Shown here: positions 1-64,000 of the stretch, in pieces
Layout: every line of letters starts with the position of its first letter
Numbering within the stretch: position 1 is the first letter of the stretch
Source: Acidobacteriota bacterium
GTDB taxonomy: Bacteria > Acidobacteriota > Terriglobia > UBA7540
Assembly: GCA_004298155.1 (NCBI GenBank)
Contig: SCRD01000016.1
Location: 1-64,000, forward strand
Reading direction: 5' to 3'
DNA: 64,000 bases
Position numbers and translations under genes: made by a program
Notes under the pieces: generated by a model
Seen by the model: only the letters and a program-made list of their open reading frames with translations
Told to the model about the DNA's origin: nothing
Database searches by the model: none

Positions 1-377
1 AAAGAATCGTAGCCCTCTACCTTGGGGAGAGGGCGCCGAAGGTACGATGGAGGGTGAGGGGGCGTTTGTGTCGCGGGTGGCTCATACGTTCTGCGGCCGG
101 GTAGCGCAGGGCTGTGCGCGGAGCAAGTAGCGAGGACCTCCGGTTTTGAGGTCCGCGGGTTTCCTGGTGATGGCCGCTCGCGGCGTTGTATCCTACCGCC
201 ATGTCGCGGCTCCGCGGGTGGCTCATACGTTCCGTGGCTGGCGCAGATGCTCGCCTTGCAGTGTCTGCGTTCTCGCGACGCGAGAGGCTCTTGCTTGTGT
301 TCATTCCAGCCGATCCCTTGCAATGATCGAGGTTGTTCGTTCAAAAAATAATTCCGCCAAATGGACCACGGCCACCC
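1..377. repeat. Left copy of ~376-bp imperfect direct repeat
   Basis: The block matches 1505-1880 with an almost constant offset of 1504 bases, by eye at roughly 80 % identity. It holds no convincing gene. Inside it are smaller palindromes: a GGACCTC/GAGGTCC stem near 135-155, a CGCAGA...TCTGCG stem near 243-269, and CTCGCG/CGCGAG near 272-284. The phrase GTGGCTCATACGTTC also occurs twice, near 77 and 217. The copy may extend left beyond the window. It reads as a mosaic of REP-like hairpins. Confidence 0.8.
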
Positions 378-438
378 GCCGCAATAACGCTGGGGTCGTG
401 ACCCAGCGGCCATTTTAACCCCGCTCAGCTTCGCTGAA

Positions 439-465
439 CGCAGACATCAAGAATCAATGTCTGCG
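439..465. repeat. REP-like hairpin, family B, copy 1
   Basis: A perfect 9-bp stem (CGCAGACAT / ATGTCTGCG) encloses a 9-nt loop. The flanks GCTCAGCTTCGCTGA on the left and CCACCCGC on the right are shared with the other family members. Compare 585-611 and 1953-1979. Confidence 0.75.
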
Positions 466-584
466 CCACCCGCGATGATCAAGGCCTCCCGCAAAAAATA
501 AGCCTCGATCTTGACTACGCCCGCTTACCGCGGTAATGCTGCGGCTCCTGTACGCTGCCATGCTGCTCACTGAGTTCTGCTGAA

Positions 585-611
585 CGCAGACATCAAAATT
601 CGACATCCGCG
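585..611. repeat. REP-like hairpin, family B, copy 2 (decayed)
   Basis: The spacing and flanks match copy 1 (TGCTGAACGCAGACATC on the left, CCACCCGC on the right). The right arm has diverged (GACATCCGCG), so the stem is imperfect. Apart from the three hairpin-type elements I see nothing gene-like in 378-798. Confidence 0.55.
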
Positions 612-798
612 CCACCCGCCCGCATAACATTCTCCCCGAAGGAGGAAAAGTGTTTTTACTTGACATCCCCTTTTATAGGACCCGTGGGCCACTACTTAGA
701 AGTGGCGGAGTCTTGCGGCCCTGCCGATTTGCGGTGGTGCCGCCACCAGGCTACAAGTGCCAGCGTCACTCCCCAGGCGGCGATCAGAATAAACCAGA

Positions 799-839
799 GC
801 GGGTAGCGCAGAGTTGTTCTGTAACTCTGCGGCTTTTTG
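799..839. repeat. REP element bounding the RAYT gene (left arm)
   Basis: These 41 bases are the exact reverse complement of 1418-1458. The element is itself a hairpin: GCAGAGTT and AACTCTGC face each other around a short loop. It abuts the stop codon of the transposase gene at 840. Paired, oppositely oriented REPs around a RAYT gene are the known 'REPtron' arrangement. Confidence 0.85.
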
Positions 840-1403
840 TCAGATTCGCGTTCGCTGGTCCGATGGCAGCAGGACGCGGTCAATGGGCAGCAACGGATGC
901 CGCGTGGTCTCGTCCTGGATAGATCCCGAATATTCTCTCGCGCTTGACCACGGCCAATCTTCGACCCGCTGAACCAGCGCCGCCTTGACCGGATTCAGGT
1001 GGATATATTCCACTGCCCTGTTGTATTCCCTCACCGTCCTCAGCGCACGGTCAAAGAACCGGCCCTGCCAGAGCCTTCCCGCTTGCTTCCGTCGGCTGTT
1101 CATCTGGCGCGTGGAGCTCACTTTGATCGATTCCATTACCACCGAAATCGTTTTCGGATATCGCACCCCGATCACCGCATGCCAATGGTCCGGCAGGAAA
1201 ACCCACGCTGTCAGCAGGAACTCGTGTTCAATCCGCCGCGCAGATATGACCCGGGCCAGAATCCTGAAATCGGCATCCCGCAGTTTCTTTCGCGACCGAT
1301 GCAGATTGCAGGTCACATAGAAATATCGATCGCTCAACACCAGCCGCCGCAAACGTGACATCCGGGAAGAGTAGCTTGGTCCTCTCAAAACCACAACACG
1401 CAA
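840..1403 (-). CDS. REP-associated tyrosine transposase (RAYT, Y1/HUH family)
   Basis: A 187-residue HUH-type single-strand DNA nickase/transposase of the TnpA-REP family. The HUH metal-binding motif is visible as PDHWH (His73 and His75). The likely nucleophile is Tyr133 in VEYIHLNPVKAALV, the most conserved phrase of RAYTs, followed by the family's WPWSS motif near 150. The start is uncertain: the longest frame uses TTG at 1403, while an ATG at 1361 (MSRLRRLVL) would fit the family N-terminus better; neither has a strong ribosome site. The gene is bounded by a perfect inverted pair of 41-bp hairpins, which RAYTs are known to bind and cut. It is probably domesticated rather than a free insertion sequence. 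The family call is confident. Confidence 0.9.
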   Translation of the reverse strand: MRVVVLRGPSYSSRMSRLRRLVLSDRYFYVTCNLHRSRKKLRDADFRILARVISARRIEHEFLLTAWVFLPDHWHAVIGVRYPKTISVVMESIKVSSTRQMNSRRKQAGRLWQGRFFDRALRTVREYNRAVEYIHLNPVKAALVQRVEDWPWSSAREYSGSIQDETTRHPLLPIDRVLLPSDQRTRI

Positions 1404-1417
1404 TTGGCAACCCCAGG

Positions 1418-1458
1418 CAAAAAGCCGCAGAGTTACAGAACAACTCTGCGCTACCCGC
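1418..1458. repeat. REP element bounding the RAYT gene (right arm)
   Basis: Exact reverse complement of 799-839 over 41 bases, lying upstream of the transposase start. The phrase GGGTAGCGCAG of this element recurs, less well conserved, inside both long direct repeats (near 102 and 1606), so the flanking repeats probably derive from the same family. Confidence 0.85.
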
Positions 1459-1469
1459 TGTTGCGAAAG

Positions 1470-1489
1470 GGCACGGATTCATCCGTGCC
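1470..1489. repeat. Short perfect hairpin between REP and direct repeat
   Basis: A 7-bp perfect stem, GGCACGG and CCGTGCC, encloses ATTCAT. It sits between the right REP arm and the right copy of the long repeat. The outer bases GGGCAC...GTGCCC could extend an alternative pairing. Confidence 0.5.
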
Positions 1490-1504
1490 GCATGCTTGTG
1501 CCCA

Positions 1505-1880
1505 AAAGAATCGTAGCCCTCTACCTTGGGGAGAGGGCGCCGGAGGTACGACGGCGGGTGAGGGGGCATTTGTGTCGCTAGTGGCGCATACGTTCCGCGG
1601 CCGGGTAGCGCAGGGTTGTGCGCGGAGCAAGTAGCGAGGACCTCCGATTTTGAGGTCCGCGGATTTTCTGGTGATGGGCGCTCGCGAAGTCGTATCCTCC
1701 CGCCATGTCGCGGCTCCGCGGGTGGCTCATACGTTCCGTGGCTGGCGCAGATGCTCGCCTTGCAGTATCTGCGTTCTCGCGGCGCGAGAGGCATTTGGTT
1801 GTTTTCACTCCACCCGATCCATTATGGCCAGAGAAGTGTCCTCCAGAAAATAAAACCTTCAGCTTGACCACGGCCACCCT
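1505..1880. repeat. Right copy of ~376-bp imperfect direct repeat
   Basis: It matches 1-377 in the same orientation. Differences are spread throughout rather than clustered, which suggests two old copies. One stem is better paired here than in the left copy: CGCAGAT/ATCTGCG near 1747-1775. With the RAYT and its REPs between the two copies, the patch has a composite look. No gene is supported between 1404 and 2011. Confidence 0.8.
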
Positions 1881-1952
1881 CTGCCCATTTCCCACTTCCT
1901 ATTTCATCCTTCAGAATTCACCCTTCGCTTGCCCCCGCTCAGCTTCGCTGAT

Positions 1953-1979
1953 CGCAGACCCCAAAGATCAGGGTCTGCG
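1953..1979. repeat. REP-like hairpin, family B, copy 3 with compensatory changes
   Basis: The layout equals 439-465, including the flank GCTCAGCTTCGCTGA, with a perfect 9-bp stem (CGCAGACCC / GGGTCTGCG). Relative to copy 1, two base pairs at the loop end differ and both sides have changed together, so pairing is kept. Confidence 0.75.
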
Positions 1980-2011
1980 CCAGCCCCGGGGTGCCCGCCG
2001 CCCCGCTGCTG

Positions 2012-2554
2012 CTATTTACTGCCCAAGATGACAAAGTTCCAGACAGCAAAGCACACCGCACCTGCACCGAGAAGCCGCAGCAGCAAGAGTTCTGCCGCGG
2101 TCGCGGCTACTGGCAATCGGTCTGCTAGCCACTTGTTTCTTATCAAACTGGCACATCGGCGCGGCTTCACTATCACGAATATGCCAAGCACCAGCAAGGC
2201 GCCGTTTGTGAGGAGCAGCCAACCAGCCGCAATCCAGCCCATGGACAGTGCCGGTGGCACAGAGTGCACTAGGGGCGCGTGTGCTACTGCGGCCGGATGC
2301 TCGAGGTGGAGAGCGATCAAGACTAGCACATATGTTCCCATCGCGGTCAGGCCTAGGCCTGCCAACCGCCACCCCCATTCATTTTTGGGTTTCCACTCGG
2401 GGTTTGGCCGTGAAAATCTATCCGCCCTCGTCCACCAATTCTTAAACTGGACTGCCTTCCTCGGCGAGAAAAGCATGAGAAGAGCGTTCAGCAACAGAAA
2501 CGAGAAGAAGACCGTGACGCCGATAACAATCGCCAGATCCCTCATACTCCACAT
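2012..2554 (-). CDS. Four-helix membrane protein next to an RHS C-terminus
   Basis: About 180 residues with roughly four hydrophobic segments: near 8-28, 70-90, 105-130 and 150-175 from the chosen start. I recognise no family. I start it at the ATG at 2554 because AAGGAG lies 8 bases upstream. That ATG is only 2 bases beyond the stop codon of the RHS frame, which implies translational coupling. A small gene directly behind an RHS C-terminal tip is where an immunity protein normally sits, so an immunity role is possible. This rests on position only; the sequence itself gives no evidence of it. Confidence 0.6.
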   Translation of the reverse strand: MWSMRDLAIVIGVTVFFSFLLLNALLMLFSPRKAVQFKNWWTRADRFSRPNPEWKPKNEWGWRLAGLGLTAMGTYVLVLIALHLEHPAAVAHAPLVHSVPPALSMGWIAAGWLLLTNGALLVLGIFVIVKPRRCASLIRNKWLADRLPVAATAAELLLLRLLGAGAVCFAVWNFVILGSK

Positions 2555-2556
2555 GC

Positions 2557-3930
2557 CTAGAACTCCTTGCATCCCGAAACGGTGAACGAAAAGGAGGCTC
2601 CCGGCGTGCCAGCTGTGGGACCGCCTAATGAGCCTGATGAGTTAGTGATGTCTTGGGATCCCGCCGCCGGAACTGGCTGCAACACGGCTGACACGCTCGG
2701 GCCGCTGAGGACAGCCCGTGCGTTGCTAAGGTTTCCGAATAGCAGTGGTCCTCCACCAACACCTTTGGTTGCCGGTACCGCAATCCCCGGGCCCGCACCA
2801 AGGCAGGCTGTGAATGGTTTCGCAATGATGGCTCCCGATATCGTAAGCCCGGATGCCGCTGCAGGACCAGCAGGGATGAGCGGAACGAATGCGGAACCCG
2901 CAACGACTGGGGCAATGAGGTGAAAACTTCCGATTGGCCTACCGAAGAAGGTGACAATGCAGTCCCAAGCACTGGGTGAGCCACCACCGACCCTGCTTTG
3001 AGTACACTCAACGTGAAAACCAAGAAAAGCATTGCCGAAGCCCGCGGGAAGTCCTCCGCCTCCCGCCAGCGGTGGTTGTCCGGCGGGCGGGGCGCTGGGC
3101 GGTGCGGGTGCGCCACCGCCGCCTCCACCGCCACCCCCGCCGCCAACCGGGTACCCACCGCCGCCCCCCGGCCAGTTGGTTTCTTGAGGGCAGTTCGGGT
3201 AGTCATCCCCTTCACTCCAGCACAATGCCCGGCAATGCGCGGGATCATCGGACTGATCACACCCGTCCAGCCCCAGCGGGTCGGTGAGGGTCGCAGGATT
3301 ATTCAGCACGTAGGCGTAGCGGTTGAGCGACTGGGGATTGCTCACGTTCCCGCCCATCGGATCGGGGCGTCATCCAGCGGCCGAGGTTGGGCGTAAAATC
3401 CCGGTTGGGCGTGGGAAAGAGCCCCGCATCCTGAAGCTGATGCATCCCGGCAAAGTGCATGACGTAGGGTTGCCCGGCGCGGGTCCAATCCTGCCCCCAC
3501 GGGTAGAAGAGCTCATCCTGCAGTTCCGCGCCAGTCTGGTCGGTGGTCACCGTCGTCGTCCCCAGGTTGTTGGTGTGCAGAATTTGCGTTGCCGAGCCGT
3601 ACTGCACCAGGGTACGACCGCCCATCGGAACGTCCTTGCCGAACCAGGCGGCAGTGCCCGCGCTGTAGAGGCCCAATTCCTCACCGCTCAGGCCGAACAG
3701 GTAATCGAACGTCCAGGAGCCGTTTGGCAGAAAGCGCTCGACGCGCTGCCCCAGAGAGTTGTACTTCAGAGTTGCCGTCGATCCCGAGTCCACCGACACC
3801 ATCCGGTCCTCGGCGTCCCACTGGTACGTGTGCGTCCCATCGGACGTCATGTTGCCCGCCGGGTCGTAACTTGCATTGAGGGCGCCGACTTTCGAGACCT
3901 GGTTTGTCGAAAGTGGGGCATCAATCGCGG
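2557..3930 (-). pseudogene. RHS-repeat protein, C-terminal fragment with a frameshift
   Basis: The upstream half carries RHS/YD-repeat phrases (YDPAGNMT, GTHTYQWDAEDRM, YNSLGQRVERF). The downstream half carries the core terminus (NRYAYVLNNPATLTDPLGL). The two frames join at 3364-3367, where a run of four G on the given strand appears one base too long; removing one restores the expected LGRWMTPDPMGG. Upstream homology stops near 3930, so the N-terminal bulk is absent. The tip after DPLGL is about 230 residues with a Gly/Pro-rich stretch and a hydrophobic part; I see no recognisable toxin domain. A sequencing error could explain the shift, but not the missing N-terminus. Confidence 0.75.
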
Positions 3931-4099
3931 CGTTTGCGGCGTGTGCGGCCCATACGCATCGCGCCCGCCCAGTATAGCACCGGGGAAAGAGCTTGGTCCG
4001 GCAGGCGCTTAAGGTTTCGGGTGGGCTGGTGGCGGGGCCGGCGGCCCAGGTGGCATTGGTTCGGGGCGGTGTGGCTCACTCATGTAGGCTAACACCCTC

Positions 4100-4270
4100 C
4101 AGAACAGCCTTCAGTGGGATGTACGGGATTTTTGGTATATTCTTTACGAAATTATATCTTATTTATTATCAATTGTTTACGAATATGCTTCTATACCATC
4201 GGCACCATTGATCAAAAAGTTGTTCATTCCCGACACAGTGAGTAAAATTTGCCGGAAAATCATTCAGTTC
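4100..4270. other. AT-rich intergenic island
   Basis: This stretch between the RHS remnant and lptE is markedly richer in A/T than all its surroundings (for example 4130-4200) and has no gene. It may mark the edge of an acquired segment or hold promoter or terminator elements. I can define no specific site. Confidence 0.4.
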
Positions 4271-4291
4271 GAAAGATGTAGCCGCTGAGGG

Positions 4292-4825
4292 CTAAAAGTT
4301 CTCGACGATGTCGGTAACCAGCGTGCGGGCAAAGTCGCGCGACAGGCGGTCGAGCGCAGGCTCGTCTTCCTCGAAAAGCGCGGCGGTGGACTGACTCTCC
4401 TGATATTGCTCGCGGAAGATGTAATTGGGGTTGGAGAACAACACGCGCTTCGTGTGGAGATCGACTAACTCAACGTTAGCGGTCACCTGGATCTGGAAGG
4501 TGGTAGCGCGGCCGGTGTTGGGATCAAAAGTGAGGACGCCAGAGTGGACGGAGATGATGGTTCCCTTCAGTTCAGCGTCGGCGCCTGTGGGGTCCGGCGT
4601 GACGCGATAGCTGGTGCGGTCGATGAACTCGCGTGTGACGGCGGCGGCCACCTTCTGCTCGATGCGGAAGCGGGTGCTCTTGTTAGTGAACACGGGAATG
4701 GCGATGGTCCTGATGTCCGGCGGCAGACGCGCGGCGGTGCCGGCCACCCGGTAGCCGCAGGCAACCGTCAACAGGATCGAGCAGGCCGCAAGCGCGGCAC
4801 CCGTGGCGCGCGCGAGGTTTTTCAT
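4292..4825 (-). CDS. lptE: LPS-assembly lipoprotein LptE homologue
   Basis: A 177-residue lipoprotein expected to plug the LptD outer-membrane translocon that inserts lipopolysaccharide. A signal peptide ends in the lipobox LTVAC with Cys23, followed by GYRVAG, the hallmark start of mature LptE-type proteins. Next comes RTIAIPVFTNKSTRFRIE, typical of this family's first strand-helix unit. The start codon overlaps the stop of the upstream gene by 4 bases (ATGA), so it is the last gene of the psd-pssA-asd-like operon. LptE proteins diverge strongly; the call rests on the N-terminal pattern, the length and the envelope context. Confidence 0.8.
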   Translation of the reverse strand: MKNLARATGAALAACSILLTVACGYRVAGTAARLPPDIRTIAIPVFTNKSTRFRIEQKVAAAVTREFIDRTSYRVTPDPTGADAELKGTIISVHSGVLTFDPNTGRATTFQIQVTANVELVDLHTKRVLFSNPNYIFREQYQESQSTAALFEEDEPALDRLSRDFARTLVTDIVENF

Positions 4826-5886
4826 TTCGTAAGGCGCAGCGGCTGGCGCTGGCGATGCAATCCTTCCGCAATCTGGACGGCGTTGATGGCCGCAATCCGC
4901 ATGCTGTCGGCAACAGCCCAGAGCCAGAGTCCCGCCGGATGCGAGGCGTCGGGCTGGATGGCGTCAACCAGAATTTCATTGGAGCCTGCGGCATCAGCCG
5001 GTGAGGGCGCCCTTTCGGACGCCCGGCGGATGGCGACGGGCGCGCCATCAAGCGCCAGAACCAGGTCAGAAGGCTTCACGCGTTCCTGGGTCTCGACGTA
5101 GAGTGAAACGGCAGTGGAGTAAAAAACGGGGACGTGCACCAGTCGAATAGCAGGCACCGGCGCACTGCTACCGAGGAGAGCTGCCAGTTCGTTTCGCACG
5201 CGCGACTCCAGCCCGTCGGCTTTTTCGGAGCCGGCCCCCAGGCGCGGCAGCAGGTTGAAAGCAATCTGGTCCCCGTAGGCTTCGCGCGGCACTTTCTGAA
5301 AGCTGAGGAGGTTGACCGTCTGCTTCTGGAGTTCGTCAATCGCGCGCACGCCTATTTCAGAAGCCGGGCTGAAGATCTGCGCCACGGCGCTGCGCACCTG
5401 GAACCGCGCGGCCAGCCGTGACAGCAGGACGCTGATCACGAGCGTCGCAGCGTGTGGGGCAGCTATCACGTCAAGGCCCTTGCCCGGCTCCTGATCCTGA
5501 CCGGCGGCGGGAGGCCCGCCGAGGAAGGGGGTCCGCAAGGGAGCGGTTGCATCCTTCGAAATGCTTGCGCAAAGATCGATAACCGCGCGCCTGCCCGGCG
5601 AAGCTTGCCGATCACGACCGGTCCGTTCAATCCAGGAAGCCAGCCCCGGGTGCTCCGCTGCGACAAAAGCGAAATCGAACCGGGCAGGAATCTCTTCCAG
5701 ATAATCTACTGAAGCCCGGGGATGCCGGCTGAGTTCAACTATTGGGAGATCAGGCTCGCCGGCTTCTCCGGAAACAGTCATCAGCTCGGCAACGGGGAAA
5801 TTGCGCTCATCGAGGACGTCGATGAGCTCTTTGCCAAGAAGGGAGGACGCGCCAATAACGGCCACATGATAGCCCGCGGTCTTCAT
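4822..5886 (-). CDS. Aspartate-semialdehyde-dehydrogenase-like protein lacking the catalytic residues
   Basis: 354 residues with the fold of Asd/USG-1: an N-terminal dinucleotide motif (VAVIGASSLLGKEL), a central dimerisation part (IFSPASEIGVRAIDELQKQT) and the C-terminal half. In true enzymes the central motif is N-P-N-C-[ST]-T with the catalytic Cys. Here it reads APHAAT, with Ala146 in the Cys place. The catalytic Gly-His after R-x-P-V is also absent (HVPVFYSTAV). It is therefore unlikely to be an aspartate-semialdehyde dehydrogenase. It overlaps pssA and lptE by 4 bases each, so it is translated with envelope genes. A scaffold or regulatory role is possible but unproven. lysA elsewhere in the window is not linked to it. 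Confidence 0.8.
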   Translation of the reverse strand: MKTAGYHVAVIGASSLLGKELIDVLDERNFPVAELMTVSGEAGEPDLPIVELSRHPRASVDYLEEIPARFDFAFVAAEHPGLASWIERTGRDRQASPGRRAVIDLCASISKDATAPLRTPFLGGPPAAGQDQEPGKGLDVIAAPHAATLVISVLLSRLAARFQVRSAVAQIFSPASEIGVRAIDELQKQTVNLLSFQKVPREAYGDQIAFNLLPRLGAGSEKADGLESRVRNELAALLGSSAPVPAIRLVHVPVFYSTAVSLYVETQERVKPSDLVLALDGAPVAIRRASERAPSPADAAGSNEILVDAIQPDASHPAGLWLWAVADSMRIAAINAVQIAEGLHRQRQPLRLTK

Positions 5887-6725
5887 TGCGCCTTTACCTC
5901 TTCGGGAACTGAAGGACCGGGACGCTGCCGTCCGGGTATCTCATGGAGAAGGCCGGAAAGAGCATAGGCGAGCGCCAGGACCAACAGGACAGGTTCCGAG
6001 TAAAACAGGATAGCCAGGAAGATGAGGCCGATGAAGATGATCGTTACATAGGGGCGCCGGCGGCGCAGATCAACGGACTTGAAGGTGTAGTAGCGGACCC
6101 GGCTGACCATCAGGAAGGCCAGGCCCAGCACGGCCAGCAGCGAGACCACAGCAAACGGCCAGTAGGTGAGGGGGTCCTTCTCGCAGTGCACAACGGCGGC
6201 GATCACGCCAGCAGCTGCCGGAATGGGCAGACCTACAAAGTATCGGCGGTCAACGCCGGGCTTCGCGGACTCAATGTTAAACCGCGCCAGCCGGGCCGCG
6301 CCACAAATCAGGTAAGCGAACCCGATCATCCATCCGACGGCGCGCAGGTGGTGCGTCAATGGAATTTGTGAAGCGTCGATAGCCGGGCGCACTCCCCATG
6401 CGTAGGCAAGGACTCCCGGAGCCAGGCCGAAAGTGATCACGTCGGCCAGCGAATCGAACTCGCGGCCAAAGTTTGAAGTCGAATTGGTAAGGCGCGCGAT
6501 ACGGCCGTCGAGTCCGTCGAACACGATCGCCCAGCCGATCGCCTTGGCAGCATTGTCAAAAGCAGCGCTGGCCAGCACGCCTGCGGCGCCCGCAGCCATC
6601 AGTTGCGACCCCTGCAGAGTGCTCAGAATGGCATAGTAACCACAGATTAGCGTTCCAACAGTGAACAGGCTCGGCAGAACGTACATCCCCCGTCTCAACC
6701 GGTGGTTATTCGTCGCCGTTTCCAT
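5883..6725 (-). CDS. pssA: CDP-diacylglycerol-serine O-phosphatidyltransferase
   Basis: An integral membrane enzyme of about 280 residues that joins serine to CDP-diacylglycerol to give phosphatidylserine. The CDP-alcohol phosphotransferase signature D-G-x2-A-R-x8-G-x3-D-x3-D is complete (DGLDGRIARL, then GREFDSLAD). About eight hydrophobic segments are visible. I start at the ATG at 6725 (METATNN) because GAGGGA lies 8 bases before it; a TTG at 6767 is in frame but would overlap psd. It sits between psd and the asd-like gene, so the two steps to phosphatidylethanolamine are co-transcribed. Confidence 0.93.
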   Translation of the reverse strand: METATNNHRLRRGMYVLPSLFTVGTLICGYYAILSTLQGSQLMAAGAAGVLASAAFDNAAKAIGWAIVFDGLDGRIARLTNSTSNFGREFDSLADVITFGLAPGVLAYAWGVRPAIDASQIPLTHHLRAVGWMIGFAYLICGAARLARFNIESAKPGVDRRYFVGLPIPAAAGVIAAVVHCEKDPLTYWPFAVVSLLAVLGLAFLMVSRVRYYTFKSVDLRRRRPYVTIIFIGLIFLAILFYSEPVLLVLALAYALSGLLHEIPGRQRPGPSVPEEVKAQ

Positions 6726-6750
6726 TACGTCCCTCGTGATTGGGTTAATT

Positions 6751-7398
6751 TCATCTCCTGATTCCAATGATCGTGCTCCCGGCTTTCACATGATCGCCGA
6801 TTTTGACGGAGAGGACCACGTCAGGGGAAAGCAGGATCTCCACCCGCGACCCGAACTTGATCATCCCGACCCGGTCTCCACGGCCCACGTAGTCGCCAAT
6901 TTTTTTCCAGAAGACAATCCGCCGTGCCAGGACACCGGCAATCTGGCGGACAACGACCTCGCCGTTTTCTCCGGCAACCGTGAACGTGTTGCATTCATTT
7001 TCAACCGAGGCGCGAGGTTCTGAAGCCATCCGAAAGGACCCTTTGCGATAAACCATGCTCTCGATTCTACCCGCGACAGGCGAGCGGTTTACGTGAACGT
7101 TGAAAGGCGACATAAAGATGCTGATTCGCTGGCAGGCACGGCCGGTTTTTTCCTCGGATCGAATCTCCACTACGCGTCCGTCTGCCGGGGAAACAATCAC
7201 CCCTGGGCCCGACGGAACCAGCCGTTCGGGGTCACGAAAGAAATTCAGGACAAACAGCGCGAAGGCAAAAAAGATTGCAGCGGCAAAAAAGAAGAACTTG
7301 CCTGGCCAGAAGAACCCAAAACCCAGCAGCCCTCCCCCAATCAAAATCAGCGGCAGACTATACCAATACCCGTCTTTCACCATAGCTGTTGGGTGCAC
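6751..7398 (-). CDS. psd: Phosphatidylserine decarboxylase, short type
   Basis: A 215-residue proenzyme that decarboxylates phosphatidylserine to phosphatidylethanolamine. Two N-terminal hydrophobic segments (about 12-52) anchor it. Then come the family phrases SPADGRVVEI (70-79), MSPFNVHVNRSP (96-107) and KFGSRVEIL (181-189). Self-cleavage to the pyruvoyl form would occur at Gly183-Ser184. The length is that of the compact bacterial class, shorter than E. coli Psd. It is the first gene of a four-gene operon leading to lptE; pssA begins 26 bases after its stop. Confidence 0.93.
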   Translation of the reverse strand: MHPTAMVKDGYWYSLPLILIGGGLLGFGFFWPGKFFFFAAAIFFAFALFVLNFFRDPERLVPSGPGVIVSPADGRVVEIRSEEKTGRACQRISIFMSPFNVHVNRSPVAGRIESMVYRKGSFRMASEPRASVENECNTFTVAGENGEVVVRQIAGVLARRIVFWKKIGDYVGRGDRVGMIKFGSRVEILLSPDVVLSVKIGDHVKAGSTIIGIRR

Positions 7399-7527
7399 GG
7401 CCCCTCATCCAGGAATTACAGTCCGGCACCGGCCAGCCACCCGCCACGACTGGGTAAAGAAAACCCCTCCCTCGCCCAGCCCTTTGCTCGCAAAGGAAGA
7501 ATTCGACCGTCTTGCCAGCTCCACCAG

Positions 7528-7755
7528 CTACGCAGCCGGTTTCCCGTTCTTCAGAAGCGCGGCCATCCTGTCCTTCAAACGCAGCTTAAGCTTCTTAAGT
7601 TTGGCTTCCTCAAGCTTTTCCTCTTCTGTGAGGAAAGGCTTGGCTTCCAAGCAATCCAACTGGGCTGCGTACCGGCCATGCTCTTCGTAAAGGCGCTGAT
7701 ACTCCAAATTGTTGGCCATCGATTTATCCCGGATGGCCTCGGTAGGGGTGCTCAC
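7528..7755 (-). CDS. DUF465 / YdcH-type small coiled-coil protein
   Basis: A 75-residue, highly charged helical protein. The heptad-rich phrase YQRLYEEHGRYAAQLD and the conserved ending EEAKLKKLKLRLKDRM are characteristic of the YdcH family, whose function is not established. It starts at GTG 7755 with an excellent AAGGAGG ribosome site about 10 bases upstream. It stands alone between psd and a small secreted protein gene. Confidence 0.75.
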   Translation of the reverse strand: MSTPTEAIRDKSMANNLEYQRLYEEHGRYAAQLDCLEAKPFLTEEEKLEEAKLKKLKLRLKDRMAALLKNGKPAA

Positions 7756-7930
7756 GGGCGTGCCACCTCCTTGCTAATATCATTTTACTCTCGTCAGGCT
7801 AACACACACGCATAACGGCTTCAAGCCGGAAAGATCGGTTTGGCTTTCGAGAGTCGGGGGGATGGACAGGATTGAATAACAGGGAGCCCGAAGGGCAGGT
7901 CTGGGTGAGGCCGGATCCCGTTGCCAAAAG

Positions 7931-7956
7931 AAAACCCGACCGAGTGGTCGGGTTTT
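7931..7956. terminator. Bidirectional intrinsic terminator
   Basis: A perfect 11-bp stem (AAAACCCGACC / GGTCGGGTTTT) encloses GAGT, with A-rich and T-rich tails on both sides. It lies 36 bases past the stop of the small secreted protein gene at 7992-8171 and would end its transcript. Confidence 0.9.
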
Positions 7957-7991
7957 CAATTGACAACCAAGATAACCAGAAAACCAGTTCC

Positions 7992-8171
7992 TTACTGGCC
8001 CGTCTTCTGTCCCTCTGTTGCACCCTTTTTCTTGGCATGTTTCGTATGTTTCTTGCTTTGAGTCTGGGTCGTCGTAGCAGATTCCTTCTTGTGCTTCTTG
8101 GCAGCGAATGCCGGCATCGACAGAGTGGTGGCAATAGCGACTGCCGCGATCAATGTAAAGAGCTTCTTCAT
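7992..8171 (-). CDS. Small secreted lysine-rich protein (59 aa)
   Basis: The ATG at 8171 has a strong GGAGGT site 10 bases upstream, and a strong terminator follows at 7931-7956, so this is a complete single-gene unit. The product has a clear signal peptide (MKKLFTLIAAVAIATTLS, cleavage probably after MPAFA). The mature part of about 36 residues is rich in Lys, His and Thr and contains no Cys. No family is recognised. Basic mature peptides of this type are often nucleic-acid- or polyanion-binding, but that is conjecture. Confidence 0.75.
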   Translation of the reverse strand: MKKLFTLIAAVAIATTLSMPAFAAKKHKKESATTTQTQSKKHTKHAKKKGATEGQKTGQ

Positions 8172-8478
8172 AGGTTTTAAAACCTCCAGTCCAAAAAATA
8201 ACTACGGGGGCTGCTACTGCACGGAGCATTCCAAAGCCAACACTTAAAGTGGGGGTTGATGCGCAACTCCCACAGCTACAGCCTGATAAATTTGCAGGCT
8301 GGGCAGCGGCAGCGATCAGGTATGCGTGCCACCTTTCAGTTTTTTACACCATTTGGTGCCAGGCTGCACGATTTCGGGTGAGATCTTCCGAATGCAGGGA
8401 AGAACGTCAGATCACGGTTTCACGCCTGGCAAGAGCCTTTGTCGAAAAAAACCGCATCCTAATCCGCGTCAGCCTTCT

Positions 8479-9024
8479 TTAGGATGTGGACTGAACGAGC
8501 TTATAGACAAGAACCAGAGCGTCTTCTCTGGGATTCAGATAATAGTCCTTTCGGCGGCCCAGTAGCTCAAAGCCAAAGGAATAATAAAGCTCCACTGCCG
8601 GCAGGTTTGATTCCCTTACCTCCAGGAACAGCCTGTGTACGCCTGCCTCAGACAGTCTTATGCACGATTCCCGGAGCAGTGCCCGGCCAACGCCCTGGCG
8701 CCGATGCCCCATCTCGACGGCGATATTCCAGAGTTCTGATTCTCTATCGATTCGATACAGGGCGGCGAACCCCACAATTTCCGGCAACATACGGGCCTCG
8801 GATTCTGCCACCAGGATCATTCCGCGCGGGTCGACGGCCATTTGTTCAAAATCACGCCTTCGCCAGCGCGCGATCGTCCTGGAGGCATTCTGGATCCCGA
8901 GGACGGCATCCAGATCATCCCGTGAGAACAGCCTGAGATGCACCTTGGCCGCAGGATCAAACACTTGAGGTTCGGGAGGCTTATTGGGTTTTTCTGGGAA
9001 GAAGGCTGCGTCCGACTTACTCAA
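8479..9024 (-). CDS. rimI: Ribosomal-protein-alanine N-acetyltransferase RimI-type
   Basis: A 181-residue GNAT-fold acetyltransferase. The acetyl-CoA loop is visible as GHRRQGVGRALL, followed by LEVRESNLPAVELYYSFGF, the signature of RimI proteins that acetylate the N-terminal Ala of ribosomal protein S18. An N-terminal extension of about 27 residues precedes the domain. The TTG start directly follows the tsaB stop (TGATTG), so translation is coupled. The tsaB-rimI pairing is common in bacteria and supports the call. Other GNAT substrates cannot be excluded. Confidence 0.87.
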   Translation of the reverse strand: MSKSDAAFFPEKPNKPPEPQVFDPAAKVHLRLFSRDDLDAVLGIQNASRTIARWRRRDFEQMAVDPRGMILVAESEARMLPEIVGFAALYRIDRESELWNIAVEMGHRRQGVGRALLRESCIRLSEAGVHRLFLEVRESNLPAVELYYSFGFELLGRRKDYYLNPREDALVLVYKLVQSTS

Positions 9025-9783
9025 TCAGCTTCCTGCCTTTACCACCGAGGGCCGCCAGTTCAATTCCGCGTCAGAGCGGCGAATGTAGCACGCGTCAAGT
9101 TCACCTGGCGAGGAACTTTCACCTTGCTCGAAAGCACGAAGCGCCACCCTCGCAATGGCTTCAAGCAGTGTCCCTGGAATGTCAATTGCAGCAATTTCCT
9201 GCGACAGGCTTTCCGGCAGGGACCGTGCTTTCAGGTCATGGGCGCGCATCAGTAAGGCAATCGTCCCGCCACTATAGGTTCTGCACTGTCCCCCTCGATT
9301 GAGCGCCTCCAGCATGCTGCTAAGGCGTTCTGGATGCACAAGCTGGCCCGAGCCAGCCGGTTCAAATTCGTCGTGCTGTCCGGTAGTATCGGCCATCCTT
9401 CGGTAGAGGCCGGCAAAGAATTCTCCGCGGCGCGCATCGAGGACCGGCACGGCCCAGTCGGTCACGGGATGTGCCCGCTCGACCATGGCCTCGAGCAGAT
9501 TCACTCCTATGACAGGCCGCTCGAAAGCCTTTGCCCATCCCTGAGCCGCCGCAAGTCCAACGCGGATTCCAGTGAATGAACCCGGCCCATTTGACACCGC
9601 GTAAAGCTCGATATCAGAAAAGCCGACCCCGGCCTGCGCAAGCGCCCGGTCCGCCAGCTCAAACAAGGTCACCGCATAACGGGAAGCCGGCTCCTCGTTT
9701 TGAACAAGGGACAGGCAGGCATCCCCGCTGCAAACCGCAGCGCCCCCATGTTCACTGGTTGTGTCGATTGCCAGGATTCGCAT
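9025..9783 (-). CDS. tsaB: tRNA threonylcarbamoyladenosine biosynthesis protein TsaB
   Basis: A 252-residue ASKHA-fold partner of TsaD in forming t6A37 on ANN-decoding tRNAs. It opens with MRILAIDTTSEHGGAAV (phosphate-1 region) and contains NGPGSFTGIRVGLAAAQGWA near 65-84, the clearest TsaB signature, then VPVLDARRGEFFAGLY. The length is usual for TsaB. It is the upstream gene of a tsaB-rimI pair. Confidence 0.92.
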   Translation of the reverse strand: MRILAIDTTSEHGGAAVCSGDACLSLVQNEEPASRYAVTLFELADRALAQAGVGFSDIELYAVSNGPGSFTGIRVGLAAAQGWAKAFERPVIGVNLLEAMVERAHPVTDWAVPVLDARRGEFFAGLYRRMADTTGQHDEFEPAGSGQLVHPERLSSMLEALNRGGQCRTYSGGTIALLMRAHDLKARSLPESLSQEIAAIDIPGTLLEAIARVALRAFEQGESSSPGELDACYIRRSDAELNWRPSVVKAGS

Positions 9784-9977
9784 TTTGGATCATTATACCC
9801 GCTTCGGCCGGGCAGTGGCTTAGTTTGACTTGTGGCGCGCGTCCTCGCCCGAGCTGTGGTCAAAAACGGCAAGGATGGCAGCTCCACAAAACAGAAACCG
9901 AATTAAACCACCAACCTCAGCCGCCAGGCATTCGCAATTCCTCTCGAGACTTGCAGGATGGCAACTTGAAGGGATTT

Positions 9978-10364
9978 TCAAATGTTTCGGAGTTCTTCTT
10001 CGCTGAGTCCGAAATAGTGCCCGATTTCGTGGAGAAGGGTATCACGAATCTGCTGCACAACTTGCGCTTCGGTCGAGCATACGGCCTCGATGTTCTTCTG
10101 GTACAGAAATATGTGATCGGGAGGATCGGCAGAAAAGACGCTTTTCAAGGTCCTTGGGACCCCTGAGAAAAGTCCTAGCAACAGAGCTCCGCGATAAGGC
10201 TCCTGCGGCGGAGAATCTTCAACAATGATGGCAAGGTTGGATAGCCTGCTTCGAAACGGCTCGGGCAGGTCCGCCAGGACTTCATTAGCAAGTTGTTCGA
10301 AACGCTGGCGCTCCACCGATCCATTGTACATGCCAGCCGGTTTCAAGTGGGTTCCACTTGACAT
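9978..10364 (-). CDS. Minimal zincin-type metallopeptidase
   Basis: 128 residues ending in LLHEIGHYFGLSEEEL, an HExGHxxGLxxxE zinc site typical of the small 'metallopeptidase family' (possibly ACP-type) proteins of 110-130 residues. The conserved middle IVEDSPP...LLGLFSGVPRT also fits. The substrate is unknown. The start could be ATG 10364 or ATG 10331; neither has a clear ribosome site. An 8-bp palindrome covers the first codons of the longer version. Confidence 0.8.
   Translation of the reverse strand: MSSGTHLKPAGMYNGSVERQRFEQLANEVLADLPEPFRSRLSNLAIIVEDSPPQEPYRGALLLGLFSGVPRTLKSVFSADPPDHIFLYQKNIEAVCSTEAQVVQQIRDTLLHEIGHYFGLSEEELRNI
10343..10361. repeat. Perfect 8-bp palindrome at the metallopeptidase start
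   Basis: TCAAGTGG and CCACTTGA face each other across 3 bases, directly inside the longer start codon at 10362-10364. It could be an operator or an RNA hairpin affecting initiation. The remaining bases up to 10584 hold no gene that I can support. Confidence 0.4.
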
Positions 10365-10584
10365 GCGACAGCGGCTGACCGCAGTCTAGAGCCGGGGACA
10401 GGCTGACCCCTTATGCTAGAATGGCATCTAATAGGGCCAGCTTTTTTTTCCAATCCTGCCCCATTCCGCTGCGGCAGGCCCCGGGCTGGAGTGGGTACAC
10501 TGGAATCGCCTAAGACTGCTTATGCCAGCATTCTCATTGGGCCGGTCGCATCCTTCAGAAATGATAGGCCGATCGTCCCGGGTA

Positions 10585-11313
10585 ATGGAGAGTCATACGG
10601 AGCCGTCAGCCCTCGAAAACCGCTCTCTGCTGGACTTACGGAGCGCCAGCGCTCTCGCGCGCATCATTGACCACACCATGCTGCGCCCGCATGGTACTTC
10701 GAAAGATATGGAGCGATTCTGCCGTGAAGCGGCAGCGCTGGGCGTTGGCGCCGTTGCCATCCACCAGGTCTGGGTGCCGCTGGCGGCCAGAACTTTGCGG
10801 GGCACAGGAATCAAAGTAGGGACGGTCGTGGGCTTCCCTTTCGGTGCTATCCACGCTTCCGTCAAGAGAGCGGAAGCCGAGGCGTCCATTCGCGCGGGCG
10901 CAGAAGAACTTGATATGGTGATGAACATTGGGGCATTGCGATCCGGCAATCTGGAGACTGTTCTGAGTGATATTCGAGGCGTGGTAAGCATCGCGCACAG
11001 TTCGGGCTGCATCCTAAAGGTGATCCTGGAGAATGCTTACCTTTCTGACGAGCAGAAGGTCACAGCCTGCCAGATCGCCATGCAGGCGGGCGCAGACTAC
11101 GTCAAAACCTCAACAGGATTCGGGCCGTCGGGCGCCACAGAGGCCGATGTGCAGCTGATGCGCAGGACAGTCGGGGCATCGATGGGCGTGAAAGCAGCCG
11201 GTGGCATCCGGTCGCTCCATGATGCGCTGAAGATGCTGGAGGCAGGCGCGGACAGGCTTGGAACCAGCGCATCTGCTGCGATTCTGGCAGAAGCCGCCCG
11301 CTCCCTGGGATGA
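10585..11313 (+). CDS. deoC: Deoxyribose-phosphate aldolase
   Basis: 242 residues from the preferred ATG 10585; in-frame ATGs at 10522 and 10561 would lengthen it. The TIM-barrel class I aldolase cleaves 2-deoxyribose 5-phosphate into glyceraldehyde 3-phosphate and acetaldehyde. Motifs: IDHTMLRP near the start, DMVMNIGALRSG, the Schiff-base lysine in YVKTSTGFGPSGAT, and VKAAGGIRSL. The usual V-x-V-N-P phrase is AIHQVWV here, a mild deviation. The next gene begins 4 bases past the stop, so the phosphatase gene is probably co-transcribed. Nucleoside salvage is the obvious role. Confidence 0.92.
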   Translation: MESHTEPSALENRSLLDLRSASALARIIDHTMLRPHGTSKDMERFCREAAALGVGAVAIHQVWVPLAARTLRGTGIKVGTVVGFPFGAIHASVKRAEAEASIRAGAEELDMVMNIGALRSGNLETVLSDIRGVVSIAHSSGCILKVILENAYLSDEQKVTACQIAMQAGADYVKTSTGFGPSGATEADVQLMRRTVGASMGVKAAGGIRSLHDALKMLEAGADRLGTSASAAILAEAARSLG

Positions 11314-11316
11314 TCC

Positions 11317-13071
11317 ATGCCGCAAGTAGTCAAAACACCGGTGCGCCCCCTCGGAGCAACCGAACTGCTGGCGCTGCTGATGGAAGTCGGCGAGCAGGTC
11401 ACATCCACGCTCGACTTCGATGTGTTGATGGTGCGCATTGCAGAACTTGTCAAGCGCGTCATCGACTACAAGGTTTTTGCCATCCTTCTCCTGAATGAAA
11501 AAACCCAGGAACTTAAAATCCGCTCCAGCGTCGGCCATCAGGAAGAGCGTGTCAGAAGCCTTCGCATCAAAGCAGGAGAAGGGATTGTGGGACGGGCGGT
11601 CCTCGAACGCAAATCGATCCTGGTGAACGACGTCAAGACCGAGCCGTCTTATATCGAAGCTGTGCCCGGCATCAGGTCTGAACTGGCGGTCCCGTTGATC
11701 CTGAGCAATCGCGTGATCGGCGTCGTCGACCTGGAGGCGGATGCTCCGGATTTCTTTACCGATCAACACGTCAATTTGCTTGAACTCCTGGCCGGACGCA
11801 TGGCTATGGCCATCGAAAACGCCCGGCTCTACCGCCGCAGCCTCCGCCAGGCCCGAACGCTGCAGCTACTGAATGAAATCAGCCGCGAGCTAAGCTCTGT
11901 GCTGGTCCTAAGCGAACTGCTTCGCAAGATCGGAACGCTGAGCAAGCGGCTGGTGAATTATCATCGGTTCAGCATCATGCTGGCGGATGAACAGGCCAAG
12001 GCCTTTAACTCTGTATTGACACTGCGGCAGGATGAAAGCCTTCCGGACAAGACGACGGTCCGTTTTGGCGAGGGGATCGTGGGCGCCGCAGCCAACTCGC
12101 TTGAGCCCATCGTCGCGCAAGACGTCAGCAGAGACCCGCGCTACATTCGTATTTATCCAGACACGAAGTCGGAGATGGCGGTCCCGCTGATCTACCGCGG
12201 CCGGGTGATCGGCGTTGTGGACCTTGAAAGTTCCAGCGTGAATTACTTTACGGAAGAGCACGTCCGGATTTTTTCAACCCTGGGACCTCAGATCGCTATT
12301 GCCATTGAAAACGCCCGGCTCTATGAGCGCGTACTGCGAAGTGAGTCCCGGCTGGAGCGCGATCTGAAACGCGCGCAGGAAATCCAGATGCTCCTGATGC
12401 CCGGGACCTCGCCAAACATCCCGGGGCTGGAGATCGATCTGAGGTTCCAGCCGGCGCGCCAGCTGGGGGGCGACCTTTATGACTTTCTGAATTACGGCAA
12501 AGACCGCCATTTGCTGGCTGTGGGCGATGTCAGCGGCAAAGGAGCGCCGGCAGCGCTTTACGGCGCGCTCGCGGGAGGCATGTTGCGAAGCCTGGCCCCA
12601 CAGCGGCTTCCCATTCCGGAAATGCTTCGCAAGCTGAACACGACACTGCTGGAACGGAGAGTGGAGGGCCACTTCATTACCATCGTTTGTGCGGTGTGGG
12701 AATCGAAGAGCATGACACTGCGCCTGGCCAACGCCGGGATGCCGCTGCCGCTTCTCATCCGCGACGGTCGGTCACGCCCCATCCAGGCCGAAGGGATTCC
12801 GCTGGGCCTGCTGGAGCAGACGGAGTACCAGGAAATCTCTCTTCAACTGAAAAAGGGCGATCTGCTCGCGTTCTTTTCCGATGGCCTGGTAGAGGCAATG
12901 AACCCCGAACTCCAGGAGTTTGGCGGGCAGAACCTGGCGCGACTGCTGCGCGAAAACGCGAAGCGGCCGCTGCGCGAGATTATTAACCTGCTGTTCGATG
13001 AGATTGCGCGGTTTGAGGGAGGGCGGCCTCCACGCGATGACCAGACGCTTGTCATGGCGCGCGTCCGCTGA
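11317..13071 (+). CDS. Tandem-GAF PP2C-type (SpoIIE/RsbU) serine phosphatase
   Basis: A 584-residue soluble signalling protein. The first GAF domain spans about 15-170 (GEGIVGRAVLERKSILVNDV) and the second about 185-345 (GEGIVGAAANSLEPIVAQDV). A helical linker (LERDLKRAQEIQMLLMP) joins them to a PP2C_2 domain at about 365-584. Metal-site motifs are visible: LGGDLYDF, VGDVSGKGAPAALY, FSDGLVEA and RDDQTLV. Such proteins usually dephosphorylate anti-sigma-factor antagonists; the ligand of the GAF domains is unknown. No STAS or anti-sigma gene is next door. It is coupled behind deoC. Confidence 0.92.
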   Translation: MPQVVKTPVRPLGATELLALLMEVGEQVTSTLDFDVLMVRIAELVKRVIDYKVFAILLLNEKTQELKIRSSVGHQEERVRSLRIKAGEGIVGRAVLERKSILVNDVKTEPSYIEAVPGIRSELAVPLILSNRVIGVVDLEADAPDFFTDQHVNLLELLAGRMAMAIENARLYRRSLRQARTLQLLNEISRELSSVLVLSELLRKIGTLSKRLVNYHRFSIMLADEQAKAFNSVLTLRQDESLPDKTTVRFGEGIVGAAANSLEPIVAQDVSRDPRYIRIYPDTKSEMAVPLIYRGRVIGVVDLESSSVNYFTEEHVRIFSTLGPQIAIAIENARLYERVLRSESRLERDLKRAQEIQMLLMPGTSPNIPGLEIDLRFQPARQLGGDLYDFLNYGKDRHLLAVGDVSGKGAPAALYGALAGGMLRSLAPQRLPIPEMLRKLNTTLLERRVEGHFITIVCAVWESKSMTLRLANAGMPLPLLIRDGRSRPIQAEGIPLGLLEQTEYQEISLQLKKGDLLAFFSDGLVEAMNPELQEFGGQNLARLLRENAKRPLREIINLLFDEIARFEGGRPPRDDQTLVMARVR

Positions 13072-13147
13072 TACGGAGCCTCGCTTCACTCAACCTGGCG
13101 TAAAGTGCGAACTCCGCCGGAATGTGAATAAAATCAGATAAATCACG

Positions 13148-14389
13148 ATGGAACACTTTCACTACGTCCAGAACAGCCTGCACTGCGAGGGCGCGCCACT
13201 TGCCGAGGTGGCCGCGCGGTTCGGCACGCCTGCTTACGTTTACAGCCAGTCGACGATTGTGGAGAACTTCGATGAAATCAAGGGCCGGCTGGCCGGAATT
13301 CCCAGCCTGGTCTGTTACTCGGTAAAAGCCAATTCCAATCTCAAGATCCTTAATCTGCTGCGACAGGCTGGAGCAGGCTTTGACATCGTTTCCCGGGGCG
13401 AACTGGTCCGCGCGCTCAAGGCGGGAGCAAAGCCGGACACAATTGTGTTCTCCGGAGTAGGCAAGGAAGAAGCGGAAATTGACGCGGCACTCACCGCGGG
13501 TATCCTGATGTTCAATGTGGAATCGCCGGGAGAGCTGGATGCCATCGCGTGCCGGGCTCGCCATCTGAATAAGCAGGCCAACATTTCCATTCGCGTCAAT
13601 CCCGACGTCGAGGCTGACACGCATCCTTACATTTCAACCGGGCAGTTCATCCACAAGTTCGGTGTGCCGAAAGACCAGGCTGTGGAACTCTTCCGGCGCG
13701 CCGCTACCATTCCTGAGCTGCGAGTGCGGGGTATCGCGTGCCACATCGGGTCACAGATCCTCGATGTCAACCCTTTCGTTAAGGCGCTCGAAGAAATCCT
13801 GGAGCTTGCGCAATTGCTCGAACGCGATGGCATCCGGCTGGAATTCCTTGATCTCGGCGGAGGCTATGGCATCCGTTACGTGGATGAAGACCCGCTGGAA
13901 ATCGACCGTCTGATGGCAGAATTGAAGAAACGGCTGGCCGGCACGCCTTATCGGCTGATCCTCGAGCCAGGGCGCGCGCTGGTGGGCAATGCCGGAGCGC
14001 TCCTGACGCGCGTTCTCTATATCAAAAACACAGGGAAAAAACACTTCGTGGTGGTTGACGCCGGCATGAACGACCTGATGCGCCCCACGCTCTACGGTTC
14101 CTTGCACCAGATTCTCCCCGTCGAGCGCCGCACGGAAAGCACCTTCACGGCGGACGTGGTGGGGCCGCTGTGCGAGACGGGAGACTTCCTGGCGCGCGAC
14201 CGTGAAATACCCTGCCTCGAACCGGGCGACCTGGTGGCTGTGATGACAACCGGCGCTTACGGGTACGTCCTCTCTTCGAATTACAATTCCCGCCCCCGCC
14301 CGCCTGAGGTGATGGTCTCCGGCAGTGAAGTCGAATTGATTCGCCATCGGGAAAAATTGGAAGACTTGATAGCCGGAGAAGTTTTCTAA
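13148..14389 (+). CDS. lysA: Diaminopimelate decarboxylase
   Basis: A 413-residue PLP enzyme that makes lysine from meso-diaminopimelate. The Schiff-base lysine is Lys60 in CYSVKANSN. HIGSQILD, GGGYGIRY, EPGRALVGNAG, GPLCETGDFL and AYGYVLSSNYNSRPRP follow in the order expected for fold-III decarboxylases; the CETGD Cys is the second-subunit active-site residue. The length is standard. A HigA-like gene starts two bases after its stop codon. Confidence 0.95.
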   Translation: MEHFHYVQNSLHCEGAPLAEVAARFGTPAYVYSQSTIVENFDEIKGRLAGIPSLVCYSVKANSNLKILNLLRQAGAGFDIVSRGELVRALKAGAKPDTIVFSGVGKEEAEIDAALTAGILMFNVESPGELDAIACRARHLNKQANISIRVNPDVEADTHPYISTGQFIHKFGVPKDQAVELFRRAATIPELRVRGIACHIGSQILDVNPFVKALEEILELAQLLERDGIRLEFLDLGGGYGIRYVDEDPLEIDRLMAELKKRLAGTPYRLILEPGRALVGNAGALLTRVLYIKNTGKKHFVVVDAGMNDLMRPTLYGSLHQILPVERRTESTFTADVVGPLCETGDFLARDREIPCLEPGDLVAVMTTGAYGYVLSSNYNSRPRPPEVMVSGSEVELIRHREKLEDLIAGEVF

Positions 14390-14390
14390 C

Positions 14391-14693
14391 ATGCGCATGA
14401 AAAACCCGCCCCATCCCGGAGATTTCATCCGGACCGAGATTATCAAGCCTGCCGGCCTGTCGGTGACGGCGGCAGCATTGAGCCTGGGGGTTTCCCGGCC
14501 TGCCCTGGCAAGCTTATTGAATAGCGAGGCCGCCCTCTCGGGCGAAATGGCGCTGCACATCGAGAAAGCGTTCGGCGTAAAGATGGATGCACTCCCGCGG
14601 ATGCGGGCCTCATACGACATTGCTCAGACCCGCAAGCGCGAAAAGCAAATCCATGTCCGGCGGCTTCGCCAGTTCGCCAACGCTCACGCGTGA
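14391..14693 (+). CDS. HigA-type XRE-family antitoxin, no toxin partner visible
   Basis: A 100-residue helix-turn-helix protein. HPGDFIRTEIIKPAGLSVT and ALSLGVSRPALASLLN match the HigA/VapI addiction-antidote family, as does EMALHIEKAFGVKMDALPRM. Normally a higB toxin gene precedes it. Here lysA ends one base before its start, and nadK lies downstream on the other strand, so it appears solitary. It may have become a host regulator or be a leftover. The length is complete. Confidence 0.85.
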   Translation: MRMKNPPHPGDFIRTEIIKPAGLSVTAAALSLGVSRPALASLLNSEAALSGEMALHIEKAFGVKMDALPRMRASYDIAQTRKREKQIHVRRLRQFANAHA

Positions 14694-14702
14694 GAAACCT
14701 TC

Positions 14703-15566
14703 CTACCGCTCTCCCCACTTGAGCTTCTGGCGAAGAATTTCATAGTAGTTTCTTTGCGGCGGCTGGATCAGTTCGACGAAGGAATCGGACTTGCGGACCC
14801 TGATGATGTCTTCGCTGTGCGTGGCAATACCCACCTGGCCGTCGACGGTGAGATAGGCGGCTTCACGCTGGCTTTTCACCACAATCTCGATCCTGGCGGA
14901 ATCCCGGAGTACCAGCGGACGATTGGTGAGGGTGTGCGCGCAGATGGGAGTGATGATAAAGGCTTCCACCGAAGGTGATACGACAGGTCCGCCAGCCGCC
15001 AGTGAATAGGCTGTAGAACCCGTCGGCGTGGCCACAATCAATCCGTCGGACTTGTAGTTCGAGATGAATTCGCCGTCGGCATAAACTTCAAAGTCCTGAA
15101 TGCGCGCAATGGCTCCTTTATTCAGGACTACGTCGTTCAGCGCCCGAAAGGAGGAGAGCACTTCATCCGTGCGGACCAGTTCGCCTTCAATCTGAACGCG
15201 TCGCTCGGACCGGTAGTTTCCGGACAACACGCCTTCAAGCGCTGGATAGAGCTCGTCCCGCGTGATCACAGTAAGAAACCCCAGGTCGCCCAGGTTGACC
15301 GCAAAAATGGGGACTTCGTGCCGGTAGAGAGCGCGGGCAGCGGCAAGCAGAGTGCCGTCGCCTCCCAGCACCACCAGCAGATCAACCTTTCCGGGAAGTT
15401 CATTCCGGGTGAGGACCTTTTCCGAGCTTTCCAGGATGGAGCCTGTCTCCTTATCAATGGAAACTTCGATATCGCGCTCCCGAAGCCACTCCACGAGGTG
15501 AGGAACGATCTCGCGAATCTCTGCTTTCTTGGGCTTTGATACAATTCCGATTTTCTTGATCGTCAT
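14703..15566 (-). CDS. nadK: NAD kinase
   Basis: An enzyme of about 287 residues that phosphorylates NAD to NADP. The catalytic GGDGT motif is present (LVVLGGDGTLLAAAR), followed by GDLGFLT, NDVVLNKGAIARI and DGLIVATPTGSTAYSLAAGGP. I start at ATG 15566 (MTIKKIGIV), where the known fold begins. The frame is open to 15746 but the extra 60 residues would overlap tlyA and have no family support. It converges with the HigA-like gene. Confidence 0.92.
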   Translation of the reverse strand: MTIKKIGIVSKPKKAEIREIVPHLVEWLRERDIEVSIDKETGSILESSEKVLTRNELPGKVDLLVVLGGDGTLLAAARALYRHEVPIFAVNLGDLGFLTVITRDELYPALEGVLSGNYRSERRVQIEGELVRTDEVLSSFRALNDVVLNKGAIARIQDFEVYADGEFISNYKSDGLIVATPTGSTAYSLAAGGPVVSPSVEAFIITPICAHTLTNRPLVLRDSARIEIVVKSQREAAYLTVDGQVGIATHSEDIIRVRKSDSFVELIQPPQRNYYEILRQKLKWGER

Positions 15567-15627
15567 AAGAGCCTGAAGCCGCTGGGGACCGATATCCGGC
15601 GCCGCATCCCATCGTTGAAAAACCATT

Positions 15628-16386
15628 CTAGACACTTTTCGGCCAAATAGCATGCAGGAAAAATTCACGATTTCCCGCAGCTCCCTGCAAGGCGCTCTCA
15701 ACGCGGCCCTTCCCGATGAACCCCAAACCGGCTGCCTTTCGCGCAACCTTCGAAACGGCTTCCTCGTGAAGCTGGGGATCGCGCACGACGCCGCCTTTGC
15801 CTACATGGCCAGGTCCCACTTCAAATTGCGGCTTGACCAGCACCAGAAGGTCACCGCTTTCTTCAAGCAGCGGAGGAATCTCGGGAAGAATCAACGTGGA
15901 GGAAATGAATGAAACATCCATGGTAACCAGCGCTACCCTGACGCCGATCTGATCAAACCCAAGGTAACGCGCGTTGGTCTTTTCCATCACCGTCACCCGC
16001 GGATCATGCCGCAGTTTCCAGTCGAGCTGGTTGGTCCCCGCGTCCACGGCGAAGACCCTGGCAGCCCCACGCTGAAGCAGGCAATCGGTAAAGCCGCCAG
16101 TGGATGCGCCGATGTCCAGGCAGATCTTGCCAATAGGATCAATGCCGAAATGGTTGAGAGCAGCCTCAAGCTTCAGCCCACCCCGGCTGACGTAACGGAG
16201 CGTTTCACCCAGCAACCGCAGCCCTGCCTCTGCGTTGACCGTTGTCCCGCATTTTTCAACTTTCTGCTCATCCACCATCACCTGGCCGGCAAGGATCAGC
16301 GCCTGGGCCTTCTGGCGAGACTCGGCCAGCCCACGCTCCACCAGAAGCCGGTCAAGCCGGATTTTTTGCGGCCGATGATGATCCAT
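15628..16386 (-). CDS. tlyA: TlyA-type rRNA 2'-O-methyltransferase
   Basis: 252 residues. An S4 RNA-binding domain (about 8-65, RLDRLLVERGLAESRQKAQ) precedes an FtsJ-type methyltransferase with the SAM loop LDIGASTGGFTDCLLQRGA and VTMDVSFIS. TlyA proteins methylate 16S and/or 23S rRNA; older annotations call them hemolysin A. The gene lies directly upstream of nadK on the same strand with 61 bases between, and tlyA-nadK pairs are common. Confidence 0.92.
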   Translation of the reverse strand: MDHHRPQKIRLDRLLVERGLAESRQKAQALILAGQVMVDEQKVEKCGTTVNAEAGLRLLGETLRYVSRGGLKLEAALNHFGIDPIGKICLDIGASTGGFTDCLLQRGAARVFAVDAGTNQLDWKLRHDPRVTVMEKTNARYLGFDQIGVRVALVTMDVSFISSTLILPEIPPLLEESGDLLVLVKPQFEVGPGHVGKGGVVRDPQLHEEAVSKVARKAAGLGFIGKGRVESALQGAAGNREFFLHAIWPKSV

Positions 16387-16634
16387 TGTTCAAAAGCTTA
16401 TCTTCTGTTGGGCCGGAAATAAAGCCTGGAGACCTTTACCGCGCTTCGAAAAAAAGTGCCCTTTCTCGCGTCTGAGGGTCCTGTGTATTTTCTCTGTGTC
16501 TCGCAGGAAGCTTTTGCGGTAATATCGCTGGCACAAATTGGATTTCAAGATTTTTGCTTTTGAAGTCCTGAGCGGGGCGGCAAACGGTATTCATATTTTC
16601 AACTCGTTCAGCAGGCGGGAAGAAGGAGGAATCG

Positions 16635-18050
16635 ATGCGCGAAAACCGGATGACGAGGCGGGATTATCTGAAACTCATGGGAGCTGGAGGGACAATGGCC
16701 GCGGCAGGCGCAGTTGCTTGCACTTCAGGACAGGGGCCGGCGCCCGGGCAGGGAGCGGCTGAAGGGCCAGGCGAGCCTGCCTCTGTGGTCGCTGACCGGG
16801 AGCGGCGCATGAAGTGGTGGCATGCGGCAAGGTTCGGCATGTTCATCCACTGGGGACTTTATAGTGTAATCGGCCAGCACGAATGGGCCATGGAAAAGGA
16901 AGGCATCCCGATTCCGCAGTATCAGTTACTGGCCAAACATTTTACTCCCAGGCCCAACGCCGCTCGCGACTGGGCCAAGCTGGCGCGTCGGGCCGGGCAG
17001 AAGTATATGGTGATGACCACCAAGCACCATGAGGGGTTTTGTCTGTTTGACACCAAGCTCACCGATTACTGTGCTCCCAGGCAGGCATGCGGGCGCGACC
17101 TGGTGAAAGAATACGTCGACGCCGCCCGCGCTGAGGGATTGCGCGTGGGCTTCTATTATTCTCTGATGGACTGGCACCATCCTGACGGCGCTCGCTGCGC
17201 AACAGACGAGGATGCCCGCCAGCGCTTTGTAACTTACACGCACGGATTGATTCGCGAACTGATGACGAACTACGGCAAGATTGACGTCCTCTGGTATGAC
17301 GTTGACTGGCCGCTGAAGCCCGAGCAATGGGAATCGAAAAAGATGAATGACATGGTCTTCAAGCTGCAGCCAGACATTATTGTCAACAACCGCAACGGGC
17401 TGCCGGGAGACTTTTCGACTCCTGAGCAGCATATCCGCGCCTCGGAAAAAGGCCGCGCCTGGGAAACCTGCATGACCATGAACGACAGCTGGGGCTATCA
17501 GAAGGCCGACGACGACTTCAAGTCTGTCAAGACCATCGTGCGCAACCTTGTCACCTGCGCCAATGGCGGCGGAAATTATCTGTTGAACATCGGCCCCAAG
17601 CCGGACGGTTCAATCCCGGAGGAAGAGGTCCGCACGCTCGATGCCGTGGGCAAATGGATGGAGAAGAACGGCCCCACGATTTATGAAGCCGAGCGCTGCA
17701 ACGCGAGCGGAACGACGAATGCAAATTTCACTTGCAAAGGAAACACCCTTTATATCCATGTCCATTTCTGGCCCGGAGATACGCCTGCAGGGAACTGGTT
17801 GTCGTTCTTCCAGCCTCAGTCGGTCGTAGCCGTTGGAGGATTGCAGACCAGGGTGAAATCGGCGCGGTTGTTTGCTTCAGGCAAGAAGGTGAACTTCCGG
17901 CAGGACGATGTCTCCATCCAGTTTACAGGGTTGCCGGTCAAAGCTCCCGACGACCCCGTGACCGTGATTGAGGCGGAGTGTGAATCGGTACCCACCGTCA
18001 GCGGCCTCTACGTGCGAGAGAACCGAAAGCGCTACAACGTTGGAGTGTGA
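16635..18050 (+). CDS. Tat-exported alpha-L-fucosidase (GH29)
   Basis: 471 residues. The N-terminus has a twin-arginine signal (TRRDYLKLMG, residues 7-16) ending in a plausible lipobox AVAC with Cys29, so it is probably an exported lipoprotein. The GH29 barrel follows: WWHAARFGMFIHWGLYS, YMVMTTKHHEGFCLFD, YYSLMDWHHPDGA, and the likely nucleophile Asp in VLWYDVDWP. A beta-sandwich tail ends the protein. The start is set by GGAGGA upstream. It would release terminal fucose from glycans outside the cytoplasm. A zinc dehydrogenase on the opposite strand converges with it. Confidence 0.9.
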   Translation: MRENRMTRRDYLKLMGAGGTMAAAGAVACTSGQGPAPGQGAAEGPGEPASVVADRERRMKWWHAARFGMFIHWGLYSVIGQHEWAMEKEGIPIPQYQLLAKHFTPRPNAARDWAKLARRAGQKYMVMTTKHHEGFCLFDTKLTDYCAPRQACGRDLVKEYVDAARAEGLRVGFYYSLMDWHHPDGARCATDEDARQRFVTYTHGLIRELMTNYGKIDVLWYDVDWPLKPEQWESKKMNDMVFKLQPDIIVNNRNGLPGDFSTPEQHIRASEKGRAWETCMTMNDSWGYQKADDDFKSVKTIVRNLVTCANGGGNYLLNIGPKPDGSIPEEEVRTLDAVGKWMEKNGPTIYEAERCNASGTTNANFTCKGNTLYIHVHFWPGDTPAGNWLSFFQPQSVVAVGGLQTRVKSARLFASGKKVNFRQDDVSIQFTGLPVKAPDDPVTVIEAECESVPTVSGLYVRENRKRYNVGV

Positions 18051-18151
18051 CCGCTCTTAACTTCGCGTTGGAAGAGATTGCGGCAATCCAGGCCTGCTCA
18101 TCAGAAGCCGCTTCCTTGAGCAAGCCTCCCCCTGGCGTTACGGAGCTTCGA

Positions 18152-19168
18152 TCAGAGATTGAACAGAATTTTGAGGCTTTTGTCAGGGTCGTGCATCTTC
18201 CTGAGACCCTCTTCGATGTCCTTGAGTGGAAGGCGGTCCGTAACCACGCTCTTTACGTCGATGGCATCCTGCTCCAGCAGCGAGATGGCCACGATAAAAT
18301 CCTTCGGGGTGTAAACACGCGCGCCGGAGGTTCTGATTTCCTTGAAAACCAGGCTGAGCACGTCCACTTCCGGCGGCACTTTGGGAAGCCCGACAAATGT
18401 GATGTGGCCGCGGACTTTGCAGGACTGAATGGCGTCACGATACGCGGCTGCTGCTCCCGTCGCTTCAAACACATGGTCCGCAAAGCTCTCGCTGGTCAAC
18501 TCCCGGATCGCCTCGCCAGGCTTCGTCTCTAATGGATTGACGACGGCAAATCCCATTCGCGCCGCCAGGTTCCGCCGGAACGGTTTCGCCTCCGACACCA
18601 GCACCCGCCGCGCGCCAGCAGCCCTGAGCACCTGGGCAATCAGGTTCCCAATCGGGCCGGCCCCGGTTACAAGTGCGGTGTCACCCGCCGTAAAGCCTGA
18701 AGTTCGCACCACATGGACCGCTACAGAAAGCGGCTCCACCAGCGCCCCCTGTTCGTCATCAACGGCAGGAGGAACAGGAATTAACTGCTCTGGCGTCGCT
18801 TTTACATATTCCGCAAATCCGCCGTCAGTGTCGATCCCCAGCAGGCCAAGCTTCTCGCAGACATGGGCGCTGCCTTCGCGGCACGGGACACAGCGGCCGC
18901 AGGAAATCAGCGGAAACACGGCGACGCGGTCACCTTCCCTGACTTTCGAATTTGCGCCAGCGCGAGTCTCCACTACCGTGCCGAAAATCTCGTGCCCCAG
19001 CACCCGGGGAGGAACCACTCTCGGGTGCTTACCGGCGTGGATCATCATGTCCGTACCGCAAATGCCCGCGTACCGCACCTTCACGAGCATTTCACCCGGA
19101 TTCAGTTCCGGTTTCGGCCATTCCTGTAGCTTCAGGTTTTCAACGCCGCTATAAACACCTGCTTGCAT
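18152..19168 (-). CDS. Zinc-dependent alcohol/polyol dehydrogenase (MDR family)
   Basis: 338 residues from ATG 19168, chosen for its AAAGGA site; an upstream in-frame start at 19198 is weaker. The catalytic zinc ligands are seen in GICGTD and GHE. Four structural-zinc cysteines are clustered in SCGRCVPCREGSAHVC, and VTGAGPIGNLIAQ is the cofactor-binding loop. It resembles sorbitol, threonine or galactitol dehydrogenases, but the substrate cannot be read from sequence. Being tail-to-tail with the GH29 fucosidase gene hints at sugar catabolism only weakly. Confidence 0.85.
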   Translation of the reverse strand: MQAGVYSGVENLKLQEWPKPELNPGEMLVKVRYAGICGTDMMIHAGKHPRVVPPRVLGHEIFGTVVETRAGANSKVREGDRVAVFPLISCGRCVPCREGSAHVCEKLGLLGIDTDGGFAEYVKATPEQLIPVPPAVDDEQGALVEPLSVAVHVVRTSGFTAGDTALVTGAGPIGNLIAQVLRAAGARRVLVSEAKPFRRNLAARMGFAVVNPLETKPGEAIRELTSESFADHVFEATGAAAAYRDAIQSCKVRGHITFVGLPKVPPEVDVLSLVFKEIRTSGARVYTPKDFIVAISLLEQDAIDVKSVVTDRLPLKDIEEGLRKMHDPDKSLKILFNL

Positions 19169-19348
19169 CAAAGTTGTCCTTTCGTCAAAAATCCGCACCC
19201 GGAATCAATGTCGTGAAACGGCTGGGAGTCCGCGTTTAACCTATCTTCATCTCAACGATCACGAAACATGTTATTTCCACTAAGGCGCAAACACAACTCG
19301 ATTCGGTGCGTTTTTTCGCTCGACAAAATACTGCTTCCAAAATCGGAG

Positions 19349-19651
19349 ATGACGGTCTACGCCTTTGTAAGTGGGATGCTGGCATCGTTCGCTCTTTTAA
19401 CAGCGCCGCGCCTTGAGCAGACGCTGGGATTCGTCAAAAGTATTGCCGTGACGCGTGGGATTGGGACGGTGTTGCTGCTTCTCTTACCGCTCTTGCATCT
19501 TGATGCTTTCACACTGGCGGTTTATCTGGTTACCCCTGCGCTGCGCGTGATGGCCCTGCCAGTGCAGCGTACCGCATTCACGGAGATGGTCAACCAGGAC
19601 GCACTGGGCCGGGCGCTGGGCATCAATCAGGTGGCTCATCTGGCGGGATGA
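19349..19651 (+). pseudogene. MFS transporter fragment
   Basis: About 100 residues from MTVYAFVSGMLASF onward contain two or three membrane helices and the phrase VMALPVQRTAFTEMVNQDALGRALGINQ, the kind of loop seen in the second half of drug/metabolite MFS transporters. An intact member has about 400 residues and 12 helices. Neither a complete N-terminal half nor the last helices are present, so this is a remnant. The frame is open back to 19268, without support there. Confidence 0.5.
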
Positions 19652-19740
19652 CCTTCAACCATCGCCTCCCACGCTCCGCCGGCATCATGTTCCTCAGTCG
19701 CGACAAACCCGGCGCTGTGCGCCCCGCTCAATGCTAAGCT

Positions 19741-22308
19741 ATGCATGAGATGCGCGAAGGTCTGAGCCAGCACGAAGTACTGGACGTCTTCCGAAGGCAG
19801 CCGGAAAGAACTTTCCGGATTCGCGAGCTGGTGCGCGAACTTGGCCTGCGATCGAGCCAGGCACACGAACTGAAGCACGTGCTGAATGACCTCGCGAAGC
19901 GCCGGCAGATCCGGGAATCGAAGAAAAGCCATTTTACGCTGTCGTCAAATCGCAATCCCGGCAGAGAGCCTGACCGGGGGCCGCGGCATCAGGATGAAAA
20001 AGTGAAGCCGCAAATGGCCACCGGGCACAAAGCGCCCCGCAAGCGCCCGGCAGCGCCGCCAGCGGCCGGGCAGGCGCCCAGGGATATTGTCACCGGGCGC
20101 CTGGTAGGACATCGGGACGGCTACGGATTTGTGGTGCCGGATAAGCCGCTCGAAGGGACCGATCAGGACATTTTCATACCACCAGGCGCCATGGGGCCGG
20201 CGCTCCACGGGGACCGCGTGGAGGTCCAGGTAGTGCGGTCGCGCCTCGACTGGCGTACCCGTTCTTCCCGCAGCGAAAAACCCAGCACTCGTGTTGAAGG
20301 TCGCATTCTGCGGGTAGCCGAGCGGGCGCAGAAGACCGTTGTCGGCGAGTTCCGCATCGGCGCGCGTTCCAACTATGTTGTTCCCTTCGAACGCCGTATC
20401 CCGCACCAGGTTCTCATTCCACGCGGGCAGGAGTGGCCGCCTGCTGAGCGCGCCCGGCACCGGCAATTCGGCGGCGAATCCGAAGGCAAGCCAAGTCGAG
20501 GCGCAAAACAAAAGGCGGGCAGCCGCGAGTTGGACGGCATGATCGTCGATGTGGAGCTCACCGAATTTCCCAGACATGGCGTCCAGCCGAGTGGCCGAGT
20601 GATCGAAATCCTCGGCAGGCGGGATGAGTTCGGGGTGGACGTGGAAATCATGATCCGCAAGCACCACCTCCCGCACCGGTTTCCGGAGGAAGCGCTGGCG
20701 GAGGCGGAGAACACGCCGCAATTTATTTCAGAGAGTGAACGCCGGCAGCGTCGTGATTTCCGGTCCCTGCCTATCGTAACTATTGATGGCGAAACCGCGA
20801 AGGATTTCGACGATGCGGTCTACGTGGAGCGCCTCAGCAATGGGCACTACCTGCTGCAGGTCCACATTGCCGACGTCGCCCACTACGTCCGGCCGGCAAC
20901 AGCCCTCGACCGCGAGGCGCGCCTGCGAGGCAACTCTGTCTATTTCCCTGACCGTGCCGTTCCGATGCTGCCGCTGGAGCTCTCGAACGGCATTTGCAGC
21001 CTGAATCCCTACGTTGACCGGCTGGTGATGTCCGCGTTGATGGAAATCGACCGTCAAGGCAGCACAGTGCGGTACGAAATTGCGCCCGGAATCATTCGCA
21101 GCGCCGAGCGCATGACCTATACTGCAGTGCGTGACATCCTTGCCGGAGAGCCGGGCGCCTGCCACGCATATCAGGCGCTTGTTCCAAACTTCCAGTTGAT
21201 GGAGGAACTCGCCCAAATCCTGATCCAGCATCGCCATGAACGCGGCTCTATCGATTTCGACCTTCCAGAACCGGAAATCATGTTTGACGAGGCAGGACAC
21301 ATGGTGGGGGTCACGCGCTCGGAGCGCAATATTGCCCACCGCATCATCGAAGAGTTCATGCTGGCAGCCAATGAAGCCGTGGCGGGGCACCTTGAGCGCA
21401 AGGGCGTGCCGTCGCTCTATCGCGTCCATGAAAAGCCTGATCCGAAAAAGGTCCTGGAATTCGAGGAAATTGCCGCGTCTTTCGGGTACTCGCTGGGCAT
21501 CAAATTGCCTGCGCGGCAGAGTATGCGCATCCACGGCAGAGTTGAGCGCGACCAGCGCGTGAGGCTCCACGAACAACTGGAAAAAATCGATCTCGAAATC
21601 TCTCCACGGCATTACCAGCAATTAACCGGCCGCATCGAAGGCAAGCCCGAGGAACGCATTCTTTCCTACCTCATGCTGCGCTCGCTTAAACAGGCCCGCT
21701 ATGCGGAGGAAAACCTGGGACACTTTGCCCTGGCCGCGGGAACCTATACTCACTTCACATCTCCCATCAGGCGTTATCCGGACCTGATTGTGCACCGCGT
21801 TCTGAAGCAAGTGCTTCAGCAGGAAAAGCACGGCCATGCGCGGGGGACAGTTCCCATTGAAGGACCCGCCCGGAAACCCGCCGCCAACCGGCAGATGCCA
21901 GCTTTCAAGTCGAATTCCGGAGGTCACCCCGCGCCCGTCAGTCATGATGAACTGCGGGCCATGGCGATTGAAACCTCTGAGGCCGAACGCCGCGCGCAGG
22001 ACGCCGAGCGCGAACTGATCAGCTTGAAGAAAGTCGAGTTCATGGCACAGCACCTGGGCGACGAATTCGACGCGCTTCTCATCTCGCTTACGAAGCACGG
22101 GTTCTTCGTGGAACTCATGGATCTGTTCGTCGAGGGGTTTGTTTCGCTCGAAAGTATGGAGGACGATCGCTATGTCTATCGCGAGAGCTTGCGCGCTGCT
22201 GTGGGCCGCCAGAGCAATAAAGCTTACCGGCTGGGGGACAGAATTCGGGTGCGCCTGGATCGCGTGGACCCTATCGAGAACCGAATGGAATTTTCAGTCG
22301 TCAGTTGA
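19741..22308 (+). CDS. rnr: Ribonuclease R
   Basis: An 855-residue 3'-to-5' exoribonuclease. The order is an N-terminal winged-helix (about 1-70), a basic linker, cold-shock domains (about 110-330), the RNB catalytic domain with TIDGETAKDFDDAVYVE near 345-361, and a C-terminal S1 domain from about 775. The acidic residues of the DFDDA motif coordinate the catalytic magnesium. A basic, proline-rich insertion of about 60 residues between RNB and S1 is longer than in E. coli. The enzyme degrades structured RNA and helps in rRNA quality control. Start at ATG 19741 or 19750. Confidence 0.94.
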   Translation: MHEMREGLSQHEVLDVFRRQPERTFRIRELVRELGLRSSQAHELKHVLNDLAKRRQIRESKKSHFTLSSNRNPGREPDRGPRHQDEKVKPQMATGHKAPRKRPAAPPAAGQAPRDIVTGRLVGHRDGYGFVVPDKPLEGTDQDIFIPPGAMGPALHGDRVEVQVVRSRLDWRTRSSRSEKPSTRVEGRILRVAERAQKTVVGEFRIGARSNYVVPFERRIPHQVLIPRGQEWPPAERARHRQFGGESEGKPSRGAKQKAGSRELDGMIVDVELTEFPRHGVQPSGRVIEILGRRDEFGVDVEIMIRKHHLPHRFPEEALAEAENTPQFISESERRQRRDFRSLPIVTIDGETAKDFDDAVYVERLSNGHYLLQVHIADVAHYVRPATALDREARLRGNSVYFPDRAVPMLPLELSNGICSLNPYVDRLVMSALMEIDRQGSTVRYEIAPGIIRSAERMTYTAVRDILAGEPGACHAYQALVPNFQLMEELAQILIQHRHERGSIDFDLPEPEIMFDEAGHMVGVTRSERNIAHRIIEEFMLAANEAVAGHLERKGVPSLYRVHEKPDPKKVLEFEEIAASFGYSLGIKLPARQSMRIHGRVERDQRVRLHEQLEKIDLEISPRHYQQLTGRIEGKPEERILSYLMLRSLKQARYAEENLGHFALAAGTYTHFTSPIRRYPDLIVHRVLKQVLQQEKHGHARGTVPIEGPARKPAANRQMPAFKSNSGGHPAPVSHDELRAMAIETSEAERRAQDAERELISLKKVEFMAQHLGDEFDALLISLTKHGFFVELMDLFVEGFVSLESMEDDRYVYRESLRAAVGRQSNKAYRLGDRIRVRLDRVDPIENRMEFSVVS

Positions 22309-22559
22309 TTCGCAAGGCCTGGGCGCCGCTCGAGTTCCCGCGTCAATTGTGGCCCCGGAGCTGCAGCTTCCCAAAAATGAGGAAAGTCTTCCGGCAGAAA
22401 CAGCTTGACATAGCTACGCTACCGTGCTAGTCTCCATATGGATGTCGACGGGGGCGTGAGGCGGGCGGTAAGCAGTCTGGCTGGCCTGCGTAATGTCTGT
22501 AAATCATTGAAATGATTGAGGCCCATATCTTGTGGTACCGATCGGGTGGGACAAAAAGA

Positions 22560-22770
22560 TGTGTTTTTAAAAAACGAACCGGAGAAGTTATTGATAATAA
22601 AGGGTCGGTCTTCGAAAACGAACCGGAACGAACCGAAAAACGAAGCGGAGAAGTTGTTGAAAACACGTATCTGTGGAAAAAACGAACCGGAAAACAAAGC
22701 GGGCCATATTGCTGAAAATAAACACCGACGAAAAAGCGTGCTGAAAGCGATTACGAGAAAGCCTTAGCGG
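22560..22770. repeat. Degenerate purine-rich tandem repeat, function unknown
   Basis: Three loose units begin with AAAACGAACCGGA at about 22571, 22615 and 22679. They continue with variants of GCGGAGAAGTTGTTGAAAAC and then 15-20 less conserved bases. The top strand is strongly purine-rich, unlike the neighbouring sequence. Two forward frames stay open through it and encode the same repetitive peptide twice over (NEPE/NEAEKLLK in one, KKRTGEV in the other), so neither is a convincing gene. The bases 22309-22559 and 22771-22887 hold nothing I can identify. Confidence 0.55.
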
Positions 22771-22887
22771 TTCGTGTAGCCCTCCTTGGCCCTCCCTTGC
22801 GGCAAGTCGCCCCCACTCGGCCCACGTCTATCAGTCGGCGCGTTTCCGTGGTTTGACTTCGGACGCGGCACGACATAGCATTCTTCC

Positions 22888-23202
22888 ATGGTTTCCAACC
22901 GAAGTGGACGCAGCGAGATTGAGCTGGAATGTCCGTGCTGCGGAGCACCTCTGAAGATTGACGTTTCTCTCGGCAAGGCGATCTGGCATGGACAGCCGAC
23001 CAGCAAGGCTGTGGCCCCAGACATCGATCATTCCGCGCAGTTGCTTGAAAAGGAAAGGGCCCGGCGTGAAGCCCTGTTTCAGAAGAGTACCGAAGACGAG
23101 AAGTCCAAGTCCCAGTTGCTCGAGAAGAAATTCCAGGAAGCCCTCAAGCGGTCTCAGGATGAACCAATTGTTCGGCCTCCCCGTGATTTTGATCTTGACT
23201 AG
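22888..23202 (+). CDS. Zinc-ribbon plus coiled-coil small protein
   Basis: 104 residues. The N-terminus has ELECPCCGAPLKIDVSLGKAIW, a half zinc-ribbon with one CPCCG knuckle. From about 50 to 88 it is a charged helix (LLEKERARREALFQ, LLEKKFQEALKRS), and it ends in an acidic tail. I do not recognise a named family. With only one Cys pair, it may bind zinc as a dimer. It lies 172 bases ahead of the EF-G-like gene on the same strand. No good ribosome site is visible. Confidence 0.65.
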   Translation: MVSNRSGRSEIELECPCCGAPLKIDVSLGKAIWHGQPTSKAVAPDIDHSAQLLEKERARREALFQKSTEDEKSKSQLLEKKFQEALKRSQDEPIVRPPRDFDLD

Positions 23203-23374
23203 GAAAAGGAGCTGTCCAACTGAAGGTCTTTCGAACAAGCCGGATTGTGAAGCTTGCAAACTCCGCTGCTCTCCATGCGCGTTGAACCCTGCCGAAAAGC
23301 TATGTTAGGATGCGACGTTGATCTGAAACCAGAATAGAGTAAGGGGTAATGCCTGAACCCTTGAGGAGTCTCTC

Positions 23375-25474
23375 GTGAAAATCTACGACAGCGAGAATAT
23401 CCGCAATGTTGCGCTGCTGGGACATGCCGACACAGGGAAAACCCAGCTTGCTTCTGCGATGCTCTACACAGCGGGAATCACCACGCGGCTGGGCAAGGTG
23501 GACGATGGCACTTCGGTGACGGATTTCGACGAAGAAGAAATTGAACGCGGCTTTTCGATCAGCGCCGCTCTGGCCAACGCTGAATGGAACGGTACCAAAG
23601 TCAATCTGATTGATACGCCCGGTTTCAACATTTTCCTATATGAGGCAGAAGCCGCCCTGAAAGCTGCGGACTCGGCATTGATTGTGGTCCATGCCGTGAG
23701 CGGTGTGGAAGTGCAGACAGAAAAGACCTGGAGTTTTTGCCAGAAGTTCGATCTGCCGCGCGCGCTGGTGATGAACCAGATGGACCGCGAGCGCGCAAGC
23801 TTTAAGCGCACTCTGGACTCTTTAACCAGCGCCTTCGGACGAACGGTCATTCCCGTTCAGCTCCCCATCGGCGAAGAAAAAGATTTTCGCGGTGTGATCG
23901 ATCTGGTCAGGATGCGGGCCGCTCTTTATGAGAGCAATGGCACCGGCAAGGCCAAAGACAGTGAAATCCCGGCGGAGATGAAGGAAGCGGCCACCGCAGC
24001 CCACGAAGCCCTGGTTGAGATGGTGGCCGAAGGAAACGATCAGCTTCTGGAAGAATTCTTTGACAAGGGAACCATTCCGCTTGAAGACCTGGTGCCGGGG
24101 CTTCGCCAGGCTGTGGCAGAAAAACGGCTGACCCCCATCGTCATCACTTCCGCCCTTCATAATTTGGGGACCCAGAGTCTCCTGGAGTTTATCAGTGACT
24201 ATCTGCCGACCCCTGCCGCCATCGGAACGGTCGAAGGTGTCGATCATGAAGGTGGCCAGCCGGTCACACGGAAAATCTCCAACAACGGACCCGCATCGGC
24301 CTACGTTTTCAAGACTGTCGCCGACCCCTTTGCCGGGCGCCTCACCCTGTTCAAAGTGATGTCGGGAATAGTGAAGAGTGAGGCGACTCTGCAGAATTTC
24401 AACCGCGGCACGGCGGAGCGGCTGGCCCATATCGCAGTCCCCCAGGGCAAGTCTCAGACTCCCGTCGCGGAACTTCACGCTGGCGACATCGGAGTTGTGG
24501 CGAAACTGAAGGAAACTCTGACCGGCGATACGCTGGGCGACAAAAACGCGCCGATTATCTACCCACAATTGAAACTTGCGGAGCCTGCCATCTCATTCGC
24601 TATCGAGCCGAAATCCCGGGGAGACGAAGACAAGCTCTCCACTGCCATTCATCGCATGCTCGAAGAAGACCTGCTTCTTCGTTTTTCGCGCGACGCGCAG
24701 ACCAAGGAATTTCTGCTTTCTGGTTCCGGACAGCAGCACGTGGAGGTCGCCGTCTCGAAGTTGAAACGCCGCTACAACGTCGAAGTGACCCTGAAAGCAC
24801 CGAAAATTCCTTACCGTGAAACGATTCGTGGCAAGGCCGACGCACAAGGCAAATATAAGAAGCAGACGGGCGGCCACGGCCAGTACGGCGACTGCAAAAT
24901 CAAAATGGAACCGATGGGGCGCGGTGACGGGTTCGATTTCGTCAACGACATTTTCGGCGGCGCAATCCCGAGGAATTACATACCCGCTGTCGAAAAAGGG
25001 ATTATTGAATCAGCCGGGCGGGGCTTTCTGGCCGGCTACCCGGTGGTGGATTTTCGGGTTATTCTCTATGACGGTTCCTACCATGACGTGGATTCTTCCG
25101 AACTTGCCTTCAAAATCGCCGGATCGATGGCTTTCAAGAAATGCATGGAACAGGCCAAGCCTTGCCTGTTGGAGCCGATCGTGGACGTAGAGGTCAACGT
25201 CCCTGAAAATTTTTCGGGTGATATTATGGGCAACATGACCGGCCGGCGCGGGCGGATTCAGGGAATGGAGCCCAAAGGTAATTCCACCATTATCAAAGCG
25301 CAGGTTCCTCTGGCGGAAATGCTGACCTACGCCTCAGACCTGACGTCGATGACCCAGGGCCGCGGAAGCTATTCAATGGACTTCTCCCATTATGACGTTG
25401 TGCCACAGCAAATTGCTGACAAGATTGTGGCTGAGGCCCGGGCTGCTGGCCATGGCAAGGAAGAAGAAGAATAG
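23375..25474 (+). CDS. EF-G-like translational GTPase (EF-G2 class)
   Basis: 699 residues from GTG 23375 with GAGGAG upstream. The GTPase domain has P-loop GHADTGKT (about 17-24), a switch region DFDEEEIERGFSI, DTPGF, and a G4 motif of NQMD where canonical EF-G has NKxD. Domains II-V follow, with the domain IV phrase GGHGQYGDCKIKMEP and the domain V phrase NMTGRRGRIQGMEP. The HADTGKTQ P-loop and altered G2/G4 separate it from the main elongation factor, which should lie elsewhere with ribosomal genes. EF-G2 proteins have varied or unknown roles. Confidence 0.88.
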   Translation: MKIYDSENIRNVALLGHADTGKTQLASAMLYTAGITTRLGKVDDGTSVTDFDEEEIERGFSISAALANAEWNGTKVNLIDTPGFNIFLYEAEAALKAADSALIVVHAVSGVEVQTEKTWSFCQKFDLPRALVMNQMDRERASFKRTLDSLTSAFGRTVIPVQLPIGEEKDFRGVIDLVRMRAALYESNGTGKAKDSEIPAEMKEAATAAHEALVEMVAEGNDQLLEEFFDKGTIPLEDLVPGLRQAVAEKRLTPIVITSALHNLGTQSLLEFISDYLPTPAAIGTVEGVDHEGGQPVTRKISNNGPASAYVFKTVADPFAGRLTLFKVMSGIVKSEATLQNFNRGTAERLAHIAVPQGKSQTPVAELHAGDIGVVAKLKETLTGDTLGDKNAPIIYPQLKLAEPAISFAIEPKSRGDEDKLSTAIHRMLEEDLLLRFSRDAQTKEFLLSGSGQQHVEVAVSKLKRRYNVEVTLKAPKIPYRETIRGKADAQGKYKKQTGGHGQYGDCKIKMEPMGRGDGFDFVNDIFGGAIPRNYIPAVEKGIIESAGRGFLAGYPVVDFRVILYDGSYHDVDSSELAFKIAGSMAFKKCMEQAKPCLLEPIVDVEVNVPENFSGDIMGNMTGRRGRIQGMEPKGNSTIIKAQVPLAEMLTYASDLTSMTQGRGSYSMDFSHYDVVPQQIADKIVAEARAAGHGKEEEE

Positions 25475-25524
25475 GCAGCTTCCGGATATGAACTATCGGG
25501 CGCAGGCTGCGGGGTACAGAGCTT

Positions 25525-26454
25525 ATGAAGAAAACGATCTGGTTGCTGTTCCTCTTCATGTGCCCCTTTGTTTTACGCGCTGTCCCCGCTGGCAAAATTC
25601 CCATCTTGCTTGACACTGATATTGGCACAGACATCGACGATGCGTTTGCGCTTGCATTAATTGTACGAAGTCCTGAATTGGAATTACTTGGCGTGACAAC
25701 GGTCAGCGGAGATACCCAGGCGCGCGCGAAACTGGCTGCCAAGCTGCTCTGGGAGTCGGGATTTCGCCGCGTGCCGGTTGTAGCGGGCGCGCCCGGAAAG
25801 CCGCTTCCAATTGAGCAGACGCGCTGGGCCAAAGACTTTAAGAGCCCGCAACTGCAGCGAGGCAGCGCCGTCGATTTTCTCGGTGCAACCCTCAGGCGGC
25901 GAGTGGGGAAAACCACCATCGTGGCGATCGGGCCTCTCACCAACATCGCAGCCTTGCTGCACAAAGATCCAGGGATTGCAAAGAAAATAGACCAGATCGT
26001 CCTGATGGGGGGTTCAATCCACCACGGCTATGGCAAAGACCCAACTCCGGTTGCCGAATATAACATCGCCTCTGACCCTGCAGCGGCGCAGGCGGTTTTC
26101 AGTTCCGGGGTTCACATCCTGATGGTTCCGCTCGATGTGACTGCGATGCTGCAGCTCCACGCCGCTGACCGCCACCGCGTTTTCATCACGCTCTCTCCGA
26201 TGTCGGATGCCCTGGCAATCCTTTACAATCTGTGGGACCAGCGAACGCCCACTCTGTTTGATCCCATGGCCGTAGCAATATTGGTCGATGCCAGCCTCTG
26301 CCAGACTCAGCTCTTAAATGTCAAAGTCGATACCAACGGGTTCACTCACGTTGCCGATAACCAACCTCCCAATGCAACTGTGGCTCTCCAAACCGATCCG
26401 GCAAAATTCTTCGAGTTTTATCTCGGACGCGTCGCGCCGGTGCCAAACCAATGA
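25525..26454 (+). CDS. Nucleoside hydrolase with a signal peptide
   Basis: 309 residues. A signal peptide covers about 1-20 (MKKTIWLLFLFMCPFVLRA). The calcium-binding motif of inosine-uridine nucleoside hydrolases follows at once (PILLDTDIGTDIDDAFALAL), then GPLTNIA, VLMGGS and the second metal-site region DPMAVA. It splits nucleosides into base and ribose. Export suggests scavenging outside the cytoplasm. The gene starts 50 bases after the EF-G-like gene. Confidence 0.88.
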   Translation: MKKTIWLLFLFMCPFVLRAVPAGKIPILLDTDIGTDIDDAFALALIVRSPELELLGVTTVSGDTQARAKLAAKLLWESGFRRVPVVAGAPGKPLPIEQTRWAKDFKSPQLQRGSAVDFLGATLRRRVGKTTIVAIGPLTNIAALLHKDPGIAKKIDQIVLMGGSIHHGYGKDPTPVAEYNIASDPAAAQAVFSSGVHILMVPLDVTAMLQLHAADRHRVFITLSPMSDALAILYNLWDQRTPTLFDPMAVAILVDASLCQTQLLNVKVDTNGFTHVADNQPPNATVALQTDPAKFFEFYLGRVAPVPNQ

Positions 26455-26507
26455 AACATCCATCGATTGAGGATTGACATGCCACTGTTCGGTCCAGGTA
26501 TCAACGG

Positions 26508-27911
26508 CTATCGATAAGGCGCCAGCTTTTCAGTGATCCGGTCGTGGATCCAATGCGGGTCCCACCACTCAAGGGGGTCTACAAAGGCTCCGTCGAGCAG
26601 AACGGAAAAGTGCAGATGGTCTCCTCCGGCAAGCCCTGTCTCTCCGCTGTGGCCGATGGTCTGCCCGCGAGTTACGCGGTCGCCCGGCTTGACGGCGAAC
26701 GAACTCAGATGGCCGTAGAGGGTCTGCAGGCCGCAGCCGTGATCGATGAGGATGGCGTTGCCGTAAATGCCAAAGAATCGGGCGAAGATCACCACGCCAT
26801 CATTGGTAGCGGGAACTGGCGAATGCGCGGTCGCGGCAAGATCGTATCCGAGGTGGGTCTCCTGATCCACCTCCTGGCCATCGTAGTGATAGGTTCGGAA
26901 GTCGGCAAATTGCGCTTCCACCTTTGAGTGGGGAAAGCGCAGAAAGGCCTGTGTCCAGAGAAATTGGGGAGCCGTTTTCTGGGAGTATGCATCCAGCAAC
27001 TGTGAGTCAATCACGCGAAGGCGGCGGTTGAGCATCACGTAGTTCTTCAGCACGCTTCCTTCGTCCTGAAGTTCGGGCGTATGGCTCAGAATCGCGGGAA
27101 CAACGCGATTCATGAAGTCATCCGACAATTTGATGGTGCCCTTGCGGAATTTTTGCGGTGTGATCTGGCAGGTGAATCCGGAGGTTGTCTCATTTCCGAC
27201 AACGTCGCGGGCGACAACCCGTGTGGGAGTTTTCGGGTCAACGTCATAGGGGATGGCAAACAGACACATGCGGGTCTCCTGGAGGGACTTTTTGACCGGC
27301 CAGCTCCGGAAAAAATACTTTCCCACCTGGACTCCAGATTCCGAAGTTCCCGGAGAGACCTTAAACAGCAGCAGGTCACAGCCCCCCTGGTTCACGTAGA
27401 TCTGACGAGTGAGAATTTCAACCGTCAGCGGATGGAAAAGAACCGGCAAATCAAGATTGATCTCGTTCTTTCCACCCCGGAAAAATCTTCCCCAGGAGTC
27501 ATTGGTGGCCACGATTTCCAGCGATGCACGGCCCTCCTTCAGGCCTGGAATATGCTGGTGGCCAATTTGTCCTTTGAAAACGCCGCTGCTGGTAGGCCGC
27601 CTGGCCCAGAATTTCCACCACGGCGGGGAAGGAGGGTTGTGAATCTCACTCACCAGGGGAACTGAGAAGCTGCGGTTCTCCTGGCGGATGTTCGCCGCCA
27701 CGGTCCTCAGTGCATGCTCGCTGTCATGCACCGTGAATCCAATCGTGGTTTGACTTCCGATGCCTTTAACCGGCTCACTGACTTTGATCACTGGCGCCTC
27801 GCGGCTGAAAACTTTCCATCCGAGAATAACCAGCCCGGTTATAAAGGCGAGAAGCAATAGAACCCAGCCCTTGCCTGAGCTTGCTCGCGGTTTGTGATAA
27901 GGCGTCTTCAA
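26508..27911 (-). CDS. Membrane-anchored M23 (LytM-type) peptidase
   Basis: 467 residues from TTG 27911, chosen because GGGAGGA lies 6 bases upstream; the open frame runs on to 28007. A single N-terminal helix (about 15-35) anchors it. A long middle part has Ig-like beta regions, and the M23 domain spans about 345-440 with zinc ligands in THLGYDLA and DHLHFSV. The domain looks catalytically complete. It would act on peptidoglycan cross-links in the periplasm. It is tail-to-tail with the nucleoside hydrolase gene and shares its strand with the antiporter gene upstream. Confidence 0.9.
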   Translation of the reverse strand: MKTPYHKPRASSGKGWVLLLLAFITGLVILGWKVFSREAPVIKVSEPVKGIGSQTTIGFTVHDSEHALRTVAANIRQENRSFSVPLVSEIHNPPSPPWWKFWARRPTSSGVFKGQIGHQHIPGLKEGRASLEIVATNDSWGRFFRGGKNEINLDLPVLFHPLTVEILTRQIYVNQGGCDLLLFKVSPGTSESGVQVGKYFFRSWPVKKSLQETRMCLFAIPYDVDPKTPTRVVARDVVGNETTSGFTCQITPQKFRKGTIKLSDDFMNRVVPAILSHTPELQDEGSVLKNYVMLNRRLRVIDSQLLDAYSQKTAPQFLWTQAFLRFPHSKVEAQFADFRTYHYDGQEVDQETHLGYDLAATAHSPVPATNDGVVIFARFFGIYGNAILIDHGCGLQTLYGHLSSFAVKPGDRVTRGQTIGHSGETGLAGGDHLHFSVLLDGAFVDPLEWWDPHWIHDRITEKLAPYR

Positions 27912-28033
27912 AATGTTTCCTCCCGATGCGTGCTCGTAGTGCGACTTAAGAAATATATCATTCTCGCAAAAGTTGACATAAAACCGGAAGGGCGGAGGAT
28001 TTGCCACTGAACCTCACGAAGGAGGAGAGCTTA

Positions 28034-29998
28034 TTAGTCCTGTGGTTTCATTCCTTGAGATGCATGCAGGACAAAGGTATCAAGTTCGTCGGGGAATCCC
28101 AACACTTGCAGTTTGTCGCCCTGTGTCAGAATCGTACTCGGATCGGGATTCAGCAGCGTCACCTCCCCAGGCCGCGTTACGGATACTACAGCCACGTGAA
28201 AGCGTTCCCAGATTTCGGAATCGCGAATCGAGCGGCCTACCAGGTTGGAGTTTGTCAGGCTAAGCTCTCGCACCTCGGCGAAGCTCCGAGATGGGTCGGC
28301 GGGCTTCTCCTGCAATGTATCCATGGCCTTGCGGAATCCCCTGAGATAGGCCCTGATCTGCTTGTCAGGCACTTTGAGGTAGCTGAAGGCGTGCCGAATC
28401 AGAGTCGATGCTGCTTCGAGCTCGGGTTGAATAATCTCCGTCGCCCCAGCCCTGGCCAACATTTCGTGGTAAGTGGTTCGATGTGCCCTGGCCAGGATAG
28501 GCGCGTTGGGATTGAGTCGGCGCGCATTCATTACGGCCAGCCGGGCACGGTCCGGATCTGGAATGGTCACAATGACGATAGAGGCCTTGTCAACGCCGGC
28601 GGGTTGGAGAATGTCTCGATGGGCCGCATCTCCGAAAAGCGCAGGAATTCCGCGCGTGCGAAGTGTTGCGGCCAAATCCGGATCGGCCTCGACCACAAGA
28701 TACGGAACTCCGAAGGTCGATAGGGCCGTTCCGATCGCACTGCCGACACGGCCGAATCCACAGAGCACCGTGTGGTCTCGCAGGCCTTCCCCGTCCGGCC
28801 TTATTTGTGAATCTGTCGCGGCATAACGTTTTCGGCGCATGCGCTCCAATACACTTGGGCTCTGTCGGACCAACACTGCGTTCAAAAGGATGGTCATGAG
28901 CGAGGCGGCCAGGGTGGCGTTGTAAATGTCATTGCCGACGATTCCCGAACTGCGTGCCACATGCACAAGCACATAGGAGATTTCTCCAATTTGAGTAAGC
29001 CCAACTGAGATTGTAAGGGCGGTCCAGACGGGGTAACCGAAAAGGCGGACGACGCCCGTCCACACCACGAATTTGCCGAATATGATCAGGCCAACCATGA
29101 CCAGAACGACGGACAGATTTGAAAAAAGCATGCGAGGGTCGATGAGGAGCCCGATCGTTACGAAGAAGAGGGCCACAAAGGCATCCCGGAACGCGGATAA
29201 CTGGGCCAGGGCTTCATGAGCGTACTCCGACCCGCTGATGATCAGGCCGGCCACGAACGCGCCCAGCGCCAGCGATAATCCGACAGCGTGTGTCAGGGCC
29301 GCAGTTCCCAGGCAGATGGCTAAGACAACGATAAAAAACAGCTCGCGGTTCTGGGTCCGCGCCACACGCCGGAGCGCCGGAGGAACCACCTTCCAGGCCA
29401 CCACGAAAGCGGGCGCGAGAATTGCGACGGCGCGGCCGACTCCCGCAATCACTGGCCAGATTCGGCCCGGCTCAAAGCTGGCAAAGCTGGGGATAAGGAC
29501 TATGAGGATTATGCCCGCCAGGTCTTCTACCAGGGTAATCGCCACCGCGATCCGGCCGGCTTTTGTGTGCACCTGGCCCTGGTCCGAGAGCAGGCGTGTA
29601 AGAACCATCGTGCTGGACACGCATATAATTGCGCCGATCACGAGTCCCTGCCTGGAGGTCCAGCCCACCAGGCGCCCCGCGCCAATTCCCATGCCGATCA
29701 GAAGAAGAATACCGATGGGCCCGCCAAGCAGCGTGACCCATTTTTCCCGGAGAAGATCTTCTAATGAATATTCCAGGCCAACGGAAAACATCAGGAGAAT
29801 CACGCCGATCTCAGCGAGCGACTCCAAGCCGTGGACATCGCTAACCCGCGGCCCTGGCGTGAGAGGGCTGATTAGAATGCCCGCAAAGACGTAGCCGAGG
29901 ATCAGAGGTTGACGCAACCGCCAGGCCAGGAGGCCCCCGGCGACCGCCGCCAGAAAAACATAGGTCAGGTCTCGAAGGATGCCTGGATCAGGTGTCAT
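28034..29998 (-). CDS. Kef-type cation:proton antiporter with RCK domains
   Basis: 654 residues. About twelve membrane segments (1-390) of the CPA2 Na+/H+ exchanger fold are followed by a TrkA-N nucleotide-binding domain from about 408 (VLCGFGRVGSAIGTAL) and a TrkA-C domain at about 565-650. This is the layout of YbaL/KefB-like potassium efflux systems, gated by nucleotides. No KefF/KefG-type ancillary gene is nearby. AGGAG precedes the ATG closely. Confidence 0.9.
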   Translation of the reverse strand: MTPDPGILRDLTYVFLAAVAGGLLAWRLRQPLILGYVFAGILISPLTPGPRVSDVHGLESLAEIGVILLMFSVGLEYSLEDLLREKWVTLLGGPIGILLLIGMGIGAGRLVGWTSRQGLVIGAIICVSSTMVLTRLLSDQGQVHTKAGRIAVAITLVEDLAGIILIVLIPSFASFEPGRIWPVIAGVGRAVAILAPAFVVAWKVVPPALRRVARTQNRELFFIVVLAICLGTAALTHAVGLSLALGAFVAGLIISGSEYAHEALAQLSAFRDAFVALFFVTIGLLIDPRMLFSNLSVVLVMVGLIIFGKFVVWTGVVRLFGYPVWTALTISVGLTQIGEISYVLVHVARSSGIVGNDIYNATLAASLMTILLNAVLVRQSPSVLERMRRKRYAATDSQIRPDGEGLRDHTVLCGFGRVGSAIGTALSTFGVPYLVVEADPDLAATLRTRGIPALFGDAAHRDILQPAGVDKASIVIVTIPDPDRARLAVMNARRLNPNAPILARAHRTTYHEMLARAGATEIIQPELEAASTLIRHAFSYLKVPDKQIRAYLRGFRKAMDTLQEKPADPSRSFAEVRELSLTNSNLVGRSIRDSEIWERFHVAVVSVTRPGEVTLLNPDPSTILTQGDKLQVLGFPDELDTFVLHASQGMKPQD

Positions 29999-30266
29999 AG
30001 AACTCCTGCGAACTTGCCCTGCTGCCAGAGGAGCCGCGAGATTGCGGGTTTCACCGCTGCTTCAGGAGGCGCACAAGCGATTGCTGCCGAACTGATGCGC
30101 CGCGAAGTATGATCGAACGGGTCCTGAACTTGTAGACGATTCCGGAAGAAAAAGAATGATGGGCTGCCCAAGTGGAAGACAGGCCAAAAAAACGGCCGGT
30201 GAACGGCGACCTCAGGCAAGCCTTATCTCCGGTGAGGATTTTGCCATTCGCTTTCATCGACTCTCG

Positions 30267-31403
30267 CTAGCTCTCGACGTATTTTCGGTGTAGTTCCGCC
30301 AGATAGTTATCCGTCATTCCTGCGATGTAATCGCAAACCACTCGATAGGTCGGTTCTTGCTTTGTCTTGCCAAAATAAAAGGGTGGCAGCCTGCGGGGGT
30401 GTTCCATGTAAAACTCGAACATCTGTGCCACGCTCCGCACAATTCTTTTGCGCTCGGCGTAGATTTCACGATGAGTATAAAGATTGTCCCGAAGGAAAGC
30501 TTTCAGCCCCTGGCTCCCACGAGATATTCGCGGGCTGAACCCAACCATGCGCGACGGCGCAGCCCGCACGTCCTCGACCGTCCGCACCCTCATTCGTTCC
30601 AGGCGCTCCCGTGTGGCTTCGATCAGGTCCGTCACCAGAGAATCCATAAGCCCCTTGAGGGCCTCGTTAAACTTCAGTTTTTCCATGGCTTCCGGATGCT
30701 TCCGCTCAACCGGCCGAAGCAGGCGTCCAAACAAGGGGACCCCTTCACGAATCTGGTCCAATGTGAGCAATTTTGCCTCGTAACCGTCGTCAAGGTCGGC
30801 GCAGTTATAGGCGATTTCATCAGCCACATCGATCAACTGGGCCTCGATCAGCGGGCGCTCGTCCAGTCGATATTCCTTCAAATACGGATATTGCTCAACA
30901 TTGTAATCGCGCGAATGCTTGATGATCCCTTCGCGGACTTCAAACGTCAGATTCAAGCCGGGAAAATCAACATACTTTTGCTCGAATTGCTCGACAATCC
31001 GAAGGGCGTGGAGGTTGTGATCGAACCGATCTCCCTGCTGCCCCATCAGACGATCCAATTCGGTTTCACCCGCATGCCCAAACGGAGGATGCCCGACATC
31101 GTGGACCAGCGCCAGCGCTTCCACCAGGTCCGTGTTTAAATGAAGGGCCTTGGCTACCGTGCGGCTGATCTGGGCTACTTCAAGTGTGTGAGTCAGGCGG
31201 TTCCGAAAATGGTCGGAATAGCGCCGCGTGAAAACCTGAGTTTTGTTTTCGAGACGCCGGAAGGCGCGGGAGTGAATAATCCGGTCACGGTCACGCTCAT
31301 ACTCGTTCCGATACGGGTGGGGCCGTTCAGGGAAGCGCCGGCCAAGACTTTTTGATACTGACATCCCGTAGCTGGCCAGCCCGGGTTCGTTTCCTTCACG
31401 CAT
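30267..31403 (-). CDS. Deoxyguanosinetriphosphate triphosphohydrolase-like protein
   Basis: A 378-residue HD-domain nucleotidase that removes triphosphate from dNTPs. Motifs: HSRAFRRLENKTQVF, RNRLTHTLEVAQI (first His), LVHDVGHPPFGHAGE (the HD pair) and DVADEIAYNCADLDDG. The length matches the shorter bacterial dGTPase-like group rather than the 505-residue E. coli Dgt. The 268 bases to the antiporter gene contain only unsupported short frames. Confidence 0.92.
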   Translation of the reverse strand: MREGNEPGLASYGMSVSKSLGRRFPERPHPYRNEYERDRDRIIHSRAFRRLENKTQVFTRRYSDHFRNRLTHTLEVAQISRTVAKALHLNTDLVEALALVHDVGHPPFGHAGETELDRLMGQQGDRFDHNLHALRIVEQFEQKYVDFPGLNLTFEVREGIIKHSRDYNVEQYPYLKEYRLDERPLIEAQLIDVADEIAYNCADLDDGYEAKLLTLDQIREGVPLFGRLLRPVERKHPEAMEKLKFNEALKGLMDSLVTDLIEATRERLERMRVRTVEDVRAAPSRMVGFSPRISRGSQGLKAFLRDNLYTHREIYAERKRIVRSVAQMFEFYMEHPRRLPPFYFGKTKQEPTYRVVCDYIAGMTDNYLAELHRKYVES

Positions 31404-31523
31404 GAGGCCCGCTCCAGAACCTTCGAGGAACAGTCCGAGTCTACCATAACGGATTCAACCGCCGGTTTTGAGGAGTGGGTGCGATGTGCGCGTGACCGAC
31501 AGGAAATCAAATTTGGCGCTCGA

Positions 31524-31553
31524 TTCGATGAGAATAGATTCCTTTGATATAAT
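31524..31553 (+). promoter_or_regulatory. Possible sigma-70 promoter for glgC
   Basis: A consensus -10 box TATAAT sits at 31548-31553, with a weak -35 (TTCGAT, 31524-31529) 18 bases upstream, roughly 100 bases before glgC. Only the -10 box is convincing. Confidence 0.4.
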
Positions 31554-31654
31554 CCACTTTTTTAAAGAGAGTAATGTAACAGCACCAGGCTTCGGAATGG
31601 CAACGCAGCAAAGCCGTCTAAGCTCTCATTCCCTCTGAGAGGAGACCTGCTCTC

Positions 31655-32884
31655 ATGGTCACAGACACCATCGTTTGCCTGCTGGCAGGAGGAGCGGGGG
31701 AGCGCCTTTACCCCCTGACCCGCGACCGAGCCAAACCCGCAGTCACCTTCGGGGGTATCTATCGCATTATCGATATAACGCTGTCCAACTGCATCAACTC
31801 TGACCTGCGTCGGATCTTCGTGCTGACGCAATACAAAGCCCTTTCCCTTAACCGGCACATTCGCGAAGGCTGGAGCATGCTGGCAGGCGAACTCGGCGAG
31901 TTTGTCCAGATCCTCCCTCCCATGATGCGCGTGGGCGACTCCTGGTACCGCGGCACGGCTGACGCGATTTTCCAGAACATCTATTCCATCGGCAGCGAAC
32001 CGTGCAAATACGTTCTGATCCTTTCCGGCGACCACGTTTACAAGATGAATTATCAACTGATGATCCAGCGGCACATTGACGCCGGGGCGGAAGCGACTGT
32101 GGGAGTCATTGAGGTGGATGTCGCGGATGCTTCGCGCTTCGGCGTGGTGGAGCTCGACTCGCAACACCGCATTGTGGCCTGGCAGGAGAAGCCCCCCAAT
32201 CCCAAGCCATCGCCGGAAAACCCCAACAAGTGTTATGCCTCGATGGGCATATACTGCTTCAATCGTGACGTCCTGATCCAGTGCACTATAGACGATACTG
32301 ACGACCCCGGCTCAAACCACGATTTTGGCAAGGACATCATTCCCAGACTGCTTGAGCGCGGCAACATCTACGCCTACGACTTCGTGGATGAGAACAAGAA
32401 AGAGGCCCAGTACTGGCGGGACATCGGGACACTGGGAGCGTACTACGATGCCAACATGGATCTGGTGGACATTTCCCCGGTCTTCAACCTTTACGATTCC
32501 AGTTGGCCCGTCCGGACCTACCAGCGGCAGTATCCGCCCCCCAAGTTTGTGTTTGCTCAGGAAGGACGGCGGATGGGGATTGCGGTGGACTCCCTGGTTT
32601 CCTCAGGCTCCATCATTTCCGGCGGCCGCGTCACGCATTCCATTATTTCTCCAAACGTCCGCGTGAACAGTTACACAGACATTGAAGGCTCCATTCTTTT
32701 CTCGCACGTCAATGTGGGAAGATACTCCCGCATCCGCCGCGCCATTATTGACCGTCACATCAACCTGCCGGAACGCACGGAAATCGGCTACAACCTGGAA
32801 GAAGACCGCAAGAAGTACCATGTGACGGATGAGGGTATCGTCGTGGTGGTTCCGGAACGGCGTATGTTCGAAGAACCAGAGTAG
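31655..32884 (+). CDS. glgC: Glucose-1-phosphate adenylyltransferase
   Basis: 409 residues. It makes ADP-glucose for glycogen. The nucleotide-binding signature LLAGGAGERLYPLTRDRAKPAV is at the N-terminus. SGDHVYKMNYQ, YWRDIGTLGAYYDANMDLV and the left-handed beta-helix end (GSIISGGRVTHSIISPNVRV) follow. AGAGGAGA provides the ribosome site. No other glycogen gene is adjacent. Confidence 0.93.
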   Translation: MVTDTIVCLLAGGAGERLYPLTRDRAKPAVTFGGIYRIIDITLSNCINSDLRRIFVLTQYKALSLNRHIREGWSMLAGELGEFVQILPPMMRVGDSWYRGTADAIFQNIYSIGSEPCKYVLILSGDHVYKMNYQLMIQRHIDAGAEATVGVIEVDVADASRFGVVELDSQHRIVAWQEKPPNPKPSPENPNKCYASMGIYCFNRDVLIQCTIDDTDDPGSNHDFGKDIIPRLLERGNIYAYDFVDENKKEAQYWRDIGTLGAYYDANMDLVDISPVFNLYDSSWPVRTYQRQYPPPKFVFAQEGRRMGIAVDSLVSSGSIISGGRVTHSIISPNVRVNSYTDIEGSILFSHVNVGRYSRIRRAIIDRHINLPERTEIGYNLEEDRKKYHVTDEGIVVVVPERRMFEEPE

Positions 32885-33017
32885 CCATTCGCCGAGGCAC
32901 AAAAGGCATACGATCTGGCCTTCCTGCGCTCCGAACGGCCCTGTGTGCGGCTCTGTCCGCACTACATACCACGAGTACCGTAGATCTCTAGCCATCCGCC
33001 CCTATAGGAGCGCAAAC

Positions 33018-34220
33018 ATGCCGCAAAAATCCAGCCTGAGCTGCTTGCCAACCATCTGGCACGGCCGGAGCGCTTATGTCTTGGAAAACAGCGCCATCCG
33101 GCTGGTCACGCTGACCGGCGGCGGCCACATAGCAGAGCTCAGGTTCGTTGACGCGTCTCCGTTCTCTCATCTTAGCCCTCTCTGGGTCCCTCCGTGGAGG
33201 ACAATGGAACCCTACAACTACCGCGAGGAGCTGCATTTCCGGTCGTATGGTTCCTTGCTCGAAGGGAAACTGTTGTCAGGCATTGCCGGGCACAACATCT
33301 GCCTGGATTATTTTGGTCCGCCCACGCAGGCGGAAACCCGGCAGCGCCTTTCGCAACACGGGGAAGCCCCCATGTTGAAATGGCGGAAGACCGAATCTCG
33401 AACAGACCGTCAGAAAACCTCACTGACGCTAACCACGCGTCTGCCTGCAGCAGGTCTTATCTTCAGTCGCAATTTGCGGCTGCAAAGAGGCTCGCCGGTT
33501 GTCTATTTCACCGAGACAGTCACGAATGAAAACAGGAAAGACCATTTTTTCCACTGGGTCCAGCACGTAACCCTGGGGCCGCCCTTTATATCTGCGCGCG
33601 ACAGCCGGATCGCTTTGCCGGGAACAAAGGGCCTTACTTTCCCTCACCCCTATAACGGAAAGAACTCCTTGCTGGCAACGAATCGCATCTTCCGCTGGCC
33701 GCTGGCCCCTGCCTTGAAAGGCGGTACCGTTGACCTCAGGCGAACTCTGCTGCGAACTGGCACAGGGATAGTGGCAGGCGTTCTGCTGAACCCTCGAAGC
33801 AAACTGGGCTTTGTGGCGGCGATCAATCTTCGGCATCGATTGCTTCTCGCTTATTGCTTTAACCGAAGCGATTTTCCCTGGGTTGCCGTGTGGGAAGAAA
33901 ACCGGGCCATCGAGGGGCCGCCATGGAAGAAGCGGACTGAGACGCGGGGCCTGGAGTTCGGCACGACGGCACTGCCGGTCCAGCGCCATGAAAATGTCAG
34001 CATGGGAAACCTGTTTGGTGTTCCGACTTGCGCCAGCGTCCCCGCTCGGGGCCGCAAGACGGTCCGGTATCTGGCGTTTCTGGCGCAGATCCCCAGAGAG
34101 CTTACCGAAATCCGGAATATTGGAATCGACGGAGAGGAAATTGTTGTGCGTGGGAAGAATAACGAACCCGCGGTCAGGCTCTCGGCATCGGGATTATCCA
34201 GTTTCAGCCTTTTCAGTTGA
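33018..34220 (+). CDS. Uncharacterised protein, aldose-epimerase-like beta-sandwich suspected
   Basis: 400 residues from ATG 33018, which has AGGAG 6 bases upstream; the frame is open further back but without support. There is no signal peptide and no membrane helix. Phrases such as NSAIRLVTLTGGGHIAELRF at the start, VYFTETVTNENRKDHFFHWVQHVTLGPPF and KLGFVAAINLRHRLLLAYCFN recall galactose-mutarotase-fold proteins, which share an opening strand pattern and a central W/H/E set. I cannot assign a substrate. It is downstream of glgC on the same strand, so a sugar-related role would make sense. Confidence 0.6.
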   Translation: MPQKSSLSCLPTIWHGRSAYVLENSAIRLVTLTGGGHIAELRFVDASPFSHLSPLWVPPWRTMEPYNYREELHFRSYGSLLEGKLLSGIAGHNICLDYFGPPTQAETRQRLSQHGEAPMLKWRKTESRTDRQKTSLTLTTRLPAAGLIFSRNLRLQRGSPVVYFTETVTNENRKDHFFHWVQHVTLGPPFISARDSRIALPGTKGLTFPHPYNGKNSLLATNRIFRWPLAPALKGGTVDLRRTLLRTGTGIVAGVLLNPRSKLGFVAAINLRHRLLLAYCFNRSDFPWVAVWEENRAIEGPPWKKRTETRGLEFGTTALPVQRHENVSMGNLFGVPTCASVPARGRKTVRYLAFLAQIPRELTEIRNIGIDGEEIVVRGKNNEPAVRLSASGLSSFSLFS

Positions 34221-34434
34221 ACCGATGTTATTCATACAGGGACCAGAACCGGCAATTTTTTATCAACGCGTTACAGGCAAAGAATCATTTTGGCTAAATT
34301 TGAGTTTAGTGAGGCGTTAGGGGCATGAAAACCGCACGGTCGAGAAACATTGCAGTCCGCCTCGAGGATGCATTCCGTTTGCGGCAACGCCGGCGGATCA
34401 TATTTTCAACTTCGAAAAGATTAAAGGACCGATC

Positions 34435-35145
34435 ATGAAACTCCGCTGCCTGCATTCCATTCTCCTTGTACCTGTTGCTCTGGCAGTCATGTGGCCAGGA
34501 ATTGAAGGGCAGACGGTCTTAGCCCCTGCAGTGCGTCACGTCGCGCGTGAGCCCATCGAATGGATTCGCCTGTGGCTGCCGAATGTGAATAAGAAAGACC
34601 TGCCGCAAGTACTACTGATCGGCGATTCTATTACCCAGGCCTATTACGAGGATGTAAGCGCGGATCTGAAAGGTAAAGCATACGTCGGATATCTCACTTC
34701 GTCACTCTCAGTGGGTGATCCGATGCTCCCTCAGCAGATTGCTCTGGTTTTGAAGAATTACAGGTTCGACGTGATCCACTTCAACAATGGTTTGCACGGG
34801 AAAGACTATACCGAAATGGAATATGCACGGTATTTTCCGCAGTTTGTCAAGGCCATCCAGGCTAACGCACGGGGTGCCAGTCTGATCTGGACCAGCAGCA
34901 CGCCCGTGCGCGAGGGGAAAGACATGTCCGAATTAGCTCCTTTTACCAAGCGCGTAGCTGCCCGCAACAAAATCGCTGCCGACTATGCCCGCAAGGAGGA
35001 GATTCGGATTGACGATCTCTACGCGGCTGTCTTGCACCGCCCCGAGTATTACCTGGGTGTCGATGGCACACATCCCAACTCGCAAGGCCGCACTGCCGAA
35101 GCCCGCGACGTCGCAGCTTCCATCCTTAGAGTCCTGGGCCAATAG
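34435..35145 (+). CDS. Secreted SGNH/GDSL-family hydrolase
   Basis: 236 residues with a signal peptide (about 1-25). Block I is VLLIGDSITQAYYED with the nucleophile Ser, and block V is DGTHPNSQG with the catalytic Asp-x-x-His. Between them, HFNNGLHG supplies the Asn/Gly of block III. It should be an exported esterase or deacetylase acting on acylated carbohydrate or lipid. AAAGGA precedes the ATG. Confidence 0.85.
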   Translation: MKLRCLHSILLVPVALAVMWPGIEGQTVLAPAVRHVAREPIEWIRLWLPNVNKKDLPQVLLIGDSITQAYYEDVSADLKGKAYVGYLTSSLSVGDPMLPQQIALVLKNYRFDVIHFNNGLHGKDYTEMEYARYFPQFVKAIQANARGASLIWTSSTPVREGKDMSELAPFTKRVAARNKIAADYARKEEIRIDDLYAAVLHRPEYYLGVDGTHPNSQGRTAEARDVAASILRVLGQ

Positions 35146-35254
35146 ATACTCTGAGGAGAAACGCGTCCGAAGGTAGTCACCTTCCAGCCTGCAGTAGTTA
35201 TCAACCATATGGGGACCGGAAATCACCGAAAGATGCTCGATCATCGGCCCTTCC

Positions 35255-36067
35255 GTGATCGGCCTCCTTTCAGCAGACTGGGATAGAATAGACCAAAGCT
35301 TTATTGGGCAGGCGCTGATGATCCAACTTTCTGAATGGAGGCTTTCGAGGGCTCTTCGGCTCTTTCTCCGACGCCCGGTATACTCCGTTCGCCAGATGTT
35401 CCGGGGCAGCTTGCCCACCAGAAGCCATTACCGAGGCCGTTTCAGGATGACGCTGAAGGAATGGTTCCTGCGTCATGAACGGGACATCGTCTACCAGGAA
35501 GCCCGCTGGATGGGAGTTCGAATCATCAAAAATCCACTCGATACGTGGATCTATCAGGAACTGATTTATGCTGTGCAACCCGACGTCATCCTGGAAATCG
35601 GCAGCAGCTATGGCGGCAGCACTTTGTACTTTGCCAACCTTCTGGATCTGATTGGCAAAGGGACAGTAATTTCGGTCGATATCGATCGCAGCAATTTTAA
35701 TGTGACTCACTCCAGGATCCATCCGATCACCGGGGACAGCAGTTCCCCTGAGGTGGAGCGGGAAATCTTCGGGCTGTGCCGTGGCAAGAAGGTGATGATT
35801 TCGCACGATTCCTCTCACTATAAAGAGAAGGTTTTGAACGATCTGCGGAGGTATTCGCCACTAGTTCCAGTAGGAAGCTACTTTGTGGTTGAAGATGGGA
35901 TTTACGACCTTTTCTCACCGCTTGAGGGCGTGGGTGGCTTTTCCGACGGGCCGTTTGATGCCATTACGGAATTCCTCAAGGAAAATCAAGCCTTCGAGCC
36001 CGACCTGAGCTGCGAGCGGTACGTTTTTACCAATCACCCTATGGGGTTCCTTAAGAGGGTCCGCTGA
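35255..36067 (+). CDS. CmcI-type (cephalosporin hydroxylase family) methyltransferase
   Basis: 270 residues; the N-terminal ~45 residues are basic, so the true start could be ATG 35318 (MIQLSEW). The Rossmann SAM site is visible in DVILEIGSSYGGSTLYFANLL and VISVDIDRSN. MISHDSSHYKEKVLNDL and YFVVEDGIYD match the CmcI/rhamnosyl O-methyltransferase family, whose members methylate small molecules or surface sugars. It follows the SGNH gene by about 110 bases. The substrate is unknown. Confidence 0.8.
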   Translation: MIGLLSADWDRIDQSFIGQALMIQLSEWRLSRALRLFLRRPVYSVRQMFRGSLPTRSHYRGRFRMTLKEWFLRHERDIVYQEARWMGVRIIKNPLDTWIYQELIYAVQPDVILEIGSSYGGSTLYFANLLDLIGKGTVISVDIDRSNFNVTHSRIHPITGDSSSPEVEREIFGLCRGKKVMISHDSSHYKEKVLNDLRRYSPLVPVGSYFVVEDGIYDLFSPLEGVGGFSDGPFDAITEFLKENQAFEPDLSCERYVFTNHPMGFLKRVR

Positions 36068-36167
36068 ATTTATGGTGGCATCCAAAACTATCAGACAACA
36101 GCGGCATCGCTCTGGTAATCTAATAAGAAAGGGTTCATTGCCTTCGGGCGGTACGTCAGGAGGAGAC

Positions 36168-36857
36168 ATGAGTCATTTGAAGAACAGGATTGCGGGTCTG
36201 GTCCTGGCCCTCCTTACTGCGACTTTCCTTTGCGCGTCCGATTTGCCGAAACCGGAACTTCCGGCTGGAACTCAGGTAAGTGTCCAGTTGATTTCCACCC
36301 TGAGCTCTTCCGCCGACCGTGCTGGTGACATCTTCACCGCGCAGGTCCAGGACCCGATCTTCGCCCAGGGCGTCGAAGTGGTCCCGGCGGGCAGCACTCT
36401 GCGCGGGCACGTCACGTTCGTCAAGCCTCCCGGCCGCGTGAAGGCCAAGGCAGAAATGCGATTGGTAGCCGACGCAATCGTGTTGAATGATGGGCATGAA
36501 TACACCTTCTCCGGGCAACTCACCGACGGCAACGATCCTTCCGTTAGGGTGAATGGCAACGAAGGAACCATCCAGGGCAAAGGCAAGAGCAAGACGCAGG
36601 CGGCTAAAGAAAGCGGCATCGGCGCCGCCGCAGGAGCCGGTGTGGGCGCGTTGTCCGCCGGGGGAACCGGGGCGCTTTACGGCGCGGGCATTGGTGCCGT
36701 TGCCGGCCTGATCCATACGCTTGCCAAACACAATAAGGACGTGGTGCTGCAGCCAGGTACCCCGCTGGTGTTTGTGCTCACCTCGCCAGGGAAAATTGCC
36801 AATGCCAGCGAATCAAAGGGCACGCCGGTACCCTTCGTCTGCCAGACTTGCGATTAG
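36168..36857 (+). CDS. Secreted glycine-zipper protein
   Basis: 229 residues from ATG 36168 (AGGAGGAG upstream); the frame is open to 36072 but the signal peptide begins here (MSHLKNRIAGLVLALL, cut near CAS). The mature part begins with a beta domain (GTQVSVQLISTLSSSADRAG, VVPAGSTLRGHV), resembling the stress-type fold of TrbI/VirB10-like repeats. It then has a glycine zipper at about 145-190 (GIGAAAGAGVGALSAGGTGA) and a hydrophobic end. It probably sits in or at the outer membrane. The function is unknown. Confidence 0.7.
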   Translation: MSHLKNRIAGLVLALLTATFLCASDLPKPELPAGTQVSVQLISTLSSSADRAGDIFTAQVQDPIFAQGVEVVPAGSTLRGHVTFVKPPGRVKAKAEMRLVADAIVLNDGHEYTFSGQLTDGNDPSVRVNGNEGTIQGKGKSKTQAAKESGIGAAAGAGVGALSAGGTGALYGAGIGAVAGLIHTLAKHNKDVVLQPGTPLVFVLTSPGKIANASESKGTPVPFVCQTCD

Positions 36858-37150
36858 TGCAATCTGCATCCTCTGGGATTCCGCAGCAGTAGATGTGTTA
36901 TCCCCGCATGCCGACCCGCAATCTTTCTACATGTGTCGATTGGCGGAGAGGAGAGCACTTTTCAAATTTCCGGGCACGCCAATATTGACAACGCATTTTC
37001 CCGTATCCAGGATTAGGTCCCGGCGCATATCCATCCCACGCCGGGAATCAACGACAGCGCCCAAGCCAGTGAAGTTGATACCCAAGCCGAAGTGCGTCCC
37101 GATATCGCATGGGTCGGTGTTATCATGGAATCAAAAACCTGGAGGGACGA

Positions 37151-37882
37151 ATGGCAGAGGATATCAGGGACAAAGTTGCAATCGTGACTGGCGGAACGCG
37201 GGGCATTGGCTTCAGCATCGCGCAACGACTGCTGGCCGAGGGCGCAAAAGTATTTATCTGCGGGCGTAATGCCGGGCACCTGAAAGCGGCGCTCGAAGCG
37301 TTGGGAAAGCAATCCAGGGGCAACGTGGACGGAGTCGCCGCAGATATGCGCCGCTATGAAGACTGCCGGAAAGTAGTGCAGAGCGCGGCAGAAAAATTCG
37401 GAGGGGTTGATATTCTTATTAACAATGCCGGTTTGGGTTATTTTAAGCCCGTGGACCAGCTGACACCAGACGAGTGGGATGAAACCATCGAAACAAACCT
37501 CTCCGGAGTCTTCTACTGCTGCCGTGAAGCCATTCCGCTGTTTCGCAAGCGCGGCGGCGGTTACATCTTCAACATCTCCAGCCTGGCGGGTACGAATCCA
37601 ATCGCGGGCGGCAGCGCTTATAATGCCTCCAAGTTCGGGTTGAATGGATTCAGCGAAGCCATGATGCAGGACGTGCGTCATGACGGCATCCGGGTAAGCT
37701 ACATCATGCCCGGCAGCGTGGATACCGATTTCGGCGCGGCGCCGGGATCGAAGCCCAGGGCGTCGTGGAAGCTGACCGGAGACGACATCGCCAAGGCTGT
37801 GGTCGACCTTTACAAGTTTCCGAAGACGGCGCTCGCCAGCAGGATCGAGATGCGGCCGTCACAGCCACCGAAAAAGAACTAA
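37151..37882 (+). CDS. Short-chain dehydrogenase/reductase
   Basis: 243 residues from ATG 37151 with GGAGG upstream. Classical SDR motifs: TGGTRGIG for the cofactor, NNAG, the catalytic Ser in NISSL, and YNASK with the Tyr-Lys pair. The basic residue in CGRN after the second strand suggests NADP(H). The C-terminus ends in a basic tail (MRPSQPPKKN). The substrate cannot be deduced. The sialidase-like gene follows 18 bases later. Confidence 0.9.
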   Translation: MAEDIRDKVAIVTGGTRGIGFSIAQRLLAEGAKVFICGRNAGHLKAALEALGKQSRGNVDGVAADMRRYEDCRKVVQSAAEKFGGVDILINNAGLGYFKPVDQLTPDEWDETIETNLSGVFYCCREAIPLFRKRGGGYIFNISSLAGTNPIAGGSAYNASKFGLNGFSEAMMQDVRHDGIRVSYIMPGSVDTDFGAAPGSKPRASWKLTGDDIAKAVVDLYKFPKTALASRIEMRPSQPPKKN

Positions 37883-37900
37883 CGCCCGGAGGTTCTGCTC

Positions 37901-39082
37901 ATGAAGTTTCATCGGCTGAAAATCTTGTTGACGATTGCCATCGTGATCGCCGCCGCTGCGTTTGTCCATTCAAGAAGTACGCAAGCGCCCCGGGTCCCCC
38001 AGATTGAGCTTTTGCGGACTCCAGGCGGCGGCATCCAGCCGCAGACCGCAGTTGATTCGGGCGGCGTACTCCACATGATTTACTTTACGGGCGACGCGTC
38101 GGCGGGCAACATCGAGTACGTTCGGCGCGCCCCTGGCAACTCAGCATTTTCAAAACCTATTCGGGTGAACAGCCAGCCAGCGAGCGCTCTCGCGGTGGGC
38201 ACAGTTCGTGGTCCTCAGATGGCGGTGGGAGCGGATGGGCAGGTTGATGTCGTCTGGTTTGGCTCGTCGAAGGCAACTCCCAAGGGGCCGGACAACTCAA
38301 CCCCCCTGCTCTTCTCACGCCTTGACGCCTCCGGCACGGCCTTTACACCACAGCGCAATCTGGTGCAGTACGCCAAAGGACTTGATGGCGGTCTCTCCGT
38401 TGCGGCCGACAAGAAGAGTAATGTCTACGTAGTTTGGCACGCGACTGGAACAACGCCCGGTGAAGCGCACCGCCGAGTTTACCTGGCACGTTCCGCTGAT
38501 GGCGGCAGGACCTTTGCGCGGGAAGTCGCGGTTTCGCCTGCTGCGCTGGGCGCCTGTGGCTGCTGCGGAATGCGCGCCTTTGTTGATGGCAGCGGCGCAT
38601 TGTTCGTCCTGTATCGCGCCGCCGCTGAAGACATCCATCGCAACATGACGCTGCTGGTCTCTACGGACAGCGGCCGCACGTTCCGTGCCAGTGAAGTTTC
38701 CGCCTGGCAGCTCAACGCCTGCCCCATGAGCACGGCCTATCTGGGCGAAGGGGGACAGCGCGTGCTGGCTGCATGGGAAAAAGCCGGCGAGGTTTACTTC
38801 GACCGGATCAACCCAGCGACCTTCCAACTCTCATCTTCATTTGCCGCGCCGGGCCAGAGCAACGACCGGAAGCATCCCGCCGTAGCTGCCAATTCGCAAG
38901 GCCAAGTACTTCTGGCCTGGACGGAAGGGACCGGCTGGAAAAAGGGCGGTTCACTTGCGTGGCAGCTCTACGACCAGTCAGGCCGGCCCCTCGGCACCGC
39001 TGGACACGCGCTCGGCGTTCCCGTCTGGGGCCTGCCCAGTATTTACACCACCCCCAACGGCAACTTCACGATTGTTTACTGA
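37901..39082 (+). CDS. Secreted sialidase-fold beta-propeller protein
   Basis: 393 residues with an N-terminal signal or anchor helix (about 9-27). Asp-box phrases SADGGRTF and STDSGRTF mark a six-bladed BNR/sialidase propeller. The arginine triad and catalytic Tyr of true sialidases cannot be placed with confidence, so enzymatic activity is uncertain. A GACGCCGMRA phrase is unusual and may bind metal or form disulfides. It is coupled to the SDR gene. The same frame stays open after the stop codon for another 60 codons (39083-39265). Confidence 0.75.
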   Translation: MKFHRLKILLTIAIVIAAAAFVHSRSTQAPRVPQIELLRTPGGGIQPQTAVDSGGVLHMIYFTGDASAGNIEYVRRAPGNSAFSKPIRVNSQPASALAVGTVRGPQMAVGADGQVDVVWFGSSKATPKGPDNSTPLLFSRLDASGTAFTPQRNLVQYAKGLDGGLSVAADKKSNVYVVWHATGTTPGEAHRRVYLARSADGGRTFAREVAVSPAALGACGCCGMRAFVDGSGALFVLYRAAAEDIHRNMTLLVSTDSGRTFRASEVSAWQLNACPMSTAYLGEGGQRVLAAWEKAGEVYFDRINPATFQLSSSFAAPGQSNDRKHPAVAANSQGQVLLAWTEGTGWKKGGSLAWQLYDQSGRPLGTAGHALGVPVWGLPSIYTTPNGNFTIVY

Positions 39083-39265
39083 TCGCCAGGAAATAATCTC
39101 TGCCACACAAAGTTTGTTACGCCGGAGGGCGGCCATACCCTGACCCAGGCCGGCTATGTGAATCTGTTTTTCAACCACGACGAGTTCCTGGGGATCTATA
39201 GCAAAGATCGGGGCCTGCATGGAAATGCTGAAAAGGCGCTAGCCAATGATGAAATGAGCGCATAA
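39083..39265 (+). pseudogene. Coding-like stretch after the sialidase-fold gene, no start codon
   Basis: In the same frame as the preceding gene, past its TGA at 39080-39082, 60 sense codons run to TAA at 39263. The reading KFVTPEGGHTLTQAGYVNLF...NHDEFLGIYSKDRG looks like real protein, but there is no ATG, GTG or TTG near its beginning. It may be the tail of a lost gene. The rest, up to 39495, is empty. Confidence 0.3.
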
Positions 39266-39495
39266 CAGCCAACCTCAGGATGTTGAGGTGTTGGCCTCGC
39301 GAAACGGTCTTGAACTTCCCTGGCAAGCTGAAAGCTAGAAGCTATTACTCCCCGATTGTCAATGTACTTCCATCCCAACCCTTGTTATATTGTTTCTTCT
39401 TCAGGCGAGACAGTTGCGTTACGGGGCTTCGATTTCAGGGCGCAATGCCACATCGAGACTATCTCACGCCCACTCATCACAAGAGGAGAGCCAAC

Positions 39496-42282
39496 GTGCC
39501 ACTGTTGCGAATTTCACGGATTCATCTGGTAATTCTCATATTTTACTTTTCATACGTAATTGCCTTCTCTGGCTGCGAAAAGCGCCCTGCGCAGGTCCAA
39601 GAACTCATGGCGCCGGCGGGCAATCGCCCCGCCGAGATCGTGGCGCGGGGCGAGACAGTGCTGCCCAATGGCCGGCTGGTGACGCCGCAGGGCGTAGAGG
39701 TGAAAGTTGCGCCGCATCCTTACGGCCTGGCGCTCTCTTCTGACGGCAGGATGCTGGTGACTTCCAACAGCGGGACCTGGCCAATTTCCGCCTCCATCAT
39801 TTCCGGCCTCTCCAGCAGTAGTCCCACGGTGCAACAGATTCCGCCGGGATACCCGCCTCGAAATTCGGAACCTGACCTCAAGAGCGTTTACCTCGGTGTA
39901 GCCATCGCGCAGAACAATCGCACTCTTTATCTTTCCGAGGGCAACAACGGGAAAATCGGCATCTTCGATTTGAAAACGCGGCGCGACCTGGGCAAGCTCA
40001 GCCTCGACGGCCGCTACCGGGGAAAAAGCTATCAAAACAGCCTGGCGGGCGACGTAAAGCTATCGCCCGACGGCAAGGACCTTTACGCGCTCGACCTGGC
40101 GCATTTCCGAATGGTGGTTTTTGACACGCATTCGCGCCGCATGATCGCCAGCGTGCCGGTTGGGCGGTTGCCGTTTGGCCTGGCGCTCTCGCCTGACGGC
40201 AAGACGGCTTACGTAACCAATGTTGGCATGTTCCGTTACTCGTTGGTGCCCGGCTACAGCCCCAAGGACGCTCTGCACACCGGGCTTGACTTTCCTCCCT
40301 TCGGGTTTCCGTCAAAAGAGGCCGAGAATGGAACGGTTGTACAGGGCAAGAAAATTCCCGGGTTGGGAACCCCCAACGTTCCGGAGTCGAATTCGGTCTA
40401 TATCCTGGACATTACCGATCCCGGCCACCCTGCAGTGAAAGCCAAGACTCGGACCGGCATTCCCACCGGGCCCGGATCCGTGGGTGGATCGAGCCCTGGA
40501 GCCGTGGTGGCGGGCGGGGACAAAGTTTATGTCAGCAACTCCGCCCAGGACAGCATCAGCATTCTCGACGCGCGCACCGGGAAAGAAGAAAGAACGCTAC
40601 TGCTCGAGCCTGCGAAGGCCGTCGCCGGCTTGCGCGGCCTGCTGCCTTTCGGGCTGGCGCTCAGTCCGGACGGGAGCCGCCTCTATGTAGCCTGCGCGGG
40701 AATTAACGCGCTGGCGGTGATTGATACGCTGCAGGAAAAAGTTCTCGGCTACGTTCCCACGGGATGGTTCCCCGCGCGCGTGATTGTGAGCCCGGACGGC
40801 AAAACGCTTTACGTGGACAATGCCAAAGGGCTTGGCGCGGGGCCGAACGGCGGGGCGAATTTTCATGAAGGACCCACCGGAGATTACATCGGCGACATTA
40901 CTCCGGGCGTGATTACCATCATGCCGTCGCCGGAAACGGACAAACTGGGCGAATTGACGGCGCAGGTGCTTCGCAACAATGGATTCATTCCGCAGGAGGA
41001 GCTGGCGCGCCCTGTGGATTTTCCTGTTCCACCGGATGGCCAGGCGAGCGAGAAAATCAAATATGTCGTTTTTATCGTCAAAGAGAATCGAACGTTCGAC
41101 CAGATTTTCGGCGACGTGAAATCAGTGGGCGACGAGCAGGTGAACGGCGATCCCTCGCTTTCTCATTATGGCGATGATGCGACAGTGAGCGAGAAAGGTG
41201 AGCCCACTGAGGAACACGTCCGTGTTTCACCCAACCATCACGCGCTGGCCGAGCGCTTTGGCCTGAGCGACAACTACTACGTGGATTCCGACGTTTCCGT
41301 GGACGGCCACCACTGGCTGGTGGGAAATTATCCGAACACTGAATTTGAATCTGCCTGGCCTGCGGGTTACGGCGGCCAGTTCAACTTTGTGCCGGACCAG
41401 AACGCGCCGGGGCGACTCGAAATCGGAAGCACGTCGCCCGCGCCGGAAGATTTTCTGGAAGCAGGTTCGCTGTGGGAACACCTTGCCCGTCACAACGTTA
41501 CCTTCCGCAACTATGGCGAGAACCTGGAACTGGCCGGGAATTCCGAGGAAGGCGGGTCAGAGCCCACGGGCGTGCGCGAATCTGTCAACATTCCCATGCC
41601 GGAGGTCTTGTTCAAGAACACCTCTCGCACCTACCCCAACTTCAACACGTCGATTCCAGACCAGTATCGTTTCAAGCAGTTCAAGCAGGAATTTGACGAA
41701 CGGTACCTGAGCGGCAACGAGCCTCTGCCGCAGTTCATGTACCTCTGGCTGTGCAATGACCACACGGCCAAGCCGCGGCCCGCGGACGGTTATCCTTATC
41801 GTGCATCATATGTGGCGGATAATGACCTGGCACTCGGAAAACTGATCGAGTTGTTTTCCCACAGCCCGTTCTGGAAAAACATGGCGATCTTTGTGACTGA
41901 AGACGATGCGCAGAACGGCCAGGACCACGTTGACGCTCACCGCAGCCTGCTGTTGGTGATCAGCCCGTATTCGCGGCGAGGCGTTTCGCATGTTCACGCC
42001 AGCATGCTCAGTATCCTGAAGACCTTTAACCTGATTTTCGGCCTTCCGCCCATCAACCAGTATGACGCGGCCGCCACCAGCCTGGCTGATCGCTTCACCG
42101 ACAAGCCGGACTTCAGCACCTATACGCCCGCACCGGAAGATTCGCGCATCTTCGATCCTGCAAAGGCGCGCGACCCGGACTACTTTGCCAGCCGCGGCCT
42201 CCCGCTGCCGCCCTCGGCCGAATTCGACAACCCGGCGGCCATCAGAAAGCAGATGGACCGTAAGCAACCGGCGAGAATGTAA
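39496..42282 (+). CDS. YncE-like beta-propeller / phosphoesterase lipoprotein
   Basis: 928 residues from GTG 39496, preceded by AGGAGA. A signal peptide ends in a lipobox (IAFSGC), so it is likely a lipoprotein; the frame is open back to 39280 without support. Residues ~60-480 form a seven-bladed propeller with repeated phrases GLALSSDGRML, VKLSPDGKDLYALD, GLALSPDGKTAYV. From about 520 a PF04185-type phosphoesterase begins (YVVFIVKENRTFDQIFGDV) with ALAERFGLSDNYYVDS and VTEDDAQNGQDHVDAHRS. This two-domain architecture is known in bacteria, but its substrate is not. Confidence 0.88.
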   Translation: MPLLRISRIHLVILIFYFSYVIAFSGCEKRPAQVQELMAPAGNRPAEIVARGETVLPNGRLVTPQGVEVKVAPHPYGLALSSDGRMLVTSNSGTWPISASIISGLSSSSPTVQQIPPGYPPRNSEPDLKSVYLGVAIAQNNRTLYLSEGNNGKIGIFDLKTRRDLGKLSLDGRYRGKSYQNSLAGDVKLSPDGKDLYALDLAHFRMVVFDTHSRRMIASVPVGRLPFGLALSPDGKTAYVTNVGMFRYSLVPGYSPKDALHTGLDFPPFGFPSKEAENGTVVQGKKIPGLGTPNVPESNSVYILDITDPGHPAVKAKTRTGIPTGPGSVGGSSPGAVVAGGDKVYVSNSAQDSISILDARTGKEERTLLLEPAKAVAGLRGLLPFGLALSPDGSRLYVACAGINALAVIDTLQEKVLGYVPTGWFPARVIVSPDGKTLYVDNAKGLGAGPNGGANFHEGPTGDYIGDITPGVITIMPSPETDKLGELTAQVLRNNGFIPQEELARPVDFPVPPDGQASEKIKYVVFIVKENRTFDQIFGDVKSVGDEQVNGDPSLSHYGDDATVSEKGEPTEEHVRVSPNHHALAERFGLSDNYYVDSDVSVDGHHWLVGNYPNTEFESAWPAGYGGQFNFVPDQNAPGRLEIGSTSPAPEDFLEAGSLWEHLARHNVTFRNYGENLELAGNSEEGGSEPTGVRESVNIPMPEVLFKNTSRTYPNFNTSIPDQYRFKQFKQEFDERYLSGNEPLPQFMYLWLCNDHTAKPRPADGYPYRASYVADNDLALGKLIELFSHSPFWKNMAIFVTEDDAQNGQDHVDAHRSLLLVISPYSRRGVSHVHASMLSILKTFNLIFGLPPINQYDAAATSLADRFTDKPDFSTYTPAPEDSRIFDPAKARDPDYFASRGLPLPPSAEFDNPAAIRKQMDRKQPARM

Positions 42283-42501
42283 CTTAACGGCTATCACTTG
42301 AGCTTCTAACACAGCACTCAGCGCACTCGTCTGTGCTTAAGCACAACTGCCGTCTGGCCGGTCAGCGGTGCATCGTGTACAATCGAGACTTCGCACGCCG
42401 CTTGAGGGACTACCCATGGCGGCGGGCGCCACAACGATTGGAAACGCAGGGACCGCGCCGAGGGGGACCGCCGCGAGAACTTCCTGCCCGACGAACCCGG
42501 A

Positions 42502-44739
42502 ATGAATTCATTACTGGAACAGCTTAACGCGCAACAGCGCGCCGCCGTGGAACATACCGACGGGCCGCTGCTGATCCTGGCGGGAGCGGGCAGCGGCAAG
42601 ACGCGTGTCATCACTTACCGCATCGCCTATCTGATTGAGGTGTGCGGCATCCCGCCGGAAAACATTCTCGCTGTAACCTTCACCAACAAGGCCGCCGGCC
42701 AGATGAGGGACCGTGTGGCGGCGCTTCTGGAAGGCAGGGTTGGCCGGCTCCCGCACATCTCGACTTTCCATTCGTTCTGCGTCAGCGTTCTCCGGCGGCA
42801 CATTGAGCGCCTGGGATACTCGCGCGACTTTACCATTTACGACGAGGATGACCAGCAGCGGGCGGTAAAGGTGGCCGGACAGGAGTTGGGCCTGAGTGAC
42901 TGGATCAGTTCGCCGCGCTCGGTGCTGGCGCGTATTAGCGCCGCGAAGAACCGGGGCGTTTCTCCAGAGAAGATGCGGGACAGCGCTTATGATCCCGCAG
43001 CGCGCAATCTCGCCGCGCTCTTTGAGCGGTACGAAAGCAAGTTAAGGCAGTCGAACGCGCTCGACTTTGACGACCTGCTGCTAAAAACCGTGGTGCTCTT
43101 TGACGATGCCCCGGACGTCGCGGAGGAATACAACCGGCGCTTCCGCTACGTCATGGTGGACGAGTACCAGGACACCAACCGGGTCCAATATCGGTTAATC
43201 CGGCAGCTTACGCACGCCCAGCAGAACATCTGCGCGGTGGGCGACGAAGACCAGTCGATTTACCGATGGCGCGGGGCCGATATTGAAAATATCCTGAATT
43301 TTGACCAGGACTATCCCGGCACTATCATGATCCGCCTGGAACAGAATTATCGCTCGACGCAGATGATTCTGGACGCGGCCACGGCAGTGGTGAGCCACAA
43401 CATCGCGCGCAAGGGAAAATCCCTGCGGACTGACCGCGGCGCGGGCCTGCGCGTGGGTTTGTACGAGGCGCGCAATGCGGATGAAGAGGGATGGTTTGTT
43501 GCCAGCGAGATTACGAAGACCCTCGGCGAGGATTCGTTGAAAAGCGTTGGAGTCCTGTTCCGCACTAACGCGCAGTCAAGGACGCTGGAAGAGGCCCTGC
43601 GCAGGAACCGCATCGAATACCGGGTGGTGGGAGGAACCAGTTTTTATGACCGGTCTGAGATCAAGGACGCGCTGGCGTATGCGCGGCTGGCTAATAATCT
43701 GCGTGATTCGTCCGCCATGCAGCGCATTATCAATACGCCGCCGCGGGGTATTGGGCAAACCACCATCGACCAGCTCCTGGCACTCGCTGCAGAACGTGAA
43801 TTGACGCTGTGGGAAGCCCTTGAACAGGCCCTGGCTACCGGTGCGCAGACGCTTTCAAATCGCGCTCTGAAGGCCCTCGATGATTTCCGCATTATGATGA
43901 CGGGGCTGGCTCGAGACCGCGAGACACACTCTCTCAGCGAGTTCTTCCGCGCAGTCCTCGACCACACGCGTTACATTGAAATGCTGGACGCAGAGAATAC
44001 GCCGGCGGCCGAGAACCGCATCGAGAACCTGCGCGAACTGGTAAACGCCGCGGCCGAGGCGGAAGAGCGTGGCGAGCGCCTGTCGGAATTTCTGGACCAC
44101 GCCGCACTGGTTTCAGACGCCGACAGTTACGATGAGCGCGCCCGAGTGACGCTGATGACGCTCCACAGCGCCAAAGGGTTGGAGTTTTCCGTCGTTTTCC
44201 TGGCGGGCATGGAAGAAGGTCTCTTTCCACACAAGCTCTCGGCCGACGACAATGCCGCCCTCGAGGAGGAGCGCCGTCTGTGTTACGTGGGCATGACGCG
44301 CGCCCGTGACCGCCTGGTCCTCACCTGGGTGCGTGAGCGGCGCTTTTACGGCCGCCAGTCGCAGGAAGGGACCACGCCTTCGCGTTTCTTAAGCGAAATT
44401 CCGCACGAGCTTATCGAGCCGCTCAATGTTACGATGTTTTCTTCCAAGGCGCGTACGAGCTGGGGCAGCGCGGTCAATTCCGTCGAGGGTGTTGAAAGGT
44501 TTTTCTCCCAACGCGGGCGCGATCTGAAACCTTCGAGCTCAGGGCCAGTGATTCCGCGATCCCAACCGGCGACCCCGGTACGCTGGCGGCAGGGCTCGAA
44601 AGTGCGGCACCCCAAGTACGGGATCGGGACCGTCCTCGATTCGGAGGGCGTAGGGGAAGATACCAAAGTGACGGTCAGCTTTCCCGGCTACGGCCGCAAG
44701 AAGCTGGTAGAGCGATACGCGTCCCTTGAAAAAGTCTGA
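42502..44739 (+). CDS. pcrA: UvrD/PcrA-type DNA helicase
   Basis: A 745-residue superfamily 1A helicase, moving 3' to 5' in repair and replication restart. Walker A is AGAGSGKTR (about 27-35), motif II is VDEYQDTN, motif III GDEDQSIYRWRGA, motif IV EQNYRST, and motif VI is RRLCYVGMTRARD. The C-terminus has the RNA-polymerase-binding Tudor-like domain of PcrA (VRHPKYGIGTVL...FPGYGRKKL), which decides pcrA over rep. The length is typical. The TlpA-fusion gene starts 25 bases after its stop. Confidence 0.94.
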   Translation: MNSLLEQLNAQQRAAVEHTDGPLLILAGAGSGKTRVITYRIAYLIEVCGIPPENILAVTFTNKAAGQMRDRVAALLEGRVGRLPHISTFHSFCVSVLRRHIERLGYSRDFTIYDEDDQQRAVKVAGQELGLSDWISSPRSVLARISAAKNRGVSPEKMRDSAYDPAARNLAALFERYESKLRQSNALDFDDLLLKTVVLFDDAPDVAEEYNRRFRYVMVDEYQDTNRVQYRLIRQLTHAQQNICAVGDEDQSIYRWRGADIENILNFDQDYPGTIMIRLEQNYRSTQMILDAATAVVSHNIARKGKSLRTDRGAGLRVGLYEARNADEEGWFVASEITKTLGEDSLKSVGVLFRTNAQSRTLEEALRRNRIEYRVVGGTSFYDRSEIKDALAYARLANNLRDSSAMQRIINTPPRGIGQTTIDQLLALAAERELTLWEALEQALATGAQTLSNRALKALDDFRIMMTGLARDRETHSLSEFFRAVLDHTRYIEMLDAENTPAAENRIENLRELVNAAAEAEERGERLSEFLDHAALVSDADSYDERARVTLMTLHSAKGLEFSVVFLAGMEEGLFPHKLSADDNAALEEERRLCYVGMTRARDRLVLTWVRERRFYGRQSQEGTTPSRFLSEIPHELIEPLNVTMFSSKARTSWGSAVNSVEGVERFFSQRGRDLKPSSSGPVIPRSQPATPVRWRQGSKVRHPKYGIGTVLDSEGVGEDTKVTVSFPGYGRKKLVERYASLEKV

Positions 44740-44764
44740 GACGGAGGCAGCGGAAGGCAGGACA

Positions 44765-46054
44765 ATGACGTATCAGGCGGCCTCCGGCGAGCAGAAAAGC
44801 TGGCAGAATGTGCCTCCCGCGAGGAAAGTCGGGAAGGGAGTGCGCACTGCTTGGGTATCTGCAGCCTGCATTCTTGCCTTTCTCGCAGCAGGCGCTAGAG
44901 CTCAGGCCACACCACCCCAGGTAAGTGTGATTCTGCAAAAGGTTGGCTATGTTTACGGCCACCTGGAGAATTACCACCTCGCGGTCACACGGGAGAGCTC
45001 TTTCCTGCAATCTCACGCAAGCTTCTCTCGCCATTCGGAAATTTCACTGGATGGCGCCCGGGGAGGGCGAGCGCGAATGGAGCTGACCGGCGATGGGCCC
45101 AACGTTGTAATCGTCAGCGACGGGAAAACCACCTGGCAGTATGCGCCGGATAAGAAGCAATATTCGGAACGCCAAGAGCCTGCGCTGGCGAATGAGGGCG
45201 GTGCGCAAGAGCTTACAGGCGGGCATGAGGACCTGTTCCGGCAGATGCATGACCTTCTTGTGGGTCGTTTTGTGAAGCTGCCGCAGCTTGAAAAAAGTGC
45301 AACGTTCGAGGGCGAGGAAAAGATCACGTTCGAGGGCAGACAAACGCCTTGTTACCGGATTACGATCCATCTGGAGAACCTCATAGACCAGTTGTGGATT
45401 AGCCAGTCTGGTTTTCTGGTGCTGCAGGAGAAGACGACCCAGACTCCCGCAAGCTCCGGGGGCCGGACGCTTGTGAATGACAATATTCAAGTTCGTGAAA
45501 TCCGCACGCACGCCGCGCGGCCCCCGGATTTTTTTACATTTACCCCGCCCGCCAATGCCTGGCGTGTTGTGGCGCTGGAATTGCCTGGCGAGAGGGAAGG
45601 TGTTGAGGGTACATCAGCGGGGAATTTCACTCTGAGCGACGTCGAGGGCAACCAGGTCAGCCTGAGTGATTTTCAGGGCAAGACTGTTCTCATGAGTTTT
45701 TGGGCAACATGGTGCATGCCTTGCAAACGAGAGCTGCCCACGCTTCAAAAAATTTTTGAGGAGCGCAAGGATGTGGTGGTCCTCACCGTGGATGACGAGA
45801 ATGCGGAAACCGTCAGAAACTTTCTGGAGGACAATCATTATGCCTTTCCAGCACTGATGGACCGGGAACGAACGCTTTTCAGGAAGTTTGCTGTACACTT
45901 TATTCCCACGGTGCTCGTGATCGATCAGGAAGGGGTCATCGTCCATGAGATCGTGGGATGGGAAGGTCCCCAGGAACTTCTTGCGGCGCTCAAAACCGCG
46001 GAAACCGGGGATGCGAAGCCGGCGAGAACAGGAAGCAACCTATTGCGCCAATGA
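44765..46054 (+). CDS. LolA/DUF2092-like domain fused to a TlpA-type thioredoxin
   Basis: 429 residues from ATG 44765 (AGGA nearby); a TTG at 44726 would overlap pcrA. A signal or anchor helix lies near 27-47. Residues ~55-250 look like the lipoprotein-sorting/DUF2092 beta half-barrel (ARMELTGDGPNVVIVSDG, TWQYAPDKKQYSERQE). From about 280 a TlpA/AhpC-type thioredoxin fold begins (FTLSDVEGNQVSLSDFQGKT), with active-site Cys in WATWCMPCKREL at about 316/319. It should be a periplasmic thiol protein. What the lipid-binding-like half carries is unknown. Confidence 0.82.
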   Translation: MTYQAASGEQKSWQNVPPARKVGKGVRTAWVSAACILAFLAAGARAQATPPQVSVILQKVGYVYGHLENYHLAVTRESSFLQSHASFSRHSEISLDGARGGRARMELTGDGPNVVIVSDGKTTWQYAPDKKQYSERQEPALANEGGAQELTGGHEDLFRQMHDLLVGRFVKLPQLEKSATFEGEEKITFEGRQTPCYRITIHLENLIDQLWISQSGFLVLQEKTTQTPASSGGRTLVNDNIQVREIRTHAARPPDFFTFTPPANAWRVVALELPGEREGVEGTSAGNFTLSDVEGNQVSLSDFQGKTVLMSFWATWCMPCKRELPTLQKIFEERKDVVVLTVDDENAETVRNFLEDNHYAFPALMDRERTLFRKFAVHFIPTVLVIDQEGVIVHEIVGWEGPQELLAALKTAETGDAKPARTGSNLLRQ

Positions 46055-46069
46055 ACCAGGAGAAGACAG

Positions 46070-46225
46070 GTGAATACGAAGTCAGTCAAAGACAAAGCAG
46101 AACGTAAGAAACTGAAACGGGAAGCGCGCAATAAACAGCCGCGTAAGCCCAAGCAGACCGAGCCGCGCGGCTCACACAGGCCCAAGGTCAAGAAGAAAGG
46201 TCCGAGCCAAACTGCTCGCAAGTAG
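46070..46225 (+). CDS. Very basic small protein (51 aa)
   Basis: GTG 46070 has AGGAG 8 bases upstream. The product is 51 residues with about 40 % Lys/Arg (MNTKSVKDKAERKKLKREAR, then KPKQTEPRGSH and KKKGPSQTARK) and no hydrophobic core. It is probably an unstructured nucleic-acid- or ribosome-binding protein. It follows the TlpA-fusion gene by 15 bases and may be in its transcript. No family is recognised. Confidence 0.55.
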   Translation: MNTKSVKDKAERKKLKREARNKQPRKPKQTEPRGSHRPKVKKKGPSQTARK

Positions 46226-46374
46226 CTAGAAGGGCGGTTGCGCCTGCTGTGCTGGCCGCCGCTGCCGCCTTGGGGCTCAGTGGGCGTTCTTGTTCGGGTA
46301 CGCCGGGGATGGTCGGCATCGAGGTTATGGGTTGCCCGTCCCGGCTCTTCTGACTGTTCTTCCAAAGGAGTGCT

Positions 46375-47901
46375 TTGGTCTCGCAATTCCTTCGCACGAA
46401 GAGCATCGACAAGCTGCTTTTGGAAGCCGATGCGCCCGAACACCGCCTTCGCAAGACGCTCGGTCCGTGGTCACTGGCGGCCCTGGGAGTGGGGGCCATC
46501 ATTGGTGCGGGCATCTTTGTGCTGACAGGCACCGCGGCGGCGGGCGAAAGCCTCGAAGTACATTCTCTGCTCAAGGCTCCTTTCCTCAGCGTTCTTTTGC
46601 ACGGCGAGCACGCGATTGGAATGTCAGGCCGGCCTGGCGCGGGCCCGGCCATCGCCCTTTCTTTTTTTCTCGTGGCGGTGGCGTGCGGGCTGGCGGGGCT
46701 GTGCTACGCGGAGCTGGCCTCCATGATCCCGATTGCCGGCAGCGCGTACACCTACACCTACGCGACCCTGGGCGAACTGGTGGCCTGGGTCATCGGCTGG
46801 GACCTGATCCTCGAATATGCGGTCAGCAATATGGCCGTGGCGGTGGGCTACTCCGCTTACTTCGATAGTCTCCTCCATAACCTGGGGCTCAGCCTGCCCG
46901 CAAAATTCTCCGAGCCCATGCTCAATTCATCGCTCCATTTCACCGGGGCGTATTTCAACCTGCCGGGATTTCTGATTGTAATGATTCTCACCGTGATTCT
47001 GGTCGTGGGCATTCGCGAAAGCGCCGGCGCCAACAATTTCATGGTGGCGGTCAAGATAGCCGCAATCATGGTCTTTGTCATCTGGGCTTCCGGCCACATT
47101 CATCCTTCCAACTGGACGCCGTTTATGCCCAACGGTTTCCAGGGCGTACTGACGGGCGGGGCCATCGTCTTTTTCACCTACATCGGATTTGATTCCGTCT
47201 CCACCGCCGCCGAAGAGTGCCGCAATCCTCAGAAGGATGTTCCTTTCGGCATCATTGCCTCTCTGGTTGTCTGCGCCATCCTTTACTGCACGGTAGCGAT
47301 TGTGCTGACGGGCATCCAGAACTGGCAAACGTTGGGAAATGCCGCGCCGGTGGCCAACGCGCTGGCTGCCATCGGGCTTCGAAGCGTGGAACGCTGGGTG
47401 ACGATCGGCGCGCTGACGGGCATGCTGAGTTCGCTGCTCGTCTTTCAGCTCGGGCAGGCGCGCGTGTGGTTTGCCATGTCGCGTGATGGGCTGCTGCCGA
47501 AGACGTTTTCAAAAGTTCACAGGAAGTTCCGAACCCCGCACGTCAGCACCTGGACGGCAGGCCTGTTTGTGGCCATCCCGGCCGGAATTTTCAACATCGG
47601 GACGCTTGCTGATCTTTCCAACATTGGAACGCTGTTTGCTTTCCTGCTGGTGTCGCTGGGCGTCCTGGTGCTGCGCCGGACTCAGCCGGAACGCCACCGT
47701 ACCTTCACCGTTCCGTGGGTCCCCCTGATTCCCTTTGCCTCGATGGCCTGTTGTCTGGTCCTGATGGCCAGTCTGCCCGTGGAAACCTGGCTGCGATTCC
47801 TGGTGTGGCTCGTTATCGGCCTGCTGATCTACTTCACTTACAGCCGCCGTCACAGCGAGTTCGCCCATGAGGGTTCGAAGGGGGCCGGAAATGCCAGTTG
47901 A
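46375..47901 (+). CDS. APC-superfamily amino-acid permease
   Basis: 508 residues with about twelve membrane helices. The start is TTG 46375 with AAAGGAG upstream. The first helix carries the substrate-binding glycine motif GVGAIIGAGIFVLTG. PIAGSAYTYTYATLGE and VVFFTYIGFDSVSTAAEECRNP-like phrases are those of the cationic amino-acid transporter branch (CAT/YfnA). An insertion of about 30 residues lies between helices 1 and 2. Transport of a particular amino acid cannot be inferred. Confidence 0.9.
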   Translation: MVSQFLRTKSIDKLLLEADAPEHRLRKTLGPWSLAALGVGAIIGAGIFVLTGTAAAGESLEVHSLLKAPFLSVLLHGEHAIGMSGRPGAGPAIALSFFLVAVACGLAGLCYAELASMIPIAGSAYTYTYATLGELVAWVIGWDLILEYAVSNMAVAVGYSAYFDSLLHNLGLSLPAKFSEPMLNSSLHFTGAYFNLPGFLIVMILTVILVVGIRESAGANNFMVAVKIAAIMVFVIWASGHIHPSNWTPFMPNGFQGVLTGGAIVFFTYIGFDSVSTAAEECRNPQKDVPFGIIASLVVCAILYCTVAIVLTGIQNWQTLGNAAPVANALAAIGLRSVERWVTIGALTGMLSSLLVFQLGQARVWFAMSRDGLLPKTFSKVHRKFRTPHVSTWTAGLFVAIPAGIFNIGTLADLSNIGTLFAFLLVSLGVLVLRRTQPERHRTFTVPWVPLIPFASMACCLVLMASLPVETWLRFLVWLVIGLLIYFTYSRRHSEFAHEGSKGAGNAS

Positions 47902-48001
47902 TCGTAGCGCCTTTCTTCCGCCATCGTCACAGGCAAAAAAAAACACTGCATGCTGTAGAATAAGGGTAGCCGTGCAGTCGGTGGCGCTAAAACCAAACAG
48001 G

Positions 48002-48889
48002 ATGAATCTCGAACCTGCATCTGCTGAATCCGTCCCTTGCCCCGAGAAGAACTGGGTCCGTGTCCTTGCTCTGATTTTCGTGCTGGCCGGTGTGGCGTTC
48101 ATGACGGCCCCGCCCCTGTATGCATGGGGACGCCAGGCCCACCAGCTGGCTGACGACTGGGCCGTTGGCACCCTCCCCGCCAATTTGCGCAACTACTACC
48201 AATCAAACCGCAATTTTATTCTCAATCATGCGAACGATCCTGAAGAGTGGATGAAAAAGGACCGTTACGAGCAGATGCGCCACTACATTTATCTCAACAA
48301 GTATGGAATGTTTCCGCATCTCGAACTTCCGCACTCCTACAAGGCAGCGGTCGACAAGTATGGGCTGAAGCACATTACCCGCAACGGCGTCCTGCCCTGG
48401 CAGATTGGAGAATACAGCCTGAAACTGACCAACGCTTTCCGCGCCCGCGACTGGGAGCAGGTCAGGCTGAATAGTGCGGCTCTCGCTTTCTATGTAGCGG
48501 AAGCTCACGACCCATTGCACACCACTCAAAATTATGATGGACAGATGACCGGGCAGGCCGGGCTTGAGATGCGGTTTGGGACCGAACTGGTCGAACGCTA
48601 TTCCCATTTTTTTATGTTCCGTCCTGAAAACGCTGCAAGGGTGAATGATCCCACGGAGCACGCGTTCCAGATGATCCTGGAGGCCAACACCTGGGTGAAC
48701 CAGATTGTCCTGGCTGACCTTGTGGCCCAGGAGGGATTGCGAGGCTACACCGATGCCTATTTTGACGCTTTTTATTCTCGCGTAGGATCGACGGCGATGA
48801 AGGAGATCAGCGAGGCCGCACACGATATCGGTTCTTATTGGTACAGCGCGTGGTTCAATGCCGGCCGCCCTGAATTGTCCGGACATTAA
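48002..48889 (+). CDS. Zinc-dependent phospholipase C / S1-P1 nuclease-fold protein
   Basis: 295 residues from ATG 48002; the frame is open back to 47867, overlapping the permease gene. After a membrane/signal segment (about 20-40) the mature protein begins near YAWGRQAHQLADDWA. That Trp and His are the N-terminal zinc ligands of this fold. HANDPEEWMKKD, MRHYIYLN and YVAEAHDPLHTTQNYDG supply further His/Asp ligands. Both phospholipases C and P1-type nucleases share the fold; the activity is uncertain. It is probably exported. Confidence 0.75.
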   Translation: MNLEPASAESVPCPEKNWVRVLALIFVLAGVAFMTAPPLYAWGRQAHQLADDWAVGTLPANLRNYYQSNRNFILNHANDPEEWMKKDRYEQMRHYIYLNKYGMFPHLELPHSYKAAVDKYGLKHITRNGVLPWQIGEYSLKLTNAFRARDWEQVRLNSAALAFYVAEAHDPLHTTQNYDGQMTGQAGLEMRFGTELVERYSHFFMFRPENAARVNDPTEHAFQMILEANTWVNQIVLADLVAQEGLRGYTDAYFDAFYSRVGSTAMKEISEAAHDIGSYWYSAWFNAGRPELSGH

Positions 48890-48960
48890 ATGCTCCTGCA
48901 GACCCCTCCCTTGCAGGCTCCTTACGGAACGTATCCGGCCGACCCTGAAGGTTATCCACG

Positions 48961-49983
48961 ATGTCTCTTCCCAAAGAATTCATCGCCAAGCTGCCTAAGG
49001 TGGAACTCCATCTGCACCTGGAAGGAAGCCTGCGGCCTGACACGTTGCGCCAGCTAACGCTAGGCAGGGGCGCTATGGAGAGCAGGGTCGAAGAATGGAT
49101 TCTGGAACGTGAAAAGCAAGGGTATCGCTACTCGACTTTCGCGGGATTTATCGAGGCGTTCAAGTTTGTAGTGTTGCTGCTCGACTCTCCGAAAGACTAT
49201 GCGCTGGCAACCATTCGCCTCATGGAGTCGCTGGCAGAGCAGAACGTGAAGTATGCGGAGATCACACTGGCGGCGGGCGTGGTCCTCTGGAAGCAGCAGC
49301 CGCTCGGCCAGGTATATGAGGCCGTCCGCGCCGCTTCGCTCGAGGCCGGAGCGCGCCTGGGCATGCAAGTCAACTGGATTTTTGACGCAGTCCGCCAGTT
49401 CGGCCCCGATCACGCCCGCGAGGTGATGCGGTGGGCAAGCCGGTATCGCTCGGAAGGTGTGGTGGCGTTCGGACTGGGCGGCGATGAAGAGCGCGGGCCC
49501 GCGGCCCTTTTTGCGGATGTCTATCGCGAGGCCCGCGACTGCGGCCTGCACACGGTGGCCCACGCGGGAGAAACCACCGGACCGGATAGCGTGCGCAAGG
49601 CGGTTGAACTGCTTAAAGTGGAGCGAATTGGCCACGGCCTTGCAGCCGCGCGCGATCCCGAAGCGATGGCGCTCCTGCGCGACCGCGGAATCCCGCTGGA
49701 AGGCTGCCCCGGCAGCAACGTGGCGATAGGACTGGTGCCGGAATTTCGTGACTATCCACTCCCAACTTTCTTGGATGCCGGCGTTTCGATGACGCTCAAT
49801 TCAGACGACCCGGCCCTATTCGGAACCTCTATTGGACAGGAATTTACGAAGACCGTCGCTGAATTTGCGCTTTCCGCAATTCAGGCCGCAGGTCTCTGCG
49901 AAAATGCGGTGCGCGCCGCTTTTTTGCCGGATTCTGAGAAGGAAGCGCTGCTGATGCAAATCAAGCAGGCAGTCGTGGCATAA
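48961..49983 (+). CDS. add: Adenosine deaminase
   Basis: A 340-residue TIM-barrel metal enzyme converting (deoxy)adenosine to inosine. The zinc ligands are in KVELHLHLEGSLRPD, and further catalytic residues in TVAHAGE, RIGHGL and NSDDPALFG. The length is normal. Some family members deaminate adenine or other purines, but HAGE and SDDP fit adenosine deaminases. The HAD phosphatase gene follows 45 bases downstream. Confidence 0.9.
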   Translation: MSLPKEFIAKLPKVELHLHLEGSLRPDTLRQLTLGRGAMESRVEEWILEREKQGYRYSTFAGFIEAFKFVVLLLDSPKDYALATIRLMESLAEQNVKYAEITLAAGVVLWKQQPLGQVYEAVRAASLEAGARLGMQVNWIFDAVRQFGPDHAREVMRWASRYRSEGVVAFGLGGDEERGPAALFADVYREARDCGLHTVAHAGETTGPDSVRKAVELLKVERIGHGLAAARDPEAMALLRDRGIPLEGCPGSNVAIGLVPEFRDYPLPTFLDAGVSMTLNSDDPALFGTSIGQEFTKTVAEFALSAIQAAGLCENAVRAAFLPDSEKEALLMQIKQAVVA

Positions 49984-50028
49984 ACCCTGAACAGCGGCGG
50001 CGCCGGCCTGCGGAAGGAAATCGACTGA

Positions 50029-50745
50029 ATGAAGACACCGGTACGGGCCATATTCATGGATGCGGGATACACCCTGCTGTTTCCGCAGGTTGAAAAACTT
50101 GCTCAGGACTTGCAGGCTCAGGGATTTCCGGCGCGCGCCGAGCAGTTCCACCAGGCAGAGCGCGCGGGAAAGAAGAAACTGGATGAAGTGCTCTGGCCGC
50201 AGATCAGGGAAGGGCGCATTCCGCGAACCAGCAACAATGCTTTCTGGGAGTCTTATCTTACGGCCCTGTTGGAGCTGCTCGAGACCACGGAAGAAACGCG
50301 CGCGGAAGTCCTCAATCGGGTGATCGCGGGGTTTCGGGATACCCGCACCTGGTCCAAAGTCTTTCCAGAGACGCTTCCAACCCTCAGGAAACTCAGGTCG
50401 GCGGGGTACTATCTCGCGGTGATATCGAATTCTGACGGGACCGTCGAAGGCGAGATTCAAAGTGCCGGCCTCCACGAGTATCTGCAGTTTGTGATCGACT
50501 CTTCAATCGTGGGCGTTGAAAAACCGCATCCCGAAATCTTCGAGATTGCCCTGAATCGGGCCGGTTTTGAGCCTCATGAGGCAGTTTATGTGGGCGACAC
50601 ATATCCCATCGACATTGGCGGCGCCGAACTCGCCGGGCTTCGCGGGATTCTGATCGACCGCGTGGGAGCGTACCCTGACGCCAAATGCCCCCGCATCACT
50701 TCCTTGTCAGAACTAGGCGATCTTGTGGCCCTGGCTGGCAGTTGA
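50029..50745 (+). CDS. HAD-IA family phosphatase
   Basis: 238 residues. Motif I is FMDAGYTLL, with Gly replacing the usual second Asp, as in the REG-2/HDHD3 branch. Motif II is AVISNSDG, motif III a lysine in VGVEKPHPEIFEIA, and motif IV is VYVGDTYPIDIGGA. Activity is possible, but the loss of the second motif I Asp would limit phosphatase catalysis. A helical cap (about 20-85) is present. It probably shares the add transcript and precedes the cysteine-leader promoter by about 65 bases. Confidence 0.85.
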   Translation: MKTPVRAIFMDAGYTLLFPQVEKLAQDLQAQGFPARAEQFHQAERAGKKKLDEVLWPQIREGRIPRTSNNAFWESYLTALLELLETTEETRAEVLNRVIAGFRDTRTWSKVFPETLPTLRKLRSAGYYLAVISNSDGTVEGEIQSAGLHEYLQFVIDSSIVGVEKPHPEIFEIALNRAGFEPHEAVYVGDTYPIDIGGAELAGLRGILIDRVGAYPDAKCPRITSLSELGDLVALAGS

Positions 50746-50808
50746 AAGCCATGTCGAACCGCTATCTGTGAATGAATCCAATCGTGTAGCTTCAATCTTC
50801 AAAACCTG

Positions 50809-50837
50809 TTGACAGGGCTCGGGGGAGTTGTTAGAAT
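50809..50837 (+). promoter_or_regulatory. Near-consensus sigma-70 promoter for the cys leader
   Basis: TTGACA at 50809-50814, an exact 17-base spacer, then TAGAAT at 50832-50837. Start of transcription is expected near 50844-50846, 7-9 bases ahead of the first in-frame ATG of the leader ORF (50853). This is the best promoter match seen in the window. Confidence 0.8.
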
Positions 50838-50852
50838 CGGTCTTATTCATAT

Positions 50853-50951
50853 ATGGCAGTCTCGATGAACAAGCCGATTAAAGCTGCAGGCGCCGAACGG
50901 ATGTGTTGTTGTACGTGTACCGTTAGGGGGCGCCGTGCGGCTGGAGATTAA
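50853..50951 (+). CDS. Cysteine-rich leader peptide of a predicted attenuator
   Basis: A small ORF, read from one of three in-frame ATGs: 50853 (32 aa), 50865 (28 aa) or 50901 (16 aa). It ends RMCCCTCTVRGRRAAGD. Codons 50904-50918 read TGT TGT TGT ACG TGT: four cysteines in five codons, which by chance is very rare. No start has a strong ribosome site. The first ATG would be nearly leaderless given the predicted transcription start. Poly-Cys leaders that control cys genes are known in mycobacteria; finding the same logic upstream of sat here is an independent reading from sequence. The peptide is probably not functional itself; its translation is the sensor. Confidence 0.82.
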   Translation: MAVSMNKPIKAAGAERMCCCTCTVRGRRAAGD

Positions 50952-50997
50952 CGACTTGTAAATCGAACTTCCAGTAGTAATTCTTATACGGACGCCC
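50889..50997 (+). promoter_or_regulatory. Mutually exclusive leader RNA helices (attenuator core)
   Basis: Helix 1:2 pairs GGCGCC (50889-50894) with GGCGCC (50929-50934), plus ACGG (50897-50900) with CCGT (50920-50923). Its loop, 50901-50919, is exactly the ATG and Cys codons. Helix 2:3 pairs GGGCGCCGT (50928-50936) with ACGG-A-CGCCC (50988-50997): nine pairs with one bulged A. Helix 2:3 would occupy the left arm of the terminator. A ribosome stalled on Cys codons would block helix 1:2 and free strand 2 to pair with strand 3, giving read-through. The structures were derived by eye and have not been folded computationally. Confidence 0.65.
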
Positions 50998-51032
50998 GCT
51001 GACGAAAAACGTTAGCGGGCGTTTTTGTTTTT
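50992..51032 (+). terminator. Intrinsic terminator ahead of sat
   Basis: A 13-bp stem, left arm 50992-51004 and right arm 51010-51022, has a single G-U wobble and an AAAAA loop. It is followed by a T-tract with one G interruption, up to 51031. It lies 68 bases before the sat start codon and after the Cys leader, as expected of an attenuator rather than an end-of-operon signal for a gene 240 bases away. Confidence 0.9.
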
Positions 51033-51100
51033 AGATGATCCGCGAAACGGCACGGCCAGCGGGAAACCGAAACCAGGGTGTTGAAGGAGAGAAAACGGAA

Positions 51101-52276
51101 ATGATCGAACCCCACGGAGGACAGCTCATCAATCGTACGGCAAGCGGAGAAAAGGCTGCGGCGCTGGAAGTGGAAGCGCGGGCGCTTCCTGTGATCCGGC
51201 TGAATCCCTTTGAAGTTTCTGACCTGGAAATGCTGGCCATCGGCGCCTTTAGCCCGCTCGAGGGCTTTATGGGCAGCGCGGATTACACGCGGGTTGTTAA
51301 TGATAAGCGCCTTGCCAATGGCCTTCCCTGGACGCTGCCGATTACGCTGGCCGTTAACAAGGAAAAGGCTGACAGCCTGAAGAAGGTTTCGCGCGCGGCC
51401 TTGGCGGATGCCAATGGCGAGCTCCTGGCAATCCTGGAAATACAAGATGTTTTTCACTACGACCGTGAGGCTGAGTCCGTGGCGGTCTTTCGCACGGCCA
51501 ATGACGACCATCCGGGCGCACGCTACGTGGCATCGCGCGGTGACTGGATCATTGGCGGGCCGATCGAAGTTTTCAGGCGGCCGAACGCGGGAGAATTCTC
51601 GAAATACCGGCTGAGTCCCGCGGATACGCGCCGGATTTTCGCCGAGCGCGGGTGGAACACGGTGGTCGGCTTCCAGACCCGAAATCCCGTGCACCGCGCT
51701 CACGAATACATCCAGAAGGCCGCTCTCGAAATCGTGGATGGGCTGTTGCTGCACCCCATTGGGGGTGAGACCAAGTCTGACGACATCAGCTTGGAAGTCC
51801 GGCTGCGCTGCTACGAAGTGCTGCTGGAGCACTATTATCCACACGACCGTGCGCTGCTGGCGCTGAATCCTGCTTCCATGCGCTACGCCGGCCCGCGGGA
51901 AGCCATCTTCCACGCGCTCATTCGCAAGAATTTTGGCTGCACGCATTTCATTGTGGGACGCGACCACGCCGGGGTCGGGAATTATTACGGACCTTACGAC
52001 TCCCAGAAGATTTTTACCGAGTTCGGCAAGGACGAACTGGGGATCACGCCGCTCTTTTTTGAACACACATTCTATTGCCGCGCCTGCTCCGGCATGGCCT
52101 CACAAAAGACCTGCGGGCACGACAAGCAGTCCCGTGTGATGTTGAGCGGCACGCAAGTGCGGAACACTCTGCGGCAAGGCGGACAGTTGCCGCCGGAATT
52201 CACCCGGCCGGAAGTGGCGGCGGTCCTTCATCAGGCTTTCGGCCAGGAGCAACTCCATCAGGGTGCAGCATGCTGA
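51101..52276 (+). CDS. sat: Sulfate adenylyltransferase (ATP sulfurylase, monomeric type)
   Basis: 391 residues from ATG 51101 (GGAGAG upstream); the frame is open to 51035, which would lie just past the terminator. The enzyme activates sulfate to APS. Motifs: EPHGGQLINR at the start, GFQTRNPVHRAHEYIQKAA with the nucleotide-binding HxxH, YAGPREAIFHALIRKNFG, and VGRDHAGVGNYYGPYD. Cys-rich YCRACSGMASQKTCGHD is the zinc site seen in many bacterial Sat proteins. No kinase domain follows, and cysN/cysD are absent. The tauE-like gene overlaps its end by seven bases. It is the first gene under the attenuator. Confidence 0.95.
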   Translation: MIEPHGGQLINRTASGEKAAALEVEARALPVIRLNPFEVSDLEMLAIGAFSPLEGFMGSADYTRVVNDKRLANGLPWTLPITLAVNKEKADSLKKVSRAALADANGELLAILEIQDVFHYDREAESVAVFRTANDDHPGARYVASRGDWIIGGPIEVFRRPNAGEFSKYRLSPADTRRIFAERGWNTVVGFQTRNPVHRAHEYIQKAALEIVDGLLLHPIGGETKSDDISLEVRLRCYEVLLEHYYPHDRALLALNPASMRYAGPREAIFHALIRKNFGCTHFIVGRDHAGVGNYYGPYDSQKIFTEFGKDELGITPLFFEHTFYCRACSGMASQKTCGHDKQSRVMLSGTQVRNTLRQGGQLPPEFTRPEVAAVLHQAFGQEQLHQGAAC

Positions 52277-53040
52277 TAGCTCTTCTTGCCTTTATCACCG
52301 GTATCCTGGTCGGCCTCACGGGAACGGGCGCGGGCGTCATCCTCACACCGCTTCTCCTGCTGCTGACGCCGTTCAGCGCGCTGACAGTGATTGGAACGGA
52401 TCTGATGAGCGGCGCCCTCACCAAGCTGGTGGGCGTGGTTGAGCACCGCAAGCTGGGACAGGTGCGGTGGAACATGGCAGGATACCTTCTGGCGGGAAGC
52501 ATCCCCGGTTCAGTTGGGGGCATCCTGTTTATCCACTATCTGAAAAGCTGGATGTCTGAAGCCCAGCTTGACCATGCGTTGAAGATTTTGCTGGGCCTGA
52601 CTCTTTTTGGCGTCTCGTTTTTCCTGCCTTTCCTGCGCGGTCGGCAGCAGGCGGTTCACTCCGGCTTTGCGGACTTCAATTTGTCCGATGGCGGTTTCAA
52701 ACTTATTCCTGTAGGAGCCATTGTGGGCTTCCTGGTTTCCATGACCTCGGTAGGCAGCGGAAGCCTGCTGATGATCGCTTTGCTCGTGCTGGTTCCTCTG
52801 CCGCTGGGGAGCCTGGTGGGGACTGACATCCTCTTCGGGCTGGTCACGACGGCGCTTGCCGGATCGTTGCATATGGAGATGGGGAATTTCAACGCCAACC
52901 TCTTCCTGCTGCTGGTGGCGGGCGAAGTGCCGGGGGTTATCATCGGCAGCCGACTGACGCGCAGGATACCGGAACGTTACATAACATGGCTGTTCAGCAT
53001 TCTTTACTTTTCGCTGGGGGCGCGCCTGCTCATCGGCTAG
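52270..53040 (+). CDS. TauE/SafE-family membrane protein, likely sulfate/sulfite permease
   Basis: 256 residues from ATG 52270, overlapping the sat stop in ATGCTGA. About eight membrane helices in two repeats; the paired motif VGLTGTGAGVILTPLLLL and VSMTSVGSGSLLMIALLV (first helix of each half) is characteristic of TauE/SafE. Coupling to sat and cysH suggests uptake of sulfate or export/import of sulfite for this pathway. The family also includes other anion carriers. Confidence 0.88.
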   Translation: MLIALLAFITGILVGLTGTGAGVILTPLLLLLTPFSALTVIGTDLMSGALTKLVGVVEHRKLGQVRWNMAGYLLAGSIPGSVGGILFIHYLKSWMSEAQLDHALKILLGLTLFGVSFFLPFLRGRQQAVHSGFADFNLSDGGFKLIPVGAIVGFLVSMTSVGSGSLLMIALLVLVPLPLGSLVGTDILFGLVTTALAGSLHMEMGNFNANLFLLLVAGEVPGVIIGSRLTRRIPERYITWLFSILYFSLGARLLIG

Positions 53041-53098
53041 ATAGGACGCGGGTCGAGGCCTGCCGGCTATTTCACTCTGAAACGGACGAAAGGAAAAT

Positions 53099-53839
53099 AT
53101 GGATCTTGGAACAATAGATATTCCTGAGGTTGCTAAATCACTTGCCGGGAAGCAGCCGATCGAGATCATGCAGTTTGCGCTCGAAAACTATTCGGATGGA
53201 ATCGGGATCAGCTTCAGCGGAGCGGAAGATGTGGTCCTGGTCGATCTGGCGGCGAAAGTCGGAGGCAAGTTCAGAGTTTTTTCGCTTGATACGGGAAGGC
53301 TTCATCCTGAAACCTACCAGTTTATTGACAAGGTCCGTGAGCATTACAGCATTCCGGTTGAGATTTTCTTCCCGCAGGTGGCTGCGGTGGAAAAGCTGGT
53401 CAAGGAGAAAGGGCTGTTCTCATTTTATAAGGACGGCCACAAGGAGTGCTGCGGGGTCCGCAAGGTTGAGCCGCTCAAGAGAGCGCTTGGAACTCTTGAT
53501 GCCTGGATTACCGGTCAGCGGCACGATCAAAGCCCTTCCACGCGCGCGCAGGTGGCTGTGGTTGAAGTTGATCCCGTCTTCTCCACGCCGGAACGCGACC
53601 TGATCAAGTTCAATCCTCTGGCCAACTGGAGCTCCAGACAGGTCTGGAATTACATCCGCGAAAACAACGTTCCCTTCAACCCGCTGCACGAACGCGGCTT
53701 CGTTTCAATTGGGTGCGAGCCTTGCACGCGGCCGGTGCTTCCAGGCCAGCACGAGCGGGAAGGACGCTGGTGGTGGGAAGATCAGACCAAGAAGGAATGC
53801 GGACTGCACGCGGGCAACATCGAACAGGCGAAGGCGTAA
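53099..53839 (+). CDS. cysH: APS reductase (CysH family, iron-sulfur type)
   Basis: 246 residues. The PP-loop region includes [15 protein letters not shown] and [14 protein letters not shown]. Four cysteines for a [4Fe-4S] cluster are seen in [12 protein letters not shown] and [10 protein letters not shown], which marks APS- rather than PAPS-specific enzymes. The C-terminal ECGLH phrase carries the catalytic Cys. It reduces APS to sulfite with thioredoxin, so no APS kinase is needed. It follows the permease by 58 bases with AAAGGA. Sulfite reductase is not in the window. Confidence 0.94.
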
Positions 53840-54117
53840 GGGTTGCGAGCAGTCCGGCTGCGGCCTGCGGGTGCTCGGCGGCTCTTCAACGATCCTTTGC
53901 CCAAAGTCATCCCGGACCCGTTTGCCCTCAATTTGAGAATGGCGGTGGGCAGGGTCGAACGATCTCAGGGTAAACTCTGCGAAGGACCTGCTTTGTGTGG
54001 ATTGGGCGAGAGACGACAGGTTCCTCGCTGAGCTCGGAATGGCAGAAGGGATATGAAAATCTTTCTCACCCCGCCAGGCCGGGTGAGGTTCCAGGAGCAA
54101 CGGTTGATCAGGCCCGA

Positions 54118-55233
54118 TTATTCGCCAAGCAGGGCCTTGGTTTCGCGTATTTCGTTGGGGCCGGCTTGTTGCAAGCCCTCATAAAGTCGGCCTGCAATTT
54201 CCGCAGCGTGCGGGCCGTCCATAGGCCGGCCGCCGCGCAACAGGACCACCACGACATATTGCGGGCGCGCGTCGGAGTAGGAAAGGAACCATCCCAGCCT
54301 CGCCCCGTCTTCACTGCACGTTCCCGTTTTTCCCAGAATCTGCACGGCGTTTTCACTTGCGCTGCGGGCTGTGCCATAGGATACCGCAGCCGCCATGCCT
54401 GCCCTCACTTCAGGGATTTCCGACTGCAGATCGCTCAGTTGGCGCCGAACCTGGGGCTGGAAGTTATCCAATTGTTCCTGGGTCCGCGGGTACTGCAGGT
54501 AGTAAAGCGTTCCACCGTTAGCGATGGCTGAAGCTACGGCGGCCCATTGCAGGGGCGTCACCTCAATCCCTTTGCCAAGATATGCCAGATAGCCCACCTC
54601 ACCGCCAGCGGGGGCATCGGCTGGAAACTCGCCGGGCAAATCCCCCTGGATGTCCAGGCCCGCCTTTTGGCCCAACCCAAACTCGCGGGCGTAACGGGCC
54701 AGGACCGGGAAACCAACCATCTGGCCCAGCTTGTAAAAAAATCTGTTGTTCGAATGCGCCAACGCGTCGGTCACGTCGATCCTGGAGCGGCGGCCCACAT
54801 AAAGCTTTGTGTCGGTCGTAATGATGCCCTGCTTCAGGGCCGCCAGGGCCACAATGGGCTTAAACGTTGAGCAGGGCCGGAAAGCGCCGCTGAAGGCCAT
54901 TTTCTGGTTGACGACTGTGAGGATCCGCCCGTCGTTCGGGTCCACCACCACAATGCTTCCGTTCAGGTTTCCCAACGCCTGGAGCGCGGCCTGGCGCACG
55001 GCGAGATCTTCGCCTTCAGTGTTGTCTCCTGCGCCGGGGTCATGGTCGTAAGAGCTGACGAGCCACGGACTCCACCGCCTGCGAACATGCCGCCGCCGCG
55101 AGTGGGTGACGCGCCTGTGGATGGCTGTAGGCCTGGCGGCCGCCAAGCCCTGCGGAAGGCCCCCTCCAGGAAGAAAATCAAACCCCAACAACCCCGTCAG
55201 CGCAACTATCAGAACAACAAGCGTCTTCTTCAA
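54118..55233 (-). CDS. Compact penicillin-binding transpeptidase
   Basis: 371 residues from TTG 55233 with GAGGAG upstream. After a signal or anchor segment (about 4-20) and a very basic stretch (HSRRRHVRRR), the transpeptidase domain begins near 90. Active-site motifs are complete: S122-TFK125, S161-NN, and K302-TGT. No transglycosylase or pedestal domain is present, so it is smaller than FtsI/PBP2. The fold is also close to class D beta-lactamases and BlaR sensors, so cross-link synthesis is likely but not sure. 53840-54117 shows nothing I can name. Confidence 0.85.
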   Translation of the reverse strand: MKKTLVVLIVALTGLLGFDFLPGGGLPQGLAAARPTAIHRRVTHSRRRHVRRRWSPWLVSSYDHDPGAGDNTEGEDLAVRQAALQALGNLNGSIVVVDPNDGRILTVVNQKMAFSGAFRPCSTFKPIVALAALKQGIITTDTKLYVGRRSRIDVTDALAHSNNRFFYKLGQMVGFPVLARYAREFGLGQKAGLDIQGDLPGEFPADAPAGGEVGYLAYLGKGIEVTPLQWAAVASAIANGGTLYYLQYPRTQEQLDNFQPQVRRQLSDLQSEIPEVRAGMAAAVSYGTARSASENAVQILGKTGTCSEDGARLGWFLSYSDARPQYVVVVLLRGGRPMDGPHAAEIAGRLYEGLQQAGPNEIRETKALLGE

Positions 55234-55364
55234 AACCGGTCAAGTCTCCTCAAAAGTCTCCCATCGTCCGCAATAGCCCTCTCAGCTGCGGCCTCGCGCA
55301 CTGTCTGCAGCATTCTATCGGCAATTCATACGGCTTCTGGAATTAAAGCCACTCAAAGGCGGGA

Positions 55365-56420
55365 TTACTTCTTGCCTTTTGCTGCGCCAGCTTCCGCAGG
55401 TTGAGCCTCCTCGTGTCGTGACGGCAGATTCAGCGCCTTGCGCACCTCTGCTTCGATCTTTACGTAGATATCCGGATTCTGTTGCAGGAACTGGCGGGTG
55501 TTTTCCCGTCCCTGCCCAATCCGCTCACCCGCAAAGGAATACCACGAACCGCTCTTCTCAATCAAGTTCATTCCGGCAGCCAGGTCGAGCAGGTCGCCTT
55601 CCCTTGAAATACCCTCGCCGTAGAGGATGTCGAATTCGGCGTCGCGGAAAGGCGGCGCCATCTTGTTTTTCACCACCTTCACGCGCGTCCGGTTGCCCAC
55701 CACCTTTTCACCGTCCTTGATGGAGGCAATCCGGCGGACATCGAGACGCACGGAGGAATAAAACTTCAGAGCCCGCCCGCCGGTAGTGGTTTCAGGGTTG
55801 CCAAACATCACCCCGATCTTTTCCCGGATCTGGTTGATAAAAACGAGGCAAGTCTTTGATTTTGCGACCAATGCGGTCAATTTGCGCAACGCCTGCGACA
55901 TCAACCGGGCCTGCAGGCCAGGCATGGAGTCGCCCATATCCCCTTCCAGCTCAGCCCGCGGAACCAGGGCCGCCACAGAATCAATCACAATGATATCAAT
56001 GGCATTAGAACGCACCAGGGCTTCTGCAATCTCCAGGGCCTGTTCGCCGAAATCGGGTTGTGAAACCAGCAGGTTGTCCACATCGACGCCAAGCCTGGAA
56101 GCGTATTTCGCGTCCAGGGCGTGCTCAGCGTCCACAAAAGCCGCCATCCCGCCGCGCTTCTGGGCCTCGGCCACAAGGTGCAGGGCCAGGGTGGTTTTGC
56201 CGCTGGCCTCCGGGCCGTAGACTTCCACCACGCGGCCGCGCGGAACGCCCCCTACGCCCAGCGCCGCGTCGAGCGATAGCGCCCCCGTGGGAATCACTTC
56301 CACCGGCACCAGCGCCTGCTTTGAGCCCAGGCGCATGATGGAGCCCTTCCCGAACTGCTTTTCAATTTGGGTCAGGGCCACCTCGATGGCCTTCATCCGT
56401 TCGGTTCGTTCTTCTGGCAT
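55365..56420 (-). CDS. recA: RecA recombinase
   Basis: 351 residues. KGSIMRLG, Walker [10 protein letters not shown] (about 69-77), [24 protein letters not shown], the L1 loop [10 protein letters not shown], the L2 loop [18 protein letters not shown] and FGKG are all present. It catalyses strand exchange and activates LexA cleavage. A basic/acidic C-terminal tail ([15 protein letters not shown]) ends it. GGGAGG precedes the ATG. I see no consensus LexA box upstream. Confidence 0.97.
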
Positions 56421-56526
56421 TCTGCAATCCTCCCTTAGTTCCGCAGGCGTGCCCGTCGGGCCTTATGTGGCGGCTGATTTTGCCTGTTATGTCTTTTCGC
56501 GCGATTCGCGCTTGCTCCGGATTGGC

Positions 56527-57384
56527 CTATGCCTTCGCGTAATCGTAGAACCCCTTCCCCGATTTTCGTCCCAGCCGCCCAGCTTCCACCATTCTTTCAA
56601 GCAATGGGCAAGGCCTGTACTTTGAATCGTGAAACCCGTCGTAGAGCACTTTCATAATGTCCAGGCATACATCCAGGCCGATCAGGTCGGCAAGCTCGAG
56701 CGGCCCCATGGGATGGTTCATGCCCAGCTTCATCACTCCGTCCACCCCTTCCGGAGCGGCCACGCCTTCCATCACGGCATATACTGCTTCATTGATCATA
56801 GGCATCAGCAGCCGGTTTGACACAAACCCCGGAAAATCCCTCGAGCGGATGGGCGTCTTGCCCAACGAGGTTGCAAGCTGCTCCGCGGCCGCCACAGTCT
56901 CTTCCGCCGTATCAAGCCCGGGCACCACCTCCACCAGTTTCATCACCGGCACGGGATTGAAGAAATGTAACCCCACAAACCGCGCCGCACGCCGCGTCGC
57001 GCCCGCCAGGCGCGTAATGGAAATCGAAGAGGTGTTGCTGGCAAAAAGCGTATCCGGGCGGCAGATCGCGTCGAGTGAGCGGAACACCTCCGCTTTAACA
57101 TCAAACTTTTCCGTGACCGCCTCAATCACGACGTCGGCTGGAGCCAGATCCAACAGATTGACGGTGGTCTTCAGCTGGCTTTCGGCCTGCTGCTTTTCCC
57201 CGGCTGTCAGCCGGCCCTTCTCAGCGTCGCGCGCGAGCCCGCGGGAAATCTTTTCCGCCGCGTGCCGCACCAATTCCTGCGCGACGTCGTGCAGGACCAC
57301 TGAATACCCGCTGCAAACCAGCACCTGGGCAATCCCGCTGCCCATTGTTCCCGCGCCCACCATTCCAACCAGGCGGACGCTCAA
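56527..57384 (-). CDS. 3-hydroxybutyryl-CoA dehydrogenase
   Basis: 285 residues. [18 protein letters not shown] binds [16 protein letters not shown] with its His-Phe-Phe and [20 protein letters not shown] carry catalytic and family signatures; [16 protein letters not shown] closes the active site. It acts on short 3-hydroxyacyl-CoA. It overlaps the thiolase gene by 4 bases, so the two are co-translated in fatty-acid or butanoate/polyhydroxybutyrate metabolism. Confidence 0.92.
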
Positions 57385-58586
57385 GCCTCCCTCCGGCCAT
57401 GTCCCGTTTCTCTTTCCACCGCCAGCGCGATAGCGTTGCCGCCGCCGAGGCAGAGCGCGGCAATTCCACGGTGCGCGTCGCGGCGTTCCATCTCATAGAG
57501 CAGATCCACCAGGATGCGCGTGCCCGATGCGCCGATAGGATGCCCCAGCGCCACTGCGCCGCCGTTCACGTTGGTTTTCTGCGGGTCCAGTCCCAGTTGC
57601 TCGATCACGGCCACCGCCTGCACGGCAAAAGCCTCGTTCAGTTCCACCAGGTCAACTTCTCCAACTTTCCAGCCGGTCTTTTCTAGCAGCGACTTGATGG
57701 CGTCCACCGGGGCCATCATCACCCAGCGCGGCTCCACTCCGCTCACCGCCTGCGCCACAACCCGCGCCATGGGCCTTTTCCCCAGTTTCTGCGCGGTTTC
57801 AGCCGAGGTCACCAGCGTCGCGGCGGCGCCGTCATTAGTTCCGGGAGCGTTGCCGGCCGTCACCGTTCCGCCCTGCTTGAAAGCCGGCTTCAGCCTTGCC
57901 AGCTTTTCAAGCGTAGTATCTTCGCGCGGCGATTCATCGACGGAAAACTCCCGCGTCTCACCCTTTTTCTCGGGCACGGCAACGGGCACAATCTGTTCTT
58001 TCAGTTTGCCGCTCTTGATGGCCGCGATGGCGCGCTGGTGGCTCTCCAGCGCGAACCGGTCCTGCCGCTCGCGCGAGATCTGGTATTTTTCCGCCACCAG
58101 TTCGGCGGTCATGCCCATGTGGAAATCTTCGTAGACGTCCCAAAGGCCGTCGTGCACCATGGAATCGACCAGCGTCTTGTCGCCCTGCCGCAGGCCCTGC
58201 CGGGCGCCGGGCACCAGATACGGGCAGTTGCTCATCGATTCCATTCCACCCGCCACTACCATGTCGCTGTTGCCGGTTGCGATGCCCTGCGCGGCCAGCG
58301 CCACGGCCTTCAACCCCGACCCGCACACCTTGTTGATGGTCATCGCCGCCACGCGCGGGTCGAGTCCGCCCTTGAGCGCCGCCTGGCGGGCAGGATTCTG
58401 TCCCAACCCCGCCGAGACCACGTTGCCCATGATCACTTCATCCACGCGGACCGGCTCAATTTGCGCCCGCCGCACAACTTCCCGCACTACGCAGGCGCCA
58501 AGCTCCACCGCAGGAAGGGCGGAAAGAGAACCTTGAAACTTGCCAATCGGAGTGCGGACGGCGGCAATAATCACCGCTTCTCGCAT
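57381..58586 (-). CDS. Acetyl-CoA C-acetyltransferase (thiolase)
   Basis: 401 residues from ATG 58586 ([15 protein letters not shown]), the usual thiolase start; 20 extra codons open upstream lack support. Catalytic Cys in [11 protein letters not shown], His in LGHPIGASG and the second Cys in CLGGGNA are all present. It condenses or cleaves acetoacetyl-CoA. Downstream hbd-like gene is coupled through a 4-base overlap. Confidence 0.93.
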
Positions 58587-58759
58587 AACAGAACTCAGAT
58601 TATGTCGCCCCGAGGAAATGAAGTCAAGGAAACGGGGGCGAGCCAACTACACATGGGTCATCTCAAGCTAGCGCAGAGTAGTTCCCATAGCGTTACAATG
58701 CTTGCGCGGCAATGCAAAGGTGGTGCTCCCATGGTCTGCCTCACCCTTGCCACTCTACT

Positions 58760-58950
58760 AACCTGTTCGGTCGGACGCTGCGCCGCTACAAACGACGGTG
58801 GATCGCGGAACGCACCTTCGTCTGGCTTGGCAACTACCGACAACTCGTGGTTCGCTATGACCGCTCGCTGACCGTTTACCAGGGCTTGTTTCAGATCGCT
58901 TGCTTCATGATCGCCCTACGGAGGGTTTTGAGCCTCTCAATATGTAGGCG
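58760..58950 (+). pseudogene. IS5-type transposase remnant
   Basis: The reading RRYKRRWIAERTFVWLGNYR, then LTVYQGLFQIACFMIALRRVL, matches the C-terminal end of IS5-family DDE transposases, including the Glu of the triad in AERTF. The rest of the gene is missing and no terminal inverted repeats were found. It marks the left edge of a disturbed segment. Nothing else is seen in 58647-59038. Confidence 0.75.
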
Positions 58951-59038
58951 TGGTAGCATTAGAATGCCATCGACAAGGCAAGAACTGCCAAGACATAGAG
59001 CGCGCGAGCCAAATCAAAACGAAAGTTAAGGTGAGGTT

Positions 59039-59620
59039 ATGACCCCAGAACAAAACTTGCAATTGATGCAGACGCTTGACGATTCCTGGAATGCGCAGGA
59101 CTGGAAAACATTTAGCAAGCGTCACGCCAAGGACTGCGTCGTGTACTGGCCGAACCAGCCACCGACGCTTGGAATCGTGGCGCACGAGCAGGAGGGTGTT
59201 GAGATGTTCAAAACCTTCCCTGACAATCGCGTCGGCAATCGTCCATACAAGGTCATGTTCGCGCAGGGAGAGTGGACCTGCACCATCGCTGAATTCACCG
59301 GCACGATGAAAGGGCCTATGAAGGGAGCTGACGGTAAGATGATCTCTCCGACCAACAAAAGCTTCAAGGTGGATTTCTGCACCGTGGCCCACTGGGTGAA
59401 TGGTGAGATTGTCGAGGAAAACTTGTTCTACGACGTCATCGGCCTTCTAAAACAGATTGGCCTGATGAAAGGTCAACGAAGCGCGTGGAAATGGCGCAGG
59501 AGGAACGATGTGTCAGAACTGATTCCCGCAATCTTCTTTGGACACGGCAATCCCATAAACGCCGTCATGACCAACGGATACACCGAAGCTTGGCGCCGCT
59601 GCGGGACGAGGGCATTCTGA
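59039..59620 (+). CDS. SnoaL-like ester-cyclase protein, reading on into a ygiD fragment
   Basis: From ATG 59039 (AAGGTGAGG nearby) about 145 residues form a SnoaL/NTF2-like fold: LQLMQTLDDSWNAQDWKTFS, HAKDCVVYWPNQPP, GEIVEENLFYDVIGLLKQIGL. The family normally ends about here (near 59475). The frame instead continues without a stop through the start of the next gene (SELIPAIFFGHGNP) until TGA at 59620. The tail may be an artefact of a lost stop codon. Function unknown; members isomerise or hydrate small molecules. Confidence 0.7.
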   Translation: MTPEQNLQLMQTLDDSWNAQDWKTFSKRHAKDCVVYWPNQPPTLGIVAHEQEGVEMFKTFPDNRVGNRPYKVMFAQGEWTCTIAEFTGTMKGPMKGADGKMISPTNKSFKVDFCTVAHWVNGEIVEENLFYDVIGLLKQIGLMKGQRSAWKWRRRNDVSELIPAIFFGHGNPINAVMTNGYTEAWRRCGTRAF

Positions 59621-59928
59621 TTGTCGGCAGCGAAAACCTGGTCCACAGTCTGCACACCTATGCCTGGGGCCAGCACATGCCTGAGCCCTATGATTGGGCG
59701 GTTAAGTTCGAGCTGGAGGCAAGACAGATGATGCTGGCCGGTGATTTCAAGCCGCTCGTCGACTATGAAAAGCTCGGTCCCGCGGCGGCGTTTTCCGTTC
59801 CGACGCCGGATCACTACCTGCCGCTGCTCTATGTGATCACGACCCGGCAACAGGGCGAAAGCATCACCTTCCCTGTCGAAGGCGTCGATGGCGGATCGAT
59901 CTCAATGTTGTCAGTCTCTGTAAGTTGA
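59510..59928 (+). pseudogene. 4,5-DOPA-dioxygenase-like (YgiD) gene with internal deletion
   Basis: GTG 59510 has a fine AGGAGG site. The first ~31 residues (SELIPAIFFGHGNPINAV) are the family's N-terminus including a metal-binding His. At about 59600 they join, in a shifted frame, to the family's C-terminal half (LRDEGILIVGSENLVHSLHT, YDWAVKFELEA, PTPDHYLPLLYV). Intact members have about 260 residues; roughly 115-120 middle residues are missing. The joint breaks the frame, so no working enzyme is made. A recent deletion is the simplest reading. Confidence 0.8.
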
Positions 59929-59941
59929 GTAGGAAAGTGAC

Positions 59942-60583
59942 ATGAAGGTAGTTCTGTTAGGGGCAACCGGCTTCGTTGGCTCAGCAATCCTTAAAGAGGC
60001 CCTCGACCGAGGCCACACGGTGACCGCAATCGCGCGCGATCCGGAGAAACTCGAAAAACGTGACGGACTCATCCCAACGAAAGGCGACGTCTACGACACC
60101 GCGTCTCTTGCGGGGTTACTCAAGCACAACGACGCGCTGATCAGTGCTTTCAATCCCGGATGGAAGAACCCGAAGCTTTACGACGACCAGGTCCGCGGGA
60201 CAAGGTCTATCATTGAGGCCGCCAAAAAGGCGGGCATCAAGCGGGTCCTCTGGGTAGGCGGGGCCGGCGGCCTTCAGGTCAAGCCGGGCGTGCGTGTGGT
60301 GGACGATCCCGCCCTGCCGGATTGGGTGAGGCCCGGCTCACTGGCGACCATCGATGCTCTCGATCGGTTACGAAAAGAACCGGAGCTTGAATGGACATTT
60401 CTTGCGCCGTCCGCCGAGCTGACGCAGGGGCAACGCACCGGAAAGTTCAGATTAGGGGGAGATCAGCTCCTGGTCGACTCTGCCGGCAACAGCAGGATTT
60501 CGGTGCAGGATTTTGCGGTGGCCATGATCGACGAACTGGAGCATCCGCTTCATCTTCGTCAGCGCTTCACAGCGGGATACTGA
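59942..60583 (+). CDS. NAD(P)-binding oxidoreductase (atypical SDR, YwnB-like)
   Basis: 213 residues with the Rossmann start MKVVLLGATGFVGSAILKEAL and ARDPEK after the second strand, typical of NmrA/YwnB-type atypical SDRs, which lack the YxxxK pair. Late phrases TFLAPSAEL and RISVQDFAVAMIDELE are conserved in the family. It follows the broken ygiD by 13 bases, and a similar neighbourhood (SnoaL, ygiD, this oxidoreductase) is plausible as an acquired unit. Substrate unknown. Confidence 0.85.
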   Translation: MKVVLLGATGFVGSAILKEALDRGHTVTAIARDPEKLEKRDGLIPTKGDVYDTASLAGLLKHNDALISAFNPGWKNPKLYDDQVRGTRSIIEAAKKAGIKRVLWVGGAGGLQVKPGVRVVDDPALPDWVRPGSLATIDALDRLRKEPELEWTFLAPSAELTQGQRTGKFRLGGDQLLVDSAGNSRISVQDFAVAMIDELEHPLHLRQRFTAGY

Positions 60584-60605
60584 CCCTCCAATAAGGAAAC
60601 GGGCC

Positions 60606-60725
60606 ATGAAAAAGAAGGCACACCACGGCGCGAAGATTGAAGTGCCAAAGGGTGATTCTTACCTTGTCAGCACTGGCGCGGGGGCTTGCTCGACTTGCGC
60701 CTTGCCCTCCGCGCCAAGCCGTTAG
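60606..60725 (+). CDS. Possible 39-aa ORF
   Basis: ATG 60606 follows AAGGAA by 8 bases, and 39 codons run to TAG (MKKKAHHGAKIEVPKGDSYL...). The C-terminal part lies against the 3' end of the opposite gene. It may be the truncated head of a longer gene. Weak evidence. Confidence 0.25.
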   Translation: MKKKAHHGAKIEVPKGDSYLVSTGAGACSTCALPSAPSR

Positions 60726-60727
60726 AG

Positions 60728-61945
60728 TTACCGCCTGTTGTGGCCAGGGTTGTTGTCGTTTCCGCCCTCCTGCCGCCCCTGGTTCGGTGGATGGCCTTGC
60801 CGCTCCTGGGCGCCGCGCCCTTCATTCCCGCGTGCTTCAGGCGGCCGGGATTCGTGTGGATTGCCATGCACTCTGGCAGGCGCATTTTCCCGGTTCACCT
60901 GCCGTTCGTTCCTTTGCTCCACTGGGGCTGGGCGCTCCATCCGCCGGTTGGGAGGAGTCTCACGCGGAGCACTCATCGCCGGGCCGCGTTCGACCGGAGC
61001 GGGCTCTCGTCGCCCGGCCTCACGGCCGCTTCTCACTTCGCGATTGGGTTCTCTGTACGGCGCTCCGGCCCGGGTCGCACGCACCGCGCCGTTGCCCCGG
61101 AACTCGCCCGGCCTGGCTGTCGCGGCAACTTCCGGACGTCCGTGGTTTTGACGCGCACGCTGCGCAGGATCATTACGGGCAAACTGTTCCTGCTGCAATT
61201 GCTCGTTGACGGCACCGGAGCGCCGGCTGCGTTCCGCCGCCATTTCTGCGGAGGTGGGACGGGCATCGATGCCGCCGCTGCCGCCGTTGTAGCTGACGCG
61301 TGGACCGTTCTCATTCACCACCACCCTCTGGTTGTAAACGTTTACGATGTTAACGTTGTTAATCCGGGTCACGCTGCGATTGTAGAAGAAATTGTCACCC
61401 CGCCACTGCCCACCGTAGTAGCCGCTGCCCGGGTAGCCGTAGCCGTAGTCGATTCCGCCGTAGAAGCCGACAAACGGTCCCCAGTAGCCCGGATACCAGG
61501 CGTACCCGCTGTCATACCAACCCCAGTAGCCCGGAGTCCAAAGCGCGCCGACAAAGGGCGCAGGCACCCAGGTGCCCGGTACCCAGAAGTAACCGTAGTC
61601 CGGGTCCCAGGCCCAGTATCCTGGCGTCCAGATGTAACCTGGAGCGGGGCAGGCTGGCTGGACGTAAACGGGAATCGCCGGTGGGCCGAAACTCACGAAG
61701 ATACCCACCGAGGCGGACGATTTTGCAGGCGCCGCCACCATCATCAACACCAGCAGCAGCGGTCCAAGGAGACATGCAACCATTGACCGGCATGCCCAAT
61801 TTCCGTGCGCCACGCCTCGGAATCCAGATGCGCGCCTTTCCGGCCCCACAGGGTCGCCTGTAAATTCCCTGCGCGACCTTTCAGTGGAGCCAAGAGCGGT
61901 TTGTGGGAATTCAATTCCCTCAATGTTGAATTTGCCTTCTCTCAT
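60728..61945 (-). CDS. YXWGXW-repeat envelope protein
   Basis: 405 residues. AGGAGG lies 7 bases before ATG 61945. A signal/anchor helix sits unusually far in (about 55-77). Then aromatic repeats follow: YIWTPGYWAWD, YFWVPGTWVP, LWTPGYWGWYD, YAWYPGYWGP, the signature of YXWGXW/BcpO-related proteins. A YNRSVTRINNVNIVNVYN phrase comes next, and the last ~200 residues are Arg/Glu/Pro/Asn-rich and probably disordered. It is likely exported. Such genes are frequent in Acidobacteria and Proteobacteria; the function is unknown. Confidence 0.8.
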   Translation of the reverse strand: MREGKFNIEGIEFPQTALGSTERSRREFTGDPVGPERRASGFRGVAHGNWACRSMVACLLGPLLLVLMMVAAPAKSSASVGIFVSFGPPAIPVYVQPACPAPGYIWTPGYWAWDPDYGYFWVPGTWVPAPFVGALWTPGYWGWYDSGYAWYPGYWGPFVGFYGGIDYGYGYPGSGYYGGQWRGDNFFYNRSVTRINNVNIVNVYNQRVVVNENGPRVSYNGGSGGIDARPTSAEMAAERSRRSGAVNEQLQQEQFARNDPAQRARQNHGRPEVAATARPGEFRGNGAVRATRAGAPYREPNREVRSGREAGRREPAPVERGPAMSAPRETPPNRRMERPAPVEQRNERQVNRENAPARVHGNPHESRPPEARGNEGRGAQERQGHPPNQGRQEGGNDNNPGHNRR

Positions 61946-62318
61946 CGAAGCACCTCCTAAGGTACTTCCGTCACCGAGCTTCCTCCCCTATCAGTCAGCA
62001 ACCTTGTGTCCACTTTTTCGATCATTCGAATAACTTACCATTTCTCAGATAGATATACGTTGCTGCAACATCGAGGGTTTCATAAACCGTCTGGCTCGAC
62101 TATGCCTTTTAAGTAAAATCTACAGACGATTTGGTGTAAGGCAGCTTTCCTCAAACTTTGCCCCACGTAAGTACCCGGTTGAGCTTCGAATCGCAAATGC
62201 GTCGAGAGCCATGCAAAATCAACGCTGCTCCGCAGCATAATGCGGCTGCCTCATTTGGAACAATGACCTTTTGCATCTGCCCCTTCCGGGGTGTAGACTT
62301 CCGCACCAAGGAGGAGAC
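61946..62318. other. Intergenic region without recognisable elements
   Basis: Between two divergent genes (YXWGXW protein and GH2 enzyme) with ribosome sites at both ends. It should contain both promoters, but I see no convincing -10/-35 pair. It is somewhat A/T-rich near 62030-62130. Confidence 0.4.
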
Positions 62319-64000
62319 ATGGAGAGCGAGGAGAAGGATGGAATCAGCCGAAGAGATTTTCTGATGAGCGTTGGCATCGCCGGAGGCGCCGCTGCAGCCG
62401 GGCCCACTGCGCTGGCAGGTGCGAGTGCCGCCATGGAGGCGCCGCACGGTGGTGCAGCGCCGGAGGCTGAACAGTCAGGATTACTGGCGAGCATGCGCCC
62501 GCAGCAAAACGAATTTCGCAATCTGATGGACCTCTCGGGCTTCTGGGAGTTTCAGCTTGACCCGAAAGGCGAAGGCGAGCAGGGCAACTGGAAAGACGGC
62601 CTGCCCTCGCCGCGCGTAATTCCGGTGCCGGCCAGTTGGAACGACCTGTTCGACGATGCTGCTGATTACCTCGGCTACGCCTGGTACTCGCACGAGGCGT
62701 GGATTCCGGCGGCGTGGCGCCACCAGCGGATTTTTCTGCGCATCTATTCCGCCAACTATGCCGCCAAGGTATGGATGAACGGCGTCCTGCTGGGCGAGCA
62801 CCTGGGCGGCCATCTGCCCTTTGCGTTTGAAGTCTCAAGCCACGCGCGCCTCGGGGCGCCCAACCGTATCGTCATCCGGGTGGAGAATCTGCAGCAGCCG
62901 GATCGCGTTCCGCCCGGCAATCCGCCCGGACGCCGCGGCTTCTTCAACGGATTTCCCGACACCACCTATGACTTCTTCCCTTACGCCGGCCTTGGCCGGC
63001 AGGTGGCGCTCTACACCTGCCCGGGGACGCATGTGGAAGACATCACTGTGATGACTGAGATTGACAGCCGGGACGGAATCGTCAAGGTAGCTGCCCAGGC
63101 GAGCCGGGGATGGAACGGCAAGGGACGGGCAGTGATCAAGACAGATCTCGGGAGCGGCGCGGTCACGGCTGATCTGAATTTCACAAACGGCGAGGCCCAT
63201 GCTGAATTGCGGCTGGGCTCGGCGCGCTTCTGGTCTCCCGGCCATCCCAATCTCTATCCGCTTACCGTGGAATTGCTGGAAGCCGGAAAGCCGTTCGACT
63301 CATATCGGCTTGAGATAGGGGTGCGCACATTCACCATCAGCGGCGAGCAGCTTTTGCTGAACGGCGAGCCCATCAAGCTGCGGGGCTTCGGAAAGCACGA
63401 GGATTTTCCGCTGCATGGCAAAGGACTCGACCGCGCGCAACTGGTGCGGGATTACGAGCTGCTCAAGTGGGTTGGCGCGAACTCATACCGCACCTCGCAC
63501 TATCCTTACTCCGAAGAGGCCATGGAACTGGCCGATCGTTACGGAATCATGATTATTGATGAGATCCCGGCCGTGGGTTTGAACTTCGCAGAAAGCGATG
63601 AGCACGTGCAGGCCTGGACCCGCATGGCCGGCAGCCAGCTTCGCAGCCTGATCGCGCGCGACAAAAACCATCCCAGCGTCGTCATGTGGTCCGTGGCCAA
63701 TGAGCCCGGCGCGGGCCGCCCGCTTTCCGGCCAGAAGGCCGGCCAGAGCGCCATCGCGGCCGGCGATCGCTACTTCGACCAGCTCGTGCGATTGGCCCAC
63801 AAACTCGACGCTACCCGCCCCGTCACCTTCGCCGCCGTGCAGGGCGGGCCGGCGGAGTGGATGGCGCACGTGGACGTGGTGGCGCTGAACCGCTACTACG
63901 GCTGGTACACTCTGGGCGGCCAGCTTGACCTGGCGATCCAGGCGCTTGCCAAAGAACTCGACGCGCTGCACGCGGCATATCCAAAGCCCATGATCTTTAC
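62319..64000 (+). CDS. Tat-exported GH2 beta-glycosidase (partial at 3' end)
   Basis: From ATG 62319 (AAGGAGGAG upstream), 560 codons stay open to the window end. A Tat signal (SRRDFLMSVGI, residues 10-20) precedes the GH2 sugar-binding domain (LSGFWEFQLDPKGEG, WYSHEAWIPAAW), the Ig-like domain and the start of the TIM barrel (IKLRGFGKHEDFPLHGKG). The acid/base Glu is near 462 in VVMWSVANEPG. HEDFP and the flanking phrases favour a beta-glucuronidase-like enzyme over beta-galactosidase, though the substrate is uncertain. The nucleophile lies beyond the window. Confidence 0.9.
   Translation, partial: MESEEKDGISRRDFLMSVGIAGGAAAAGPTALAGASAAMEAPHGGAAPEAEQSGLLASMRPQQNEFRNLMDLSGFWEFQLDPKGEGEQGNWKDGLPSPRVIPVPASWNDLFDDAADYLGYAWYSHEAWIPAAWRHQRIFLRIYSANYAAKVWMNGVLLGEHLGGHLPFAFEVSSHARLGAPNRIVIRVENLQQPDRVPPGNPPGRRGFFNGFPDTTYDFFPYAGLGRQVALYTCPGTHVEDITVMTEIDSRDGIVKVAAQASRGWNGKGRAVIKTDLGSGAVTADLNFTNGEAHAELRLGSARFWSPGHPNLYPLTVELLEAGKPFDSYRLEIGVRTFTISGEQLLLNGEPIKLRGFGKHEDFPLHGKGLDRAQLVRDYELLKWVGANSYRTSHYPYSEEAMELADRYGIMIIDEIPAVGLNFAESDEHVQAWTRMAGSQLRSLIARDKNHPSVVMWSVANEPGAGRPLSGQKAGQSAIAAGDRYFDQLVRLAHKLDATRPVTFAAVQGGPAEWMAHVDVVALNRYYGWYTLGGQLDLAIQALAKELDALHAAYPKPMIF

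What the first reader, a model, noticed from the sequence alone, without database searches (positions are those of the whole stretch)
799..1458. Complete REPtron: RAYT gene inside perfect inverted 41-bp hairpins
The two arms match over all 41 bases and one abuts the stop codon. An exact pair implies recent copying or ongoing maintenance, while the direct repeats outside are diverged. The DHWH and YIHLNPVK motifs suggest an active enzyme.
Basis: partly seen in the sequence, partly recalled or inferred. Interest (0 to 1): 0.68.

Follow-up and report, generated by a model that had tools for sequence, protein, structure and literature searches.

The report
Acidobacterial REP transposase unit, probably mobile
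A small gene for a REP-handling DNA nuclease sits between two perfect mirror-image DNA hairpins; this is a known kind of arrangement, but its relatives in soil Acidobacteria occur as a roughly 650-base block at unrelated genome sites, which suggests that the whole block can move and not only the hairpins.

Summary
Window 798-839 and 1418-1459 are a perfect 42-bp inverted pair. They enclose a 173-aa RAYT (840-1361, minus) whose stop codon touches one arm. Each arm is a textbook GTAG-tagged hairpin. The stem occurs 15 times in the genome, mostly as inverted pairs 80-150 bp apart. The RAYT keeps the HUH motif and tyrosine and is under purifying selection (dN/dS 0.13). So this is a REPtron of an Acidobacteriota MAG, a known kind.

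The comparison adds more. RAYT clade predicts REP stem type (8/8 against 14/14). DNA similarity between RAYT loci stops 5-8 bp outside GTAG: of 93 ends that reach a REP, 5 run more than 15 bp past it. Copies 88-90% identical, REP to REP, lie at unrelated sites within one genome. A 94% identical pair lies in two genera whose rpoB is 81% identical. Congeners have the same gene neighbourhoods without the unit and without REPs. Published work calls RAYTs single-copy and vertically inherited, and REPtrons not mobile as a unit. This clade looks like an exception.

Transposition as a unit is inferred. Gene conversion between REPs, and MAG errors, remain possible. No empty site was found for the window's own copy.

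The parts
798..839 (+). REP arm 1: AGCGG + GTAG + hairpin CGCAGAGTT-GTTCTGT-AACTCTGCG + GCTTTTTG
   Evidence: 100% inverted match; fold; dispersed copies
840..1361 (-). RAYT / TnpAREP gene, 173 aa from the ATG at 1361; HUH = DHWH, catalytic Tyr in EYIHLNPVK; stop abuts arm 1
1362..1417 (-). 5' leader between RAYT start and arm 2 (an in-frame TTG at 1403 gives a 187-aa alternative start)
1418..1459 (-). REP arm 2, exact inverted copy of arm 1
798..1459 (.). inferred mobile unit (662 bp); edges 5 bp outside each GTAG, where homology with relatives stops
1..300 (.). outer direct repeat, copy 1 (mosaic of other GTAG/GTGG hairpin families); contig begins here
1505..1804 (.). outer direct repeat, copy 2 (92% to copy 1), with GTAG hairpin at 1631

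Best explanation
A REPtron: a RAYT (TnpAREP-type HUH/Y1 single-strand nuclease) bracketed by an inverted pair of its own cognate REPs. SHOWN: gene family, conserved catalytic residues, purifying selection, GTAG hairpins, REP-type specificity by RAYT clade, and homology limits at the REPs with unrelated flanks. INFERRED: the RAYT binds GTAG plus hairpin on single-stranded DNA, cuts beside the two REPs, and moves the whole block as well as RAYT-less REP pairs (REPINs). The block is therefore a mobile unit in this clade and not a fixed housekeeping gene.
For: Family and structure match; invariant H59, H61, Y119, Q99, NP; dN/dS 0.13-0.23 in three pairs. Stem type follows RAYT clade, 8/8 against 14/14, Fisher p 3e-6. 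Within-unit REP similarity is 0.91 against 0.67 between units. Of 93 alignment ends reaching a REP, 88 stop within 15 bp of GTRG. Same-genome copies with unrelated flanks: G018 88%, G010 90%, and G011 96.7% for one end. Two genera share a 665-bp unit at 94% while rpoB is 81%. RAYT-free orthologous sites without REPs: G004:C231, also G036 and G031, for the G069 copy, and G018:C173 for the G011 copy. The G002 copy's neighbourhood in the window's own genome (C9) has no RAYT. Solo ends carrying the REP plus the last codons of the RAYT lie at C6:893-943 and C6:124251-124306.
Against: No nearly identical second copy of this RAYT is in its own genome; the nearest paralogue is 68%. No empty site was obtained for the window copy itself, since its left flank is the contig end. 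The RAYT-free sites lack more than the unit alone: the G011 site also differs by an ANT-like gene and the G069 site by neighbouring truncated copies. No target-site rule was seen. All genomes compared closely are draft assemblies, mostly MAGs.
Confidence: 0.7

Rival explanations
1. A classical stationary REPtron. The RAYT is a domesticated enzyme that only copies REPs/REPINs. RAYT blocks change place by homologous recombination or gene conversion between REP copies already at the target site, so homology ends at REPs without transposition of the unit.
For: REPs are dispersed and near-identical and could seed recombination. Published consensus is that REPtrons do not move as a unit (PMC6006769) and RAYTs are single-copy and vertical (PMC8049555). 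The own genome's paralogues are distant.
Against: RAYT-free orthologous sites in G004, G036, G031 and G018 show no GTRG-CG motif. The 94% unit shared by genera with 81% rpoB needs transfer.
Confidence: 0.22
2. An ordinary IS200/IS605 insertion sequence with terminal hairpins.
For: Same HUH/Y1 fold; unit-like edges; scattered copies.
Against: Y motif is YIHLNP, not YxxxQ; NCBIfam IS200 scores 22 against a cut-off of 55; hairpins are inverted and GTAG-tagged; no near-identical copies of the window gene.
Confidence: 0.03
3. Assembly and binning artefacts of MAGs create the apparent moves, for example contigs joined at repeats.
For: Several RAYT contigs end inside the repeat (L036, L044, L047), and the window's contig starts in one.
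Against: L039/L043, L035/L135, L045 and L103 are internal to contigs with both unit ends present. Many independent assemblies give the same edges.
Confidence: 0.05

Closest known systems
REPtron / RAYT (TnpAREP), e.g. E. coli 4er8 and Stenotrophomonas REPtron Sm
   Same: HUH/Y1 core, Y-x-x-x-NP motif, GTAG-tagged cognate REPs in inverted orientation around the gene, dispersed REP pairs
   Different: HUH hydrophobic residue is Trp (DHWH) with WQ and YIHLNP, a combination in no row of Table 1 of PMC6006769; in this clade the unit looks mobile and multi-copy
IS200/IS605 TnpA (PF01797)
   Same: catalytic fold, hairpin-bounded compact unit, mobility
   Different: no YxxxQ, no TnpB, hairpins inverted and not in one orientation, GTAG tag
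TIRYT / TIRtron (incl. Koribacter, Terriglobus; PMC3733652)
   Same: Acidobacteria, Y1 transposase between long inverted repeats
   Different: here the repeats are GTAG hairpins, not REP-unrelated TIRs with GGGGWSAS
REPIN / BIME
   Same: inverted REP pairs dispersed in the genome
   Different: REPINs lack the RAYT gene; here the gene lies between the two REPs

Membership tests
RAYT / TnpAREP | HUH + Tyr with Y-x-x-x-NP, REP_Tyr_transpos family | tested here: met
   NF047646 111 bits, cut-off 80; invariant HWH, Y119, NP
REPtron | GT[AG]G-tagged hairpins flank the gene in inverted orientation | tested here: met
REPtron | cognate REP dispersed in the genome, mostly intergenic, often as inverted pairs | tested here: met
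   15 exact stems, control 0; of the copies examined outside the RAYT, most have an inverted partner within about 150 bp and at most two overlap an ORF of 150 aa or more; copy number is modest
REPtron | each RAYT has its own REP type | tested here: met
   8/8 against 14/14 by clade; 0.91 against 0.67
REPtron (published consensus) | single-copy, vertical, does not move as a unit | tested here: not met
   for the clade, not for the window copy alone:
RAYT / TnpAREP | cleaves and rejoins its REP on ssDNA | not testable with these tools
   needs biochemistry
IS200/IS605 | Y-x-x-x-Q transposase; same-orientation subterminal hairpins | tested here: not met
   YIHLNP; NF033573 22 against 55 bits; inverted arms
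TIRYT / TIRtron | terminal repeats unrelated to GTAG REPs | tested here: not met
   arms are GTAG hairpins
RAYT subclasses 2.1-2.8 (PMC6006769 Table 1) | subclass HuH / W / Y motif triplet | tested here: inconclusive
   DHWH / WQ / YIHLNP matches no row; no tree with reference members was built

The most novel reading that the evidence does not exclude
A previously undescribed RAYT subclass (HWH motif) of Acidobacteriota is an autonomous single-strand transposon whose ends are its own inverted REPs. It would be the living link between IS elements and domesticated REPtrons, with REPINs as its non-autonomous derivatives.
Probability: 0.45. Interest if true: 0.72.

Novelty: new variant of a known kind. 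Interest (0 to 1): 0.5.

Why it matters
How RAYTs spread, and whether they are domesticated or still mobile, is an open question, because known RAYTs are described as single-copy and vertically inherited. A clade in which the REP-bounded RAYT block appears at different sites in one genome, and crosses genera, offers a natural system to test whether TnpAREP can transpose its own gene. It also gives about twenty RAYT/REP pairs of known specificity for recognition studies.

Tried and rejected
Cognate-REP abundance across 39 family genomes does not track a close RAYT well: similar stems occur widely and G027 has more than G000, so this is not used as evidence. A first dN/dS for L039/L043 was wrong because of an internal stop; the recount gives 15 synonymous and 12 nonsynonymous codons, with a nonsense TGA in L043, so that copy is decaying. 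In one search the context row for L009 used wrong coordinates for the window's second arm and is ignored. A target-site consensus was looked for by eye at the edges and none was seen. IS200/IS605 and TIRYT membership were rejected on motifs.

Full report
WHAT IS THERE. Window 798-839 and 1418-1459 form a 42-bp inverted pair without a mismatch. Between them, on the minus strand, lies a 173-aa frame starting at the ATG 1361 and ending at 840. An upstream TTG at 1403 would make it 187 aa, but all twelve aligned relatives begin at MSxL. The protein belongs to NCBIfam REP_Tyr_transpos (111 bits against a cut-off of 80), scores far below cut-off for IS200 (22 against 55), and matches the solved E. 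coli TnpAREP. The HUH motif is DHWH and the tyrosine lies in EYIHLNPVK; both histidines and the tyrosine are invariant in the alignment. Each arm contains GTAG directly followed by a 9-bp stem and a 7-nt loop and folds well beyond shuffles. This is the definition of a REP (PMC3733652, PMC8266576).

The exact stem occurs 15 times in the 5.2-Mb genome, and the reversed control pattern 0 times. Outside the RAYT, most examined copies have an inverted partner within about 150 bp, that is, REPIN-like pairs; at most two overlap an ORF of 150 aa or more. Two copies on contig C6 carry the REP plus the last bases of the RAYT gene (51-bp exact and 58-bp 98% matches), so they look like ends left over from a RAYT-bearing unit. 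The genome has nine RAYT-like hits. The nearest is 68% identical and has a different stem. The 92% direct repeats outside are mosaics that contain other GTAG/GTGG hairpins.

SPECIFICITY. In relatives the same architecture recurs: REP before the start, inverted REP after the stop, about 600-740 bp apart. The two REPs of a unit resemble each other more than REPs of other units do (0.91 against 0.67). In the protein tree two supported clades separate by stem type: 8 of 8 classifiable units with CGCAGAG against 14 of 14 with CGCRGACC. So REP and RAYT travel together. Rows are related, so the p value (3e-6) overstates the independent evidence.

EDGES OF HOMOLOGY. Pairwise DNA alignments between units stop almost always 5-8 bp outside the GTAG. 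Of 93 alignment ends that reach a REP, five run more than 15 bp beyond (pairs are not independent). Full alignments show random similarity outside. In genome G018 two copies are 88% identical over 655 bp, in G010 two copies 90% over 640 bp (its left end falls inside the REP), and in G011 one end is 96.7% over 389 bp, each at different sites. The G069 and G011 units, from two genera, are 94% identical over 665 bp REP to REP, while rpoB between the two genomes is 81% over 1.7 kb. One marker gene and draft bins limit the transfer claim.

SITES WITHOUT THE UNIT. For the G069 copy the congener G004 keeps both flanking genes with about 115 bp between the conserved parts, where G069 has 1.47 kb holding the unit and truncated copies; G036 and G031 also lack it. 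For the G011 copy, G018 has the neighbouring aldo/keto reductase gene at 92% identity up to 1-3 bp from the unit's edge, then a short spacer without the unit, though an ANT-like gene is also missing there. None of these spacers contains a GTRG-CG REP motif. For the window's own genus, the 82% RAYT of G002 lies in a neighbourhood that exists in the window's genome on contig C9 without RAYT, while the window's neighbours (lptE, asd, pssA, psd) are found in G001 and G002 without RAYT. The window copy's own left flank is the contig end, so its insertion cannot be dated.

INTERPRETATION. Established: a REPtron with a constrained enzyme (dN/dS 0.13 against G002) and its cognate REPs. Inferred: the block itself moves. 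[quoted passage not shown] The main rival is recombination between REPs; the REP-free sites speak against it but do not exclude an earlier REP insertion.

NOVELTY. The motif set DHWH/WQ/YIHLNP fits no subclass row in PMC6006769 Table 1, and I found no paper in the held library on mobile REPtrons of Acidobacteria. The library is partial, so this is no proof of novelty. Hence: new variant of a known kind, interest 0.5.

Noticed in passing
L058 (G030:C66) and L100 (G030:C157): Tandem array of N-terminal RAYT fragments 90-97% alike with their flanks, as if a truncated unit had been amplified head to tail.
   Followed up: partly
L039:3825-4360: Next to the intact unit lie truncated pieces: a left end of 157 bp and right ends of 161 bp, 90-97% alike, looking like internally deleted MITE-like derivatives.
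   Followed up: partly
L043 (G011:C104:7183-7698): RAYT copy with one nonsense TGA; a recently decayed copy beside intact relatives.
   Followed up: yes
G059 (same class): 23 RAYT-like matches in one genome, the most seen; their REPs were only sampled.
   Followed up: no
window 415-480, 565-620, 1933-1988: A second hairpin family with GTGG tag (GTGGCGCAGACATTGATTCTTGATGTCTGCG and kin), widespread in the same genus.
   Followed up: no
window 2557-3850: RHS-repeat protein pieces in two frames at the variable contig end, absent from the syntenic place in G001.
   Followed up: no
L097 (G018:C329): Two RAYT genes about 0.8 kb apart in convergent orientation, each with its own REP type.
   Followed up: no
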